Position numbers and translations under genes: made by a program | The notes under the pieces: model-generated | What the model saw: the letters and a program-made list of their open reading frames with translations, nothing else | Told to the model about the DNA's origin: nothing | Databases searched by the model: none | In this document: piece by piece, positions 1 through 64,000 of the stretch | How positions within the stretch are numbered: the first letter of the stretch is position 1 | Layout of the letters: every line of letters begins with the position of its first letter | NCBI GenBank assembly: GCA_943787175.1 | Contig: CALSLK010000003.1 | Location: 1 to 64,000, forward strand | DNA from: an uncultured Alphaproteobacteria bacterium | GTDB lineage: Bacteria; Pseudomonadota; Alphaproteobacteria; SP197 | Direction: 5' to 3' | DNA: 64,000 nt

Positions 1-271
1 TGGCGCGCTGGCGCGCTGTTGCACAGCCAGGGGCCTCGATATCGATTCCGGTGACATGCGCGGCACCGTGATCGAGCACAAGCGAAAGTGTGATGGCGCC
101 GGTCCCGCAGCCGATGTCGAGGACATGGGCGCCGTTGAGATCCAGGCCCTCAAGGACGCGGGCAACCTCTTCGGGCCCGCCAGGTGACAGGTAGCCCTCA
201 CCCCAGACCTCTGCGAGAAAGTCGTTGTAGCCGTCGTCGTAGGAGTCGTTCTCCACTGTGTCCTCCATCAT
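1..271 (-). CDS. Class I SAM-dependent methyltransferase (partial, N-terminal part)
   Basis: The gene runs off the left edge, so only about 90 N-terminal residues are visible. They contain the class I SAM-binding motif I ([13 protein letters not shown]) followed by an acidic motif II (VTGIDIE), preceded by an SPGG segment like that of phosphoethanolamine/sarcosine-type N-methyltransferases. Two adjacent ATG codons (269-271 and 266-268) can start it. The upstream PhyH gene on the same strand ends at 268, so the two overlap and are probably co-transcribed. The fold is clear; the substrate is not, and small-molecule N-methylation is inference from context only. Confidence 0.8.
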
Positions 272-1180
272 GGCGGTGCCTGGCGGCAATTGTACGATTT
301 CATCCCGCGCCTTGCGATGTTGCGTTTTCCTTGTTGCGACCTGGCCTCGCTCAGCGCGCCACGACGCTCGCGGAGGCGTATGGACCCAGGCCTCGCAGTC
401 GCGCTGAAGGCGCCGCACAAATCGTCGGTCGCCCCATGCGGCATATAGCCGAGCAGTGCACGAACATGGGGTCCGTAGCGTGCCGCGATCTCGGGCGGGA
501 CTTTCAGAAACATGTTGGATTCCGGGCGCAGCCAGCCCAGGCAGTACGTGTTGACCAGTCCCATGCGGGGAGCGTTGCTCTGGTTGGCACCGCCGCCGTG
601 CCATGTCGATCCCAGATAGAGCACCACCGATCCTTTTGGCATCACGGTGTTCTCCCAGTCGGTCACATTGGGCAGGGTGCCACGAACGCAGGTGGCGGTG
701 GCTGCCGGTGATCACCCGTGTGCCGCCGTTTTCCCTGGGTGAAGTCGCTCAGCGCCCACATGACCCCGACGGTCAGTTCCATGCCGGCAATGTCGATGGG
801 ATAAACCGTGTCGTCGCGGTGCAGTGCCTGATGTTTCTCGCCCGGCAAAATCTCGATCGCGCTCAGGCTGCTGATCCGATAGGTCGAGGCGAAGGGCAGG
901 AGGATGTCGTCAAGAACGTCGAGGACCATCTCATGGTCAATGAGCTCGGCCGCGCTGGGTGCCGTCTGCAGCGCGCCACCATAACGTTTGGTGAGGTTGT
1001 TTGTTGAAGATGCTTTGGCGACTCGAGTCCCTTGGCATCAAGCTGCGGACGCAGCTCGGCCGCAATTCTGTCGGCAAGATCCGGCTCGACCAGGCCTGTG
1101 ATGGCAACCGCACCTTCGCGGCGCAGAGTGTCGGCGACGGCAATATGGTCGGCAGACCGATCTAGGTAGGTCAATGGCAT
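268..1180 (-). pseudogene. Phytanoyl-CoA dioxygenase (PhyH) family oxygenase, frameshifted
   Basis: Three reading frames together encode a PhyH-type Fe(II)/2-oxoglutarate oxygenase of about 300 residues. The N-terminal frame starts at ATG 1178-1180 behind a GGAAAG ribosome site. The middle frame carries the HxD iron motif (ALHRDDTVYP). The C-terminal frame carries the distal iron histidine ([12 protein letters not shown]) and the typical [11 protein letters not shown] segment. Breaks lie near 971-977 (a GCGC repeat), 729-732 (a four-base run) and about 690-705. All catalytic residues are retained, so this is either a recently broken gene or sequencing error. It overlaps the methyltransferase downstream. 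Family members hydroxylate varied small molecules, so the substrate cannot be stated. Confidence 0.75.
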
Positions 1181-1427
1181 ACGCTTTCCTTGCGTGAATT
1201 GCAGGGCAGTCCAAGAGGGTGTTTGCTTTCCTGCAGTGTCCAGTCCGGCCCGCGCGTGTTCAACCTTGTGCGTGACGGAAACTTCAACCAGGAAGTTGCC
1301 AATCCATTGATTGGGGCGCGGCACCCAACCCGGGAGATTGCCAGCCGCCACTCATGGATAGACAAACGAACGCGTATGACGGGGTGACCACTCGTCGAAG
1401 GTCGAAACTGGGACATACGTGCGAGAG

Positions 1428-1460
1428 GGAGGGCGGTGCGAGGATTGAGCACCGCCCTCC
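1428..1460 (-). terminator. GC-rich hairpin after the first solute-binding protein gene
   Basis: A perfect 12-bp stem (GGAGGGCGGTGC at 1428-1439 pairing with 1449-1460) and a 9-nt loop lie 22 bp past the stop codon at 1483. There is no U tract on the minus strand, so it is a terminator-like or mRNA-stabilising hairpin rather than a textbook intrinsic terminator. The rest of 1181-1482 shows no gene I can support. Confidence 0.5.
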
Positions 1461-1482
1461 GACTGCGTTCGTCAGGCCGTGA

Positions 1483-2646
1483 TCAGAACCCGGCTTTCAA
1501 CTCTTCCCAACGAAGGGCCAGAACTTCTGGCTCGTTCATGGTTTGCTGGAACTGGGCAGTAGCAAGGAACGCCTCGACGTTCTTGGTCTGACCGATCGAG
1601 AGAAGGAACTCCTCGGTGAAACCCTCGTAGGACTTCACGTTGGAGTGCCCGTAGTACCAGTTGGCGGATCTCATAGGCGCCAGCCTCGGGCGAGATGAAC
1701 GAGTTAATGATCTCGTGGACACTGCTCGTAGAAGCCATCCTCGATTGCAGCGGGATGGATCGAAAGACCGCAATGCCAAGTGATCGCGCCTTCCTTGGGC
1801 GTGGTCCAGGTAAACTCGAAGTCGGTGCCTTCGGCATGGGCCGCGAGTTCGGCAACGAGTCCGTTGTCGGATGCAGCGATAATGAGTTCGCCCGATGCCA
1901 TCGCCTGCACGCGTTCTGTGAAGGAGGCTCCCAGCGTGCGGTTGAGCGGAATCTGTTTACGCAACAGATCCTCACATTGGATACGTTCGGCTTCGTCCAT
2001 GTGCCAGGGGGTCGATCCCCAGGATGAGCGCTGCGATCGCGAAGGCTTCGTAAGAGACATTCGACATCGAAAGGCGGCCTGAATACTTTTCGTTCCACAA
2101 CGCTTCCCATGTCTGGTTCGCAGGGTCGGCGTATTCCGGTGCGAGGTCAGTTCGGATGGCCATGGAGGTCTGGCCCCAGTCTTCGGGAACATAGACCCGG
2201 TTGCCGTCCACCACTGAGTTGGGCACATCCTTGAAGACCTGCATGACGTCAGGCCAGTTCGAAAGCTCGTCGGTCTGAATGGGCGCCAGAAGGCCCGCGT
2301 CGTACCAGCGCTTGAGTGAAGGGCCACAGGGGAAGGTGACGTGGGGTTCGTAGCCAGCTCTCATCTTGGAGAAGGCTTCGTCCTCGTCAGCGAAGAAGTT
2401 GTAGTTGGGCTCGCGGCCGTATTTCTCGGTGTAGTGAACCATGAATTCCGGCTCGTCATAACCGCCCCATGTGAAGAAGACCGGATGATCCTCATCGGCG
2501 TCCTGCGCCTGGGCGCCTTTGCTCATCGTGTGAACGGTGATTGTTCCGATGCCAAAGGATGCCATGACCTTGTGCGCCTGGCGCCGGCTGAACTTGCCTC
2601 CGCAAAGCATGTCGTGAAAGCGTGCGGTTTCCATTAACGGCTTCAT
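1483..2646 (-). CDS. PotD-like extracellular solute-binding protein, Tat-exported, frameshifted
   Basis: Pieces in successive frames join into one protein of about 386 residues resembling spermidine/putrescine-type periplasmic binding proteins (FFTWGGYDEPEFM near the mature N-terminus, VPEDWGQTSMAIRTD, later SFISPEAGAYE and YYGHSN). ATG 2644-2646 follows GGGAGAGAAA. The leader has a twin-arginine motif (FSRRQAHKVMA), so Tat export is likely. Three frame changes occur near 2007-2011 (a run of five G; removing one restores GIDPWHMDEAERIQ), about 1720 and about 1670, each equal to one added base. The intact paralogue at 5340-6473 is similar in length and motifs. No permease or ATPase gene is nearby. 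A TTAAT-N5-ATTAA operator lies about 130 bp upstream, beside the divergent LysR gene. Confidence 0.85.
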
Positions 2647-2777
2647 GATTTTCTCTCCCTGAGATAAATTGCGTCGGCGGGCCCGACGCAATGCACAACC
2701 CCTTGCATCCGGCTCAGTACTTATGATCAGGGTTGATGCTCCATTGGGGCCTGACAACTGAATAATGGTTACTTCAG

Positions 2778-2792
2778 TTAATTCCCGATTAA
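2778..2792. promoter_or_regulatory. Candidate LysR operator, TTAAT-N5-ATTAA
   Basis: This perfect inverted repeat (extended arms CAGTTAAT and ATTAACTG, 2775-2795) sits between the divergent binding-protein and LysR genes. A near-identical TTAAT-N5-ATTAG occurs at 6593-6607 upstream of the second binding protein, at a similar distance from its start (120 versus 132 bp). Short dyads around a 5-bp spacer are common for LysR regulators. Assignment to the LysR product of 2868-3777 is inference from position. Confidence 0.65.
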
Positions 2793-2867
2793 CTGTAAAC
2801 TGCTTTGAACAAGGTGGCCCTGCTGGTTTCCAGCCTGTGGTGGGTCGGCAAGGAGCGGGCTTTTATC

Positions 2868-3777
2868 ATGACAAGGATGGCGTTGAATCTTTATGCCCTC
2901 CGGGCGTTCGAGGCTGCCGCACGCCATGAGAGCTTCAAGGAAGCAGCTGCTGAATTGGCCCGTCACGCCGGTCGCCATCACGCGTCACATCAAATGGCTG
3001 GAAGTCGAGTTTGGCGTCGGACTGTTTGAACGACTGCACCGTGGTGTGAGGCTGACGGACGCCGGATGCGAACTTCGCGATGAGTTGGTTCCGGCGTTTG
3101 AAGCGATGGTTCGGGGCGTGGAGAATGTGCGAGAGCTATCGGGGACAAGCACGCTCCGCATCGGCTGCGAGACCGCCTTTGCCAAACGTTGGTTGGCACC
3201 ACGGCTGGCCGCGTTTCACAGTCTGTATCCTGACGTTCACGTCGACCTGACATTGCAGGACGAGAACGATGAACTCGATGGTCTTATTTTCTATGGTTTT
3301 CGCCAGAAATTCGGCCGGGATCGCCATCTTCTGTTTCGAGAGACTGTGTTTCCTATGTGCGTGCCTGCGCTGCTCGAAGGGGACACGCCGCTTGCTGTGC
3401 CTGGTGATCTGGCGCGCCATAACCTGTTGCATGACGACAGCGATGACTGGTGGCAACGTTGGTTCGAGGCTGCAGGGGTAAGCGGCGTGAAGGCGCGAGG
3501 TTCGGAAACCTTCTTTTCACACGACCGCCTCTATGAGGCAGCAAACGAGGGACGGGGCGTCCTGATGGGCGATGCCATGGTCTATGGCGACGATCTCGTA
3601 GAAGGGCGCTTCGTGCGCCTGTTTGAGGAAACCCTGGAGGGCAATCAGTTCATCTTTGCCTTGCGATCATCACGCCGCCGGCGCGAGCTTGACGATTTTC
3701 TTGCCTGGATTCTTGACGCCTGCAAGGCACACAAGGCGCGCATGAAAGAAGTGATCGACCTTCATACCGTGTCGTGA
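2868..3777 (+). CDS. LysR-family transcriptional regulator (GcvA-like), one frameshift
   Basis: The N-terminal winged helix-turn-helix (LYALRAFEAAARHESFKEAAAELA, here split in reading: LRAFEAAARHESF then VTPVAITRHIKWLE) is followed by a substrate-binding domain (STLRIGCETAFAKRWLAPRL). The frames join at a CCC run (2959-2961); removing one C gives a continuous 302-residue protein, normal for the family. ATG 2868 lies behind AAGGAG. The gene is divergent from the frameshifted binding protein and shares the dyad operator at 2778-2792 with it. It probably controls both PotD-like binding proteins. The effector may be an amine or amino acid, which is inference. Confidence 0.85.
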
Positions 3778-3781
3778 GGAC

Positions 3782-5047
3782 CTACGAGCCGCGCTTCAAG
3801 CCGGCCGCGATCTCCTGTGCAGCCCGGATGCCCGACCTGTAGGCGCCGTCGCAGGTTCCCTGGCCACCGACCATGGTGGCTTCACCGGCGAAATAAAGGC
3901 GCTCATCGATCGGCCGTGCCAGCTGTTCACGCTGGTGTGCCTGGCCTGGCAGGGCGCAGGCCCATGAACCTCGCGTCCATGGTTCTGAGCTCCAGGCTGT
4001 GGTGATGGAGCGGATGACGTGTTTGCGAATGTCGTTGCCGAAGATCTCGGCCACTCGATCAACGGCGAAGTCGTGGCAGGCCTGTGTGCCCTGCTTTTCG
4101 AGCCAGATGCCGTGACGGCCGCCAGTAAAGACCGACACCGAATTGAAGCCCATACCATTGACATCAACTTTTGCTGACTCGGAGTTATCGCTCCAGACAG
4201 TATGGTGGCCGCGACCCTGCGGCCCGAACACGTCGCGATCAAACGCGATTCCCATCTTGTTTTCCGTGCCCATGGGCAGGCCGTTGATGGCTTCGATTTT
4301 CCAATCCGGCAGGCCATGGGCGAAATCGATTTCTCCGGAGCTCAGTATTCCCGTCGATACAGTTACCAGCGCGCGCTGTGCCGATACGTTACCTTTGGGC
4401 GTCTCCACGGTAACGCCCTGGCTGGACCAGTCGATACGCTCTGCCTGAGCATTCAGGGTCACCGCGACATCGGCGCCCCAGGCCGCAACCAGGTTGCCGT
4501 AGCCGTGCGGAACAGGATAGCCGAGCTGGCCGGATGAGCTGCAGTTATCGGCGCAGGACACGCCGTCGACGTCCACGCCCCAACCGGTTGCGATGCTCTC
4601 GAGATAGGGTGGGGCGTAGTCGCTCTCCAGGTCCATCACGTCGCCCATTGCTGCGTCGTGACCATTTCCTGCGGCGGCCTCGACAGCGTTGTCGGTCTCG
4701 GCGTAGTAGCGTCTGCAGGCGGCGTGCTCTTCTGGTCCAAGCCGCACGCCGTTGCGGATGAAGCGGTGATGGTCGGAATTGTTATAGGCGTCCCATGTTA
4801 CCCGCCCCAGCGCGATCCCCAGGCCGTCCGCAATCTCTGCGAACGGGTTGGCGTCACCGTCGGTCAGCCAGGCACAACCCAGGTCGAACCAGACTCCCGG
4901 GGTGATCTCCTCCGAATAGGCCCGCCCACCGATGCGATGTGAAGCCTCGATCACCGTCGAGGTGATGCCAAGCCTGGTCAGCTCCTTGTGGGCCGAAAGC
5001 CCTGCGGAGCCCGCACCGATGACAACGACTTCAGATTCTGCAGACAT
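3782..5047 (-). CDS. Flavin-containing amine oxidase
   Basis: An intact 421-residue flavin amine oxidase. The FAD dinucleotide-binding fold opens the protein (VVVIGAGSAGLSAHKEL, residues 7-23), followed by the GGRAYS motif near residue 40. The C-terminal FAD/substrate segment reads RLYFAGEATMVGGQGTCDGA. ATG 5045-5047 follows GGGAG. Family members oxidise primary, secondary or polyamines to imines/aldehydes. It lies between the LysR gene (convergent, 5 bp apart) and the second PotD-like binding protein, so a polyamine or related amine is the natural guess. No membrane anchor is seen and it is probably cytoplasmic. Confidence 0.85.
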   Translation of the reverse strand: MSAESEVVVIGAGSAGLSAHKELTRLGITSTVIEASHRIGGRAYSEEITPGVWFDLGCAWLTDGDANPFAEIADGLGIALGRVTWDAYNNSDHHRFIRNGVRLGPEEHAACRRYYAETDNAVEAAAGNGHDAAMGDVMDLESDYAPPYLESIATGWGVDVDGVSCADNCSSSGQLGYPVPHGYGNLVAAWGADVAVTLNAQAERIDWSSQGVTVETPKGNVSAQRALVTVSTGILSSGEIDFAHGLPDWKIEAINGLPMGTENKMGIAFDRDVFGPQGRGHHTVWSDNSESAKVDVNGMGFNSVSVFTGGRHGIWLEKQGTQACHDFAVDRVAEIFGNDIRKHVIRSITTAWSSEPWTRGSWACALPGQAHQREQLARPIDERLYFAGEATMVGGQGTCDGAYRSGIRAAQEIAAGLKRGS

Positions 5048-5100
5048 GGCTCAACTCCCGGCACAGTTCAGATAACGGATGCGTGCCCACAAGAACGGAT

Positions 5101-5140
5101 CAAGATTGCCCGGACCCATGGGTGGGGCCGGGCAATCTTG
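5101..5140 (-). terminator. Long GC-rich hairpin between amine oxidase and binding protein
   Basis: Arms of 13 bp (CAAGATTGCCCGG at 5101-5113 and its exact complement at 5128-5140) enclose a loop that itself contains ACCCATGGGT. It lies about 200 bp past the end of the gene at 5340 and 54 bp before the amine oxidase start. There is no U tract. It may attenuate transcription between the two genes. Nothing else is recognisable in 5048-5339. Confidence 0.5.
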
Positions 5141-5339
5141 TGAATCCGCTATACCATATTGGGTGGAAGCATCTTCAAACGCCCGCATCAAACCGAAAGC
5201 GATTCAATGCGGACGAAACATGCCCTGGTGATGGCCGACGAGGCCCGTGAAGGTCTGATTGTCGGCAATCTCCAGAGAAAGCTGCGAAAGGCTTGTCGTC
5301 TTGTTCTTTCGCAACCGATTGATCGATCTGCAGAGTCGG

Positions 5340-6473
5340 TCAGTATCCTGCCTGAATCTCTGCATAGGCTTCTGCAATCTTGCTGGCGAAGATATCCGGA
5401 GTAGGGATCTGGAACTTGCCAGCGCCCAGGATGTCTTCAGGATTGCGGCTGAGGCCCAGTTCAGCGAGCCGTTCTTCGCTGACCAGATCAAAGGACTTCT
5501 TGTTGGAATGTCCGTAGCCATAGTCGTTGATCAGGAAACGTCCTGATTCAGGACTGAGCAGCGAATTGATGACATCGTGTGCCTTTTCCACATGCGGGGC
5601 ACCGGCAGAAATCATGGCACCGCACACCCATGTCAGAGCACCTTCGTTGGGCGACGCAAAAGCCACGGGAACGCCCTCGGCCTTCAACGTAACCGGTGAG
5701 CTGTTCCAGGTCATCGCGGCGACAAGTTCGCCGGATGCAAGGGCCTGTTCCACACTGGTCATGTCATCTGTGTACATGCGCACGAGAGGCACCTGCTCAC
5801 GCAGCAATTCGGCCACCCTTGCGATGTTCTCGTCCGTATCGATCTCGTCGAACGGAATTCCGGCATAGATCGCCGCACACCACCAGGCGTCGCCTTCGTT
5901 GCCGATCATGGCAATCTTGCCCTTGTAGCGTTCGTCCCAGAGAATGCCCCAGGACTCACCGCTTTCGGGAATTTCGACAATATCGGTACGATAGGTGATG
6001 GATGTCTGGCCCCAATCCATGGGGGCGAAGTAAGTCTCACCGTCGCGATCAGCGATGTGCCTCATGGACGGAATGACATCTTCCCAGTGCGATAGCTTCG
6101 ACGTATCGATGGGCTGCACCACACCAGCTTCCACCCAGTTTGGGGCGTTCGCGTTGCAGGGGTGCATGACATCAACGACAAAGCCTGACCTGACCTTGGC
6201 CAGTCCATCGTTGCTGCTGGCATAGGGAGCCATGTCGGGATAGGCGCCGTGTTTCTCGTAATATTCGCCCAACAGTTCGGGAATATCGTAGCCACCCCAT
6301 GTGAAATAGAAGGCCTCTTCACCTTCGGCGGCTGCTGTCGGCTTAGCAAAAACCGGCACGGCTGTTAGGGAAACGCCTGTCAGGCTAAGCAATTCGCCAA
6401 ATTTGCGGCGCGAAAGTTTGCCCTTGGCAGCCTTCTCGATCATTTCGTTGACTGAAGATTTGTCGTTCTGCAT
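5340..6473 (-). CDS. PotD-like extracellular solute-binding protein, Tat-exported
   Basis: An intact 377-residue periplasmic binding protein of the spermidine/putrescine type. The leader carries a twin-arginine signal (KLSRRKFGELLSLTG) and a hydrophobic stretch ending near AAAEG, so export by Tat is likely. Mature-region landmarks are FYFTWGGYDIPELL and FAPMDWGQTSITYRTD, shared with the frameshifted paralogue at 1483-2646. ATG 6471-6473 has a strong GGAGGG site. No transporter membrane or ATPase subunits are encoded nearby, so it must pair with components elsewhere or serve as a chemosensory binding protein. The ligand is unknown; a cationic amine fits the adjacent amine oxidase. Confidence 0.9.
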   Translation of the reverse strand: MQNDKSSVNEMIEKAAKGKLSRRKFGELLSLTGVSLTAVPVFAKPTAAAEGEEAFYFTWGGYDIPELLGEYYEKHGAYPDMAPYASSNDGLAKVRSGFVVDVMHPCNANAPNWVEAGVVQPIDTSKLSHWEDVIPSMRHIADRDGETYFAPMDWGQTSITYRTDIVEIPESGESWGILWDERYKGKIAMIGNEGDAWWCAAIYAGIPFDEIDTDENIARVAELLREQVPLVRMYTDDMTSVEQALASGELVAAMTWNSSPVTLKAEGVPVAFASPNEGALTWVCGAMISAGAPHVEKAHDVINSLLSPESGRFLINDYGYGHSNKKSFDLVSEERLAELGLSRNPEDILGAGKFQIPTPDIFASKIAEAYAEIQAGY

Positions 6474-6592
6474 TTAGCCCTCCGTTAGGATTGCGACAGT
6501 CCGATCTCAGATCACATCTGAAATCAGGTCCTGTTTCGGTTTTCAGTGTGCAGGAGTTCACATAGTGGACAATTGACTATTCAGGCCTTCGA

Positions 6593-6607
6593 TTAATCGG
6601 TGATTAG
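6593..6607. promoter_or_regulatory. Second candidate LysR operator, TTAAT-N5-ATTAG
   Basis: A 5+5 bp dyad with one mismatch, 120 bp upstream of the binding-protein start at 6473. It matches the 2778-2792 site in arms and spacer length. The rest of 6474-6758 holds this upstream region and no gene I can support. Confidence 0.55.
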
Positions 6608-6758
6608 TCCAATGCCAGCCGACGGAGCGGTGTTTGCGACGGTCTCTACCTCATGGGCTGATGGATAGTGTCACAATGGTTATGACAACAACGTTTCCCG
6701 GGATCACCTTGAACGTGGCGAAGCGGTTGATCGATCCGGAGCCGTTTGATGTCGCTCA

Positions 6759-8829
6759 CTAGGCCTCGATTACCTGACGTTCTCGCTTGAACGGGACCCC
6801 ATCAGGGTCGGTGGGGCATTCGAGTTCACGTACATAGCGGTGGCCCTGATAAACGGCTGCTGCGATGAGACCCGGGCCATAACAATCGCCAATGCGCGTG
6901 AGTGAGCGGACGCCCGCCTTATCGAGATCGGCGCTGCCGTTCAGAGCCTGCCAGAGATCATCGTCGGGCAATCTGGCGGTTACGCTGATCACACCGGCAC
7001 AGACAATTCGCCGGTCGCACCGGCCGAAGCTGTCCCTGAACACCGCCTCGGTGTTATCAAGGCTCACAAGCGTATGACGAACCAGCATGGTGATGCCTAG
7101 TTCGGCGAGGCGCTGCTCAATGGCCTGCTGCTCGAGCGTATACTCAGTCCATGGGGCGATGATCGTGGCGGGCGTTGCAAGCCAGACCTCGCGCCCTTCG
7201 GCGGCCATGAGTTCTGCAATCACGCTGGCCATGTAGTAACCATCGTCATCAAAGACAACGACCGGCCCAACTGGCGGTCGCCGACCCGCCATGATGTCAT
7301 CAGGGGTCAGGAATTCCTGCCCCATCAGCCATCGGCACTGCGGTGCGCAGGGTGTTTCCGATACCGTCATTTCGCCATGTGGCTCCGGTGGCAAGTGCCA
7401 CATGCTCGGCGCCCATTTCGAGGACATGTGCGGCGTTCAGACGACTTGCCCGGAACACCTCCACATTGGCCATCTTTGCGATCTGGCCTGTACGGTAATC
7501 CCTGACCCGCGCCCATGCTGCAAGGCTTGGCAATTGCGCCTCGCGGCTTACCCGCCCGCCAAGAACATCGGAGGCCTCGGCAAGGGTCACACGATAACCG
7601 GCTTCGCCTGCCGTTCTGGCAGCTTCCAGCCCTGCTGGCCCTGCACCCACGATCAGAACATGGGATTTCGCAGTGGTGGCAGTGACGTGCTCGGGATTCC
7701 AGCCCTTGCGCCATTCCTCACCAAAGGTCGGGTTCTGGGTACAGCGCGACGGCGCAGAAAGGTTGTTCCAGGCCGCACAGATGTTGCAGCCGATGCACTC
7801 GCGGATATCGTCGCTGCGTCCTTCTTCGATCTTTGTGGGCAGGAACGGATCGGCGATCGACGGGCGCGCTGCACCGATCAGGTCGGTGACGCCGCGTTGG
7901 ATGGCCGACACCATGGCGTCGGGAGATGTGTAGCGACCCACGATGGCCACAGGCTTGGTCGTCACCTTTTTGACAAAGGCGACGTAGTCTTCCTGGTAAC
8001 CTTCCGATGAAAAGCGCGAGGACCGGGAATCTTTGGACCAGTCGCCAATGGTGACGTCCCAGAGGTCGGGCAGTTCTGCCAGCATCTCGATCGCCTCGCG
8101 GCCTTCGTTTTGCCATTCCAGACCGTCGGGTCCCATCAGTTCGTCGACGGCCATGCGCACAGCCACCGCCATGGTGTCGCCGACCGCTTCCTTGGTGTCC
8201 TCGATGAGCTCACGCAACAGACGCAGGCGGTTTTCCAGACTGCCGCCATAGGCGTCGGTGCGATTGTTGTGGCGTTTGTAGAAAAACTGCCCGGGGACGG
8301 TGTTGTTGTGACCGGCATAGACCACGACCATGTCAAAACCCATGTCACGGGAGCGTCGTGCCGCGGAGCGATGCCAGCGGCGATAGGCTGCAATGTCGGC
8401 ACGGTCCATGGCGCGCGCCTGGATAGGATGGTTCAGCGCCGAGACCGGTCGGTGGGCGGGGCCAATGGGCACTTCACGGCTGTAGAGATTGCCGGTGCCC
8501 TGGCCGCTATGGGCGAGTTGGATGCTGGCCAGGCTTCCATGCCGATGCACACCCTCGACCATGCGGCCGAGATAACGTTCGTCACCCTCGTCCAGGAGAT
8601 TGGTTTCGGTGTAGGGCTGGATATCACTGGTGACGTGAAAGTCGCACTGTTCCGTGGAGACGATTCCCCAACCGCCTTCGGCTTTGGTTTCGCGCATGGC
8701 GATCATGGCATTGGGAAACATGCGTCCCATGCCGTTGCAGTGCGGCACCTGATAGAACCGGTTTGGCGCGGTGACCGGGCCGATCTTGAGTGGTTCAAAG
8801 AGGATGTCGTAGCGGGGGTCGCGAGGCAT
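6759..8829 (-). CDS. TMADH/dimethylamine-dehydrogenase-like FMN, [4Fe-4S] oxidoreductase, one frameshift
   Basis: An N-terminal TIM-barrel FMN domain of the old-yellow-enzyme type contains RFYQVPHCNGMG with Cys31 at the position of the 6-S-cysteinyl-FMN cysteine of trimethylamine dehydrogenase. A [4Fe-4S] motif follows (ECIGCNIC, then CTQNP; spacing C-x2-C-x2-C-x11-C). The C-terminal ADP/FAD-binding part has VLIVGAGPAGLEAA. The gene is split at CCCC 7320-7323; dropping one base gives exactly 689 residues, the length of the intact paralogue at 36939-39008. ATG 8827-8829 follows GAGGAA. It probably demethylates a methylated amine oxidatively. The precise substrate (dimethylamine, N-methyl amino acid or other) is not determinable. 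Confidence 0.88.
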
Positions 8830-9026
8830 GTAGTTTCCTCAATACAGGAGCTTGTGAAACGAGACTGCGGTGGCGACATAGGCGACCGGCATTGACGCTG
8901 GCCGTCCAGATGGGTGGGGCAATGTTCGGCGGCTTTGAACAGGGGCGTCAAGTTGACGATGCCACCGGGCGACAGAATCCGTATGCTGACAATCAGAGAT
9001 TTCGCGAAAAGAAGGTGTCTGGAATC

Positions 9027-9554
9027 ATGAAAGTCGTTGATCTGACCTTGCCGATGCATGCCGAGATGGAGGTCTATCCCGGCGATCCCAGGCCACGCTA
9101 TGACTTGATCGAAAAGTTCGATGAGACAGGCTGGAACATGCGCCGGCTGGAAATGAACGGGCATGATGGCACCCACGTCAACGTGCCCCTGCATGCCACT
9201 GCTGCAGGCAGAAACCTGGACGAATGCGCGCTGGGAGAGTTTGTCGGTCAATCGGTGCTTTATGAAAGCGATGACGACATCAAGCCGGGAGTGGGACTGA
9301 TTTTCCACGCCACGGACATCTCGTGGGACATTGCCAGATTGATCGTCGAAATCAGCCCCAGCTTTATCGGTTTGCCGGCAAGGTTTGAATTCGACGTTGC
9401 GATTGAGCGCTGGTTGTTGGAACGCGATGTGATCTCATTCGAACGCCTGATCAACACTGACCAATTGCCCAAGACCTTCGTCTTTCACGGTGCGCCGCTA
9501 AAGATCGTGCACGGCGATGGCAGCCCGGTTCGTGCCTATGCAGTCATCGATTGA
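9027..9554 (+). CDS. Cyclase family protein (kynurenine-formamidase-like metal hydrolase)
   Basis: A 175-residue protein opening with VDLTLPMHAEMEVYPGDP, typical of the cyclase/kynurenine formamidase family. It has the metal-binding segment HDGTHVNVPLH; the family usually has HxGTHxDxPxH, so the Asp is replaced by Asn. ATG 9027 follows AGAAGG. It is divergent from the TMADH-like gene and convergent with MttB. It is shorter than the usual ~210 residues but ends in a natural segment. Likely a hydrolase of an amide or cyclic substrate; the Asn change could alter metal binding. Confidence 0.75.
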   Translation: MKVVDLTLPMHAEMEVYPGDPRPRYDLIEKFDETGWNMRRLEMNGHDGTHVNVPLHATAAGRNLDECALGEFVGQSVLYESDDDIKPGVGLIFHATDISWDIARLIVEISPSFIGLPARFEFDVAIERWLLERDVISFERLINTDQLPKTFVFHGAPLKIVHGDGSPVRAYAVID

Positions 9555-9597
9555 GCCGTTGGTGGGCTCCAGGTTCTGTGACGCATGGCCTGCAGGC

Positions 9598-11136
9598 TCA
9601 GACATAACTGTCGGGCAGGACTGCCTTTCGGGTTTTGATGAAGTCCAGAAGGGCTTCGTCCAGGCCGGGGTCGATCGCAGGCTCTTCGAAGTTCGCCAGT
9701 TGAGTCTGAACATCAAGGTTTGCGCGGGCAGGGGCGTCGTTGGACCCGGCATCACGCCATTGTTCGAAGGACAGACTGTCGAACAGTTCAGACTGGAAAA
9801 ATGCTGTCTTGTAGCGAGCAAGGGTGTGTTCGGCCGCAAGGAAGTTGCCGCCGGGACCGGTCACGGCATAGTCGGCCAGAGCAAAGGCAGAATCAGACGT
9901 ATCGATGCCATCGGCCATGAGGCTGATCGCGCCCAGCATCTCGCAATCGAGCAGGAATTTCTCATAGGAAATGCACAGACCCAGTTCCAGTGAGCCTGCG
10001 GCGTGGATGAGAAAATTGACGCCCGACTGAACGGTGTAGTTGAGGTAGAGCGCGGATTCATAGCCGGCCTGAGCGTCGGGAATTTTGGAATTGGTAGACG
10101 CGCCGCCACAGCGGAAGGGCACACCCAGGCGGCGCGAGAGTTGTCCGCATCCAAGGACGCACTTCCAGGATTCATCGAACCTGACCGGTGCACCCGTGCG
10201 CATGTTCAGACCCATGGAGTTGATCCCGAAGATCGTGGGTGAGCCGGGCCGGATGAGTTGTGAAAGCGCCATGCCGGCCATGCCTTCAGCAAACAGCTGG
10301 GCCAGCATGGATGCCGGCGTGACCGGCCCTGATGCCCCGGCAATGACAAAGGGGGTAACGACCGTGCCCTGACCGTTTGCAGCGTAGACATGCAGGGATT
10401 CCAGCGCATCCTTGTCGTAGACCAGTGGTGAGGTCGGGTTGATCATGCCGAGCACACAGCACTGACTGTCAAAGGTCTCTGCGCCGAACACCATGCGGGT
10501 CATGTCCATGGTGTCCTGAGCCTGCCAGCCCGATGTCACCGCGCCCATGAACGGTTTGTCGGAATGGCGGATGTGGCCATAGACCATGTCGAGGTGGCGT
10601 TTGCTGACGGGGATGTCCGTGGGCTCGCAAATCGTTCCGCCGGTGTGGTGCATGGTTGGCGTCTGATGGGACAGGCGGATGAAGTTATTGAAATCATCGA
10701 TTGTGGCGTAGCGGCGTTCGCCATCGAGGTCGCGCACGAAGGGCGCACCGTAGAGTGGCGAAAACACCATGGCATCGCCGCCGATCATGACGTGACGTTC
10801 GGGATTGCGGGCGTGTTGCTGAAAGGTCGTTGGAGCGGAGTTCTGGATGATCTCGCGGCACATCCCGCGTTCGAACTTCACCAGGACACCCTCGACCGTG
10901 GCGCCGGCCTTGCGGAAGTATTCCAGGGTTTCCGGGTGGTCGCGAAATTCGATGCCGATCTCGCAAAGCAGGTTTTCGGATTCTTCCTCGATCCGCGCCA
11001 CACCCTCTTCGGACAGGATATCGAAGGTCGGGATCTGGCGTGTCAGATAGGGAGGCGCGATGGGCCCGGGCTCATCGGTGCGTTCCTGACGTCCACGTCT
11101 TCCGCCTCGTCTGGCGCCTTGTGAATCTCTGGCCAT
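9598..11136 (-). CDS. MttB superfamily (trimethylamine/glycine-betaine methyltransferase-like), non-pyrrolysine
   Basis: A 512-residue MttB-family TIM barrel, recognisable from the whole sequence (for example HTGGTICEPTDIP and CGGASTNSKIPDAQAGYESA). MttB proper carries pyrrolysine at an in-frame amber; here the frame is open throughout, so it belongs to the non-Pyl branch whose known members transfer a methyl group from quaternary amines to a corrinoid protein. No corrinoid-binding protein is encoded in the window. ATG 11134-11136 with GGTGGG upstream is preferred over an earlier GTG. An Arg/Gly-rich N-terminus (GARRGGRRGRQER) is unusual. A LacI-type operator at 11161-11172 is shared with the divergent dehydrogenase. 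Confidence 0.88.
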   Translation of the reverse strand: MARDSQGARRGGRRGRQERTDEPGPIAPPYLTRQIPTFDILSEEGVARIEEESENLLCEIGIEFRDHPETLEYFRKAGATVEGVLVKFERGMCREIIQNSAPTTFQQHARNPERHVMIGGDAMVFSPLYGAPFVRDLDGERRYATIDDFNNFIRLSHQTPTMHHTGGTICEPTDIPVSKRHLDMVYGHIRHSDKPFMGAVTSGWQAQDTMDMTRMVFGAETFDSQCCVLGMINPTSPLVYDKDALESLHVYAANGQGTVVTPFVIAGASGPVTPASMLAQLFAEGMAGMALSQLIRPGSPTIFGINSMGLNMRTGAPVRFDESWKCVLGCGQLSRRLGVPFRCGGASTNSKIPDAQAGYESALYLNYTVQSGVNFLIHAAGSLELGLCISYEKFLLDCEMLGAISLMADGIDTSDSAFALADYAVTGPGGNFLAAEHTLARYKTAFFQSELFDSLSFEQWRDAGSNDAPARANLDVQTQLANFEEPAIDPGLDEALLDFIKTRKAVLPDSYV

Positions 11137-11160
11137 GTTCTTACCCACCCTTGCTATCGC

Positions 11161-11172
11161 TAAAACGTTTTA
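11161..11172. promoter_or_regulatory. LacI-type operator 1 (TAAAACGTTTTA)
   Basis: A perfect 12-bp palindrome with the central CG typical of LacI/GalR-family operators. It sits between the MttB gene (start 11136, minus) and the GldA-type gene (start 11220, plus). The same sequence recurs at 16639-16650 and with one change at 15396-15407, around the LacI gene itself. Confidence 0.8.
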
Positions 11173-11219
11173 CTAGACTTCTTTACAGTACTCAAGCTGC
11201 ATGAAAAGGGGGATCAATC

Positions 11220-12311
11220 ATGATGGAAAACCTCAAGATTCTGGGGGCTCCTGGCCGTTACGTGCAGGGGCAGGGGGCGCTTTCCTGTGTTCCCGCGCTG
11301 GTTGGCGAACTGGGTGCGTCTGCCTATGTGCTGACCGATGCGGTGGTGGGTGACCTGTTGGGCGATGTTCTCTCCAGGGGCTTTGGAGATGCTGATATCG
11401 AGGCGGAGTTCGGTCTGTTTCAGGGGGAATGCACCCGCGCGGAAATCGAACGCCAGACTGAACTGGCACGCCAGGCGGGCAGCGCTGTGGTGGTGGGAGT
11501 GGGTGGTGGCAAGACCATCGATACCGCCAAGGGAATCAGCCTTTTCCTGGGGCTTCCGCTTGTTGTTGTGCCCTCGGTTGCCTCGAATGATGCGCCGACC
11601 AGCCGATTGATCGTGATCTATGATGCTGATCACAGAATCTCCGAGGTTCTCAAGCTTCCCCACAATCCCGCTGCCGTGGTTGCCGATACCGGCATCATCG
11701 CTTCGGCACCGCCGCGTTTTCTCATTGCCGGGATCGGCGATGCGCTGGCCAAGAAATTCGAGGCCGGCCAATGCGCCAAAACCGGGGCGCAGAACTTCTT
11801 TGGTGGACTGCCGACAGCGACCGCTCTCCTTCTGTGCGAAGCCTGTTACACGACGATCCGGCAACACGGACTTGATGCAGTTGCTGCCGTCAGGCAAGGC
11901 CGGGTTGATGAGAGTGTTGAACAGATCGTCGAAGCGACGGTGCTGCTCAGTGGCCTGGGATTCGAAAGTGGCGGCCTGGCGCTGGCCCATGGTCTCAATC
12001 GCGGCCTGACGGCACAGCCCGAGACCCAGAAAGCGCTGCATGGTGAGTTGGTCGCCTGGGGCCTTCTGGTGCAACTGCTGGCTGAGGGGCGTGATCCTGA
12101 GTTCATGGAAGACATGTTGGGGTTCTATTCTGCAATCGGGCTTCCCCGCTGCATGGCAGACCTTGGATTGGTCAACCCGGATGAGGCTGTCATCGATGCG
12201 ATCGCAACGATCACATTCGAAGAGTCGCCTTATCTCAAGAACATGGAACGACGCTTGAGCGCACAGGATATCGCGGCTTCCATGCGTGAACTTGAAACAC
12301 TCACAGCCTGA
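11220..12311 (+). CDS. Iron-containing alcohol dehydrogenase, glycerol-dehydrogenase (GldA) type
   Basis: An intact 363-residue group III alcohol dehydrogenase. The NAD-binding loop is GVGGGKTIDTAKG (about residues 95-107), followed by SVASNDAPTSRL. Metal ligands are expected in GIGDALAKKFEA, ALAHGLNRGL and LHGELVAWG. This pattern matches glycerol dehydrogenase, which oxidises vicinal diols to hydroxyketones with NAD. ATG 11220 follows AAGGGGG. It is divergent from MttB across LacI operator 1. With the FGGY kinase and FAD oxidase it suggests polyol or hydroxyketone metabolism; the true substrate may differ from glycerol. Confidence 0.88.
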   Translation: MMENLKILGAPGRYVQGQGALSCVPALVGELGASAYVLTDAVVGDLLGDVLSRGFGDADIEAEFGLFQGECTRAEIERQTELARQAGSAVVVGVGGGKTIDTAKGISLFLGLPLVVVPSVASNDAPTSRLIVIYDADHRISEVLKLPHNPAAVVADTGIIASAPPRFLIAGIGDALAKKFEAGQCAKTGAQNFFGGLPTATALLLCEACYTTIRQHGLDAVAAVRQGRVDESVEQIVEATVLLSGLGFESGGLALAHGLNRGLTAQPETQKALHGELVAWGLLVQLLAEGRDPEFMEDMLGFYSAIGLPRCMADLGLVNPDEAVIDAIATITFEESPYLKNMERRLSAQDIAASMRELETLTA

Positions 12312-12326
12312 GCGATCACCAATGGC

Positions 12327-13862
12327 TCAGCGATTGACCATGAGATCCGTGAGCGTGTGATTGATTCCGGAAAGGGCTGCCTGAGCGTCCTTGTAGACGG
12401 CAAACAGCTCGCCATAGAGGGCATGGTTCGCGGCGTCGGGTTCATGATGCTGGATCAATTTCACACAGCGCTTCACCGCATCGCGTTCATCGTTGAACGC
12501 ACCGATGCCTACGCCGGCGACCAGGGCAGCGCCAAAGGAGGCGTCGCCGTTTTCGGGAACGTCGATCATCAGGCCCGTGCAGTCGCTCACGATCTGGCGC
12601 CATGTCGCACTGCGACCGCCACCGCCGACCAGTCTGGCCGATGCCGATTGCAGTCCCTGAGCGTTCAGCGATTCCATGCAGTCGAGCAGGGAGAAAGCCA
12701 CACCTTCGTAGAGCGCCCGGACAAAATGACCTTTGGTGTGGCGAATCGTCACACCGATGAAATCTGCCCTGAGCTTTGCATCCCAATAAGGTGACCGCTC
12801 ACCCTGCAGGTAGGGGTGAAAGAGCATGCCGTCGGATCCTGCCGGAATGGACGCGGCAAGGCGTTCCATTTCGTTGAAGGCGGCCTGGCCCGGGTCGCCA
12901 TCGGCATTTGATGGATCTGCAGGCATGAACAACTGGTCACGCAGCCATCGGTGGGCCGAAGCACAGGAATTGGTGCCGGTGATGGCATAGCCGTATCCGG
13001 GAATGACATGGGGGTAGTCGATGACTTCTGCATGGGCCGAGAAGGTATCGGTTATGACGGATACGGTGCCGGCCGTGGCAAGCTTGATGGTGCAATGGCC
13101 GGCGTCGACGGCTCCGGCCCCGTAACATTCAGCAGCGGTATCCATGGTGCCAGCCACCACGGGGGTGCCTGCAGCCAGTCCTGATTCTTCTGCACCCTGG
13201 CGCGAAACCTCACCGACGACCGCCGTGGGCTCGACGATGGGTGGAAGAGTTTCCATGTTCCAGCCGATCAGGGCACAGAGTTCTTCTGACCATGTTGATG
13301 CGCTGGAATCGGTCATCAGCGTGCCGACGGCATCGACCCTGTCGGTATGCCAGCCGCCGGTCAGCCGGAAGCGTAGGTAATCCTTGGCAATCAGCAGGCG
13401 TTTTGTGCGCCGAACGGAATCAGGTTCGTGTGTCTGCAGCCATTGGAGCTGCGGCAGGGTCCAGGTAGGGGCGGGATTGTTGAAGCTGGTCGCATGAATC
13501 ATGGCACCGGCCTTTTGCGCCAGCTCGTGTGCCTCCACGGAGCTGCGTTGATCGCTCCAGAGGATGGCGGGCCGTATCAGCTGATTGTCCTCGTCCAGCA
13601 GAACCGGTGTATGCGCACCCGCAGAAAACGAAACCGCGCCGATGTCGCCTGACTTGATGCCGGCAATTGCAAGGGCAGCTGGGACGGCGTGGCAGAGACC
13701 GCGATACCATTCCTCGGGGTCCTGTTCGGCCCAGCCGGGTTGCGGGCTGTTGGTGCGCACATCGCTGGATGCCGAACCCAGAAGAGCTCCAGCTGTATCG
13801 ATGATCGTGACCTTCAGGCTGCCAGCCCCCAGGTCGATCCCCATCAGAACCGTATCGTGCAT
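12327..13862 (-). CDS. FGGY-family carbohydrate kinase (xylulokinase-like)
   Basis: An intact 511-residue sugar kinase. The ATPase phosphate-1 loop is MGIDLGAGSLKVTIID (residues 7-22). The FGGY C-terminal signature region appears as EGVAFSLLDCMESL, and the adenosine loop as ARLVGGGGRSATWRQIV. ATG 13862 lies 20 bp after the upstream FAD oxidase stop, so the two form an operon transcribed from LacI operator 2. Family members phosphorylate ketoses or polyols. Similarity is closest to xylulokinases by overall architecture, but substrate assignment from sequence alone is unsafe. Confidence 0.88.
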   Translation of the reverse strand: MHDTVLMGIDLGAGSLKVTIIDTAGALLGSASSDVRTNSPQPGWAEQDPEEWYRGLCHAVPAALAIAGIKSGDIGAVSFSAGAHTPVLLDEDNQLIRPAILWSDQRSSVEAHELAQKAGAMIHATSFNNPAPTWTLPQLQWLQTHEPDSVRRTKRLLIAKDYLRFRLTGGWHTDRVDAVGTLMTDSSASTWSEELCALIGWNMETLPPIVEPTAVVGEVSRQGAEESGLAAGTPVVAGTMDTAAECYGAGAVDAGHCTIKLATAGTVSVITDTFSAHAEVIDYPHVIPGYGYAITGTNSCASAHRWLRDQLFMPADPSNADGDPGQAAFNEMERLAASIPAGSDGMLFHPYLQGERSPYWDAKLRADFIGVTIRHTKGHFVRALYEGVAFSLLDCMESLNAQGLQSASARLVGGGGRSATWRQIVSDCTGLMIDVPENGDASFGAALVAGVGIGAFNDERDAVKRCVKLIQHHEPDAANHALYGELFAVYKDAQAALSGINHTLTDLMVNR

Positions 13863-13881
13863 GCGTGTCCGTCCCTAAACG

Positions 13882-15372
13882 TTAGTCAGCCTTGATGCCG
13901 AGCTTACCTGCATTGAACAGCATCCGGGGATCAAGAACCTGTTTCAGGCCTTCGAGCATCCGGTGGCCGTGGTTCAGTTCCTCGGCAATCCAGCGATTGC
14001 GGAAACATCCGATGCCGTGATGGTGGCTGATCGTCCCGCCCATATCCAGGCACAGACGCATGACGCGCTCCCAGACGTCTGCGTGGATCGGCAACGCTTC
14101 GTCATCTGACATCGCCGGGATCTTGCAGGTGAGGTACATGCAGGCCCCGTCGGTGTAGGCGTGTGACCAGTGGGCGCTGAGCTGCACGACCGGTTGATGA
14201 TCGCGCACGCTGGTGGTCATTTGACGATACATCTCTCCAACGGTGGACCAGGGCGCCGCGATCTCAATGGTGTCATAGAATCCGCCGGCATCAACAAAGG
14301 CATCGGAATGCGATTCGAAGCGTTTCGACTTCCAGTGCCGCATCGGTTCCTGATCGCTTACCGTGCCGCCATGTCTGGCGCAGATCTCCATGGCTGCAGC
14401 GGCTTCGGCTTTTGCCACGCCTTCAAGACCAGAAAAGCTCAGCATGCAGATCACCGGGATCGCACCACCCGGTGGTGCTTCCAGGCCCCATTTGATGCTC
14501 TCGGCCTCGTCATAGAGGCGGGCAAGGGCAGGGCGGAGTTCTGCCTGCATGATGTCGCGAACAGCTGCAAGGCCGTGGTCGAGATCGGGGAAGGAGATGA
14601 CGGTATCGATCTCGTGTTCGGGCAGTCGCCAGATGCGAAGCGTCAGTTCGACGATGATGCCCAGAAGGCCTTCCGAACCGATGAACATTTCCAGGATGCT
14701 GGGCCCGACCGAACGACGCGGAACGGGGCGAACTTCGAGAAGTTCGCCGTCAGGCAAGACAACCTTCATGCCCACGATCAGATTTTCGATGTTGCCGTAA
14801 CGCGATGACGCCTGGCCGGATCCCCGACAGGCAGCCCAGCCACCGACTGTCGACATGGAAAGCGACTGGGGATAGTGGCCACAGGTGAAGCCACGATCAC
14901 GCAGCGCCGTCTCGAACGCCATACCATTGAGTCCGGCCTCGACACGGGCAACACGATTGGTCTCGTCAATCTCGATGATCTGGTCAAGGTGGCGGGCTGA
15001 GATGATCATGTCGTTCTGGAACGGCACCACACCGCCCAACACGCCTGAACCACTGCCATAGGGAATGATCTGGATGTCATGCTGGTTTGCGAACCGGACA
15101 ACCCGTTGCATGTCATCGGATGTCTTTGGTTCGACGACAGCACACGGCAGATCACCGGCAAGTTTTTTTGAGCGATGACGGAAGCGCCCGAAGGGCAAGC
15201 GGTCGCGGCTGTGTTCTGCCCTGCTCTGAAAATCACTGCGAATGCACTCGGCAGGCAGCAGCGCTTGCAACGCTTCAATCCAGGAGGGGGTGCTGGTCTG
15301 TTCGGCCGTGCGCCGCGCATCGTCGAGAGTCTGCGCCTGGGCGACAGCCTGCGAACCGGTTGGGTTCAACAT
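13882..15372 (-). CDS. FAD-binding (PCMH-type) oxidase, glycolate oxidase GlcD / alkyl-DHAP-synthase-like
   Basis: An intact 496-residue vanillyl-alcohol-oxidase-superfamily flavoprotein. The N-terminal FAD domain includes IIPYGSGSGVLGGVVP and the SMSTVGGWAACRGSG segment. The C-terminal part ends with GGTISHHHGIG, the histidine-rich motif typical of alkyldihydroxyacetonephosphate synthase and related D-2-hydroxyacid oxidases. ATG 15370-15372 follows AGGAG. It heads an operon with the FGGY kinase, and LacI operator 2 lies 24 bp upstream of its start. It may oxidise a polyol phosphate or hydroxyacid; the substrate is inferred only from neighbours. Confidence 0.85.
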   Translation of the reverse strand: MLNPTGSQAVAQAQTLDDARRTAEQTSTPSWIEALQALLPAECIRSDFQSRAEHSRDRLPFGRFRHRSKKLAGDLPCAVVEPKTSDDMQRVVRFANQHDIQIIPYGSGSGVLGGVVPFQNDMIISARHLDQIIEIDETNRVARVEAGLNGMAFETALRDRGFTCGHYPQSLSMSTVGGWAACRGSGQASSRYGNIENLIVGMKVVLPDGELLEVRPVPRRSVGPSILEMFIGSEGLLGIIVELTLRIWRLPEHEIDTVISFPDLDHGLAAVRDIMQAELRPALARLYDEAESIKWGLEAPPGGAIPVICMLSFSGLEGVAKAEAAAAMEICARHGGTVSDQEPMRHWKSKRFESHSDAFVDAGGFYDTIEIAAPWSTVGEMYRQMTTSVRDHQPVVQLSAHWSHAYTDGACMYLTCKIPAMSDDEALPIHADVWERVMRLCLDMGGTISHHHGIGCFRNRWIAEELNHGHRMLEGLKQVLDPRMLFNAGKLGIKAD

Positions 15373-15395
15373 CGGACTTCTTGCTCCTGAATAAC

Positions 15396-15407
15396 TAAAA
15401 CGATTTA
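15396..15407. promoter_or_regulatory. LacI-type operator 2 (TAAAACGATTTA)
   Basis: A CG-centred near-palindrome (extended ACTAAA-ACGA-TTTAGT) 24 bp upstream of the FAD oxidase gene and 79 bp past the LacI stop. It differs from operators 1 and 3 at one base of the 12-bp core, consistent with repression of the oxidase-kinase operon by the LacI product. Confidence 0.75.
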
Positions 15408-15485
15408 GTAGCTTAGATTAATAACTGCCGATGGGCTCTGTCAAGAAACCGCGCCAGATAGGAAGCGAAAGATGGTGGACCTGAG

Positions 15486-16514
15486 TCAGCCGCCCGGTGC
15501 AGAGGTTGATTTGCGCTCGACGATCTCGATGTCCTTGAGCATGGCCCCGGCGAAGTGACCACCATCCTGGATGTGATTGATCAGGGAGGATGCTGCCAGA
15601 TAGCCCATGTTTTCCAGCGGCGTGCGCACCGTGGTGAGCGGTGGTGCCAGGACATCGGCGATCGCGCCGTCGTTAAAACCGATGATGGACATGTCCTGGG
15701 GAATCCGGACGCCAGCCTCACGCAGGACACCCATGGCGCCTGCCGCAACCATCAGGGTCGAAGCAAAGAGTGCGGTTGGGCGCGGATGGGCAGAGTCGAG
15801 AAGCTTGCGCATGGCGGCGGCACCGCCAGACATGGTGTATCCAGCTTCGACGACAAGCGCGGGATCAAAGTCCAGCCCAGCCTCCTGCAGGCCGTCGCGA
15901 TAGCCTTCAAGGCGGCAGATCGAGTTGTAGCGGGCGGGTGAGCCCGAGAGGTGAGCGATACGCTGGTGTCCAAGGGTCGCTAGGTAGGCGACGGCACGCT
16001 TGGCCCCGCCACGGTCGTTGATGACGACGTGATGTTCGACGCCTCTGGCCTTGCGATTGACCAGGACGAAAGGGTGTTCGAGTTCCTTGAGTGCGCTGAC
16101 CCCGACCTGCTCGTCCTGCAGAGTGGCAACGATCAGACCGTCGACGCGGTTGCGGTGGACGAGCCTTTCGTAGATTGCCGTCTCTTCCATGCCGTCATCG
16201 CGGTGTGCAATGAGAAGCGAGTAGCCGCGTTCTGCCGCAGCCCGTTCTGCCCCGATGATGATCTTGGCATGAATGGGGTTGTCGAGTTCCGGGACAACGA
16301 TGCCAAGCGAGAGGCTGCGCGAGGTACGCAGGCCACGGGCAGCCGGATTGGGCTGGTAGTTGAGTTCGCGTGCAACATCGGTGATGCGCTTGCGGGTTTC
16401 TTCACGCACGACAAAAGACGCATCGCCCCGCATCACACGCGACACGGCTGCCTGCGACACGCCTGCTGCCTTGGCGACGTCGGAAATCTTCGCGGATTGA
16501 CGTTTTGGCTTCAA
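15486..16514 (-). CDS. LacI/GalR-family transcriptional regulator
   Basis: The N-terminal helix-turn-helix reads ISDVAKAAGVSQAAVSRV, followed by the hinge region NPAARGLRTSRS and a periplasmic-binding-like effector domain ending SIIGFNDGAIADVLAPPL. I choose TTG 16512-16514 as start because AAGAGG lies 6 bp before it and it gives 342 residues, the usual LacI size; longer versions would run into operator 3. Three matching palindromes around it (11161, 15396, 16639) define a likely local regulon of five structural genes. Sugar- or polyol-type effectors are usual for the family. Confidence 0.9.
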   Translation of the reverse strand: MKPKRQSAKISDVAKAAGVSQAAVSRVMRGDASFVVREETRKRITDVARELNYQPNPAARGLRTSRSLSLGIVVPELDNPIHAKIIIGAERAAAERGYSLLIAHRDDGMEETAIYERLVHRNRVDGLIVATLQDEQVGVSALKELEHPFVLVNRKARGVEHHVVINDRGGAKRAVAYLATLGHQRIAHLSGSPARYNSICRLEGYRDGLQEAGLDFDPALVVEAGYTMSGGAAAMRKLLDSAHPRPTALFASTLMVAAGAMGVLREAGVRIPQDMSIIGFNDGAIADVLAPPLTTVRTPLENMGYLAASSLINHIQDGGHFAGAMLKDIEIVERKSTSAPGG

Positions 16515-16638
16515 ATCTCTGCCTCTTGGGAGCCCGGGTCTGGTCGCTGGAGCATACCACCCTGGTGCGCCAAGGGGGCAAACCAACACGCGTACCCACC
16601 TGTTGACATCATGGATAGAGTCTTCGATCATAGGTCGG

Positions 16639-16650
16639 TAAAACGTTTTA
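16639..16650. promoter_or_regulatory. LacI-type operator 3 (TAAAACGTTTTA)
   Basis: Identical to operator 1. It lies in the 180-bp divergent region between the LacI gene (start 16514, minus) and the GMC oxidoreductase (start 16695, plus), so it can serve both autoregulation and control of the GMC gene. Confidence 0.8.
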
Positions 16651-16694
16651 TCGAATTGTCGTTCACGACGCAATCTGGAACCGAGGCATCCGGG

Positions 16695-18383
16695 ATGGAC
16701 CAACAGGAGTTTGACTTCATCGTAGTGGGCTCAGGCTCGGCGGGAGCCGTGTTGGCCGCACGCCTGAGCGAAGACCCTGCCAACAAGGTGCTGGTGCTGG
16801 AGTATGGCGGTCGCGACAACAGCATCTTCATCCAGATGCCCACGGCCTGTTACATGCCCATGAACGACAAACGGTTCGACTGGGGCTTCATGACCGAACC
16901 TGAGCCTGGTTTGAACGGGCGCCAGATTCATCATGCCCGGGGCAAGGTGATTGGCGGGACCTCTTCGATCAATGGCATGTGTTACGTGCGCGGCCATGCC
17001 GGTGATTTTGATCAGTGGGATGAATCAGGCGCCGATGGCTGGGCCTATCGTGACTGCCTGCCCTACTTCCGACGTGCCGAAACATCGCGCTTTGGCGGTG
17101 ATGCCTATCGTGGGGATGATGGCCCGCTGCACACCAACAACGGCAACGATATGAAGAATCCCCTCTATGGGGCGTTCATCGATGCGGGCGTTGAGGCCGG
17201 TTACATCCGGTCCGAGGACGTTAATGGTTACAGCCAGGAAGGCTTTGGCCGGATGGACCTCACCATCAAGGACGGCGTGCGCTGTTCCACCGCGAACGCC
17301 TATCTGAAGCCCGCCATGAAGCGTCCCAATCTGACGGTCGCGATGCATGCGCTGACCCGCCGTGTTCTGCTGGAAGGAAAACGCGCTTTGGGCGTGGAGT
17401 ACAGCCAGGGCGGCAAGGTGATCCAAGCCAAAGCACGGCGCGAGGTGATCCTGAGCGCTGGCCCGATCAATTCGCCCAAGCTCCTCATGCTTTCTGGCAT
17501 CGGTCCCGTTGAACAGCTCCGCGCAAACGGTATCGACGTGACGCATGCGCTTGAGGGCGTGGGGGCAAACCTGCAGGACCATCTGGGTGTCTCGCTGCAT
17601 TATGACTGCCTGCAACCCATAACGCTGAACGGTAAGCTGGACCTCGTTTCCAAGGCGATGATCGGTGCGCGCTGGCTTCTCTTCAAGGATGGCCTGGGGG
17701 CCAGCAGTCACTATGAGGCCAATGGCTATATTCGCAGCCGCCCGGGTCTGCGGTTCCCCGATTTGCAGTTTCATTTCATGGCCGTTGCTGCTGTCTTTGA
17801 TGGTTCAAGCACCTACAAGGGCCATGGATTCAATGCATACATGAGCCACGGCAAACCACTCAGTCGCGGCAGTGTCACACTAAAGTCTGCTGATCCCGAG
17901 GAAGCGCCCAGAATCGTCTTCAACTATCTGGCAGAGGAAGAAGACCGACTGGCGCTGCGGCGCGGCGCACGTCTGACACGCGAGATATTCGCCCAACCGG
18001 CGATGGACCCCTATCGCGGGCACGAGATACGCCCTGGTGCAGCAATGAAAAGCGATGAAGATCTTGATAACTGGATCGCTGATTACGCGGCAACGTCCTA
18101 CCACCCCAGCGGGACCTGCAAGATGGGCAAGGATGTGATGGCGGTCGTCGATCCCGACACACGGGTCCATGGGATTGAGGGGCTTCGGGTTGTTGATTCC
18201 TCGATCATCCCGATCATCACCAACGGTAACCTCAATGCGCCAACTATCATGATTGGTGAAAAGGCAGCCGATATGATCCTGGGCAAGACGCCTTTACCGC
18301 CTTCCAATGCCGACAGTTTCTTTGCCGAAGACTGGGAGTCCCGGCAACGTACCGGTGAGCCCCAACGCGCAATTTCATCGTGA
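16695..18383 (+). CDS. GMC-family oxidoreductase (choline-dehydrogenase-like)
   Basis: An intact 562-residue GMC flavoprotein. The FAD fold begins DFIVVGSGSAGAVLAARLSE (residues 6-25). GMC signature 1 appears as ARGKVIGGTSSINGMCYVRG and signature 2 as GPINSPKLLMLSGIGP. The active-site His/Asn pair lies in TSYHPSGTCKMG and NGNLNAPTIMIGE. ATG 16695 has only a weak GAGG upstream. Close relatives include choline dehydrogenase BetA and alcohol dehydrogenases, so choline is possible, but the LacI operator upstream argues for control together with the polyol-like genes. It may start a transcript continuing into the aminotransferase 36 bp downstream. Confidence 0.87.
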   Translation: MDQQEFDFIVVGSGSAGAVLAARLSEDPANKVLVLEYGGRDNSIFIQMPTACYMPMNDKRFDWGFMTEPEPGLNGRQIHHARGKVIGGTSSINGMCYVRGHAGDFDQWDESGADGWAYRDCLPYFRRAETSRFGGDAYRGDDGPLHTNNGNDMKNPLYGAFIDAGVEAGYIRSEDVNGYSQEGFGRMDLTIKDGVRCSTANAYLKPAMKRPNLTVAMHALTRRVLLEGKRALGVEYSQGGKVIQAKARREVILSAGPINSPKLLMLSGIGPVEQLRANGIDVTHALEGVGANLQDHLGVSLHYDCLQPITLNGKLDLVSKAMIGARWLLFKDGLGASSHYEANGYIRSRPGLRFPDLQFHFMAVAAVFDGSSTYKGHGFNAYMSHGKPLSRGSVTLKSADPEEAPRIVFNYLAEEEDRLALRRGARLTREIFAQPAMDPYRGHEIRPGAAMKSDEDLDNWIADYAATSYHPSGTCKMGKDVMAVVDPDTRVHGIEGLRVVDSSIIPIITNGNLNAPTIMIGEKAADMILGKTPLPPSNADSFFAEDWESRQRTGEPQRAISS

Positions 18384-18419
18384 CCACAGCTGTCACCCTG
18401 CAAGGGACGTAACGACGCC

Positions 18420-19535
18420 ATGATCTATGACTTTGCCACGGGCAATACGAACCCGGAGAACTTCCCTGCCGACGAACTGGCTGCTGCTGCGGCCGACGTC
18501 ATTCCCAAGATCGTTGTGGAGCTCAACCGCTATCCCGGAAAGTTCGGCCATTTGGGTTTACGCAAACTCATGGCCCAGCGTGAATTCGACCGGGAAGGTG
18601 TTACACTTGATCCGGATCAGATCATCCTGACTCATGGCTCGATGCAGGCCATCACAATGGTTGCCGACGCCCTGTGCCAGGGCGATGACCCGCTGATCGT
18701 GATGGAAGAGCATTGTTACCCCGGTTCCATCAATGCCTTTCGTTCGATGGGCATCGATATGGTCGGCATTCCACTGGATGATAAAGGCATGCGTGTTGAC
18801 CTGCTGGGTGAAGCGCTTGCTGACCTGGACCGCCAGGGGCGCAAGCCGCGTTTCATCTACACGCTTGCCACTTATCAGAATCCCACCGGCACGGTCATGC
18901 CGCGTGAACGACGCCTTGAACTGATTGCCCTTGCGCGCAAATACGATTGCATCGTGGTCGAAGACAACTGTTATGGCGATGTCCATTTCGAGGGCGAGAA
19001 GCCGCCTGCGCTCTATGCGCTCGATGACGATCCCCGACATATCTATATCTGCTCGCTCTCCAAGGTTTTCGCGCCGGGGGTACGTCTTGGTTACCTGACG
19101 GCGGCTCCTGCCATGCTCGAGCAGATTCTGGCCAAACGTCACGATGCCGGACCCAACACGATGGCTGCAGCCATCACCGAGGCTTATCTGAAGGACCGGT
19201 TGTGGGATCACATCGAAACGGCCAACGAAGCTCTCAAGAAAAAGCGCGATGCCATGCTGGCCACACTCGCTGAGCACAGTGGCAACCTCTACTCATTCTC
19301 CCACCCGGTGGGCGGTCTCTTCATCTGGCTCGAGATGGCCGATGATATCGATATGGATCGCCTGCTGGTGATTGCCGAGGAACGGCAGGTGAAGTTCCTG
19401 GCTGGAGGCAGTTTCAATGTGCGCGGAGAGAAGGGACCGTATCTGCGCCTTGCCTTCGGCTTCCCGCCTGTCGAGGAAATCGAGGCAGGCGTTGCCAAAC
19501 TTGCTGCGTGCATCCGGGATGCGCGACGCAGCTGA
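18420..19535 (+). CDS. PLP-dependent aminotransferase, class I/II (2-aminoadipate-aminotransferase-like)
   Basis: An intact 371-residue fold-type I aminotransferase. The segment YPGKFGHLGLRKLMAQRE near the N-terminus is typical of the MocR-like/LysN branch. YQNPTGTVMP and VVEDNCYGDVHF bracket the cofactor-binding Asp region, and the Schiff-base lysine is in SLSKVFAPGVRLGY. It lacks a GntR DNA-binding domain, so it is an enzyme rather than a regulator. It lies 36 bp after the GMC gene and 43 bp before an SDR in an apparent operon. The amino donor and acceptor are unknown. Confidence 0.87.
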   Translation: MIYDFATGNTNPENFPADELAAAAADVIPKIVVELNRYPGKFGHLGLRKLMAQREFDREGVTLDPDQIILTHGSMQAITMVADALCQGDDPLIVMEEHCYPGSINAFRSMGIDMVGIPLDDKGMRVDLLGEALADLDRQGRKPRFIYTLATYQNPTGTVMPRERRLELIALARKYDCIVVEDNCYGDVHFEGEKPPALYALDDDPRHIYICSLSKVFAPGVRLGYLTAAPAMLEQILAKRHDAGPNTMAAAITEAYLKDRLWDHIETANEALKKKRDAMLATLAEHSGNLYSFSHPVGGLFIWLEMADDIDMDRLLVIAEERQVKFLAGGSFNVRGEKGPYLRLAFGFPPVEEIEAGVAKLAACIRDARRS

Positions 19536-19578
19536 CACATCAGAATTTTCAGTCAACGAACAATCGAGGAGAAGAACC

Positions 19579-20292
19579 ATGCTGCCAGCAGCCGGACGTG
19601 TTGTGATGGTCTCAGGTGCCAGCGGAGGGATCGGCAATGCCATTGCCCAATGTCTCCACAACAAGGGTTACAGCGTCAGCCTTGGCGCACGCAATGTCGA
19701 CAAGATCGGGCCGTGGATTGGCGAGGGTGATCAGGACCGCCTGATGAGCCATGTCTATGAAGCCACGGACCGGGAGGGCAACCAGGCCTGGGTCGATGCC
19801 ACCGTCGAACGGTTTGGGCGCATCGATGGTCTGGTCAATGCTGCTGGCATGGGCGGCATGGCCAATCTGGAAGATGAAGACGAAGATGTCTTTGACGACC
19901 TCTGGCAGGTTAACACCAAGGGGCCGATGCGCATGATCCGGCTGACGCTGCCGCATCTGCGGGCCAGCGGAAGCGGGCGTATCGTTCTGGTCTCGTCGCT
20001 GTCGGGCAAACGCGTGACGAACGATGGTACCGGATACGCCTTGAGCAAGTTCGCGCTGATGGCGGTGAACCATGCTGCACGACGTGCCGGTTGGGAAGAT
20101 GGTGTGCGGTCCACTGCTGTCTGCCCCGGTTGGGTCAATACGGCCATGGCCAAGAACGCTGTGGGCATCGAACGCGAAGACATGATCCAGCCTGACGACC
20201 TTGCCGAGCTGGTGGAAACCGCAATCGCGTTGCCCAACGGTGCTGCGGTGGCGGAATTGCTCGTCAGCTGCTCACTGGGCGACCTCTTCTGA
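19579..20292 (+). CDS. Short-chain dehydrogenase/reductase (SDR)
   Basis: An intact 237-residue classical SDR. The NAD(P)-binding motif is VSGASGGIGNAIA, the structural motif is NAAG (VNAAGMGG), and the catalytic Ser-Tyr-Lys triad appears in VLVSSLSG and GYALSKFAL (YxxxK). ATG 19579 follows CGAGGAG. It is sandwiched between the aminotransferase and a DadA-like oxidase in the same direction, which suggests the operon processes an amino alcohol or amino/keto acid. No specific substrate can be read from sequence. Confidence 0.88.
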   Translation: MLPAAGRVVMVSGASGGIGNAIAQCLHNKGYSVSLGARNVDKIGPWIGEGDQDRLMSHVYEATDREGNQAWVDATVERFGRIDGLVNAAGMGGMANLEDEDEDVFDDLWQVNTKGPMRMIRLTLPHLRASGSGRIVLVSSLSGKRVTNDGTGYALSKFALMAVNHAARRAGWEDGVRSTAVCPGWVNTAMAKNAVGIEREDMIQPDDLAELVETAIALPNGAAVAELLVSCSLGDLF

Positions 20293-20301
20293 TCCGCTGA
20301 C

Positions 20302-21555
20302 ATGGTCCAGTCCAAGGTTACGATCGTGGGCGCCGGCATTGTCGGCGCCTGCATCGCACGTTGCCTGGGGAAAGCCGGCCATGACGTTGTTCTGGTGGAC
20401 CGCAATGATCCGGGAAGCGGCTGTTCGTTCGGTAACTCTGGTGCAATTCTCTCCCTCAGTGCCTCGACCCAGTTGCCGGGGCCACGCTTGCTGGCGCAGA
20501 TTCCCGGCATGTTGCTGGACCGGAACGCGCCACTGGTTCTGCGTTGGCGTCATCTGCCGGGCCTGATGCCCTGGCTGGCCGCGTTTGTGGCTGGCTGCCG
20601 GGAACAGCGTCAGGTCGAGACGGCACGAGCCATGGCAACCCTGTTGTCTGACACGACCGGAGCCTATGACCGACTGCTCAAGGGAAGCCCGGCGGATGCC
20701 CTGATCCGAAGGAACGGTACTCTGGGTCTTTCGCGCACCGATGAATGGTTTTCTGGCGACAGCTGGCGGCGCGAGCTCAATGCATCTTTGGGCGCCAGAA
20801 TGGAGGAAGTATCGCGCGAAGAGCTCGATCAGATGGAGCCTTCACTTTCGTCATCGGTTGTCCGCGCCATGTACTACCCCGATGCCTACAGCACGCTCGA
20901 CCCGGCCGGACTGACCCAACAGATCGTGCGCGATACGCTTGCAGAGGGTGGCCAGTTTGTTCAGGCAGAGGTCCGGGACATCAGCGTGGAGAACGGCAAG
21001 CCGACCGCTCTGGTGACCGACAAGGGAGAGATGACGGTCGATCGGCTGATCGTGGCGGCTGGTGCCTATTCCCATCAGGTGGCCCGCAAGATGGGTATCA
21101 GGGTGTTGCTCAACACGGAACGTGGCTACCACGTTGATCTTGACGGCACGGCTACCGGGCTGCAGCGGGTTCTGCTGCACGGTGAACATGCCCTAGCCAT
21201 CAACCCGCGGCCGAACGGCCTGCGCATCGCCGGAACCGTGGAATTTGCCAGTCTGGATGCGCCGCCGGACTATCGGCGCGCGCGTGCCCTTTGGAACAAG
21301 GGTCGAGAAGTCTTGAAAGAGACCTGTGATAGCGAACCACCCAGCATGTCTTTCTGGATGGGCCGGCGCCCGACTCTGCCGGATTACCGCCCGGTGATTG
21401 GCCCGGCACCGGGATTGAAGAACTGCTGGTTCGCGTTCGGACACCAGCATCTGGGTATGAGTCTGGCTGCACGGACCGGTGAGATTGTTGCCGACCTGGT
21501 TGCTGACCGTGATCCAGGTGTCAATCTGGCCCCTTTTCGCGCCAACCGCTTTTGA
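20302..21555 (+). CDS. FAD-dependent amino acid oxidase/dehydrogenase, DadA-like
   Basis: An intact 417-residue DAO-superfamily flavoprotein. The FAD-binding fold is VTIVGAGIVGACIARCLGKA (residues 6-25), then GCSFGNSGAI, characteristic of D-amino acid dehydrogenase small subunits (DadA). The C-terminal GRRPTLPDYRPVIGP and FGHQHLGMSLA motifs also fit DadA. Its start lies 10 bp after the SDR stop with no clear ribosome site, suggesting coupled translation. It probably oxidises a D-amino acid or an N-substituted amino acid. It ends the operon, with a weak hairpin downstream. Confidence 0.87.
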   Translation: MVQSKVTIVGAGIVGACIARCLGKAGHDVVLVDRNDPGSGCSFGNSGAILSLSASTQLPGPRLLAQIPGMLLDRNAPLVLRWRHLPGLMPWLAAFVAGCREQRQVETARAMATLLSDTTGAYDRLLKGSPADALIRRNGTLGLSRTDEWFSGDSWRRELNASLGARMEEVSREELDQMEPSLSSSVVRAMYYPDAYSTLDPAGLTQQIVRDTLAEGGQFVQAEVRDISVENGKPTALVTDKGEMTVDRLIVAAGAYSHQVARKMGIRVLLNTERGYHVDLDGTATGLQRVLLHGEHALAINPRPNGLRIAGTVEFASLDAPPDYRRARALWNKGREVLKETCDSEPPSMSFWMGRRPTLPDYRPVIGPAPGLKNCWFAFGHQHLGMSLAARTGEIVADLVADRDPGVNLAPFRANRF

Positions 21556-21556
21556 C

Positions 21557-21609
21557 TTGGCATTACTCCTAAATGCCCAAACCAGGCAGATTGCTCCGAC
21601 GTTTTTTTT
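21557..21609 (+). terminator. Possible terminator after the DadA-like gene
   Basis: TTGGCATT (21557-21564) pairs with AATGCC(C)AA (21572-21580) with one bulged C, and a run of eight T follows at 21602-21609. The 21-nt distance between hairpin and T-run is too long for a classical intrinsic terminator, so this is tentative. The remaining 21610-21807 shows nothing I can name. Confidence 0.35.
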
Positions 21610-21807
21610 AACTTTCTCCGGATTACAAATTTAACTGACACTCTCATCAAACCTGGGCTGGCTTCAGAGGAGCCAGACTTGGCATGGCAACCAAAGAATA
21701 AGGAGTTGTATCGGGTTTCGCTTTTATCAATTCGATTGCTGGGTTCCTGATCCGGTGGGTAGGTTTTCTGATCCAGGCCAAATGGCTTTGTCTAGTTGCT
21801 TAGCCTC

Positions 21808-22492
21808 CTATGCTACGTGACAGGTCAAATCCGGCAGCCCGGCGATGGTTGCATGGAGGGTGTCGCCGCGCTCAACCGGACCGACACCTGCGGGGGGTAC
21901 CAGTAAAGATGATGTCGCCGGCCATCAGTTCGACAAGGCCGGAAAGATAGGCGATGGCTTCTTCGGTCTTCCAGATCATCTGGTTGACGTTGCCCTTCTG
22001 GCGCGACTCTCCGTTGATGGTCAGGTCGATCGCTGCATCGTTGACATGACCACTCACGGCGGCTGGCACCAGCGCACCGACAGGGCCTGAAGCGTCGAAG
22101 CCTTTGGCCATGTCCCAAGGGCGCCCGGCCTTCTTTGCAGCGGCCTGAAGGTCGCGCCGTGTCATGTCCAGTCCTGTGGCATAGCCGAAGACATGGCTGG
22201 CGGCGTCAGTGACGGCAATGTCGCGCCCGCCCTTGTGCAGGGCCACGACCAGTTCGACCTCGTGATGGAGTTCGCTGGTCGCCGTAGGGTAGGGAAGGTT
22301 GCCGCCCGGGATGATTGCCGTTGCGGGTTTCATGAAGAAAAACGGCTCCTCGCGGTCGGGATTGCCGCCCATTTCAATGGAATGTTCAGCGTAGTTCCGC
22401 CCAATACAAAAGGCACGGGCAACCGGGAAACGATCCGTGCTGTCGCTGATTTCGATGCTGACGGGTGACAGGGGAGGGACGGCAAAGGACAT
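21808..22492 (-). CDS. Fumarylacetoacetate hydrolase (FAH) family protein, one frameshift
   Basis: The FAH fold is evident from ARAFCIGRNYAEHSIEM, the metal-binding HHEVELVVAL segment and MAGDIIFTGTP. The frame breaks inside a run of six C (21892-21897 on the plus strand as G); with five C the protein continues AGVGPVERGDTLHATIAGL and ends naturally at 227 residues. ATG 22490-22492 follows an AGGA-like site. FAH-family enzymes cleave or decarboxylate acylpyruvate-type substrates (for example fumarylpyruvate hydrolase). It is convergent with the DadA operon. The adjacent 22493-22856 shows no supported gene. Confidence 0.85.
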
Positions 22493-22856
22493 GGTGCAGG
22501 TTTCCTGGAGGAGCGGGGTGGCAGGGCGAAGATGGCTTTCTGGCTTCAGGTTTTCATCGCTTCTTCGACCAGGACTGGCCTGATGCACTGTGCCACCGTC
22601 CCAAGTGGGAGAAAAGCGTCTACTTTCGTCGGCAGAGGCGGCATTTGCCCAAGTTTCGATGCTGGGACATGCCTGCCTTGCCGGAGCAGAGTTGCGCCTG
22701 TTTTCCCGTAGGTCCGACGCAGGGTCTTGCGTGGATTGATGGGACACCGTGGTTGACGCTAAGCAGGAGCCCCCGAGGGAGAGTTCTGCGCGTCTTCGTA
22801 ATGTTTGCCGTCATGCTGCGTTGGTCTGAGGAATCCTAAATGTCTGGAGAGATTTT

Positions 22857-23929
22857 ATGATTTTGAGAAGTATCGCCTTGTTGTCTGCTGTTCTGGTGGT
22901 TTTGATTTCTTCACTGTCAGTCGGTGGCAGTGCCCACGCGTCTGCGGATGAAGGTGATGGCAGCTTCTCGGCGTTGATGGCCACGGACCTGGTGGTGCCC
23001 AACGCCGGGTACTTCTTTGTCGTCGATTTCGACACCCATGAACGCCAACAACCGTTGCCCGCACCGGCGGTGCGGCCGTGCCGCCCAATGTTCCCGCGGA
23101 ACGGGTTCTTTGTATCCACCTCAACGGCAGCAACGACGACTGGGTCGTCGAGGCGCGCAGTTACGTGCGCGGGCGTCGAGACCCTGCGCCCGCTGAAGTG
23201 AGTTCAGCATCTGGAACTATGAAGGCGCGGTCGCGCCCAACGGCAGCTTCCTGGGCTTTGCCGACCGCGCATCCGATGCCGTGCTGATCTGGTCGGCCAA
23301 CGATCTTGAAACCACCGACCGGCCGGTCGATGCCACGGTCACGTTTGCCGGCGTATCGACTTCACCGATGGCGCAGCTGGGCGATGTGCAGGTTGGCTCG
23401 GCGTCGGCCCAGGTCAGCCCCGGTGTGCGTGTCACCCAGGGGGAGAAGCCCTATTCGGCGCTGCTGGCAACGGATCTGGTGGTGCCCAATGCCGGGACCT
23501 TCTTTGTCGTCGATTTTGACCGGCAGACAACCTCGGTGACGCCGCGCTCGGGCAGTGCACCCGGTGCCTGACGTTGATTCCCCAGAACGGCTTCGTGATC
23601 CATCTCAACGGCAACAACGACGACTGGCTTGTCGAAGCCCGCAGCTATGCCGACAGTGTCGAGACGATCCGGCCCGACTCGACGAGTTCAGCATCTGGAA
23701 CTATGACGGTTCGGTCGCCCCCAACGGCAGCTTCCTGGGTTTTGCCGATCGCGGCGTCCTGACGCCGTGCTGATCTGGGCCGGCAACGGTCTTGCGACCC
23801 CTCAGCGGCCCGGTCAACGCCACGGCGACCGTTACGCAGGCATCGATTTCACCGATGGTGGCAGTCGGCGACATCCACGTCGGCTCTGTCTCCACCACGC
23901 TGTTGAAGGTGGGATCACGCTTTCCCTGA
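22857..23929 (+). pseudogene. Secreted tandem-repeat protein of unknown function, frameshifted
   Basis: ATG 22857 follows GGAGAG and encodes a clear Sec signal peptide (basic start, hydrophobic LLSAVLVVLISSLS, cleavage near AHA-SA). Two domains of about 160 residues follow, each with the blocks ALLATDLVVPNAG, FFVVDFD, IHLNGNNDDWLVEARSY, FSIWNYDGSVAPNGSFLGFADR (in two pieces) and VLIWAGN. At DNA level they repeat with a period of about 484-487 bp (22986 versus 23473; 23204 versus 23688). At least five small indels break the frame; joined, they give about 355 residues ending at TGA 23927-23929. I recognise no family. It lies 83 bp before hyuA and may be unrelated to it. Confidence 0.6.
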
Positions 23930-24012
23930 TGCCGTCCGCGCTTTGGTTGCTGCTCGACATGGTGCCTGCCCACGGGCCATGCTGCGTGTGAAAGACAGGT
24001 AAGTCAGGCATC

Positions 24013-26127
24013 ATGCGGTTTGCGGTCGACACCGGCGGCACCTTCACCGATCTGGTGATCGAGGAAGGCGCGCGCCTCCACCTATTCAAAGCGCCGACAA
24101 CACCGTCCAATCCGGTGGACGGGGTCCTGGATGTGCTGGAAGTGGCGGCGCGCGACCTGGGGCAGGATTGCCGCGAACTGCTGGAGCAGGGTGAACTCTT
24201 CGTGCACGGCACGACGACGGCTACCAACGCCATCGTTACAGGCAACACGGCACGCACGGCATTTCTGACGACGCGTGGACATCCCGATGTTCTGGTCCTG
24301 CGTGAAGGAGGACGGATCGGCCTGCCGCTGTTTGATCACGGCATTGCCTATCCCGAGCCGTTTGTGCCCAGGGCGCTGACCTTTGAGGTGCCCGAACGCG
24401 TGGATGCCAGTGGCAAGGTGATCGAGGCGCTGGACGAAGAGGCGCTGGACACTCTGTTCGATCAGCTTGCTGTGGCTGAGGTTCAGTCGGTTGCCGTCTG
24501 TCTGCTCTGGTCGATCGTCAACCCAGCCCATGAACTGCGTCTGGAAGCTCTGTTGCGTGAGCGGTTCCCCGACCTGTTCATCAGCCTGTCGCACCGGGTC
24601 AATCCCGTCCCTGCGCGAGTACCGCAGGGCTTCGGCCCCGGCGATTGATTGCCGCCCCTGAAGCCGGTCATGGTCGGCCTATCTGGGTGAACTCGAACAA
24701 CGGCTGCGTGACGCCGGCTACGGCGGTCAAGGCTGTTGGTCGTGACGTCCCAGGGCATGATGAAGGACGCCGGCGAACCTGGCGTCCTCACCCATTCATG
24801 TCGTGAAGTCCGGCCCGGCCATAGGCGCCGGTGGCGGCAAAGTACATCGTGGAGCACGGCAGTCTGGGCCGCAATGCCATTGTCGCCGATACCGGCGGCA
24901 CGACCTACGACGTTGCCCTGGTGCGCGACGGTGTCATCCCCGAGACGCGCGAGACCTGGATCGGCCAGCCCTATCTGGGTCATATGACGGGCTTTCCGTC
25001 GGTCGACATCTCCAGTGTCGGTGCCGGTGGCGGCAGCATCGCCGGCGTCGATGAGGCCGGCCTGCTGCATGTCGGCCCCCAGAGTGCCGGTGCGCGGTGC
25101 CGGGGCCGGCCTGCTTTCTGGCGCGGGAGGGACATGCGGGCCCACGGTCACCGATGCTGCCGTGGTGCTGGGGTTTGTCGATCCGGCCTATTTCCTGGGC
25201 GGCCGCATGCGTCTGGATCCTGATCTCGCCCGCGGCGCGCTCATGCGCGATGTCGCCGGGCCGCTGGGCATCACGCGTCGAGGAAGGAGCGCTGGAGCGG
25301 TGATGGCTCTGGCTGACCGAGACCATGGCCGGCGCCATCGAGGACATCACCGTCAACCAGGGCATCGACCCGCGCGATGCCGTCTTGATCGGCGGGTGGC
25401 GGCGCGGCAGGGCTCAACAGCATCGCGATTGCGCGGCGTCTGGGCTGCAGCTCGGTGCTGTTCCCTGACAGTGGGGCGGCGATCAGTGCCGCGGGTGGGC
25501 TGTTGTGTCCGCTGAGCGACGATGCCGCAGAGTTCAGCCTTGTCCGATCTTCGGCTCATTCGACAGGGAACTGGCCAACGCCACGCTCGCTCGCCTGCGC
25601 GCGCGCTGCGAGGCATCTTTGCGCAGAGCTCGGTTGACCCCTCTGCTGGCTGCGACCAGGTGCACTACAGCGTGGAGGCCCGTTATGCCCAGCAGATCTG
25701 GGAGATCAAGGTGCCGTTGCAGAAGGGCGCACTGGAAGACGACGCGGATCTTGCCAGCCTGATCGAAGACTTTCACGGTTTGCATGAGGAGATCTTTGCC
25801 TTTGAAGATCGGCAAGGTGATGTGGAGTTCGTCAACTGGCGCGCCCGTGTTTCTGCAGACCTGCGTGAGACACCCTTGGCTACCATCAGTCAGGGAGAGC
25901 CACGCGTTGCCGTCGGCACGACCCGGATGGGCTATCTGGAAGGGGCGTGGAAGCCGGTGCCGGTGATCGACTTCGGCAGTGTGGCCCAGGGAGAAGAACG
26001 GCAGGGACCTGTATTCGTCGAAACCGATGTGACGACGCTGGTGATCGATAGCCACGCAAGTTTCCACAGGGATGCACAGAGCAACCTGATCGTAACGCTG
26101 GAAGCAGCCGACGGGGAGGCCATGTGA
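24013..26127 (+). pseudogene. hyuA: HyuA-type hydantoinase/5-oxoprolinase A subunit, many frameshifts
   Basis: Joined frames cover a complete HyuA subunit of about 700 residues: N-terminal ATPase motif (FAVDTGGTFTDLVIE), GTTTATNAIV, the second actin-like segment (VADTGGTTYDVALV), GAGGGSIA, and the C-terminal swivelling part ending VTLEAADGEAM. At least eight breaks lie between about 24607 and 25640; those I resolved are mostly an extra C or G (for example CCC for CC near 24609, and again near 24777 and 24825). From 25640 to the stop the frame is clean. HyuA/HyuB pairs hydrolyse cyclic amides with ATP (N-methylhydantoin, 5-oxoproline) or are related to acetone carboxylase. The stop TGA overlaps the hyuB ATG. 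Confidence 0.8.
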
Positions 26128-27899
26128 TGGCCATGAGTGGTCTTGATTTGGCGATTTTCTCGAAACGCATGGAGGGTGTTGCGCGCAAATGCAGAACACC
26201 CTTCTGCGCACGGCACGTTCGGGTGTGATCAACACGGGGCGCGACTTTTCCTGCTGTGTCCTGACGGCTGGCAATGAACTTGTCGCGGCTGCCGAAAGCC
26301 TGCCCATTCATGTCATGGCCGGACCGGACCAGATGGCTGAATCGATGAAGGCGTTTCACCCGGTTCTGGCCAGGGGTGATGCGTTCCTGCACAACTCGCC
26401 CTATCACGGTTGCTCCCACGCAGCCGATCTATCCGTGCTGGTTCCCGTCATGGATGAAGATGGGCGGCATCGCTTCACTGTGCTTGCAAAGGCGCATCAG
26501 GCCGATATCGGAAATTCCATTCCCACGACCTATCATGCAGCGGCGCGTGATGTTTACGAGGAAGGCGCGCTGATCTTTGCTGCGACCAGAGTGCAGCGCG
26601 ATTACCGGGATATCGACGATATCATCCGGCTGTGCGAGATGCGCATTCGCAGCCCCGAACAGTGGCGCGGAGATTATCTGGCCAGTCTGGGCTCCGCACG
26701 GGTGGGCGAGCGCGAACTGATTGCGCTGGCGGATGAAATGGGCTGGGACCAGCTGGAAGCCATGGTCGCTGCCTGGTTCGACTATAGCGAGAAGCGCATG
26801 TCGCTTGCCATCGCCAGCTTGCCCAGGGGCAAGGCGATCGGCGAAACACGCCACGATCCGTTCCCGGGAACGCCCAAGGACGGCATTCCGATCAAGGCGA
26901 AGATCGACGTGCGGCCCGATGAAGGGAAGATCACGCTCGACCTTACCGACAACATCGATTGCCTGCCCAACGGCCTTAATCTGAGCGAAGCCTGCGCGCG
27001 GACGGCTGCGATGGTGGGGACGTTCAACAGTCTTGGCCTGACTGTGCCTACCAATGCCGGCAGCTTCCGGTGTCCTGGACGTGTTGCTGCGCGAGAACTG
27101 TGTGGTCGGCATTCCGCGCCATCCGACAAGCTGCTCCGTGGCGACCCAGAACGTTGCCGACCGCCTGACCAACGCCGTGCACCTGGCCTTTGCCAATCTT
27201 GCCGATGGTTACGGCATGGCAGAGATCGGGGGCGTGCAGACGGCGGCCCAGGCGGTGATTTCCGGGCGTGAGAGAAGCGCGTGGCGGTCGGCCCTTTGTC
27301 GATCAGCTCATCCTGGGCGACACGCTGGGGGCGGGCAGCCCGACGGGCGGACGGCTGGCTGGCCATGATCACGACGGGGACGGCCGGCATGTCCTTCTTC
27401 GACAGCGTCGAGGTCGACGAACTGCGCCACCCCGTTCTGGTCACCGAGCGCAGGCTGTGTGGCCTGATCACGAGGGAGCCGGGACGTTTCGCGGCGCGCC
27501 GGCATCGCAGGTGAGCTTTTCGCGCCCATGGCGCGCAGCCTGGAGGTTCTCTATCAGAGTGACGGCACGGTGTTTCCGGCCCTTGGTGCCCGCGGTGGCG
27601 GTGCGGGCGGCCCGGCCGCAGAACTACCTGACGCGTCGCGATGGCGCGCGTGAGAAGGCCGATGGCTGGGCGACCCTGACGCTGGAGGAGGGCGATGCCG
27701 TGTCACCGGCATCTCGCCCGGCGGTGGCGGTGGTTATGGCCCGGCCATGGCGCGCGATCCCCGACGGGTCGCCCATGATGTCGCGGAAGGGTATGTCTCT
27801 GAAGCGCGCGCCAGGGATGTTTATGGTGTCGTGCTTGATGGCGATGGTGTGGTGAATGAGGACGCCACGCACGCAAAGCGCTCAGAACCCCTGACTTGA
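26127..27899 (+). pseudogene. hyuB: HyuB-type hydantoinase/5-oxoprolinase B subunit, several frameshifts
   Basis: Starts at ATG 26127 overlapping the hyuA stop (TGATG). Landmarks of the HyuB family are NTLLRTARSGVINTGRDFSC, DAFLHNSPYHGCSHAADL, AHQADIGNS and the C-terminal glycine-rich GGGGGYGPAMARDPRRVAHD region. A base is missing near 26188 (AAAATG expected), and further breaks occur near 27065, 27265, 27355 and 27470-27720; the joined product is about 590 residues ending at TGA 27897-27899. Together with hyuA it may hydrolyse N-methylhydantoin, which would feed sarcosine metabolism and fit the methylated-amine theme; this is inference. Confidence 0.8.
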
Positions 27900-27946
27900 G
27901 ATAGACCGCTAAACGTGCTGCCGAACATAGAGCGTACGGGACAGGA

Positions 27947-30900
27947 TCAGTCGACGTTGGCAAGCAGGGCTGCGTTGCCACCGGCTGCAGTGGTGTCGAT
28001 GCAAACATGGCGCTCAAGGTGCAGACGTGGCTCCAGATCGCAGTCACAGATGAGTGGCACAATGGCGCCGGGACGTTGAGCCAAAGCCTGTCGAAGCGCG
28101 CGCAGATGTTGTTCGCTGGACCAGGAGACAACAGCGTCGATGTTTGCCAGATCAGCAAGGTGCTCGGGCGTCAGAATGCCGGGGATGTCAGCTCCCTCGG
28201 GGCCAATGGTCACGGGCCAGCAACCGGCGGCTCTGACAGACCTGGCCTGGGCGTCCAGGTGTTGTGCGGATGGACCAAGGCAAAGGACCGTGCCGCGGCC
28301 AAAACGAGTCAATTGATTGGACTCGCCTGTAGGCCCGGGCAGTGCCAGCGTGTTGAGTTTGGCAGGGCTGCGCCGCGCCGCAACGTCGAGAGCCTTCTGG
28401 ACTTCGGTGAAGTCTGCGGCGGTGCCGTTGGGCGCGGTGGACTCACAGAATTCGGCCTTGAGGAACCGCGGAACATAGGCTGGCCCTCCCGCCTTGGGTC
28501 CGGTGCCAGAAAGGCCCTCACCACCAAAGGGCTGGGAGCCGACAATGGCGCCGATCTGATTGCGGTTGACGTAGATGTTGCCGACATGGAGCTGAGACGT
28601 GACCTGCTGCACACGTGAATCAATGCGCGAGTGAAGGCCGAAGGTAAGGCCGAAGCCGGGTGGCGTTGATCGCGGCGATGACAGCATCGAGATCTTCGGA
28701 ATCGAAACGGACGACATGTAGAACCGGCCCGAAAATCTCTTCCTGGAGATCGCCGATGCCATCGACTGCAAGAACCGTGGGTGCAACGAAGGTGCCGATG
28801 GCCGGGGCCTTGAGTTCTTTGAGAACACGGCCCTGGCTGCGCATGCCTTCAATATGCTTGACGATGCGGCGTTTGGCAGGGGCGTCGATGACCGGGCCGA
28901 TGTCGGTTGAGAACTCCCAGGGGTTGCCGATGACCAGTTCGTCCATGGCGCCATAGAGCATCTCGAGAAATGGCTCGGCGATGTCATCCTGGAGGTAGAG
29001 AACGCGCAGGGCAGAACAACGCTGGCCAGCGGACTGGAACGACGACGCCAGGATGTCGCCGATTGCCTGTTCGGGCAGAGCGGTGCTATCGACGATCATG
29101 GCGTTGAGGCCGCCGGTCTCAGCGATGAGCGGGGCTGACGGCGCGAGTTTTTCGGCCATGGTGCGATGGATGGTCTGTGCAGTTGCGGTAGAGCCGGTGA
29201 AACACAGGCCTGCAATACGTGCGTCTGATGAGAGGATTGCACCCACGACTGAACCTCTGCCGGGAAGAAGCTGCAGCACATTGCGGGGTACGCCGGCCTC
29301 ATGCATGAGTTCGATGGCGCGGTGTGCTGTCAGGGATGTCGTCTCGGCAGGTTTGGCAAGAACGCCGTTGCCGGCAGCAAGGGCTGCTGTGATTTGGCCC
29401 GAAAAAATGGCGAGCGGGAAGTTCCATGGGGAGATGCAGGCAAAGAGGCCACGCGATGGCTTGTCACCCAGGTTTTCGGCTTCGTCTGCGTAGTAACGCA
29501 TGAAATCAACGGCTTCACGCATCTCGCCGATGGCATCCATCGCAGTTTTGCCGGCTTCGCGTGCCAACAGGGCAAAGAGTTCACCGAAGTTGGCCTCATA
29601 AAGGTCAGACGCCTTGCGCAGAATGGCCGCGCGTTCTGAGGCCGGCGTTGCCATCCAGTTCGTGGCGGCCTGAAGTGCGGTTTCGACATCGCCGGCGCCT
29701 GCCATGACAAGGTCGCCGACATGGTCCTTGTGATTGGCCGGACTGAGGATGGTGACGCTTTCCTGGCTCGAGGCTTCCCCTGCGATCAATGGCCCGCCCT
29801 GCCAGTTGTGCCGATGGAAGGCCATACGGGCTTCTTCGATTTCGGCAAGGTCGGTTTCGTTGTGAATATCCCAACCCCTGGAATTGCGCCGATGTTCCCC
29901 AAAGATCGACTGGGGCGGGACAACGGCTGACGGCAGGTCAGGGGGGAGCTGGTCCAGGACATCGAAGGGATCGTCAGCAACCTCCTCGGCTGGGACGTCT
30001 TCATCCACGATCTGGTTGACGAAGGAACTGTTGGCGCCGTTCTCCAGCAAACGCCGGACCAGATAGGCCAGGAGGTCACGATGTGCGCCGACGGGTGCAT
30101 AGATGCGGCAGCGCGTGCCTTCGCCTGCAAGAACGAGGTCATGGAGCGTTTCGCCCATGCCGTGGAGGCGCTGGAATTCGAAGGTGGATTTGTCTCTGGC
30201 CAGTTCCAGAATTGCGCTGACCGTGTGGGCGTTGTGGGTTGCAAACTGAGGGTAGATGCGGTCCGTCATGGCAAGCAGGCGCGCGGCACAGCAGATGTAG
30301 GAGACGTCCGTGGCGACCTTGCGCGTGAAGACCGGGAAGTCGGCAATGCCTTCGACCTGGGCGCGTTTGATCTCGGTATCCCAGTAGGCTCCCTTGACCA
30401 GGCGCACCATGATCCTGCGGTCGAGTTGTCCAGCCAGTGCGTGGAGCCACTCGAGCACCGGGCCGGCCCGTTTGCCATAAGCCTGGACCACGACACCGAA
30501 ACCATCCCATCCGGCAAGCGCGTCGTCGGAAAGCACGGCTTCGATGACGTCGAGCGAAAGGTCCAGACGGTCGGCTTCCTCGGCATCGATGTTGAACCCC
30601 ATGCCGGCCTGCGCTGCCAACTTCGAGAGCGTCAGGACACGCTCGGTCAGTTCACCCAAAACGCGAGACTTCTGACCGACCTCGTAGCGGGGGTGCAGCG
30701 CCGAGAGCTTGATCGAGATGCCAGGGTTCTCCCGGATGTCTGATGACGTACACGCTGTTGCCAGTGTTGTGATGGATCGGGCGTAGGCATCAAAGAACTT
30801 GGCGGCATCGCGCGCGGTCAGTGCTGCCTCGCCCAGCATGTCATAGGAGAACGTGTAACCTTGTTCCTGATGATCTTCTCCGCGTTTGAGCGCTTCATCG

Positions 30901-31430
30901 ATCGTGCGGCCCAGCACAAACTGGTGGCCCATTTCGCGGATGGCGTGTTCGACTGCCACACGGATGACCGGTTCGCCCAGGCGGCGGATGGCGTCGCGCA
31001 TGACGGCAGCCATGCCCCTGGACTCGCCGTCACCCAACACCTTGCCGGTCAGCATCAGGGCCCAGGTCGAGGCATTGACCAGAGAGGAGCTGGAATGGCC
31101 CAGATGCTCGCCCCAGGCGCTTGGGGCAATCTTGTCTTCAATCAGGGCATCGATGGTGTCGGCATCGGGCACACGCAATAGTGCTTCTGCCAGGCACATC
31201 AGCGCGACACCTTCGTCGGTTGAAAGTCCGTACTCAGCCAGGAACACCTCCATCAGGGCAGGCGAACTGTCATCGCGGATGTCGTTGACCAGACGGACGG
31301 CGCGCACGCGTGCGGCGGCTCGGGTCTCTTCATTGATCCCGGCGTTGTCGCGCAGGCAATCGAGAAGGGTGGCTTCCTTGGCCAGTTCGCAGTTGCGCAC
31401 GTTTTGACGAAGTTCCGTGAGTATGGACAT
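27947..31430 (-). CDS. putA: Bifunctional proline dehydrogenase / P5C dehydrogenase PutA, one frameshift
   Basis: About 1160 residues after correction. The N-terminal helical part is followed by the proline dehydrogenase barrel (MVRLVKGAYWDTEIKRAQ) and the aldehyde dehydrogenase domain with catalytic Glu in ETGGLNAMIV and Cys in SAGQRCSALR; a C-terminal ~130-residue ALDH-like tail follows. There is no ribbon-helix-helix DNA-binding domain, so it is not a trifunctional repressor. The frame breaks at GGG 28658-28660; removing one base restores INATGFGLTFGLHSRID. ATG 31430 with GGGG 9 bp upstream is preferred over ATG 31436. It oxidises proline to glutamate, membrane-associated, and is divergent from an Lrp-type regulator. 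Confidence 0.92.
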
Positions 31431-31554
31431 GACCATGTTCCCCGATGCTGGAGGTATCTTATGCCCGGTTTGGCTTTCCTTCTGACCGATCTTGCTCGAA
31501 AGTCAGGCAATCTGGATCGAAGTTTGCATCACAATCAGGCGAAACGGCGGAAAA

Positions 31555-32016
31555 ATGAGAAAACAGCGGCAACCCGACCGTTTCGATGCGGCGATAATTC
31601 ATGAACTGAGTCGGGACGGCCGGCTTCCGGTGACGGAACTGGCCTCACGGGTGGGTTTGTCGAAGAGCCCTTGCCAGGCGCGTTTGAGACGGTTGATCGT
31701 AGAAGGTTTCATCACCGGATTCAGGGCTGTTCTCGATCCAGAAAAGATGGAACTGGAGCACGTGGCGTTTGCTGAAATCAAACTTTCCAGTACGACCGAA
31801 GAAGCTCTACAGGCTTTCAATGAGGCGGTGCGCAAGGTGCCCGAAGTGGAGTCCTGTCACATGATTGCCGGGGCGTTTGACTATCTTCTGAAGGTCCGCA
31901 CGCGAGACATTCGCGACTATCGCCGTGCTCTGGGGGAGGTCATTTCCACGCTGCCCCATGTTGCGAGCACGTCAACCCATGTGTCGATGCAGGCGGTCAA
32001 GGACGAGGTCATTTGA
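31555..32016 (+). CDS. Lrp/AsnC-family regulator (PutR-like)
   Basis: A 153-residue Lrp-type regulator: N-terminal helix-turn-helix (LPVTELASRVGLSKSPCQAR) and a C-terminal RAM/effector domain (VESCHMIAGAFDYLLKV). ATG 31555 follows GGCGGA. The 124-bp gap to the divergent putA start is the classic arrangement of the alphaproteobacterial proline-responsive activator PutR with putA, so control of putA is likely. No clear dyad stands out in the shared upstream region. Confidence 0.9.
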   Translation: MRKQRQPDRFDAAIIHELSRDGRLPVTELASRVGLSKSPCQARLRRLIVEGFITGFRAVLDPEKMELEHVAFAEIKLSSTTEEALQAFNEAVRKVPEVESCHMIAGAFDYLLKVRTRDIRDYRRALGEVISTLPHVASTSTHVSMQAVKDEVI

Positions 32017-32285
32017 CGCGGGAGCAATGGGCCGGTCCAATCTCATGACATCAAGCAGGAGGCCCGATTGGCCCTGAATGATCAGAACAACGTTGCGGCG
32101 GCAACACGCTCCGCCCCGCTAATGGGTGCCGGCCATGAGTCTGCCTCTGATCCTTGGCACGACGTCGAGATGACAGCCACTGGTATCCCAGCGTGCGGTC
32201 TGTTCCGTCAGCCAATCTGAGCCGGGCGACTGGGAGATCGGTCATCGAGGCCGTGGAAGCCGCGCTGGCCGACGAAGCTCCCGGC
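32017..32285. other. Intergenic stretch with coding-like but interrupted sequence
   Basis: Between the Lrp-type gene and the Rieske gene I find no intact gene. On the plus strand a frame reading QEARLALNDQNNVAAATR and a second frame reading GRSVIEAVEAALADEAPGL look coding-like in composition but do not join cleanly. They may be remains of a small gene. I recognise no family. Confidence 0.25.
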
Positions 32286-33437
32286 CTAGAACGTCCGTGC
32301 AAAGGCCTCGCCCATGGCGTCGCGCCAGAGATCCTGCATGATGGGCGACGGGATGCTCGCTGTGTCCGGCCTGCGGGCTGGGCTGGCATCGACCATCAGG
32401 ACGCCGCGGTCATAGCCGTCGTTACCGAGCCCGATCTGAACGTTGGCCACGAGATCGATGTCTTCCTGCAGGGTTGTTGCACGATGATCTTCGATGATGC
32501 GATCACGTTCGGCTGTCTCGACCCAGGGTCCGAAGTACCAGTCGACATGGGCGATGGTGCGATCCACGCCGTTTGGAAGAAACTGGAAAACGACGAAGTT
32601 TGTGCCGGGATTGACCTGCAGCGCCAGATTTGGCCAGAGGATCCAGCTTGAGAGTTCCTGCGCATGGGGGCTGATGGCGTTGTCGATCTGATAGAGCGAG
32701 ATGCCACCGGCAGCGGGTCCCGAGTGATGTCGCATGTGTCGATCGTGGAGATGGACATCGTAAACATCTGGGTTGAGCAGGTTGGTTGTCAGGCTGGGAT
32801 GGGCGTGACGGCAGTGGTAACACTCCGAATAGTTCTCGATGGCGACCTTCCAGTTGCAATCGAGCTCTGCAGTACAGCGATGATGGAATGCGGTCTCGCC
32901 CAGGCGCGGGGCGAATGCAGCAAGCTCATCGCGAACGTTCGGGAACGCAGTGTCGAAGTCGAGGGCGTCGACATCAAGATTGACCATAACGAGGTTGCCG
33001 ACTTCTTCGACGATCACAGGCACAAGGGAAACCCTGTCGGCATCGAAACCAGGAACGTTCTCTGCGTTGGGCGCGCCGCGGAGGCGGCCGTCCAAACCGT
33101 AAGCCCAGGCGTGATAGGGGCAGGTGATGGTGACCTTGAGGTTGCCCTTGCCCGTCATCAGGCGATGCCCCCTGTGCTGGCAGACATTATAGAATGCGCG
33201 CAGCGTGCCATCGCGTCCGCGCACTACGGCAATGTCCTGGCCGACAATGTTGCAGGTCAGAAACGTGCCGGGTTCTGCCACGTCTGGAGCATTGCCGGCA
33301 ATCTGCCAGGATTTGCGAAAGATGCGCTGCAGTTCGGCGTTGAAGATGTCTGGGTCGGTATAGCAGCGAGACGGCAGTGTGAACTGTGGACGGGGTGCAG
33401 CAGCGCCGGTGTCATTGGCGGGTTGTGCCATTGCCAT
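32286..33437 (-). CDS. Rieske oxygenase alpha subunit (GbcA / stachydrine-demethylase-like)
   Basis: An intact 383-residue Rieske non-haem iron oxygenase. The [2Fe-2S] motif is C86-x-H88 (CQHRGH) with C106-x2-H109 (CPYHAW). The mononuclear iron site is in ENYSECYHCRHAHP (H208, H213). This pattern and length match glycine betaine monooxygenase GbcA and the proline betaine demethylase Stc2. ATG 33435-33437 follows GGGAGA. It is third in an operon after the FAD dehydrogenase and GntR gene. A reductase partner is not encoded nearby. Proximity to putA suits proline betaine, but the substrate is not proven. Confidence 0.9.
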   Translation of the reverse strand: MAMAQPANDTGAAAPRPQFTLPSRCYTDPDIFNAELQRIFRKSWQIAGNAPDVAEPGTFLTCNIVGQDIAVVRGRDGTLRAFYNVCQHRGHRLMTGKGNLKVTITCPYHAWAYGLDGRLRGAPNAENVPGFDADRVSLVPVIVEEVGNLVMVNLDVDALDFDTAFPNVRDELAAFAPRLGETAFHHRCTAELDCNWKVAIENYSECYHCRHAHPSLTTNLLNPDVYDVHLHDRHMRHHSGPAAGGISLYQIDNAISPHAQELSSWILWPNLALQVNPGTNFVVFQFLPNGVDRTIAHVDWYFGPWVETAERDRIIEDHRATTLQEDIDLVANVQIGLGNDGYDRGVLMVDASPARRPDTASIPSPIMQDLWRDAMGEAFARTF

Positions 33438-33494
33438 GATACGCGATCTCCCTTGTGTCAGGTGTCACGATGCTTCTATGGAGCCTGCGCCTGA

Positions 33495-34145
33495 TCAGGC
33501 GGTGCCGTAAAGCAATTTCAGGCGGATATGACGTGCCTTGACGATATGGTCCCGCGCGGCTGTCTCGGCGAGGATGCCATCGCGTGCGGCAATAGCATCA
33601 ACAAGGGTGCGGTGCTCCTGCAAGCCCTCCGCTGTGCGTCCGGGCTGGGAGTATGTGGTGCCCTTGAGGAGAGCGAGTGCGTTGCCAAGCGCGTTGAGCG
33701 TTGAGAGCAGGTAGCGATTGCGCGCGGCGGCATAGATCGCGTCATGGAGACTTCGGTTGATGCTCGCCGCCAGAACAGCGTTGCCGCCAGCATGTTCCTG
33801 GCGCGACAGGAGGTCGAACAGCCGGTTGATCTCGCTCTGGTCGGCATGCTGCGCTGCAAACCGGGCCGCCGTGCCCTCAAGCACCTCACGCATGGCATAC
33901 AGCTCCAGGACCTGCGCTTGATCAAGTTCGGCAACGACTACACCGCGCCAGGGAAGCTGGATCAGCAGGCCTTCGGATTCGAGTCTGCGCATGGCTTCAC
34001 GAACCGGTGTGCGGCTGACTCCAAGTCTGGCGGCGACCTCTTGCTCGGTGACACGGCCGCCAGGATCATAGACACCATCGCGAATGTTTTCGCGCAGCGT
34101 CTCACTGACCCATTGGCCACGCGATGCGCCGGTCTCTCTTTCCAT
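33495..34145 (-). CDS. GntR-family regulator, FadR (FCD) subfamily
   Basis: A 216-residue regulator: winged helix-turn-helix in VTEQEVAARLGVSRTPVREA followed by MRRLESEGLL, and an all-helical FCD effector domain. It begins 8 bp after the stop of the FAD dehydrogenase gene and lies 57 bp before the Rieske gene, all on the minus strand. A palindrome ATTGTATACAAT at 35674-35685, matching the TNGTNNNACNA-type consensus of this subfamily, lies upstream of the first gene of the operon and is the probable autoregulatory operator. Confidence 0.9.
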   Translation of the reverse strand: MERETGASRGQWVSETLRENIRDGVYDPGGRVTEQEVAARLGVSRTPVREAMRRLESEGLLIQLPWRGVVVAELDQAQVLELYAMREVLEGTAARFAAQHADQSEINRLFDLLSRQEHAGGNAVLAASINRSLHDAIYAAARNRYLLSTLNALGNALALLKGTTYSQPGRTAEGLQEHRTLVDAIAARDGILAETAARDHIVKARHIRLKLLYGTA

Positions 34146-34153
34146 GGACCAGG

Positions 34154-35647
34154 TTAGCCCTGCGGCCCGGCGTGCTCGCCGGCCGACTTGCCGGCAAGGC
34201 GCCCGAAGACGGAACCTGACATGAGGCCCGTGCCGCCGGGATAGTTGAAGTAGAAGATGCCGCCTACCAACTCGCCTGCCGCATAGAGGCCTTCGAGGGG
34301 TTCAAGGTCCTGGTCGAGTACGCGGCCCGAGGTGTCGATGCGCAGGCCGCCGAAGGTGAAGGTGATGCCGCAGGTGACGGCATAGGCCTCGAAGGGTGGC
34401 GTATCGAGCGTGTTGGCCCAGTTTGATTTGCGGACTGCCAGGCCCTTGGTGCAACGACCGTCCTTCACATTGGGATCGTAGGGGATGTCGGTCTGGACAG
34501 ACTGATTGTACGCCCCGATGGTTTCCATGGCGCGCTCGCCGTCGACATCATCGAGTTTGGCGCACAGGTCTTCGAGCGTGTCGGCTTTTACCTTGGTGAC
34601 TTCCTTGATGCGGTATTCCGGGCGCAGGAGGTCGGAGACCTTGGCATCAAAGACCTGCCAGGCGAACTGCCCCGGCTGCTCGAGGATGACCCGACCGTAT
34701 TTGGCATAGGTGTAGTTGCGGAAGTCTGCGCCTTCATCAACGAAACGCTCGCCCCTGGCGTTGAGCATGATGCCCCAGGGATAGCTGTGCTTCTGGAAGT
34801 GATCGCCGACCGCCAGATCGCCGAATTCCGGAGCGTTGCGCTCCCAGCCCACGGCATGACAGCCCGACCAGTTGCCATAAGGAGCGGCGCCAATGTCGAG
34901 GGCCATGCGGATGCCTTCACCGGTATTGAAGCGACTGCCGCGAACTTTGGCCAAGTCCCAGCCAGGGCCAAGATAACGCGTGCGCCATTCGGGGTTCGCC
35001 TCGAAACCGCCGCTGGCGATCACGACACTGGTGGCCATGACGGGCTGGTCGGTGCCGTTATGGCGCACCATGGCACCCGTGACCTTGCCGTCCTTAACGA
35101 TCAGGCGTTCGGCGCGCGCCTGGTAGATGATGTCGATGCCGTCACGGACACAGGCCTGCTGCCATGCTTCCAGCAAGCCCGGCCCGCCGCCATAGGCTTC
35201 GACCGTGAGGCCGCCCCAGAACTTGAAGCGGCCATCAATCTTGAAGGCCTGTCGGCCATAGATCGGAGCAAAGCGGATGCCTCTCGAGCGCATCCACAAC
35301 ATGGTTTCACGGCTTCTCGTGACCAGAAGTTCACAGAGGTCCGGATCGGTGCGGTACTCGGTGACGCGGTACATGTCGTCGAAGAACTGTTCTTCGCTGT
35401 AGGTGCCGAAATCCGTGGTTGCCAGCTCTTCTTCAGTGAGGTCGGGCATGAGGGCAACGAGGTCATCGACACCGCGATAGGCAAAACGCATGGCACCGGC
35501 CGTGAATCGTGTATTGCCGCCGGCTTCGTCCTCGGGCGCACGTTCGAGGACCGTAACCCTGCAGCCGTGCTCGCGTGCCGCATGGGCGGCAGCGAAGGCA
35601 GCGTTGCCCGCGCCGATGACAAGGACGTCGGTAGATTGGGGAAGCAT
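34154..35647 (-). CDS. FAD-dependent tricarballylate/fumarate-reductase-type dehydrogenase (TcuA-like)
   Basis: An intact 497-residue flavoprotein of the fumarate reductase/succinate dehydrogenase family: DVLVIGAGNAAFAAAHAARE near the N-terminus, GGNTRFTAGAMRF, VVIASGGFEANPEW and the C-terminal FGGLRIDTSGRVLD and YPGGTGLMSGSVFGR. These fit FAD-dependent tricarballylate dehydrogenase TcuA. I choose ATG 35645-35647 because the upstream TTG at 35674 lies inside the GntR operator. It heads the operon with gntR and the Rieske gene. No TcuB-like iron-sulphur partner is present, and the pairing with a Rieske demethylase is unusual. Confidence 0.85.
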   Translation of the reverse strand: MLPQSTDVLVIGAGNAAFAAAHAAREHGCRVTVLERAPEDEAGGNTRFTAGAMRFAYRGVDDLVALMPDLTEEELATTDFGTYSEEQFFDDMYRVTEYRTDPDLCELLVTRSRETMLWMRSRGIRFAPIYGRQAFKIDGRFKFWGGLTVEAYGGGPGLLEAWQQACVRDGIDIIYQARAERLIVKDGKVTGAMVRHNGTDQPVMATSVVIASGGFEANPEWRTRYLGPGWDLAKVRGSRFNTGEGIRMALDIGAAPYGNWSGCHAVGWERNAPEFGDLAVGDHFQKHSYPWGIMLNARGERFVDEGADFRNYTYAKYGRVILEQPGQFAWQVFDAKVSDLLRPEYRIKEVTKVKADTLEDLCAKLDDVDGERAMETIGAYNQSVQTDIPYDPNVKDGRCTKGLAVRKSNWANTLDTPPFEAYAVTCGITFTFGGLRIDTSGRVLDQDLEPLEGLYAAGELVGGIFYFNYPGGTGLMSGSVFGRLAGKSAGEHAGPQG

Positions 35648-35673
35648 GGGCGGAGCGCCTTTGGTGGGATGCA

Positions 35674-35685
35674 ATTGTATACAAT
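35674..35685. promoter_or_regulatory. GntR/FCD-type operator (ATTGTATACAAT)
   Basis: A perfect 12-bp palindrome with the GTATAC core typical of FadR/FCD-subfamily GntR operators, 27 bp upstream of the chosen start of the FAD dehydrogenase. The GntR gene is the second gene of the same operon. The remaining 35686-36017 has no supported gene. Confidence 0.75.
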
Positions 35686-36017
35686 AATGGCGCGGTGACC
35701 TGCAATCCCTCCTGACGTGCTCTTGCCCGGCTTTCCTTGCTGCAGCGGTTATCGCCTTGATGGCTTAAGTTGCAATGCAGGCATGCGGGGATTCAGCGGT
35801 GGATGAAAAAATCGACGGAACTCACACGCCAGCAGCGTGGCTGGCAGGACGGGGCAGGAACTTCTGAAGACGCTGGTTTCCCATGAAGGCAGCGTCCAGG
35901 TCTTTCAGACCCGAGGCTGACTGAACAACCAGAACAGACCGCTTGGTGCCATTGCGAACGCAGCGGGATCGTCCCAAGATCAAGTCGGACGCAGTGCCAT
36001 GCAGAAAAGTCACGAAG

Positions 36018-36829
36018 ATGGGTTTCGACAGAATCTCCGAGATTGTGGATCTTGAGCGCTATCCGCTGGATCAGCTCGCGTCATCGCGTCATCGCGTGTT
36101 GCTGCCCTGCTCGCGGATGGCCAAGCGGCCCTGGCGCGCGATGCCTTGTTTTCCTTGCCTGGTTTTGTACGTCCTGATGCGGCCGCGGTGATGGCTGACG
36201 AACTGGAAGCCAGGGTTCCCATGGCCAGTCGGTACGAGGATGAACGTATTGCCTACATCGACTACAAACCTGACCTGCCCAAGGAGCACCCTCACAGAGT
36301 TACCCATCCCTGCCGTTATCACCAGGTTCTGAACCATCAGATCTCGAATGATTCCCCGCTGCGCACGCTCTACAGCTGGGAACCATTGCGCGAGTTTCTG
36401 CGCCGGATGATGGGGTATGACACGTTCTACCGCAGTGAATGTCCCCATCTGGCGCTGACAGCAAAGGTTGCCGGAAAGGGCGACACCGACGGCTGGCACT
36501 TTGACGGCAACGATGTTGTGTTTTCGCTGCTTCTTCGCGCGTCCGAAGGCGGTGGCCGGTTCGAGTATGTACCCAACCTGCGGACGCCTGAGTGCGAAAA
36601 CTATGACGCGGTGGCTGAGGTGTTCAGCGGCGCCAGCAACCGGGTGCGTTGCGCTGACCTGAAGATCGGCGACCTCAACGTGTTTCAGGGTGATCAGACC
36701 CTGCACCGCGTCAGTCCGGTGGAAGGCGATCATCAACGTATTGTCGGGTTGTTTTCCTATGACCGCGAGCCCGGGACCAATTTCGGCGTACCTTACATCG
36801 CTGACCTGCGCCGGCGCCTGCCCGCCTAA
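36018..36829 (+). CDS. HalD/BesD-family Fe(II)/2OG oxygenase, frameshifted by an 8-bp duplication
   Basis: The N-terminal MGFDRISEIVDLERYPLD and the downstream FSLPGFVRPDAAAVMADEL are in different frames. Between them TCATCGCG occurs twice in tandem (36081-36096); removing one copy joins the frames into 267 residues. The oxygenase core has H-x-D in DGWHFDGNDVVFSLLLR and the distal histidine in GDQTLHRVSPVEG. In halogenating family members the Asp is Gly, so this protein is more likely a hydroxylase-type member acting on an amino acid. ATG 36018 has a poor ribosome site. It is convergent with a TMADH-like gene. Confidence 0.8.
36081..36096 (+). repeat. 8-bp tandem duplication (TCATCGCG x2)
   Basis: Two exact adjacent copies inside the HalD/BesD-like gene. 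Loss of one copy restores the reading frame, so this is a likely slipped-strand mutation. It differs from the single-base homopolymer additions seen in other broken genes. Confidence 0.75.
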
Positions 36830-36938
36830 AGCAGGATCCTTTCAGATGGAATCAATCTGAAACACAAATCAGACTCTGTTTCGAAAAGTTAGAGATTGAA
36901 TCGCGGTTCATGCCGGATCGACAAGAGCCGATCAGGCT

Positions 36939-39008
36939 TTAGACCTCCGCCGCCAGCTCGATTGTTTCACGTTTCCAGGGCACGTCATCGCCGATGGGTT
37001 CACCCAGTTCACGGGCATAGCGGTGGCCGCCAAAGACGGCTGCAGCGATGGGGCCGGGACCATAACAATCACCGATGCGCGAGATGCGGCGGATGCCGGC
37101 GGCCTGGTTGGCAGCTTCGTCGGCCATGAGTTCATGGAAGAGACTGTCAACAGGGTCCTGCGCCGTGACCATGACAAGGGAGCCGGCATTCAGCCATTCG
37201 GTGCTGCCGCTGTAGACATCGGTGATTTCGACCTCGTCGCTGTCGATGGCGGAGAGCACGTGGTTGAGATGCAGTTCGATGCCCAGGTCGCGCATGCGTG
37301 CCTGAATGCGCCCGAGCTCCAGAGTGAAGGCCGTCCAGGAAGAAACCGTGGCATCGGAGGTCACAAGTGAGACCTTGTGGCCGTCGGCAATCAGTTTTTC
37401 GGCGATCACGCCGCCCATGTAGTAGTGATCGTCGTCAAAGACCACGACCGGGCCTTCCAGCTCTGCGCCGGCCATAATGTCATCGGGCGTAACAATCTTG
37501 GCGGCGTGGGTTGATGCACTCTCCATGGGATAGTCATGGTAACGGCCGGAACCGTCGCGCCTCCATCGGGCTCCGGTCGCGATGGCGACCAGATTTGCGC
37601 CGGTTTCTCGCGCGGATTCTGCCGTCATCTGTGAATCCATGAAGATCTCAACATTGGGCATCTTGTGGAGCTGGCCGATACGCCAGTCACGCACACGGCC
37701 CCAGGCAGAAAGCCCGGGAAGCCGGCTTTCGCGAGCGACACGACCACCCAGTTCCTGTCCTGCCTCGGCAAGCATGACGTTGTAACCGCGCTGGCCCAGG
37801 GCCCGCGCGGCTTCAAGTCCGGCAGGGCCTGCACCAACGATGAGGATGCGATCATCGGTGTCTTTCTTGGTGATGATTTCGGGATGCCAGCCGCGCCGCC
37901 ATTCTTCGCTCATGGTCGGGTTCTGGGTGCAGCGCATATAGGTGTTCTGGTTGGCGGTGCCGACACACATGTTGCAGCCAATGCATTCACGGATGTCTTC
38001 GGGCCTGCCTTCCTCGATCTTCTTTGGCAGGAAGGGGTCGGCGATGGAGGGCCGGGCGGCGCCGATCATATCGAGCACGCCGCCGTTGATGAGCGAGACC
38101 ATCTTGTCGGGGCTGGTGTAACGGCCCACGCCAACGACCGGCTTGCTGGTCATGGATTTGACGAAACGGATGCTGTCTTCCTGAAAGCCTTCTTCGGAAA
38201 AGCGGGAGGTCTGGCTGTCGTTCTCCCAATCGGCAACGTTGACGTCCCAAAGGTCGGGCAATTCGCCGATCATCTCCATGACGGCGCGCCCCTCGATCTC
38301 AGGCGTGATGCCTTTGGGGCCCATCATTTCGTTCATGGCGATGCGCACCACCACGGCGCAGGTATCGCCGACGGCTTCCTTGGTCTCCTCGATCACCTCG
38401 CGCAGCAGGCGAACGCGGTTTTCCATGGAGCCGCCGTATTCATCCGTGCGGTGGTTGTGGCGCGGTGAAAGGAAATGCATGGGCAGCGAGAGGCTGTGTC
38501 CGGCATAAACGCAGACAATGTCGAACCCGGCCTTCTTTGCGCGGATTGCCGCGTTTCGATGCCAGCGCCGGTAATCGGCAATGTCGGTCTTGTCCATGGT
38601 GCGGGCGTGGAACGGCATGTTGCCATAGGCCGGTTTGCCTGATGGCGCCATGGCCACTTCGCGGCCCATGTAGTTGCCGGCGTGATAACCCATATGGGTG
38701 AGCTCGATACCGGCCAGGCTGTCGTGTTTGTGGACCTCTTCGGTCATGCGCGCCAGGTAGGGGATATCGCGGTCATCCCACAGGCGGATTTCACGTTCGG
38801 TGTCCGAGGTAACGTGGATGTCGCATTGTTCGGTGCAGAGCACGGCCCAACCGCCTTCTGCCTTCACGCCCCGCATCACCGCCATGGCTGTGGGATGTTT
38901 GCGCCCCATGCCATTGCAATGGGGCACCTGATAGAAGCGGTTTTTGGCCGTGACCGGGCCGATGTTTACCGGTTCAAACAGGACGTCGTAGCGGGGGTCG
39001 CGGGCCAT
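36939..39008 (-). CDS. TMADH/dimethylamine-dehydrogenase-like FMN, [4Fe-4S] oxidoreductase
   Basis: An intact 689-residue paralogue of the enzyme at 6759-8829. RFYQVPHCNGMG carries Cys31, the expected site of covalent 6-S-cysteinyl FMN. The cluster motif is ECIGCNMC followed by CTQNP (C-x2-C-x2-C-x11-C). The C-terminal dinucleotide-binding domains show LIVGAGPAGLEAARALG and VVVFDDDHYYMGGVIAEKL. ATG 39006-39008 follows GAGGAAG. Trimethylamine dehydrogenase and dimethylamine dehydrogenase share this layout and release formaldehyde. The substrate here is undetermined. It is divergent from a class II aldolase gene. Confidence 0.9.
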   Translation of the reverse strand: MARDPRYDVLFEPVNIGPVTAKNRFYQVPHCNGMGRKHPTAMAVMRGVKAEGGWAVLCTEQCDIHVTSDTEREIRLWDDRDIPYLARMTEEVHKHDSLAGIELTHMGYHAGNYMGREVAMAPSGKPAYGNMPFHARTMDKTDIADYRRWHRNAAIRAKKAGFDIVCVYAGHSLSLPMHFLSPRHNHRTDEYGGSMENRVRLLREVIEETKEAVGDTCAVVVRIAMNEMMGPKGITPEIEGRAVMEMIGELPDLWDVNVADWENDSQTSRFSEEGFQEDSIRFVKSMTSKPVVGVGRYTSPDKMVSLINGGVLDMIGAARPSIADPFLPKKIEEGRPEDIRECIGCNMCVGTANQNTYMRCTQNPTMSEEWRRGWHPEIITKKDTDDRILIVGAGPAGLEAARALGQRGYNVMLAEAGQELGGRVARESRLPGLSAWGRVRDWRIGQLHKMPNVEIFMDSQMTAESARETGANLVAIATGARWRRDGSGRYHDYPMESASTHAAKIVTPDDIMAGAELEGPVVVFDDDHYYMGGVIAEKLIADGHKVSLVTSDATVSSWTAFTLELGRIQARMRDLGIELHLNHVLSAIDSDEVEITDVYSGSTEWLNAGSLVMVTAQDPVDSLFHELMADEAANQAAGIRRISRIGDCYGPGPIAAAVFGGHRYARELGEPIGDDVPWKRETIELAAEV

Positions 39009-39147
39009 GGTCTACTTCCTCAAGAGATTGCAGCAGCTTTACCCCGGTCGGCGCACATGGCTAGCCAAAAGGCATACTGAAAGTTCGTGAAATTTAGTCT
39101 CCCTTGTTTCATAGTTGTCTGCAACAGCCCAATAACAGGAGAGTTAC

Positions 39148-39933
39148 ATGGCATCTGTCGTCCCGATGAATAAACACAGTGCGATGTCTGATGCTGAACA
39201 CGCACTTCGCGTCGATCTGGCGGCGGCCTTCCGCCTGGCCGATCGATTCGGTTGGTCGCAACTGGTCTGGAACCACATCACGGCGCGCTGCCCCGACAAT
39301 CCCAACCATTTCCTGATCAATCCCATGGGGATCCGCTGGGACGAGATGACGGCTTCGCTGCTGGTGAAGGTTGATGTCGAAGGCAATACAGTCGAAGTGC
39401 TCGACGGCGATGGGCTGGTGCCCAAGGCGGGGTTCGTGATCCACAGTGGTGTGTTTGAAGCACGCCCTAATGTGAATGCCATCGTCCATACTCATACCAA
39501 TGACGGCGTTGCGGTTTCGGCACTGAAGGATGGGTTGCAGCCGCTCTGCATGGAGGCCCTCTTTTTCTACAACAACATGGGCTACCACCCCTTTGAGGGG
39601 ACCAGCATGGACAACGACGAGCGAACCCGTCTGGCCAAAAGTCTTGGCAGCCACAAGGCTATGATCATGCAGAATCATGCTCCGCTCACTGTCGGTGGTT
39701 CGGTCGGCGAAGCCTTTGTGTTGATGTACTGGCTGCAGCGAGCCTGTGAAATTCAGATGAAGGTGCTGGCGAGCAACATGCCCTGGACGATCGTGCCGGC
39801 TGATGTTGCCGAGCATTATTCAAAGCAGGAAACCGAGCCACGCGATATTACCGAAGACTTCCGCCCCGGCGTGCATGAATGGCCAGCACTGAAGCGCCTG
39901 CTCGACCGCGACGACCCTTCCTACATGGTCTGA
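39148..39933 (+). CDS. Class II aldolase/adducin family protein (copy 1)
   Basis: An intact 261-residue class II aldolase-fold protein. The zinc site is formed by HTHTND (IVHTHTNDG) and the later QNHAPLTVGG histidine, as in fuculose-phosphate aldolase; the segment HITARCPDNPNHFLINPMG is typical of the adducin-head branch. ATG 39148 follows AGGAGAG. The sulfatase gene starts 39 bp downstream in the same direction. A second, more distant family member lies at 41462-42220. Function could be aldol cleavage or decarboxylation of a small hydroxyacid. Confidence 0.85.
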   Translation: MASVVPMNKHSAMSDAEHALRVDLAAAFRLADRFGWSQLVWNHITARCPDNPNHFLINPMGIRWDEMTASLLVKVDVEGNTVEVLDGDGLVPKAGFVIHSGVFEARPNVNAIVHTHTNDGVAVSALKDGLQPLCMEALFFYNNMGYHPFEGTSMDNDERTRLAKSLGSHKAMIMQNHAPLTVGGSVGEAFVLMYWLQRACEIQMKVLASNMPWTIVPADVAEHYSKQETEPRDITEDFRPGVHEWPALKRLLDRDDPSYMV

Positions 39934-39972
39934 TTGGCCATAGGGTTCGGTTCACAATTGTCAGGAGCCGTC

Positions 39973-41409
39973 ATGCCTCAGAATGTTCTTTTTATCTGTT
40001 CCGATCAGCACTGGCGTGATGCTGCAGGTTGTTACGGGCATCCGCTGGTCAAGACACCGAATCTGGACCGTCTGGCGGCACGGGGCACGACGTTTGATGC
40101 GGCCTATTGTGCTGGACCGATCTGCGTTTCGACGCGGGCCGCCATGCAGACCGGGCGCTGGGTGCATCAGTTGGGCACGTGGACGAGTGCAGAGCCCTAT
40201 ACCGGCGCGATCAAGGGCTGGGGTCACCGGTTGCAGGACGAGGGGCGGGAGTGTCTTTCCATCGGCAAGCTGCATTTCCGTTCCAGCGACGATGACAACG
40301 GTTTCGCAAAGGAGGTCATCGCGGTCCATATCCTGAACGGCGTGGGTTTCACGTCATCGATGGTGCGGGATCGCGCGGTCGGGTACTCCAGCAACGTGGA
40401 TTTCGCCAACGATATTGGGCGGGGTGAATCACGCTACACAAAATATGATCGCAAGGTCTGTGATCTCTCCTGTGCATGGTTGAAGGATGAGGCGCCAAAC
40501 CTGGACCAGCCCTGGACCCTGATGGCGTCCTTTGTGGCGCCACACCACCCGATCGTGGCGCCCGATGAATTTTATGATCTCTATGATCGTGATGCGATCG
40601 ACATGCCCCGCCTGCGTGGCGCGGACGAACGCCCGGACCATCCGGTTCTCGATGTTGCCCAGAAGGTCTGGGACTACGACACACACTTCCGTGATGACGA
40701 ACACATCCGCGAGGCGCGGCTTTCCTACTATGGCTACGTTTCGTTCCTGGACCACAACGTCGGTAAGGTGCTGGACGCGCTGGAAGCTTCTGGTCAGGCC
40801 GACAACACGCTGATCATCTACACCAGCGACCATGGCGAGATGCTGGGTAACCACGGCATGTGGGCCAAGATGAACATGTATGAAGAAGCCTCAGCCATTC
40901 CGTTGATCCTGGCGGGGCCGGGCATTCCTGAAGGTGAGCGCTGTGCTGCGCCGGCCTCCCATGTCGATCTGCATCAGACAATCCTGAAAGCACATGACCT
41001 GCAGCTGACCCAAAACGATGCCGGGCTTTCGGGTGTTGCCCTGCAGGACCTGATGCAGGGTAATCATGAGGAACGCGGCGTGCTGAGTGAATATCACGAG
41101 ATCGGCGCGATCACGGGCATGTTCATGCTGCGCTGGCGCAACTGGAAATACATCGCCTATCCCGGCTATGCGCCGCAGCTCTTTGACCTGGATGCCGATC
41201 CGATCGAGGCACACGATCTGGCGAGCGACCCAACGCATGCCGAAACGCTGAAAGCGTGTGACGCCAAGCTACGCGAAATCTGTGATCCCGACGCGGTCAA
41301 CGCCAAGTGTTTCGCCGAACAGGCTGCCAAGATTGCTGCCCTGGGTGGCCGCGAAGCCGCGCTGAACGACGGTGATCATGCCTATACGCCGATGCCCGAT
41401 GTAGCCTGA
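39973..41409 (+). CDS. Sulfatase family hydrolase (arylsulfatase/choline-sulfatase-like)
   Basis: An intact 478-residue alkaline-phosphatase-superfamily sulfatase. The metal site opens with LFICSDQHWRDAAGCYGHP and continues in YTSDHGEMLGNHGMW. The formylglycine position is the Cys of CVSTRAAMQTGR; the usual C-x-P-x-R motif has Ser in place of Pro here. ATG 39973 follows AGGAG. No signal peptide is visible, so it is probably cytoplasmic. It may release sulfate from an organic ester such as choline sulfate, which would supply choline to betaine pathways, but this is inference. Confidence 0.85.
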   Translation: MPQNVLFICSDQHWRDAAGCYGHPLVKTPNLDRLAARGTTFDAAYCAGPICVSTRAAMQTGRWVHQLGTWTSAEPYTGAIKGWGHRLQDEGRECLSIGKLHFRSSDDDNGFAKEVIAVHILNGVGFTSSMVRDRAVGYSSNVDFANDIGRGESRYTKYDRKVCDLSCAWLKDEAPNLDQPWTLMASFVAPHHPIVAPDEFYDLYDRDAIDMPRLRGADERPDHPVLDVAQKVWDYDTHFRDDEHIREARLSYYGYVSFLDHNVGKVLDALEASGQADNTLIIYTSDHGEMLGNHGMWAKMNMYEEASAIPLILAGPGIPEGERCAAPASHVDLHQTILKAHDLQLTQNDAGLSGVALQDLMQGNHEERGVLSEYHEIGAITGMFMLRWRNWKYIAYPGYAPQLFDLDADPIEAHDLASDPTHAETLKACDAKLREICDPDAVNAKCFAEQAAKIAALGGREAALNDGDHAYTPMPDVA

Positions 41410-41461
41410 GGCTCTGGGGTAGCCCGTAAAGGCCTGTCAGGAATGACAATTTCTTTGGTTA

Positions 41462-42220
41462 TCAGGCGTCGAAGCCGGGATGTTTGCGCTGTGCAAGGCG
41501 AAGAGCAGCCTGCCAATAGTGATCATGGGCGTTGGCGTCGGCGTTCACGGCATAGGCCGCGAGGTCGTCGATCGCATCCTGGCTTGGCGTCACATAGGGT
41601 TGCCCCGATGCCAGCACGTCGACCTGAATCTTGCAGGCTGTTTCCAGACGCATCAGGAGCCAGAAGGCTTCCGACATCGTGCGTCCGCCTGACAGCAGAC
41701 CATGGTTGCGCATGATCATCAGTTTGGCGTCCTGGCCCAGGTCACGGGCGAGGGCATCACACTCGTCCTGCGGGCTCGACGTGACGTTGATATAGTCGTG
41801 ATAGGCGACCAGCTTGATGATCTCATTGCCCTGCTGGCAGAGCGGCAGCAGCCCGCATTGCATGGCCGAAACGGCGGTGCCGGCGCGCGAATGGGTATGC
41901 AGGGAGACGTTAAGATCGGGCCGTGCCTTCAGAATGGCGGTGTGGATCAGATGGCCAGCCTCGTTAGTGGGGTAATCACCTTCCAGAACGTTGCCTTCGA
42001 AATCGACCTTGAGCAGGTTTGAGGCCGTGATCTCGTCGAACATCAGGCCATAGGGGTTGATGAAATACTGATCATCGACGCCGGGCACACGTGCAGACAG
42101 GTGCGTGTCGATAACATCGGTCCAGCCATAGAAATGTGAGATGCGATACATCGCGGCAAGTTCGACACGGACGCGATGTTCGTTGAGCTCGTTGCTGACT
42201 TTCTGGGACGATGTGGCCAT
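41462..42220 (-). CDS. Class II aldolase/adducin family protein (copy 2)
   Basis: An intact 252-residue class II aldolase-fold protein starting at ATG 42218-42220 after GAGAGAAA. It shares HLSARVPGVDDQYFINPYG, the zinc-site SLHTHSRAG and MRNHGLLSGG with the family. It is convergent with the sulfatase and lies 82 bp after the Rieske gene at 42303-43415 on the same strand, so it may be co-transcribed with that oxygenase. The two aldolase copies are clearly diverged, so they probably differ in substrate. Confidence 0.85.
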   Translation of the reverse strand: MATSSQKVSNELNEHRVRVELAAMYRISHFYGWTDVIDTHLSARVPGVDDQYFINPYGLMFDEITASNLLKVDFEGNVLEGDYPTNEAGHLIHTAILKARPDLNVSLHTHSRAGTAVSAMQCGLLPLCQQGNEIIKLVAYHDYINVTSSPQDECDALARDLGQDAKLMIMRNHGLLSGGRTMSEAFWLLMRLETACKIQVDVLASGQPYVTPSQDAIDDLAAYAVNADANAHDHYWQAALRLAQRKHPGFDA

Positions 42221-42302
42221 GGTTTCTCTCTGACGTTTCGATTTGACTGCTTTTCTAACATCTGACGCGCGCCTGCCAATGGAAATCTGGCGGTATTTAC
42301 GC

Positions 42303-43415
42303 TTAGGCGGCAAGAGCAGTCTTGTAGTCGTCCCAAATCATGGCGTTAAAATGCTGAGCGGCGGCCTCGCGGCTGGGCACATAGCGGTTGTAAGGCTGGC
42401 CCGCGCTCCTGAGGTTTTCGTACTGGATGCCCGTGGCGACGTTGTCCTCGGAATAGGTGTCGTGCCAGATCTTGATCCAGCCTTCGACGCGGGCAGGGTC
42501 GGCACCTTCTTCAGCAAAATACCAGGTGCTATGGCGTGTCTTGCCGGGCCCAAGCGGGGTCATGGCGGTCATGTGCAGGATGTCATCGTGCATGACGACA
42601 ACGAGGCCTGGAAAGACCTGGAACGAAATGTAGTTTTCTGCCGTCAGGCCATTTGCCTTGGGGTTGGCATTGCCCTTGAACGTGTAGGAACTGAACTGCT
42701 CGTCAAGTCGGATGGTGGTATCTTCGGGCGCAACGTTGAAGGCATCACCGAACGACGACCCATGGATGTTGGGGCAGTGGTAACACTCGGTGCCGTTGTC
42801 GTACCAGAGCTTCCAGTTGGTATCGATTTCGTACTCGATTTCCCTGGCCTGTGTGTAACGCGCGGGATCGGGAGCGAAGCCAACGGCATCGGCGGCCTGC
42901 ATGAGAACCGGATAGGTCTCGCGAAACGAATGCGCATTGGAGTCGGGATGCACCATGACCATGGGTCCCCACTCCTCGACCGAGACGGGAACCAGGCCCA
43001 GCTTGTTCTTGTCGAAGCCAGCCTCGCCATCGGCATCCGGCGCGTTGGCGAGCGAACCGTCGAGGTTGTAGGACCAGGTATGATACCGGCAGACCAGTCG
43101 CAGGCATTTCGACTGGTCGCGTTCGGCCACCGTGTAACCGCGATGCCTGCAGATGTTGAGGAAACCGTGAAGTTTCCCGGCCCTGTCGCGGGTCACGACG
43201 ATGGGGTACTTGCCAACCTGGCGCATGGCCACATCACCGGGTTCGCTGAGCTTGTGAATGGGCGCAAAGAACTGCCAGCTTTTGGCAAAGATCGCCTCCT
43301 GCTCGAAGGCGAAGATCTCGGGATCCCAGTAAAACCGCGTCGGCAGGCTGTAGTTGTCAGCCAGTCGCTGGTCAATTTCGGCGACATCGATGTCGAGGGC
43401 GTTGCGCGCAGACAT
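42303..43415 (-). CDS. Rieske oxygenase alpha subunit (second type)
   Basis: An intact 370-residue Rieske oxygenase. The [2Fe-2S] site is C89-x-H91 (CRHRGY) with C109-x2-H112 (CRYHTW; the other Rieske proteins here have CPYHAW). The iron site is in NGTECYHCPNIHG (H213, H218). ATG 43413-43415 with AGGA upstream is preferred over the longer TTG version. It is divergent from the two-Rieske operon and shares with it the inverted repeat at 43458-43481. It is the most divergent of the four Rieske proteins and may act on a different betaine or amine. Confidence 0.88.
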   Translation of the reverse strand: MSARNALDIDVAEIDQRLADNYSLPTRFYWDPEIFAFEQEAIFAKSWQFFAPIHKLSEPGDVAMRQVGKYPIVVTRDRAGKLHGFLNICRHRGYTVAERDQSKCLRLVCRYHTWSYNLDGSLANAPDADGEAGFDKNKLGLVPVSVEEWGPMVMVHPDSNAHSFRETYPVLMQAADAVGFAPDPARYTQAREIEYEIDTNWKLWYDNGTECYHCPNIHGSSFGDAFNVAPEDTTIRLDEQFSSYTFKGNANPKANGLTAENYISFQVFPGLVVVMHDDILHMTAMTPLGPGKTRHSTWYFAEEGADPARVEGWIKIWHDTYSEDNVATGIQYENLRSAGQPYNRYVPSREAAAQHFNAMIWDDYKTALAA

Positions 43416-43457
43416 GGGGTTTCCTGACCTGATTGGTCTCAATCCTAACAAAACGTG

Positions 43458-43481
43458 TGAAATTATAGAATACAAATTTCA
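43458..43481. promoter_or_regulatory. Inverted repeat TGAAATT-N10-AATTTCA in a divergent promoter region
   Basis: Seven-bp arms between the Rieske gene on the minus strand (start 43415) and the Rieske operon on the plus strand (start 43578). A related GAAATT-N5-AATTTC dyad lies at 50918-50934. Probable operator or promoter element; the regulator is unknown. Confidence 0.5.
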
Positions 43482-43577
43482 TAACTGCTGTATGTTTGCA
43501 CTTGGAAGCTGAATTCATGGCACGGCTTCCGACTGAAGAATGTTCTGGATATTTACTACCGCGACAGTAGGAACGGA

Positions 43578-44750
43578 ATGACGGAAGGTACGAGAGAGCT
43601 GTTGGGTGAGGCGGCGCTTGCGGGGTTGCGAGCCGATGTTTCTCAAGGCCACGGTCTTCCCAACATGGCTTACACCAGTGACGCCTGGCTGGAACATGAA
43701 CGTCGCCATCTGATGTGGCCGATGTGGATGCTGGCGGGCTTCGAGAGTCAGATTCCAGATCCCGGTGATGCCGTTCCCGTCTCCGTGGCGGGCTGCCCGC
43801 TTGTTCTGGTGCGCAGTCACGGTGGCAAGATTGCTGCCTTTCACAATGTTTGCAGACATCGTGGTGCGGTGATTGTAACCGAACCCTGTAAGGGACTGGC
43901 GACGCTGACCTGCCCTTATCACGCCTGGGCCTATGGTCTGGACGGCAGGCTGCGCACGCGGCCGCATTTTCATGGCGGCGGCCATCATGACTTTCCGGGA
44001 GACGGTGATGATCGCGGCAACCTGCGCGGTGTCCGCTGTGAAAGCTGGCGGGGTATGCTGTTCATCAACATCGACGGCAATGCTGCGCCGTTAGCCGAAC
44101 ACATGGCACCTGCTGAAGAACATTTGGAAGGCTGGGAGCCGCAGACTCTGGCCTATGGTGGTTCGCTGACCTTTGAGGTTGCGGCCAACTGGAAACACAT
44201 CCACGAGAACTTCATTGACGTGTACCACAAGTTCGCAATTCATCCGGCGCTCTGCGAGTTTGCGCCGCTGGAAACCAGCAATCCGATGGTGCCCATTGCC
44301 GATCACCTGTTGAAGACCTGGCATGTGATTGCTGCGCCACAGGAAGGTCGCGGCAAGGGCCTTCCGCCACTGCCGGGTCTGCCCGATGCACTGCATCACG
44401 AAGGCCGTTTCTTCACCATGATCCCGACTTGCAATATCAACATTTGGTACGACCAGATTGCGGTCCTTGTCGCAGAGCCGACAGGAACCGGTACAACGCG
44501 CGAGACGATTCATCTGCTGTTTGCACCTGAGGCGATGGCTGGCCAGTTCGATAGCGCACGCCAGACTGCGATCGACACCTGGGACAGCCTGAATCGGGAA
44601 GACATCCTGCCGCTGGAATCGATGCAGCGGGGACGAGAATCTCCGGGTTTTGACGGCGGCACCTTGTCGCCGTTCTGGGATCCCGGAACCCATTTCTTCG
44701 CGCGCCAGGTCGCCGAGCTGATGCTGACGCATGAAGGCAAGGCTTCGTGA
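43578..44750 (+). CDS. Rieske oxygenase alpha subunit, first of a coupled pair
   Basis: An intact 390-residue Rieske oxygenase. C92-x-H94 (CRHRGA) and C112-x2-H115 (CPYHAW) form the [2Fe-2S] site; the iron site is in ENFIDVYHKFAIHP (H217, H222). Its TGA stop overlaps the GTG start of the next gene (GTGA), so the two related Rieske subunits are translationally coupled. They resemble each other over their whole length, including RTRPHFHG after the Rieske domain. Whether they form a mixed oligomer or two separate demethylases cannot be told from sequence. Confidence 0.9.
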   Translation: MTEGTRELLGEAALAGLRADVSQGHGLPNMAYTSDAWLEHERRHLMWPMWMLAGFESQIPDPGDAVPVSVAGCPLVLVRSHGGKIAAFHNVCRHRGAVIVTEPCKGLATLTCPYHAWAYGLDGRLRTRPHFHGGGHHDFPGDGDDRGNLRGVRCESWRGMLFINIDGNAAPLAEHMAPAEEHLEGWEPQTLAYGGSLTFEVAANWKHIHENFIDVYHKFAIHPALCEFAPLETSNPMVPIADHLLKTWHVIAAPQEGRGKGLPPLPGLPDALHHEGRFFTMIPTCNINIWYDQIAVLVAEPTGTGTTRETIHLLFAPEAMAGQFDSARQTAIDTWDSLNREDILPLESMQRGRESPGFDGGTLSPFWDPGTHFFARQVAELMLTHEGKAS

Positions 44751-45886
44751 GTTTTCAATCCATCATCACGCCCGAGATCAGGGCACGCCTGTCACGTCCT
44801 GCGGGTGAGGGTGGTACGTGCCTGCCCAATGCCTGTTACATCGACCCCGAATGGCTGGAGCTGGAGAACGAACGCCTGTTTGCACGCACCTGGATGTATG
44901 CCGGGTGTCTGGATCAGGTGCCGGAACCAGGCGATGTCTTCCCCACGACCATTGCCGGAAAGCCAATTGTGTTGGTCCACGGCAGGGACGGGGAAGTCCG
45001 TGCGTTTCACAATGTCTGTCGTCATCGCGGTGCCGTGCTGGTGGAAAAACCCTGCAACAACCTTTCGCAGCTGACCTGCCCCTACCATGCCTGGGCCTAC
45101 GGGCTGGACGGTAAGCTGCGCACGCGACCGCACTTTCATGGTGCCGACAAGTATGATCTCTCGAAGGAGGGCCCCGGCCTGGCAGCGGTCCGAATTAGCC
45201 TGTGGTTCCGTTCGATCTTCATCAATCTCGATGGCATCGCTGAGCCGCTCGAGGACTACATCGCGCCGCTCGCAAAGCGGATTCCGCATCATGACCTGGG
45301 CGCACTGCGTCTCTACAAGACCGTCACATGGGAGTTCCGGGCGAACTGGAAGCTGGTGTTCGAGAACTACTTCGACAATCACCACATCGCGACCATTCAT
45401 CCCAGGTTGAACGCCTTCTATCCCATGCGAGAACGCAGTGCGTTCGTGCCTGATGGCAACTTCCTGCGGACGGAATACATGGTGGGTGAACCCCAGGAGG
45501 GCCGGGGTTTAGGGCTTCCCTATCATCCTGGTCTGACGCCAGAACAAGCGCGATTCTCTGGTGGTTACCACCTGTTTCCAAGCTGCTGTTATCAGCTCTG
45601 GCCTGATCAGCTGACGATCTTTCAGGTCTTCCCTGTGGCGCCTGATCACACGGTCGAACAGCTCCACATCTTCATGGTCGGAGATGCAGCAACCGATCCA
45701 GCCTACGCGCAACCCGCCCAAAGTGTTGCTGACATGTGGGACGAGTTGAACCGTGAAGACATCGGCGCGGTCGAGTGGATGCAAACCGGTCGCAGGTCGC
45801 CTGCTTTTGACGGTGGTGTGCTCTCAGGCTTCTGGGATCGGCCGCATCAACATTTTGCCAATCTGGTCGTGGAGGCCATGTCTTGA
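44747..45886 (+). CDS. Rieske oxygenase alpha subunit, second of a coupled pair
   Basis: An intact 379-residue paralogue of the preceding gene product. C91-x-H93 (CRHRGA) and C111-x2-H114 (CPYHAW) form the cluster site; the iron histidines H213 and H218 lie in NYFDNHHIATIHP. GTG 44747 is the start, overlapping the previous stop; its own stop overlaps the TTG start of the next flavoprotein (TTGA). The chain of 4-bp overlaps implies stoichiometric synthesis of two Rieske subunits and a flavin demethylase. A glycine-betaine- or carnitine-like substrate is plausible. Confidence 0.9.
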   Translation: MSFQSIITPEIRARLSRPAGEGGTCLPNACYIDPEWLELENERLFARTWMYAGCLDQVPEPGDVFPTTIAGKPIVLVHGRDGEVRAFHNVCRHRGAVLVEKPCNNLSQLTCPYHAWAYGLDGKLRTRPHFHGADKYDLSKEGPGLAAVRISLWFRSIFINLDGIAEPLEDYIAPLAKRIPHHDLGALRLYKTVTWEFRANWKLVFENYFDNHHIATIHPRLNAFYPMRERSAFVPDGNFLRTEYMVGEPQEGRGLGLPYHPGLTPEQARFSGGYHLFPSCCYQLWPDQLTIFQVFPVAPDHTVEQLHIFMVGDAATDPAYAQPAQSVADMWDELNREDIGAVEWMQTGRRSPAFDGGVLSGFWDRPHQHFANLVVEAMS

Positions 45887-47848
45887 GCCATTCACAATTT
45901 CCCCATCTCTTTTCACCTATCGAAATTCGCGGTCACGAAATCAAGAACCGCGTCTTTGTGCCGGGACATAACACCTCGCTGTCGGAGGGGGGGGCGGATC
46001 GGCGATGCTATGATCGCTTATCACGAAGCGCGCATGAAGGGCGGCGTGGGTATGATCATGACCGAGGTGCACTGTGTGCACCCCACATACATGCCTCTGG
46101 GTCGTGCCTGGGCCTCAAACGACGACTGCCTGCCGGGTCTAAAACGTCTGGGCCAGAAGGGGCGCGACTATGGTGTGAAGGTCATCGGCCAGGTCTTTCA
46201 TCCAGGACGGGTTGCGGCTGCTTCGATCGACGGCACCAAGATGGTGGCCTACGCGCCGTCCGAAGTGCCCGATGAGATTTACAAGACCGTGCCCACACCC
46301 CTGACGACCGATCTGATTAAGGAAATCGTGACGTCCCATGGCGATGGCGCCGCGCGCATGGCCGAGGCCGGGCTGGATGGTGTCGAGATCATTTCCAGCA
46401 TGGGTTATCTCGCCAGCCAGTTTATCAATCCGCGTCTCAATCGTCGCACCGATGAATACGGCGGCAGCTTCGAGAACCGGATGCGGTTCGTGCGTGAGGT
46501 CGCCGCCGATATCCGGGCCAAGGTTGGCAATGATAAGATCCTGGGGCTGCGGATTTCGGCCGACGAGATGGATGAGGAAGGCCTCACCATGGAAGAATCG
46601 AGCGCGGCTTGTGCGGCGCTCGATGAAGACGGTGTGCTCGATTATCTCAACATCGTGCTGGGCTCGACCGCGACCTATACGGGGTGGCAGCACATCATAC
46701 CGCACATGCAGTATGACGCCGGCTATACCGGCAAGAAGTCCGGAGAGCTGAAGTCGGCGGTCAAACGTCTGCCGGTGATGATTGCCGGACGTATCAACCA
46801 GCCCCAGATCGCTGAAGAGATTGTTGCGAGCGGGCAGGCCGACCTGGTCGGCATTGTGCGCGGCCACATTGCCGACCCCGAGTTCGTCAACAAGGCACGC
46901 GAGAGCCGGACAGACGATATCCGTGCCTGCATTGCCTGCGATCAGGCCTGCATAGGTCATCGTCTGAAGGGGTTTGCAATCTCCTGCATCCAGCATCCAG
47001 AGACCGGAAGAGAGCTGGATTTCTACGACAAACCGAAGGTGGAAACACCACGCAAGGTGCTGGTGGTCGGTGGCGGGCCTGGCGGCATGAAAGCGGCTGC
47101 GGTCGCTGCTGAGCGTGGTCACGATGTGACACTGATGGAGAAAGCTCCGCACCTGGGTGGGCAGGCGTTGATTGCGCAGCTGTTGCCGGGACGCACGGAG
47201 TTCGGCGGAATCGTCACAAACCTGACGCGCGAATGCGAAATCCATGGCGTCACGATCCGCAAAAACACCGAAGTGACCAAAGAGATCATTGCGGCTGAGG
47301 CGCCCGATGTCGTCATCATGGCGACCGGTGCGGTGGAGCAACGCCCTGACCTGGAGGGCATGGACCAGACCCATGTCGTCGATGCCTGGGCCGTTGCCAA
47401 GGGTACTGCCAATGTTGGCGGCAAGGTGGTTGTCTATGACTGGCATGCCAACTGGATCGGGCTTGGTGTCGCCGAAAAGCTGGCGCGCGACGGCTGTTCC
47501 GTGCGCCTGTGCGTCAACGGACCGATGCCGGGCGAACATCTGCCCATGATGGTGCGCGACGGCTGGATGGGTCAGCTCCACAAGTTCGGTGTGGAGGTCA
47601 TTCCCTATGCACGGTTGTATGGCGCCGATGACACCAGCGTTTTCATGCAGCACGTGACCAGCGGTGAGCCGATCATCTGCGATGATGTCGAGACCCTTGT
47701 TCTGGCCGCCCCGCACAAACGTGAAGCCGGCCTGTGGGAAGAGCTTTATGGCACCGGCGTGGAGCTACACTTGATTGGCGACGCCTTGGCGCCGCGTACG
47801 GCAGAGGAAGCCGTTCTGGAAGGACTGCGTGCGGGGTTTGAGGTGTAA
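45883..47848 (+). CDS. DgcA/StcD-type NADH:flavin oxidoreductase (N-methyl demethylase-like), one frameshift
   Basis: A TIM-barrel FMN domain (PHLFSPIEIRGHEIKNRVF), a [4Fe-4S] motif (CIACDQAC then SCIQHP; C-x2-C-x3-C) and dinucleotide-binding domains (VLVVGGGPGGMKAAAVAAE). This cluster spacing resembles dimethylglycine and N-methylproline demethylases and dienoyl-CoA reductase rather than trimethylamine dehydrogenase, and the covalent-FMN Cys is absent. The frame breaks in a run of eight G (45987-45994); with seven the protein is 654 residues, exactly the length of the next gene's product. TTG 45883 overlaps the Rieske stop. Likely demethylates the Rieske product. Confidence 0.88.
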
Positions 47849-47863
47849 TGATGAGATATCTAT

Positions 47864-47891
47864 GTGTCATCCCGGTCGACCGGGATGACAC
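47864..47891. repeat. 28-bp perfect palindrome inside the demethylase operon
   Basis: GTGTCATCCCGGTC followed directly by its exact reverse complement, between the stop at 47848 and the GTG start at 47919. It would form a loop-poor hairpin in mRNA or a cruciform in DNA. Similar GTCATCCCGG palindromes are common dispersed repeats in alphaproteobacteria. I noticed no second copy in this window. Confidence 0.7.
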
Positions 47892-47918
47892 TTCCTATTC
47901 ATCGTTGAGGTTCGGCCC

Positions 47919-49883
47919 GTGACTCACTTCCCACACCTTTTTCAGCCCATCGAGTTGGGCGGTCTGGAAATCAGGAACCGGGTGATCTTCGGGCCGCATG
48001 GCACCAGTCAGGGTCGGGCACCCGGCACGATGCCCGATCTGGTGGCCTATCACGCGGCGCGGGCCCAAGGCGGCGTCGGGCTCATCATCACTGAGGCCCA
48101 TACGGTTCACGAGAGTTACGAGGTGCGCAACAGCCTGCTTGCGGTCAGCGATGATGACGCCATCCCCGAATTGCGGGAGATGGCCGATGTCGCGCACAAA
48201 CATGGTGCGGCGATGTTTGGCCAGTTGTTCCATCCCGGCCGGGCGGCGGCACATCGGGTGAATGGTGCATTGTTGCCTGCCTACGCGCCTTCGGAGGTGC
48301 CGGATGAACGCCATCACGTGATGCCTGCACCCATGTCACAGGCCATGATCCGCGACATCATCCGTTCCTATGGCGAGGGTGCGCGTCGCATGGCCGAGGC
48401 TGGACTGGACGGCATCGAATACATGATCTCGATGGGGTATCTGCCGGCTCAGTTCGTCAATCCGCGCGCCAATGTGCGGACCGACGAATACGGCGGTAGT
48501 TTTGAGAACCGCTTGCGGTTCGTGCGGGAATCCCTGTCCGCGGTGCGAGCCGGTGTCGACAGCACGACCGTGGTGGGTGTCCGGATTTCGGTCGATGAGC
48601 TCGACCACGGTGGGCTTTCGCCTGACGAAAGTATCGCAATCTCCAAGGCATTGGCCGACGAGGGCCTGATCGATTACGTCAACGTCATCGGCGGGTCCGG
48701 CGCGTCGGTGGGAGGCGCGGTCCACATCGTGCCGCCCATGTTTGTGAAGCAGGGGTATCTGGCGGATGATGCGGCGCGCCTGAAGCAGGCGGTGGGCGTG
48801 CCGACCATGCTGGGCGGACGGATCAACCAGCCCCAGACTGCCGAGCAGATCGTGGCGTCGGGTCAGGCTGACATGGTGTGCCTGGTGCGCGCGCTGATCG
48901 CTGACCCGTTCTTTACGACCAAGGCACGTGATGGAAAGGCCGATGACATCCGTGCCTGCATTGCCTGCAATCAGGCCTGCATCGGGCATCGGCACATGGG
49001 GGCTATTGTCTCCTGTATCCAGCACCCCGAGACCGGGCGGGAACGGACCTTTCCTCACATCAAGGACAAGGCGCAGGAGCGGCGTAAGGTCATGGTCGTC
49101 GGCGGTGGGCCCGGTGGTATGAAAGCTGCTGCTGTCGCGGCCGAGCGAGGACATGCCGTCACGCTGTATGAGAGGGACGCCCAGTTGGGTGGTCAGACCC
49201 GGCTGGCGCAGATGCTGCCGGATCGGGCTGAGTTTGGTGGCATCATCACCAATCTGAGCCGTGAGATGGCGCAATCAGGCGTCACGGTTATGAAGGGCGC
49301 GGCAGTGGACGCCGCCTTGGTGGCTGCTAAAGCACCGGATGTTGTAATCGTGGCGACCGGAGCTGTGCCCTACCTGCCGGCATTAGAAGGGCTGGATGAG
49401 GCCCACGCGGTGGATGCATGGTCTGTCATCAAGGGTGAAGCCAATGTTGGCGGGCGCGTGGTCATTGCCGACTGGCGTTGTGACTGGGTCGGTATGGGCG
49501 TGGCAGAGATGCTGGCCCGCAACGGCTGCCATGTCCGGCTTTATTGCCAGGGTGTCCAGCCCGGCCAGAACCTGCAGGCCTATCTGCGGGATCACTGGAT
49601 CGGTGTGCTTGATGGTCTCGGTGTGGAGACACGCCCCTACACACGCCTGTTCGGGGCCGACAGCGACAGTGTCTATTTCCAGCACATGACCAACGGCGAG
49701 GCTGTTGTGGCCGAAGAGGTCGATACACTGGTGCTGGCGCAGGGACATCGGCGCGAAGCAACACTGCATGACCAGCTTGCTGAGGAATGGGCTGGTGAAC
49801 TGCATCTGATCGGCGATGCCCTGGCGCCACGCACGGCCGAGGAGGCGGTCATGGAAGGTCTTCAGTTGGCGATGGCGGTCTAG
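47919..49883 (+). CDS. DgcA/StcD-type NADH:flavin oxidoreductase (N-methyl demethylase-like)
   Basis: An intact 654-residue paralogue of the preceding flavoprotein. FMN barrel (FPHLFQPIELGGLEIRNRV), cluster motif CIACNQAC with SCIQHPETGRE, and C-terminal VMVVGGGPGGMKAAAVAAE. GTG 47919 has GAGG 8 bp upstream. It is the fourth gene of the operon starting at 43578. Two demethylases downstream of two Rieske oxygenases would allow stepwise removal of three N-methyl groups (for example glycine betaine to dimethylglycine to sarcosine). Its 3' end overlaps the convergent homocysteine methyltransferase by 4 bp. Confidence 0.9.
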   Translation: MTHFPHLFQPIELGGLEIRNRVIFGPHGTSQGRAPGTMPDLVAYHAARAQGGVGLIITEAHTVHESYEVRNSLLAVSDDDAIPELREMADVAHKHGAAMFGQLFHPGRAAAHRVNGALLPAYAPSEVPDERHHVMPAPMSQAMIRDIIRSYGEGARRMAEAGLDGIEYMISMGYLPAQFVNPRANVRTDEYGGSFENRLRFVRESLSAVRAGVDSTTVVGVRISVDELDHGGLSPDESIAISKALADEGLIDYVNVIGGSGASVGGAVHIVPPMFVKQGYLADDAARLKQAVGVPTMLGGRINQPQTAEQIVASGQADMVCLVRALIADPFFTTKARDGKADDIRACIACNQACIGHRHMGAIVSCIQHPETGRERTFPHIKDKAQERRKVMVVGGGPGGMKAAAVAAERGHAVTLYERDAQLGGQTRLAQMLPDRAEFGGIITNLSREMAQSGVTVMKGAAVDAALVAAKAPDVVIVATGAVPYLPALEGLDEAHAVDAWSVIKGEANVGGRVVIADWRCDWVGMGVAEMLARNGCHVRLYCQGVQPGQNLQAYLRDHWIGVLDGLGVETRPYTRLFGADSDSVYFQHMTNGEAVVAEEVDTLVLAQGHRREATLHDQLAEEWAGELHLIGDALAPRTAEEAVMEGLQLAMAV

Positions 49884-50836
49884 CCTTTCAGGGTTGCGCT
49901 GACGGCTGCGATCATCGCGGGAGTCGTGCCGCAACAGCCGCCGATGATGGAAGCGCCCAAACCGGCCCAGCGCTTGGCGCGGTCGGCATAGGCTTGCGGG
50001 GTGACTTGCTCGGTAAAGACCCATTCGCGGCCATCCCAGAAGCCTGTGCGGTTGGGATAGGCACCAAGCGGCCCATCCCATTCAGCACGGATGGCAGGCA
50101 GGATGGTGTCGATTTTATCGATTTCCGAATGCATGGCGCAGATCGCGGTGAGCCCGCTTCCCGCAATACGGCGCACGGTTTCACGAACGGTGTCGATGCC
50201 TGCATCCACCGTGCTGCCCGATGACACATCGGTCAGGATGGCCGTGCCGTTGTCGTCCACGGTGGCGCTCAGTGAAACAACGACCGGCAGGCCAGGTTCC
50301 AAGGCTCGGGGGATCACAGCTTCGATGTCTTCGGCCGTTGCTCCCAGGAATTCGAGTTGAAGAAAGTCGACTCCAGCCTCGGCCAGAATCGAAAGCTGCT
50401 CGTGAAAGTTGGCACTGAGTTGGCCGAGATCGCCTTCACCCCAGATGTACTTGCCATCCACGCTGGCGTAACGCATGGCGCCGTTGCCATAGGCAGAGGC
50501 GGATCCAGCGATCAGAACCTCACGATCCGGTGCTGCCTGCGCGACTGCTTTTCGGGCAAGTGCAACCGACGCAGTGTTCCAGGGCACGATCATCTCGTCA
50601 CGTCCCATCTGGCGCAGGACGTGCGGACCGGTGGAATAGGTGTTGGTGGTGATGATGTCAGCGCCGGCGCGAATGTAATCCTCATGGACCGCACAGACGA
50701 TTTCGGGATGCGTCACACTGCAATCAGCCCACGACGCATCCGATGTTTTTGGCGCGTTACGAGCCTCAAGCTCGGTTCCGTTGGCGCCGTCCAGAACCAG
50801 GAAATCACCTTTGGTGAGGCGTTCGATGAGGGTCAT
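49880..50836 (-). CDS. Homocysteine S-methyltransferase family (BHMT-like)
   Basis: An intact 318-residue zinc-dependent methyltransferase. The N-terminal VLDGANGTELEAR matches the family, and the zinc cysteines are in IGGCCGTTPAMI plus the upstream AICAMHSE Cys. ATG 50834-50836 follows GGAGAG. Such enzymes move a methyl group from betaine, S-methylmethionine or similar donors to homocysteine, giving methionine. Beside a betaine-demethylating operon, a betaine donor is attractive but unproven. A GAAATT-N5-AATTTC dyad lies about 80 bp upstream. Confidence 0.88.
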   Translation of the reverse strand: MTLIERLTKGDFLVLDGANGTELEARNAPKTSDASWADCSVTHPEIVCAVHEDYIRAGADIITTNTYSTGPHVLRQMGRDEMIVPWNTASVALARKAVAQAAPDREVLIAGSASAYGNGAMRYASVDGKYIWGEGDLGQLSANFHEQLSILAEAGVDFLQLEFLGATAEDIEAVIPRALEPGLPVVVSLSATVDDNGTAILTDVSSGSTVDAGIDTVRETVRRIAGSGLTAICAMHSEIDKIDTILPAIRAEWDGPLGAYPNRTGFWDGREWVFTEQVTPQAYADRAKRWAGLGASIIGGCCGTTPAMIAAVSATLKG

Positions 50837-50917
50837 GTTCGGCTCTCCTTGGTCCGGTATGATTGTGACATGCCAGCTAGGGCTGGTGAATGCGCCGGTG
50901 ATTGAAGGTGCCAATTG

Positions 50918-50934
50918 GAAATTTCAGCAATTTC
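50918..50934. promoter_or_regulatory. Inverted repeat GAAATT-N5-AATTTC in a divergent promoter region
   Basis: A perfect 6-bp dyad between the homocysteine methyltransferase gene (start 50836, minus) and the SAM methyltransferase gene (start 51002, plus). It shares half-sites with the 43458-43481 repeat, though the spacer is 5 rather than 10 bp. Confidence 0.45.
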
Positions 50935-51001
50935 TATGCGGCCATAAGGGCTTATGGCAAGCTTGCATCAGGTAACCCATGCGACTTTGCGGGAGCAACT
51001 G

Positions 51002-51625
51002 ATGAGCGACCATCTGAATCTGGCGAAGCTCTACAACGCAAGCAATCTCGAGGAGTTGCGCGAGGCCTATGACGCTTGGGCCAAGACTTATGATCAGCAG
51101 ATCATGGTCGATTACGGTTGGTTGGGGCCGGGCCTGATTGTCGAACAGGTGAGGCCGTTGCTGAAGGATGAGGCCGCGATCCTGGATGCCGGTGCCGGGA
51201 CCGGCGCGGTGGGCCTGGCCGCGCGTGACGCCGGTTTCCCGACACTGGATGCGATGGACCTTTCCCTGGACATGCTCGAGATTGCGCGGGAACACGGAAT
51301 CTACCGTGACGTCCGGGTCGGAGTATTGGGCGAGCCGCTGGACTATGCGACCGACAGCTATGATGCGGTGCTGAGCGCAGGCGTCTTCACACCTGGACAT
51401 GCCCCGCCTGAAGGTTTCGACGAGTTGATCCGGATCGTGAAGCCGGGTGGAGCGATCTGCTTCACGTTACGTCATGACGTAACACCGCCTGGCTTTCTTG
51501 AAACGTTTGAGCGGATGAAGGAAGAGGGCCTTTGGAAACAGGTTTCTGTGAGTGAGCCGTTCCAGGGCATGCCGGGCGGTGAGCCGGACGTGCGCCATCG
51601 GGTCTGGCTGTTTCTAGTTGTCTGA
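51002..51625 (+). CDS. Class I SAM-dependent methyltransferase
   Basis: An intact 207-residue methyltransferase. SAM motif I is ILDAGAGTGAVGLAARD, with LDAMDLSLDML as motif II and VKPGGAICFTLRH as the post-motif strand. ATG 51002 follows GGGAG. The N-terminal LYNASNLEELREAYDAWAKTYD resembles the WBSCR27-like small methyltransferases. It lies 9 bp before an acyl-CoA dehydrogenase gene and is probably co-transcribed with it. The methyl acceptor is unknown. Confidence 0.87.
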   Translation: MSDHLNLAKLYNASNLEELREAYDAWAKTYDQQIMVDYGWLGPGLIVEQVRPLLKDEAAILDAGAGTGAVGLAARDAGFPTLDAMDLSLDMLEIAREHGIYRDVRVGVLGEPLDYATDSYDAVLSAGVFTPGHAPPEGFDELIRIVKPGGAICFTLRHDVTPPGFLETFERMKEEGLWKQVSVSEPFQGMPGGEPDVRHRVWLFLVV

Positions 51626-51634
51626 GGAAACCTG

Positions 51635-53434
51635 ATGTCGACCGTGTGCAGCAGGCGCGACCTGCAGTTTCTGCTTTATGAAATGCTTGATGCTGGTGGG
51701 CTGGCTCAGCGTGACCGGTACGCCATGCATGATCGTGTTTCGTTTGATGCCGTGATCGATCTGGCGTTCCGGCTGGCTGATGAACAGCTGCAGCCTCATG
51801 CCGCCAAGTCCGATGTTGAGGAGCCCCACGTCGTCGACGGTAAGGTGGTGCAGATTCCCGAAACCGGGGCTGCGTTGGTGCAATTGCGTGATGCCGGTTT
51901 CTTTGCTTCCACCGTGAGCGAAGACCTGGGCGGGATGCAGCTGCCGTTTACGATCGGTCAGGCCTGCGCCGCGCTCTTCAAAGGCGCGAATGTCTCGACG
52001 ACGGGATATCTTCTGTTGACACGTGCGGCCGCCAATCTTTTAGAGGCGCACGGCACCGAAGATCAAAAACGCCGCTACATGATGCCCATGAACGAGGGGC
52101 GGTTCTTTGGCACCATGTGCCTGAGCGAACCCGATGTTGGCTCGTCTTTGGCCGATATCCGCACGCGTGCCACGCCGCGGGGTGACGGCACGTATGCGAT
52201 CAAGGGCAACAAGATGTGGATCTCGGGTGGCGCGCAGGAGATTTCAGAGAACATCGTGCAGCTTGTACTGGCCAAACTTCCCGATGCACCGCCAGGCGTG
52301 AAGGGAATCTCGCTGTTTGTTGTGCCCAAGTATCGGCTGGATGACGATGGTAATCCCGGCGCATGGAACAACATCGAACTTGCGGGCCTGAACCACAAGA
52401 TGGGTTATCGCGGCATTACCAACTGCCTGCTCAATTTCGGCGAGAACGGCGAGACCATCGGTGAGCTGGTGGGTGAACCGCACCGAGGCCTGATCGCCAT
52501 GTTCCACATGATGAACGAGGCACGGATCGGGGTTGGCCTGGGCGCCACGATGTTGGGCTATTCGGGCTACCTCCACGCGTTGAGCTATGCGCGGGAGCGC
52601 AAGCAGGGCAGGCCGCTGGATGGCCGTGACCCGACGACGCCTCCGATCCCCATCATCGAACATCCTGATGTCCGGCGGATGCTGCTGCAGCAAAAGGCCT
52701 ATCTCGAAGGTGGTCTGGCGTTGGGGTTGTGGTGCGGCATGATCGTCGACAATGAAAAGACTGCGGAGAACCAAGAAGCTCGGCGGCATGCCAAGCGTCT
52801 TTTGGACATCATCACGCCAGTGGCGAAAGCCTGGCCCAGTGAGTTCTGTCTGGAAGCCAACAAGCTCGCGATACAGGTTCATGGTGGTTATGGCTACACC
52901 CGCGACTTTCCCGTTGAGCGGCTCTATCGCGACAACCGGCTGAATCCCATCCATGAAGGTACCCAGGGTATCCAGGGCCTCGATCTTCTGGGGCGCAAGG
53001 CGGTGATGGACGATGGTGCCTGTTTTGACGCGCTGTCCCGCGAAATCGAGGTCATGGCATCCGAGTCAGAAGACGCTGGATTTGCTGATGAGGCCTTGGC
53101 GGTCCGGGACGCATGGCGGGAGGTCGGCTCTGCGCTCGAGGCCACAAAGGTGCGATTGGGGGAAGGTCGGATTGCAGCCGCGCTTGCCAGTGCAACGCCT
53201 TTTCTGAACGGGTTCGGGCACATCGTTGTGACCGCCCTGTGGTTGCGACAGGCGGCGATCGCCGGTCGCGCGCTGGGGAACGAAGTTTCAACCGATGACG
53301 CGGCATTCTACCGCGGCAAGATCCAGGCAATGCGTTACATGGTGGCGTACGAACTGGAGCCAGCGCGTGCCTGGCTCAAGACCACGGCAGACGGCGACGC
53401 CACGGTGCTGGAGACTGAACCGGACTGGATGTGA
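51635..53434 (+). CDS. Acyl-CoA dehydrogenase, large type (DmdC-like)
   Basis: An intact 599-residue acyl-CoA dehydrogenase with the C-terminal extension characteristic of the 3-methylmercaptopropionyl-CoA dehydrogenase (DmdC) and related long type. FAD/substrate motifs include CLSEPDVGSSLADIRTRA and KMWISGGAQEIS, with the catalytic Glu expected in NPIHEGTQGIQGLDLLGRK. ATG 51635 follows TGAGGAAA. DmdC acts in dimethylsulfoniopropionate demethylation, which would suit the methylated-osmolyte theme, but no DmdA, DmdB or DmdD gene is present, so a general fatty-acyl role is equally possible. Confidence 0.85.
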   Translation: MSTVCSRRDLQFLLYEMLDAGGLAQRDRYAMHDRVSFDAVIDLAFRLADEQLQPHAAKSDVEEPHVVDGKVVQIPETGAALVQLRDAGFFASTVSEDLGGMQLPFTIGQACAALFKGANVSTTGYLLLTRAAANLLEAHGTEDQKRRYMMPMNEGRFFGTMCLSEPDVGSSLADIRTRATPRGDGTYAIKGNKMWISGGAQEISENIVQLVLAKLPDAPPGVKGISLFVVPKYRLDDDGNPGAWNNIELAGLNHKMGYRGITNCLLNFGENGETIGELVGEPHRGLIAMFHMMNEARIGVGLGATMLGYSGYLHALSYARERKQGRPLDGRDPTTPPIPIIEHPDVRRMLLQQKAYLEGGLALGLWCGMIVDNEKTAENQEARRHAKRLLDIITPVAKAWPSEFCLEANKLAIQVHGGYGYTRDFPVERLYRDNRLNPIHEGTQGIQGLDLLGRKAVMDDGACFDALSREIEVMASESEDAGFADEALAVRDAWREVGSALEATKVRLGEGRIAAALASATPFLNGFGHIVVTALWLRQAAIAGRALGNEVSTDDAAFYRGKIQAMRYMVAYELEPARAWLKTTADGDATVLETEPDWM

Positions 53435-53503
53435 AGTTCCTTTGTTTCAGGCCGGTGCGAGGCTACGATGGCCGGACCAGTTCGATAGTTGGAAGCAAAA
53501 CTC

Positions 53504-54136
53504 GTGGTTCACGCTGTTACCCATGAAGAGTCAGAGGATTCCTGGTCGCTGGGCGCGGAAATTCGGGCGCTTCGCAAGGTCAAGGGTCTGACCCTGATTG
53601 CGTTTTCAGAACGAACCGGCAAATCGATCGGATATCTGAGCCAGGTCGAACGCGATATTACCAAACCATCACACGTGATGCTCCAGACCATCAGTAACGC
53701 GCTGGGCGTGCAGATTGGCTGGTTCTACCCCGCTGATGAAAACGCTGACCCGCGCGAGCAGCGTTATATCGTGCGCAAGAATAGCCGCCGGCGCCTAGCC
53801 TATAGCGACCTTGGTTATACCGATTATTTGGGCATGAAGGACTACCTGCTTTCGCCCAATCTGGAAGGCAGTCAGGCCATGGGCCTGACGACCCTGGAGC
53901 CAGAAGGCTCGACAGGTGACGACGCCTATAGCCACGAAGGCGAAGAATCAGGTTACATCCTGGAAGGCAGTATCGAACTTACCATTGAAGGTGAAACCTT
54001 TGTTCTGGAAGCCGGCGACAGCTATGCCTTCTCGAGCGAACTGTCACACCGCCTCTTCAACGGGGGCAGCAAACGTGCGGCATTTATCTGGTGCAACACC
54101 CCTGTGAACCTGCGCCCCAGCTTCAAAACGGGCTGA
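53504..54136 (+). CDS. XRE-family regulator with cupin sensor domain
   Basis: A 210-residue regulator: N-terminal XRE helix-turn-helix (IRALRKVKGLTLIAFSERTG, then SIGYLSQVERD) and a C-terminal cupin (EGEESGYILEGSIELTIEGE, then SYAFSSELSHRLFN). GTG 53504 is preferred over TTG 53489 because GGAAG lies 8 bp before it. XRE-cupin regulators often control amine, putrescine or amino-acid catabolism. Its targets may be neighbouring divergent promoters such as 50837-51001, which is inference. Confidence 0.88.
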   Translation: MVHAVTHEESEDSWSLGAEIRALRKVKGLTLIAFSERTGKSIGYLSQVERDITKPSHVMLQTISNALGVQIGWFYPADENADPREQRYIVRKNSRRRLAYSDLGYTDYLGMKDYLLSPNLEGSQAMGLTTLEPEGSTGDDAYSHEGEESGYILEGSIELTIEGETFVLEAGDSYAFSSELSHRLFNGGSKRAAFIWCNTPVNLRPSFKTG

Positions 54137-54187
54137 CGAACAAACGCAGACACCAAAAGAACGCTTGCCTTCAGGAATCAGATGCTA

Positions 54188-54223
54188 GAAGGGCCGGACA
54201 TCGAAAATGGAGTCCGGCCCTTC
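54188..54223. terminator. Hairpin between convergent genes
   Basis: A perfect 12-bp stem (GAAGGGCCGGAC, 54188-54199, with 54212-54223) and a 12-nt loop lie between the XRE-cupin gene and the convergent DUF992 gene. No strong T-run follows on either strand. Probably a bidirectional terminator. Confidence 0.6.
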
Positions 54224-54253
54224 AAACTTGGTCTTGTGTCAGGCTGATGTGGC

Positions 54254-54739
54254 TTACTGCACCCGTTTCAGGGTGAGCTGGGCAACACCTGCGGCAATGT
54301 TGAGGCCCTCGCCGCCCTGAACAGACAGCGGCTGCAAAGCAATCGATTCTTCACCGAAGACAAGGGCATTCGCGCCAATGCCATAGCCGGCAGCAATCTC
54401 GGCACTCACACCAGCATACTTGCCGGCCAGACCATCTTCAGGAAGGTCTTCACCAGCCGTGACAACACCCCAGATCATAACGGCGCTTTCGAGATAGCCG
54501 ATATCGATGCCGTAACGTTCGATCTCGCCGGTGTAGTGCTGAATTTCGCCACCTGCGGGCTCGAACTTGCAGCTGACATCACGCGTCGACCCGAAGATGA
54601 AGCTGACGGACCCTTCGACGTCGCAACGCAGGTAACCTGCGCTGGCCGTATCGGTTTCGTGGTCGTCAGCGAAGGCCGCCGGTGCAGCTGCCGCAAGAAA
54701 GGCGGCCGCTGCGGCCGCAGAAACTAATGACTTCTTCAT
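54254..54739 (-). CDS. DUF992 family secreted protein
   Basis: An intact 161-residue protein with a Sec signal peptide (MKKSLVSAAAAAAFLAAAA, cleavage near AFA-DD). The mature part matches DUF992: AGYLRCDVEGSVSFIFGSTR, ERYGIDIGYLESAVMIWGV and GIGANALVFG. ATG 54737-54739 follows GGAGT. DUF992 proteins are small periplasmic or outer-membrane-associated proteins widespread in alphaproteobacteria with no established function. It is a monocistronic unit ending at a hairpin. Confidence 0.9.
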   Translation of the reverse strand: MKKSLVSAAAAAAFLAAAAPAAFADDHETDTASAGYLRCDVEGSVSFIFGSTRDVSCKFEPAGGEIQHYTGEIERYGIDIGYLESAVMIWGVVTAGEDLPEDGLAGKYAGVSAEIAAGYGIGANALVFGEESIALQPLSVQGGEGLNIAAGVAQLTLKRVQ

Positions 54740-54852
54740 GGTGCACTCCTGATGATGAAACCTGCGCTCAGTTATGAAGTGGTTCGTCACATCCTGAGAT
54801 CAACAGGTTGCAGCAGCAATGAGTTCCTTGGGTACGGTGATCACACCTGAAA

Positions 54853-56319
54853 TCAGTCTCGTGCGACCCCGAACATCTTGCTTTCGGGCGCCTTCACGAA
54901 AAGGTTGAGTAGCGCATCCTCGACATTCTCGGGCGTGAACTGAGGTTCCATATCTTCGAACTTACAGGACGCCATGACCTGTTCGATGACGAATTTCGGC
55001 TGGAAGTAGGCGAGCTGTGCCTCGTTTTCCTCGATGATGCGCATGACCTGGTTGAAGACCTCGTCGGTCAGCGTCATGCCCTTGCTGGCAGCCATGCCCT
55101 CGAACACCTTGCGGAAGAGATCGACTGGTGGTTCCACCGTTTCCAGCTTGTAGGCAATCCGGCGCTGGAACGCGGGGTCCATCAGGTCGTTGGGGTGCAG
55201 GTTGGTTGAGAAGATGACGAGTTCATCAAAGGGCAGCTCGATCGCCTTGCTGGTGTGGAACGACAGGAAATCGATACGGCTGTTGAGCGGCACGATCCAG
55301 CGGTTGAGAATTTCTGACGGGGAGGCCCTCTGGCGTCCGAAATCATCGATCAGGAACGTGCCGTTAAGCGCCTTGATGTGGAGCGGTGCTTCATAGAATT
55401 TCGCGAGTGAATTGAACTTCAGGTCCAGCATTTCGATGGAGAGTTCACCACCGGTGATGATCAGCGGTCTGCTGCAGGCTACCCAGCGCTTATCAAACCG
55501 CTCGCGCCGCAAACCGCGCACCACGCCGGTGTCACCCAGACTGGGGACAGGCTCGTGCACGGTCTGATCGTAGACCTTCACGATCTGACCTTCGGCGACA
55601 AAACAATGGGGGATGTAGATGACGGCCTTGAAGATCTTGCCGATGATCTCGGCAATGGTCGTCTTGCCATTGCCCGCAGGCCCATACAACAGGAGCGCGG
55701 TGCCCGAGTTGATGGCCGGGCCCAGGCGGGTCAGCAGACGGTCGGGGATGACGACGTGTTTGAACGCTTCTTCCATCATCGCCCGGTTGACGGTTTCACC
55801 GCCGACCTTCTGCTTGAGAACCTAGTTGCAGAAGGTTTCGATTGGCACCGGCGCGGGGCCAAAATACTGGCTCTGGTTCATCGCCTCGACGGCGAACTCG
55901 CGGCCGGCCTTGGTAAGGCCATAACGCATCTCTTGAAGTGCACTGCCGGCGGCTGCTTCGGCTGCGCCTGAGCTTTCGATGAATTTTCGTTCGGTCGCTT
56001 CGGCAACAAGCTGGCTGATGACGTTGGCTGGAAGACACAGGGCTTCGCCGAACTGGGAGGGAAGCTCAAGGTTCTCTGCAAACATGCCCTTGATGAAGAG
56101 TTGGAGCAGGAACACGGGATCAAGTCCGGTATCGGCAATGTTGTTGGGGGCAGGGGGAATCGCAGCAATGGCTGCTGTGGCCTGCTCCTGGCTCAGTATG
56201 TTGACGGCAACCAGGGCATCGCCCAGACGGCCGCCATTCTCACGCTGATACTCACCGGCTTTCGAAAGTTCTTCGGTCGTCACCAACTCCTGTGCGACCA
56301 GAATGTCTCCCAACTCCAT
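54853..56319 (-). CDS. AAA-type ATPase with GspE-N-like N-terminal domain; in-frame amber stop
   Basis: A single open frame of 489 codons interrupted by TAG at 55822-55824 (ETFCN-amber-VLKQKV). Before it lies a domain like the GspE/PilB N-terminus ([29 protein letters not shown]). After it lies an AAA core with Walker A ([16 protein letters not shown]), Walker B ([11 protein letters not shown]) and sensor region ([19 protein letters not shown]). CAG to TAG is the simplest explanation. Either the gene is broken, the C-terminal half re-initiates at ATG 55777-55779, or the base is an error. Domain order suggests a secretion- or stress-related ATPase of unknown role. Confidence 0.82.
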
Positions 56320-56482
56320 CGTCCAAGCCCCCTGAAACGTTCTGCTGATTCGTACAGGAGTTTATGGCGGTGTTTGGGTTCGCGCCAGAAGCCTGTTTCC
56401 AACTCCCGCCCGAATGGCCCAAATCATCTCTATTCCATTGCAACGGCATCCATGAATCGGTATATGCTGATGATACGAGCAG

Positions 56483-56495
56483 GAAACTTCGTTTC
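56483..56495. promoter_or_regulatory. GAAAC-TTC-GTTTC dyad before the glutamate-synthase-like operon
   Basis: A perfect 5-bp inverted repeat 18 bp before the ATG at 56513, just upstream of the AGAGGAA ribosome site. The same GAAAC/GTTTC words recur several times at 61893-61953 beyond the operon end. Possible operator or leader hairpin; speculative. Confidence 0.3.
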
Positions 56496-56512
56496 ATCAG
56501 AGGAAACAAATC

Positions 56513-57424
56513 ATGTGCGGTATCGCAGGAATCCTGTTGAAGCGCGACGGTGTCACGGTCGACACAGGTCGCGCCTTGATCGACATGCTGGATGGTTGCC
56601 AGCATCGCGGTCCTGATTCCACTGGCTTCGCCCTTTATGGCGACCAGCACAAGGGCCAGCTGAAGCTGCGTTTCTATATCGGAACCGACAACGAAGCCGG
56701 TAACGCCATTGAGCGCCTGAAAGCGGTGTTTGCCGAACATGGCGCGGAAGTTGTCGAGGACGAGCGGATCGGCGGTGCTTACCGTGTGGTCGTGCGTTTC
56801 GATGGCGATCTTCAGAAATTCTCCTATGCGGTCGAACATGCTGCCAAGACCATGTCGATTGGCGAGAGTCTCGAGATCGTCAAGGATATTGGCAGCGCGC
56901 ACGATGTGGATGACGTTTACGACGTCCATGTCTTCAAGGGCACTCATGGTCTGGGCCATGTGCGCCTGGCGACCGAGTCTGATGTGGAGCCTGAAGCATC
57001 GCATCCGTTCTGGGCGACCGGTTTCTCCGACGTCGCTATCGTGCATAACGGCCAGATCACGAATTACTGGAAGATGCGTCGCCGTCTTGAGCGCCGCGGT
57101 TTCGAATTCGCGACTGACAACGACAGCGAATTGCTGGCTGTTTATCTGGCCGACAAGATGAGCCAGGGTATCGAGCTGAAAGAGGCGCTCAAGACCTCGA
57201 TCGACGACATGGACGGGACCTTTTCCTTCCTGGTTTCGACCAAGGACGAGATCGGTTACGCCAAGGATCGTCTGGCCGCCAAGCCGATGATCATGTTCGA
57301 GAACGATGATCTCATCGCCATTGCATCCGAAGAGGTGTCGCTGAACCGGTTGTTCCCCGGGCAGGCACTTGACACCCGTGAACCACCGCCGGGAAGTTAC
57401 AACACATGGTCACGATCGATCTGA
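56513..57424 (+). CDS. Class II glutamine amidotransferase subunit (GlxB/MgsA-like)
   Basis: An intact 303-residue N-terminal-nucleophile amidotransferase. It begins MCGIAGILLKRDGVTVD with catalytic Cys2, then CQHRGPDSTGF and GHVRLATESDVEPEASHPF and IVHNGQITNYW, the glutamine-binding set of GltB-type amidotransferases. ATG 56513 follows AGAGGAA. As a separate subunit it resembles GlxB and the N-methylglutamate synthase subunit MgsA, which supply ammonia or use methylamine via glutamate chemistry. Its end overlaps the next start by 19 bp, implying coupled translation. Confidence 0.9.
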   Translation: MCGIAGILLKRDGVTVDTGRALIDMLDGCQHRGPDSTGFALYGDQHKGQLKLRFYIGTDNEAGNAIERLKAVFAEHGAEVVEDERIGGAYRVVVRFDGDLQKFSYAVEHAAKTMSIGESLEIVKDIGSAHDVDDVYDVHVFKGTHGLGHVRLATESDVEPEASHPFWATGFSDVAIVHNGQITNYWKMRRRLERRGFEFATDNDSELLAVYLADKMSQGIELKEALKTSIDDMDGTFSFLVSTKDEIGYAKDRLAAKPMIMFENDDLIAIASEEVSLNRLFPGQALDTREPPPGSYNTWSRSI

Positions 57425-59358
57425 ATGACCTGGAGATCCGCGAGGCCAACGAGCGGATCCGGGAAGCTGCAGCGCAAGGTGAGAGCATCGAGGTTCTTAA
57501 TCCCGATGCGCGCCATCATATCGGTGTGGGCGTCATCCACCCCGTGGACATTCACGTACGCGGTTCGGCGGGATATTTCCTGGCCGGGCTGACCGACACA
57601 CCGCGCTTCCATGTGGAAAGTAACGTGGGGTGGGGTGTCGCCGACAACATGTACCAGGGGTCCGTTGTGGTCGGTGGTAATGCCGGTGCGATTGCAGGTG
57701 TTGCGATCCGCGGCGCCGATCTTGTCATCAAGGGCAACATGGGCAGCCGTGCCGGTCAGGTGATGAAAAAAGGCACGCTGCTTTGCTGTGGTAATGCCAA
57801 TTTCATGGCCGGCTACATGATGTATGGCGGGCGCATGATCATCCTGGGTGAATCCGGCGAACGGTTGGGCGAGGATATGTCCGGCGGCGAGATCTTCCTG
57901 GGCGGCAACCTGACGTCCCTGGGTTCGGACGCCGAAGTGACCGATATCGACAGTGCTGAAGTCGACGAAATTCGCGAATTCCTGGATCGCTATGAGATTC
58001 CGTTCAAGGGATCGTTTCAGAAAGTCGTCAACGCGGGCAAGAAGCTGCGTTACAGCACGTCCGAGCGCCAAATGCGTTCGATCCCGTACTTCAACTTCTC
58101 GGGCGACAGCGACTACTGGAACCGCAAGATCCAGGAAGATGTCTATATCAAGTCGCAGATTGGCCGTTATCGCGTGCGTGGTTACGGCGGAGCACGTGAA
58201 CTGCCGCACCTCTCCGATATCGCGTTCAGAAAAGACATCTCTATGGCTGCGATCGGTGATGATCCCGTTGGCGATGTCGAGATGAGGACCAAGATCGGCG
58301 GCAAGAACGGCGCCAACCCCCTTGATCTCACGATGCCGGTACTGATTGCTCCGATGAGCTACGGCGCGTTGTCGCGCTCGGCCAAGCAGGCCATCGCCAT
58401 TGCTTCAGGCATGGCTGGCATTGCCGAAAATACAGGTGAAGGCGGCATGAGTGACGCCCAGCGCGATGCGGCGGGTCAGTTGATCTTCCAGATGCTGGGT
58501 GGACGTCTTGGCTGGAATATTCACGACATGAACCGTGCCGATGGCCTGGAAATTTACATTTCCCAGGGCGCGAAGCCGGGTTTTGGCGGTCAGTTGATGG
58601 CTAAGAAGGTGACCAAGGAGTTGGCGGATATCCGCGGCATTCCCGCCGGTATCGACCTGCGTTCTCCTTCGCGCCATCCCGATATTCTGGGTGCCGATGA
58701 TCTGGTCATCAAGATCGAGGAACTGCGTGAGGCAACAGGCTATCGCCTGCCCGTCAGTGTCAAGCTGGGCGCGGGCCGTATCCATGATGACATCAAGATC
58801 GCGGTCAAGGACGGCTTCGATTTCGTGGAACTTGACGGCATGCAGGGTTCGACCGGTGCCGGTGGTGCCGAGGTCATGGAGTATGTCGGTATCCCCACGC
58901 TTGCCGCGATCTGTGAGGCTGAAACAGCGCTGGCCAGTATCGGGCGGCGCGATGACCTAGAGATCGTCCTGATGGGTGGTATCCGCGACGGCATCGAAGC
59001 GGTGAAGGGGTTGTGCCTGGGTGCCGATGCGATTGCGCTGGGCACGGCAGCGATCATTGCAGGTGGCTGTATTGCCTGCATGCAGTGCCATGTCGGCCAG
59101 TGTGTGACCGGCATCGCGACGCAGGACCCTGAGCACGAGAAACGCTACAAATCAAAGGTCGAGGCCCAGCACATCTACACGTTCCTCGAGAGCGTGCGCT
59201 GGCAGATCGCCGCAATCACCAAGGCCCTGGGCCACAGCAACGTGACCGGCCTGTCACGCGACGATCTTGTCGCTCTGACGCCCGAAGCGGCTGAAATCAC
59301 CGGATTGCCCTATGAACCCGAACGCCGGAATGCCGACGTATTCCAGGAAGCGGGCTGA
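57406..59358 (+). CDS. Fused GXGXG + FMN-binding glutamate-synthase-like subunit (GlxC-GlxD / MgsB-MgsC type)
   Basis: An intact 650-residue protein. Residues about 20-190 form a GXGXG beta-helix (VVVGGNAGAIAGVAIRGADL) like the C-terminal domain of GltB. Residues about 230-620 form the FMN barrel of glutamate synthase (PVLIAPMSYGALSRSAKQA, KLGAGRIHDDIKIAVKDG) with the [3Fe-4S] cysteines in CIACMQCHVGQC (C-x5-C-x4-C). These two parts are separate genes in typical glx and mgs operons, so the fusion is notable. With the flanking amidotransferase it should form a glutamate- or N-methylglutamate-synthesising complex. Confidence 0.9.
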   Translation: MVTIDLNDLEIREANERIREAAAQGESIEVLNPDARHHIGVGVIHPVDIHVRGSAGYFLAGLTDTPRFHVESNVGWGVADNMYQGSVVVGGNAGAIAGVAIRGADLVIKGNMGSRAGQVMKKGTLLCCGNANFMAGYMMYGGRMIILGESGERLGEDMSGGEIFLGGNLTSLGSDAEVTDIDSAEVDEIREFLDRYEIPFKGSFQKVVNAGKKLRYSTSERQMRSIPYFNFSGDSDYWNRKIQEDVYIKSQIGRYRVRGYGGARELPHLSDIAFRKDISMAAIGDDPVGDVEMRTKIGGKNGANPLDLTMPVLIAPMSYGALSRSAKQAIAIASGMAGIAENTGEGGMSDAQRDAAGQLIFQMLGGRLGWNIHDMNRADGLEIYISQGAKPGFGGQLMAKKVTKELADIRGIPAGIDLRSPSRHPDILGADDLVIKIEELREATGYRLPVSVKLGAGRIHDDIKIAVKDGFDFVELDGMQGSTGAGGAEVMEYVGIPTLAAICEAETALASIGRRDDLEIVLMGGIRDGIEAVKGLCLGADAIALGTAAIIAGGCIACMQCHVGQCVTGIATQDPEHEKRYKSKVEAQHIYTFLESVRWQIAAITKALGHSNVTGLSRDDLVALTPEAAEITGLPYEPERRNADVFQEAG

Positions 59359-59369
59359 GAGAGACCATC

Positions 59370-61889
59370 ATGAGCGACAACAGCGCCAACCTGATGCCGA
59401 CCGAACAGATCGGTGCAACAGGCGACAAACACTATGTTCCCGCGCCCTGCCAGATTGCTTGCCCCGTGGGCACGGATGCGCCGTCCTATATCGGCTACAT
59501 CTGGAACGGTCAGTTTGACGAAGCGTTCGAAGCGATCACGGCAACCAATCCGTTCAGTTCGATCTGTGGGCGTGTCTGCGATGCACCCTGTGAGCCGGCC
59601 TGCCGTCGTGAGGCCAGTGATGGTGCGCTGCAGATCAGGAACCTGAAGCGGTTCGTGATGGAAAAACTGGGTGCGACCTGGAAGCCCGAAGCGGCACCGG
59701 TCACGCGCCAGCAGAGCATTGGTATCGTGGGCGCCGGACCTGCCGGTCTGGTCGCTGCGCATGATCTGGCTGTGGCCGGGTTTAAGGTTGATGTCTATGA
59801 GATGACCGACCGCCCCGGCGGTATGATGATCTGGGGAATCCCTGCCTTCCGCCTGCCTGTCGGCACGATTGAAGAAGATATGAACCGCCTGATGGCGCGC
59901 TGCCCGGGCCTGACGATCCATACCAATACCGGCCTTGGCCGGGATGTCTCGCTGGAAGAGCTGAAGGAGCGTCACGATGCCGTGGTGCTGACCATCGGTT
60001 CCTGGTGGGGCAAGAAGATGGGCATTCCCGGCGAGGCCGATAGCCGCGTTGTTGATGGCGTGGAGTTCCTGCGTCGCATCAACAGCGGTGAACGCCCCCA
60101 GATGCCCAAGGAAGTTGTTGTGATCGGCGGCGGCGACGTTGCCATGGATGCCTGCCGCGCAGCACTGCGGCTGCCAGGTTGTGAACACGTCAAGGTGGTC
60201 TATCGCCGTGGTCCCGATGAAATCCCTGCACGCAAGATCGAGCTGCAGGGCGCCGTCGAGGAAGGCATCGAGTTTGTCTACAACACCCAGCAGGTCGAAG
60301 TGATTGCCGATGGTGATGACAATCTGAAGCTGCGTTGTGTGCAGACCGGTATGGGTGAGCCCGATGCCGATGGCCGCCGCCGGCCCGAGCCGATTGCCGG
60401 GTCCGAGCATGACATCGACTGTGGCATGGTGATTGCTGCTGTTGGCCAGTTTGGCGATTGTGACGATGCATCGACCAAGGCGTTGATGGGGTCCGACCGG
60501 GTCAACACCGAATGGGACAACATGCGCACGGGCGACCCCAAGGTGTTTGCCGCCGGTGATGGTGCCTTTGGTGGCTCGACCATCGTGATGGCGATGAGCC
60601 ATGGCCAGCGTGTTGCTTATTACGTCCGTTCGTTCCTCGATGGTGACGAGGCACCGGTGACCTACCGCACCCCCTGGCGTACGCGCCGCGTACCGGTAGC
60701 CCAGGACCTCAACTGGGAGATCAATGCTCTGCATCATCCCGAGTTCCACGGTGTCGGCGAAAACCCGGTCGAGTTTCCCGAGATTGAATCGACCTATACC
60801 TGGGAAGAAGCACGTGACGAGGCCGCGCGGTGTTATCGCTGCGATGCCGAAACCGGATCTGCCGATTACTCCGTGCAGAACCGTGAGGACATCTTCCTGA
60901 TGGCCCGCATGGACAAGACCGATGTGGCGCGCCAGGCCAAGATGCTCGCCAAGCGGATGCGCCACAGGGAAAACCCATTCCCCGAAGACCGCCCGGCGAC
61001 CGTCGATGACCTGGTCTTTTTGCCCGCCAACCTGTCACGCCTTGTGATCGACCCCTATCGTGAAGCCTGCCGGGTTTCGACCGACCTTGGGTTCGGGCGC
61101 ATGGAGATTGAACAACCGTTCTTTGCGACCGGCTTCGACAACGCTCCCGCGTCTGTGAAGGATGGTGTTGCGATCGGCCTTAAAGGCTCGTCTGGCGGCT
61201 ATATCGGGGTTCAGCCCCTGAATGACGACACGCCATGGCTGCAGCTTGTGTTGCCGGGTCAGATTGCTCCCAGTGCTGAGGCAGCAGGCCAGATCCATGT
61301 TGTCGGACCGCGCTTTGAAGCACCGCAGAACGTAACGCGCCTGCACGAGAATCAACTCCTGGGAATTTCGGTCTCGCACCATGAAGCCCTGGAAGATGCC
61401 ATCGTGTTCGGGCTGGAAAACAAGTTCGATGTGCTTCTGGTCAATGGCAGCTCTGCCGTGGGCCGTGACTGGCCTGAGTTGGCTGGCCCGCCCGACCTCA
61501 GCATGATGCGTGAGACGATCACGATCCTGCGGCGCCTGAACATGGAAGAGGAAATCGACATCCTCTGGTTCGGCGGTATGCGCTCGGGCACGGACGCGGC
61601 AAAGATCATCGGCATGGGTGCAAAGTCCGTTGTGATGGGCATGACCCTGGCGCTGGCCGCTGGTGGTGAGATCGTGGGCGATCACGAACTGGCCTTTGCG
61701 CCGGACTATTCCGAGGAAGAGCGTGGCCATGCGGTTCACAACATCCTGAAAGCCGCATCGGGCGAAGCCTCGATGATGGCGCGTTGTACGGGCAAGACCA
61801 ACCTGCACAACCTGGAACCCGAAGATATGCGCGCCCTTACCCTGGCAACCAACGAGGCCACAGGCCTCGTTCTTGCGGGCAAACACTGA
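59370..61889 (+). CDS. GltD-like NAD(P)H oxidoreductase fused to a glutamate-synthase-like C-terminal domain
   Basis: An intact 839-residue protein. Residues 1-90 hold cysteine-rich cluster motifs (CQIACPVGTDAP; CGRVCDAPCEPACRRE). FAD binding is at SIGIVGAGPAGLVAAHDL and NAD(P)H binding at VVVIGGGDVAMDACRAALRL. This is the GltD small-subunit layout. From about residue 540 it continues as a shortened FMN-barrel-like domain (FDVLLVNGSSAVGRDWPEL; WFGGMRSGTDAAKIIGMGA) without the three-cysteine cluster motif. It probably delivers electrons to the preceding subunit; the extra domain may be structural. It lies 11 bp after the preceding gene. Confidence 0.88.
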   Translation: MSDNSANLMPTEQIGATGDKHYVPAPCQIACPVGTDAPSYIGYIWNGQFDEAFEAITATNPFSSICGRVCDAPCEPACRREASDGALQIRNLKRFVMEKLGATWKPEAAPVTRQQSIGIVGAGPAGLVAAHDLAVAGFKVDVYEMTDRPGGMMIWGIPAFRLPVGTIEEDMNRLMARCPGLTIHTNTGLGRDVSLEELKERHDAVVLTIGSWWGKKMGIPGEADSRVVDGVEFLRRINSGERPQMPKEVVVIGGGDVAMDACRAALRLPGCEHVKVVYRRGPDEIPARKIELQGAVEEGIEFVYNTQQVEVIADGDDNLKLRCVQTGMGEPDADGRRRPEPIAGSEHDIDCGMVIAAVGQFGDCDDASTKALMGSDRVNTEWDNMRTGDPKVFAAGDGAFGGSTIVMAMSHGQRVAYYVRSFLDGDEAPVTYRTPWRTRRVPVAQDLNWEINALHHPEFHGVGENPVEFPEIESTYTWEEARDEAARCYRCDAETGSADYSVQNREDIFLMARMDKTDVARQAKMLAKRMRHRENPFPEDRPATVDDLVFLPANLSRLVIDPYREACRVSTDLGFGRMEIEQPFFATGFDNAPASVKDGVAIGLKGSSGGYIGVQPLNDDTPWLQLVLPGQIAPSAEAAGQIHVVGPRFEAPQNVTRLHENQLLGISVSHHEALEDAIVFGLENKFDVLLVNGSSAVGRDWPELAGPPDLSMMRETITILRRLNMEEEIDILWFGGMRSGTDAAKIIGMGAKSVVMGMTLALAAGGEIVGDHELAFAPDYSEEERGHAVHNILKAASGEASMMARCTGKTNLHNLEPEDMRALTLATNEATGLVLAGKH

Positions 61890-61892
61890 AGT

Positions 61893-61922
61893 TTGTTTCA
61901 GCCGGACTCCGGCGCCTGAAAC
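61893..61922 (+). terminator. Imperfect hairpin after the glutamate-synthase-like operon
   Basis: GTTTCAG and CTGAAAC arms continue into CCGGA/TCCGG with a small bulge. No T-run follows. It lies directly after the operon stop at 61889 and may end or attenuate the transcript. TGAAAC words repeat further to 61953. Confidence 0.4.
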
Positions 61923-61966
61923 AATTGAAACATTAGGTGTCTTGGGACTGAAACATAGGTTTGCAA

Positions 61967-62007
61967 CTCTTGTGCTGTACGGTCGGTCCGACCGTACAGC
62001 ACAAGAG
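61967..62007. promoter_or_regulatory. 41-bp perfect palindrome covering the kinase ribosome-binding site
   Basis: Two exact 20-bp arms (61967-61986 and 61988-62007) around one central T; the core ACGGTCGG-T-CCGACCGT resembles TetR-family operators. The right arm ends in ACAAGAG, so the AAGAGG ribosome site (62003-62008) of the kinase would be sequestered if the RNA folds. It could be a DNA operator, a translational switch or a terminator. Confidence 0.75.
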
Positions 62008-62019
62008 GATTTACCCAGC

Positions 62020-64000
62020 GTGACAAATACGGAACCTGCTGCCGCTCCACATCGACCGCCCGCACAGGCGCTCGTCGACTTTGCAATCTCTCAATCGCGG
62101 GCGGTTTTCTATATCTCCGCGCTGGAGAAGTATGAAGGTGAGCACGGTCCTGACGCCCCCAGGCATTTTGTCAGCAACAACATGAAGGACATCATCGGCT
62201 ACGAACAGGACCTGTTCTATGACGACCGGGAATTTGGTTACAGTCTGATGCATCCCGATGACCTGGACAGCTACATGAAGATGCTGGCCAAACTGAAGGA
62301 AACCGGCAAGGCCTATGAAACCTACCGTATGCGTTCTGCATCGGGAGACTGGCTCTGGTTTCGCGATGAAGTACGTCTGTTGCCGCGCGATGGGAACCGG
62401 CCCCATGAGTGTGTCGGGTGTATGGTTGAGGTTACTGCAGAAAAAGAGACCGAGCTGGCGCTGCGCCGAACGCAGGCTTTCAATTACGCCATTGTCGAAG
62501 CCTCGCAGCAGGGCATCGTTTCCGTGAATGTCAGAGGTATGATCGTTGGATTCAACCCCTCTGCCGAAGCACTGTTCGGGCACAGTCTTGACGCTGTTTT
62601 GGGCAAACCCGTGGCCGATCTCATTGTTCCTGAGCATCTACGTGGCCGGCATCATGATGGATTTACCCGGTGTGTCGAGACCGGTGAAAGCAGCCTGATC
62701 GGCCAGAAAATTGAAACAGAAGCGCTGCATGCCGATGGTCACCTGATACCCGTCGAGCTGGCCTTCTCGCGGATCGAGATTGATGGTGATACGCAGTTCG
62801 TTGCGGAGATACGCGACATTTCAGAACGGGTTGAGGCAGACCAACGAAGCCAAAGGGCCGTTCAGTTGTTGCAGGACGCCGTTGATAGCCTGCCGCACGG
62901 GTTTTCCGTGCTGGACAAGGAAGGCGACTATGCGGTCTGTAACCGGGCCTTTGCTCAGATTTATGGGCTTGAGCCAGAACAGCTTGTTGGCCTGAACCGC
63001 GCAGATATGATTCATCTGCTTACAGAAAAGGTCGAGAGCGTTGCGGGAGAGGCGATTGATGGCCCGGAATCTCTGACCGAGGCATTGACGCAGACCCTGG
63101 GCGCTCCGGTTGAAGTCAAGCTGAGGTCTGGTGACTGGTGGCAGGTTACGCGCCAGAAAACTTCAGACGGTGGTATCGCGGCGTTGTGCAGCGACATCAC
63201 AACGCTCAAGGCTGCCGAAGAAGCTGCAAGTAACAGTAACGCCTTTATCCTGAGCCTGATGAATGCCTGCCCCCTGCCATTTGGCATGACCCGGTTGGAC
63301 GATGGTTTTGTCATCTATGAGAGCCCGGCTTCCAAACAACTTTTCCAGCGCGGACTGGATGGCAAGCCCGCGCATGCAATCAGTAATTTCAAGTCACCTA
63401 GACAGCGCGAGGTGTATGTCGAGATTCTCAAGAGGGACGGGTTTGTTGACGACTTTCAGATTGAAGCCCTGCGTGCCGATGGGTCGGAGTTTCCAGCTTC
63501 ACTGACGGCGCGTCTGGTGGAGTTTGAGGGTGAAGAAGTCATTGTCTTTGCCACTGATGACCTGACCCGACAGCACGAGATTGAAGCAGAGATGGCGCGT
63601 CAGCAGGAGGCGCTCTATCAGAGCGAAAAACTGAGTGCCCTGGGTGAGCTTCTGGCGGGCATTGCGCATGAGTTGAACAATCCGCTTTCTGTTCTGGTCG
63701 GTCAGGCATTGATGCTCAGTGAGACTGCGGTAGACGCAAAGACCCGGGAGAGAGCCGAGAAGATTGGCAGTGCAGCAGACCGCTGTGCACGAATCGTTAA
63801 GGCGTTCCTTGCCATGGCACGTCAACAGCCCACGCGAAGTGCCGAAACCGAGATCAATGAGCTGGTTGAAGGCGCCCTTGAGATGACCGCTTATGCTCTG
63901 CGGTCCAGTGATGTCACCGTGCAATTGCAGCTGAGTGATGAACTGCCGGTGATCCACGGAGATCCCGACCAGCTGCGTCAGGTTCTGATCAATCTTCTAG
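62020..64000 (+). CDS. Multi-PAS sensor histidine kinase (partial, C-terminus beyond window)
   Basis: GTG 62020 opens a frame of at least 660 residues running off the right edge. About four PAS-type modules can be made out, e.g. FVSNNMKDIIGYEQDLFY with the PAC-like WLWFRDEVRLLPRDG, IVGFNPSAEALFGHSLDAVL, YAVCNRAFAQIYGLEPEQLV, and a fourth around GFVIYESPASKQLFQ. The HisKA phospho-acceptor is His550 (LGELLAGIAHELNNPLS), and the start of the ATPase N-box (DQLRQVLINLL) is at the window end. No transmembrane segment is evident, so it is probably cytoplasmic. The partner response regulator is outside the window. A 41-bp palindrome overlaps its ribosome site. Confidence 0.92.
   Translation, partial: MTNTEPAAAPHRPPAQALVDFAISQSRAVFYISALEKYEGEHGPDAPRHFVSNNMKDIIGYEQDLFYDDREFGYSLMHPDDLDSYMKMLAKLKETGKAYETYRMRSASGDWLWFRDEVRLLPRDGNRPHECVGCMVEVTAEKETELALRRTQAFNYAIVEASQQGIVSVNVRGMIVGFNPSAEALFGHSLDAVLGKPVADLIVPEHLRGRHHDGFTRCVETGESSLIGQKIETEALHADGHLIPVELAFSRIEIDGDTQFVAEIRDISERVEADQRSQRAVQLLQDAVDSLPHGFSVLDKEGDYAVCNRAFAQIYGLEPEQLVGLNRADMIHLLTEKVESVAGEAIDGPESLTEALTQTLGAPVEVKLRSGDWWQVTRQKTSDGGIAALCSDITTLKAAEEAASNSNAFILSLMNACPLPFGMTRLDDGFVIYESPASKQLFQRGLDGKPAHAISNFKSPRQREVYVEILKRDGFVDDFQIEALRADGSEFPASLTARLVEFEGEEVIVFATDDLTRQHEIEAEMARQQEALYQSEKLSALGELLAGIAHELNNPLSVLVGQALMLSETAVDAKTRERAEKIGSAADRCARIVKAFLAMARQQPTRSAETEINELVEGALEMTAYALRSSDVTVQLQLSDELPVIHGDPDQLRQVLINLL

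Follow-up and report, generated by a model that had tools for sequence, protein, structure and literature searches.

A single-copy 41-bp perfect palindrome before a truncated hybrid histidine kinase gene: a possible template-switch product close to a conserved 17-bp box

Introduction

Operators of TetR-family repressors show dyad symmetry near a start codon. In leader hairpins that mask a ribosome-binding site, the stem overlaps the site and the cost of opening it is raised. A survey of bacterial inverted repeats found spacers of 4 nt to be the most frequent and reported a strong enrichment of such repeats at transcription ends (PMC13155455). Palindromes of the REP/REPIN type form dispersed families, as outlined in PMC3116915. 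Template switching has been documented to create perfect hairpins in a single event (PMC8794818) and, in the outline given by PMC7202029, acts at quasipalindromes in E. coli.

Here we describe a 41-bp perfect palindrome in front of a PAS hybrid-type histidine kinase gene in a 64,000-nt stretch of alphaproteobacterial DNA (the window). It shares with TetR-family operators a dyad near the start codon and departs from them in its 41 bp of perfect symmetry, without a second site or an identified regulator. As in masking leader hairpins, the stem overlaps the ribosome-binding site and the opening cost is raised; however, its contact with the site is limited to the three outer pairs, the start codon lies clear of the stem, and the element has no ligand, no alternative fold and no conservation. 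The 1-nt centre without a T-run does not fit the surveyed pattern (PMC13155455). The intergenic position between same-strand genes recalls REP/REPIN-type elements as outlined in PMC3116915, but the palindrome is single copy and hence belongs to no dispersed family, which rules out a dispersed palindromic repeat of the REP/REPIN or MITE kind. Template-switch hairpins and quasipalindrome correction, as sketched in PMC8794818 and PMC7202029, are matched in the perfect reverse-complement arms, the minimal centre, the lack of sequence relatives and the location at loci under relaxed constraint; the palindrome differs in that its own event is not reconstructed, for want of a close outgroup.

Results

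The palindrome reads CTCTTGTGCTGTACGGTCGG-T-CCGACCGTACAGCACAAGAG, with 20 of 20 pairs complementary: its arms (61967-61986 and 61988-62007) match perfectly (100%) around the single base T61987. Arm comparison thus confirmed the initial annotation, which had reported a perfect 41-bp palindrome of 20 bp on each side of one central base and had judged it far beyond chance; about 4.5e-7 palindromes of this kind (arms of at least 20 nt, centre of 0-3 nt) are expected per window at the base composition of the window. It is the longest palindrome there, the runner-up among perfect short-centre palindromes having 14-nt arms (47864-47891). No other short-centre palindrome in 1.1 Mb of mostly unrelated loci has arms longer than 15 nt, the maximum found there. 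The runner-up in the window, GTGTCATCCCGGTCGACCGGGATGACAC (28 bp), lies shortly 5' of the GTG of an open reading frame at 47919, and a copy of its arms with a different loop is found at L205:15042. The kinase palindrome and its neighbouring features are listed in Table 1.

Table 1. Coordinates of features around the palindrome (positions in the window).
Feature	Position	Strand	Remarks
Upstream gene	59370..61889	+	839-aa Fer4_20 / Pyr_redox_2 protein, glutamate-synthase-like C-terminal region
TTGTTTCAG, inverted partner of CTGAAACAA at 61916	61893..61901	-	Leader comparison
Conserved 17-bp box CTGAAACAATTGAAACA	61916..61932	+	Site probably bound by the response regulator now lost; invariant in 5/5 orthologous leaders
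Third GAAAC repeat of the box element (CTGAAAC)	61948..61954	+	GAAAC invariant in 5/5 leaders
41-bp perfect palindrome	61967..62007	.	20-nt arms, centre T61987; -34.5 kcal/mol as RNA
GAGG ribosome-binding site	62005..62008	+	Three bases within the right arm; sequence, pairing probabilities
PAS hybrid-type histidine kinase gene	62020..64000, ORF to ~64206 past the window end	+	GTG start, truncated; domain match; stop codon at L002:4207

The right arm extends to 62007, which places the first three bases of the GAGG within the outermost stem pairs and leaves the fourth outside. The proposal that the palindrome buries the start signals of the kinase therefore holds for most of the ribosome-binding site but not for the GTG at 62020, which is located outside the palindrome. 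Folding of the 41-mer as RNA pairs these three bases. For a 30S-like footprint of -20 to +15, modelling yielded an opening cost of ~22 kcal/mol with the hairpin versus 8.3 kcal/mol for a transcript starting at the right arm; for 16 further candidate starts in the window, the model gives costs between 10 and 25 kcal/mol. According to this model, the hairpin would damp translation if transcription begins upstream, yet at a cost within the range of ordinary genes. The suggested translation-blocking hairpin is accordingly supported by its high stability, its overlap with the ribosome-binding site and the modelled rise in opening cost, but not by conservation in orthologs. The right arm is followed by GATTTACCC, and because there is no T-run or U-tract the hairpin cannot serve as an intrinsic terminator. 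Neither an intrinsic-terminator nor a sigma-70 pattern was found in the 130-nt gap before the kinase gene.

The core occurs once in the source genome when up to three mismatches are allowed, and the arm was found solely as the two halves of the palindrome itself; the genome search for further copies that had been proposed as a check thus returned none. One arm match with three mismatches was detected in each of three other genomes of the genus, which is not above control. Similarly, the 17-bp core (up to two mismatches) is not enriched in the source genome, with 4 matches compared to 11 for the reversed control. The exact core had zero matches in GTDB and IMG/VR scans, similarity searches of phage and plasmid DNA gave no match, and a literature search found no mention of the core or of the box CTGAAACAATTGAAACA. 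An Rfam search returned only sub-threshold chance matches, those on the hairpin being microRNA-like. Alignment of the leaders from five genomes revealed that the palindrome is absent from all four orthologous pre-kinase loci, in relatives that are only ~50% identical in the kinase. The arms are thus not kept as a dyad, the outcome that the initial annotation had named as refuting its reading and contrary to what a conserved regulatory device would show, and a conserved cis-regulatory RNA found no support in these leaders or in the Rfam result. The leader of the same-genus genome G005 is not alignable across the arms, and the ancestral state at the palindrome site is not reconstructable.

The box CTGAAACAATTGAAACA sits ~35 bases upstream of the palindrome. 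Its spacing from the third GAAAC varies by 10 bp among the five loci, and the dyad formed by TTGTTTCAG and CTGAAACAA is also present in G005 and missing in G012, G014 and G015. Among 385 Alphaproteobacteria, the exact 17-mer was found in five genomes beyond the source (reversed control, 0); three of these carry it in the interval that separates a related hybrid kinase from an OmpR-type regulator, and in another it immediately precedes a related kinase (loci compared: window 61916-61932; L041, L042, L043, L044; L240-L245). The gene upstream is common to the source and G005 loci and not to the other three of the five, which indicates that the box moves together with the kinase. G293 has a further copy of the box downstream of the regulator gene, 5' of a globin-like open reading frame. 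On these sequence comparisons, the box is the probable binding site of the cognate OmpR-type regulator, the gene of which is lost here; judged by the same leaders, the sequence retained for regulation would be the box and not the palindrome.

Domain matches identified PAS, HisKA and HATPase_c domains in the kinase. Its open reading frame stops right after GTGIGLAL, so that HATPase_c is matched over positions 1-79 of 111 and the receiver domain is missing, and runs straight into a convergent metA, the end of which is missing as well (family match 1-260 of 298). At L041, L042 and L043 (54-56% identical), the protein spans the remaining HATPase_c and a receiver domain, and the gene is followed by that of an OmpR-type response regulator and by a convergent metA (identified by family and synteny matches). 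The 1.4-1.9 kb that separate kinase and metA in these relatives are missing from the source genome, and the regulator gene is absent at the source locus. A search of the assembly for a close copy of the lost kinase end revealed only weakly similar receiver domains. With HATPase_c incomplete and both the receiver domain and the neighbouring regulator gene absent, a functional hybrid histidine kinase with an OmpR-type partner was rejected. A single junction past the window end (L002:4150-4230, ~64150-64230) truncates both the kinase gene and metA; it may be a deletion of the segment present in the relatives or an assembly join. In G005 the kinase is more broken than in the source genome, and no metA was found in that genome. 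With 77 versus 71 lineage-specific changes, the remaining kinase is evolving no faster than usual, and this ordinary rate implies that the loss is recent, that the remnant is used or that the junction is an assembly error.

A census of ~1.3 Mb of sampled stretches, which represent about a third of the source genome and are not a random sample, yielded three perfect inverted repeats with arms of at least 20 nt and loops of up to 8 nt, the kinase palindrome included; their sequences are unrelated. Both other repeats adjoin gene starts on the upstream side. One (G000:C6:130473; L171:10473-10514) is TTTTTGCACTGAATGTTCAATATTGAACATTCAGTGCAAAAA, a perfect palindrome of 42 bp; 14 nt separate it from the start of a 138-aa open reading frame for which neither a Pfam match nor a relative in 40 related genomes was found. 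The other (G000:C5:25585; L250:5585-5633) is 49 bp long, its 21-nt arms being separated by a 7-nt loop, and lies between two genes on one strand, the one ~30 nt after it being aminotransferase-like by reading of its translation. In G005, a 43-bp perfect palindrome (G005:C6:160334; L190:334-376) lies inside a gene that is transporter-like by its translation and is decaying, with a premature stop as well as deletions. Both arms of this palindrome can be aligned to homologs as an imperfect pair, with ~48 bp missing between the arms, and this alignment suggests arm homogenisation plus deletion, as template switching could leave.

Two further repeats were noted. An element with identical flanks, GACTGATTCACGCTTCATGTCG-NNN-CGACATGAAGCGATCAGGCTCTA, is present at two places in the genome (L175:5068 and L250:5659). 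In G008, an inverted repeat with 18-nt arms (L199:16515-16555) directly precedes an array of tandem repeats that has cas2-like sequence upstream; the inverted repeat resembles a CRISPR leader end, a label read from translations.

Discussion

We tentatively prefer the reading that the palindrome is a lineage-specific, single-copy product of template switching that passively damps translation of the truncated kinase and is no dedicated switch. A single event of foldback template switching during DNA replication, in which the reverse complement of one arm was copied to give the other, could have created it; by analogy with the G005 palindrome and with the events described in PMC8794818 and outlined in PMC7202029, this is its most likely origin. 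It lies in the leader of a kinase gene whose two-component system was probably broken by one deletion, with loss of the HATPase_c end and the receiver domain as well as of the response-regulator gene and the metA end. In transcripts starting upstream, the strong hairpin would tie up the outer ribosome-binding site and passively lower translation of the truncated kinase. The lack of conservation, the lack of a second site and the broken downstream gene favour a template-switch product over a selected hairpin, an operator and an artefact, in this order of probability. The single copy and the absence from four orthologous leaders in which the nearby 17-bp block is invariant count for it, together with the empty GTDB and IMG/VR scans for the exact core, the breakage of kinase, regulator and metA at one site, the G005 palindrome and the energetics of the hairpin. 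Against it count the G005 leader, which is unalignable across the arms, the two other sampled long repeats, which also precede gene starts as a functional class would, and the ordinary rate of the remaining kinase.

A leader hairpin selected to hold kinase translation low or to protect the mRNA, uncoupling the kinase from the upstream operon, would draw on the -34.5 kcal/mol stem that pairs three of four binding-site bases, on the footprint cost of 22 as opposed to 8 kcal/mol without the left arm, and on the same arrangement of the 42-bp palindrome elsewhere in the genome. We consider it unlikely, as the hairpin is not conserved in orthologs, the downstream gene is truncated and its system lost, the opening cost is within that of other starts in the window, and the missing U-tract precludes intrinsic termination. 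Ranking next, and likewise unlikely, is a DNA operator at which a dimeric or tetrameric repressor, TetR-like or other, blocks the kinase promoter. The perfect dyad near the start codon and its GC-rich inner core, ACGGTCGG-T-CCGACCGT, fit such a site, but the TetR-like operator of the initial annotation found no support in either recurrence within the genome or conservation at orthologous promoters: core and arm have no second copy, the 17-bp core is not above control and the dyad is missing in orthologs. In addition, no regulator gene is tied to the dyad, and 41 bp of symmetry exceed what an operator typically needs. Least probable is an assembly or library artefact in which a foldback read join made the palindrome. 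The recurrence in two genomes of perfect palindromes with arms of 20-21 nt would fit this, as would the simultaneous truncation of two genes at the nearby metA/kinase junction, but gene order across the palindrome agrees with G005, the junction is 2.2 kb away and the missing pieces are not found elsewhere in the assembly.

More broadly, perfect palindromes of 41-43 bp in this lineage, single copy and unrelated to each other, might form a small class, with some of them at ribosome-binding-site edges; each would stem from one template-switching event, and some would have been retained as new translation-control hairpins. We regard this as very doubtful; if true, it would mean that regulatory elements are born fully formed. 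The modest case is that the striking symmetry probably arose by mutation at a locus in decay; the palindrome then serves to illustrate how a perfect hairpin can appear next to the start of a gene. Of greater importance may be a by-product of the analysis, CTGAAACAATTGAAACA, a sharply conserved candidate for the binding site of an alphaproteobacterial hybrid-kinase/OmpR-type system; it is absent from the literature searched and could serve to trace the regulon of that system.
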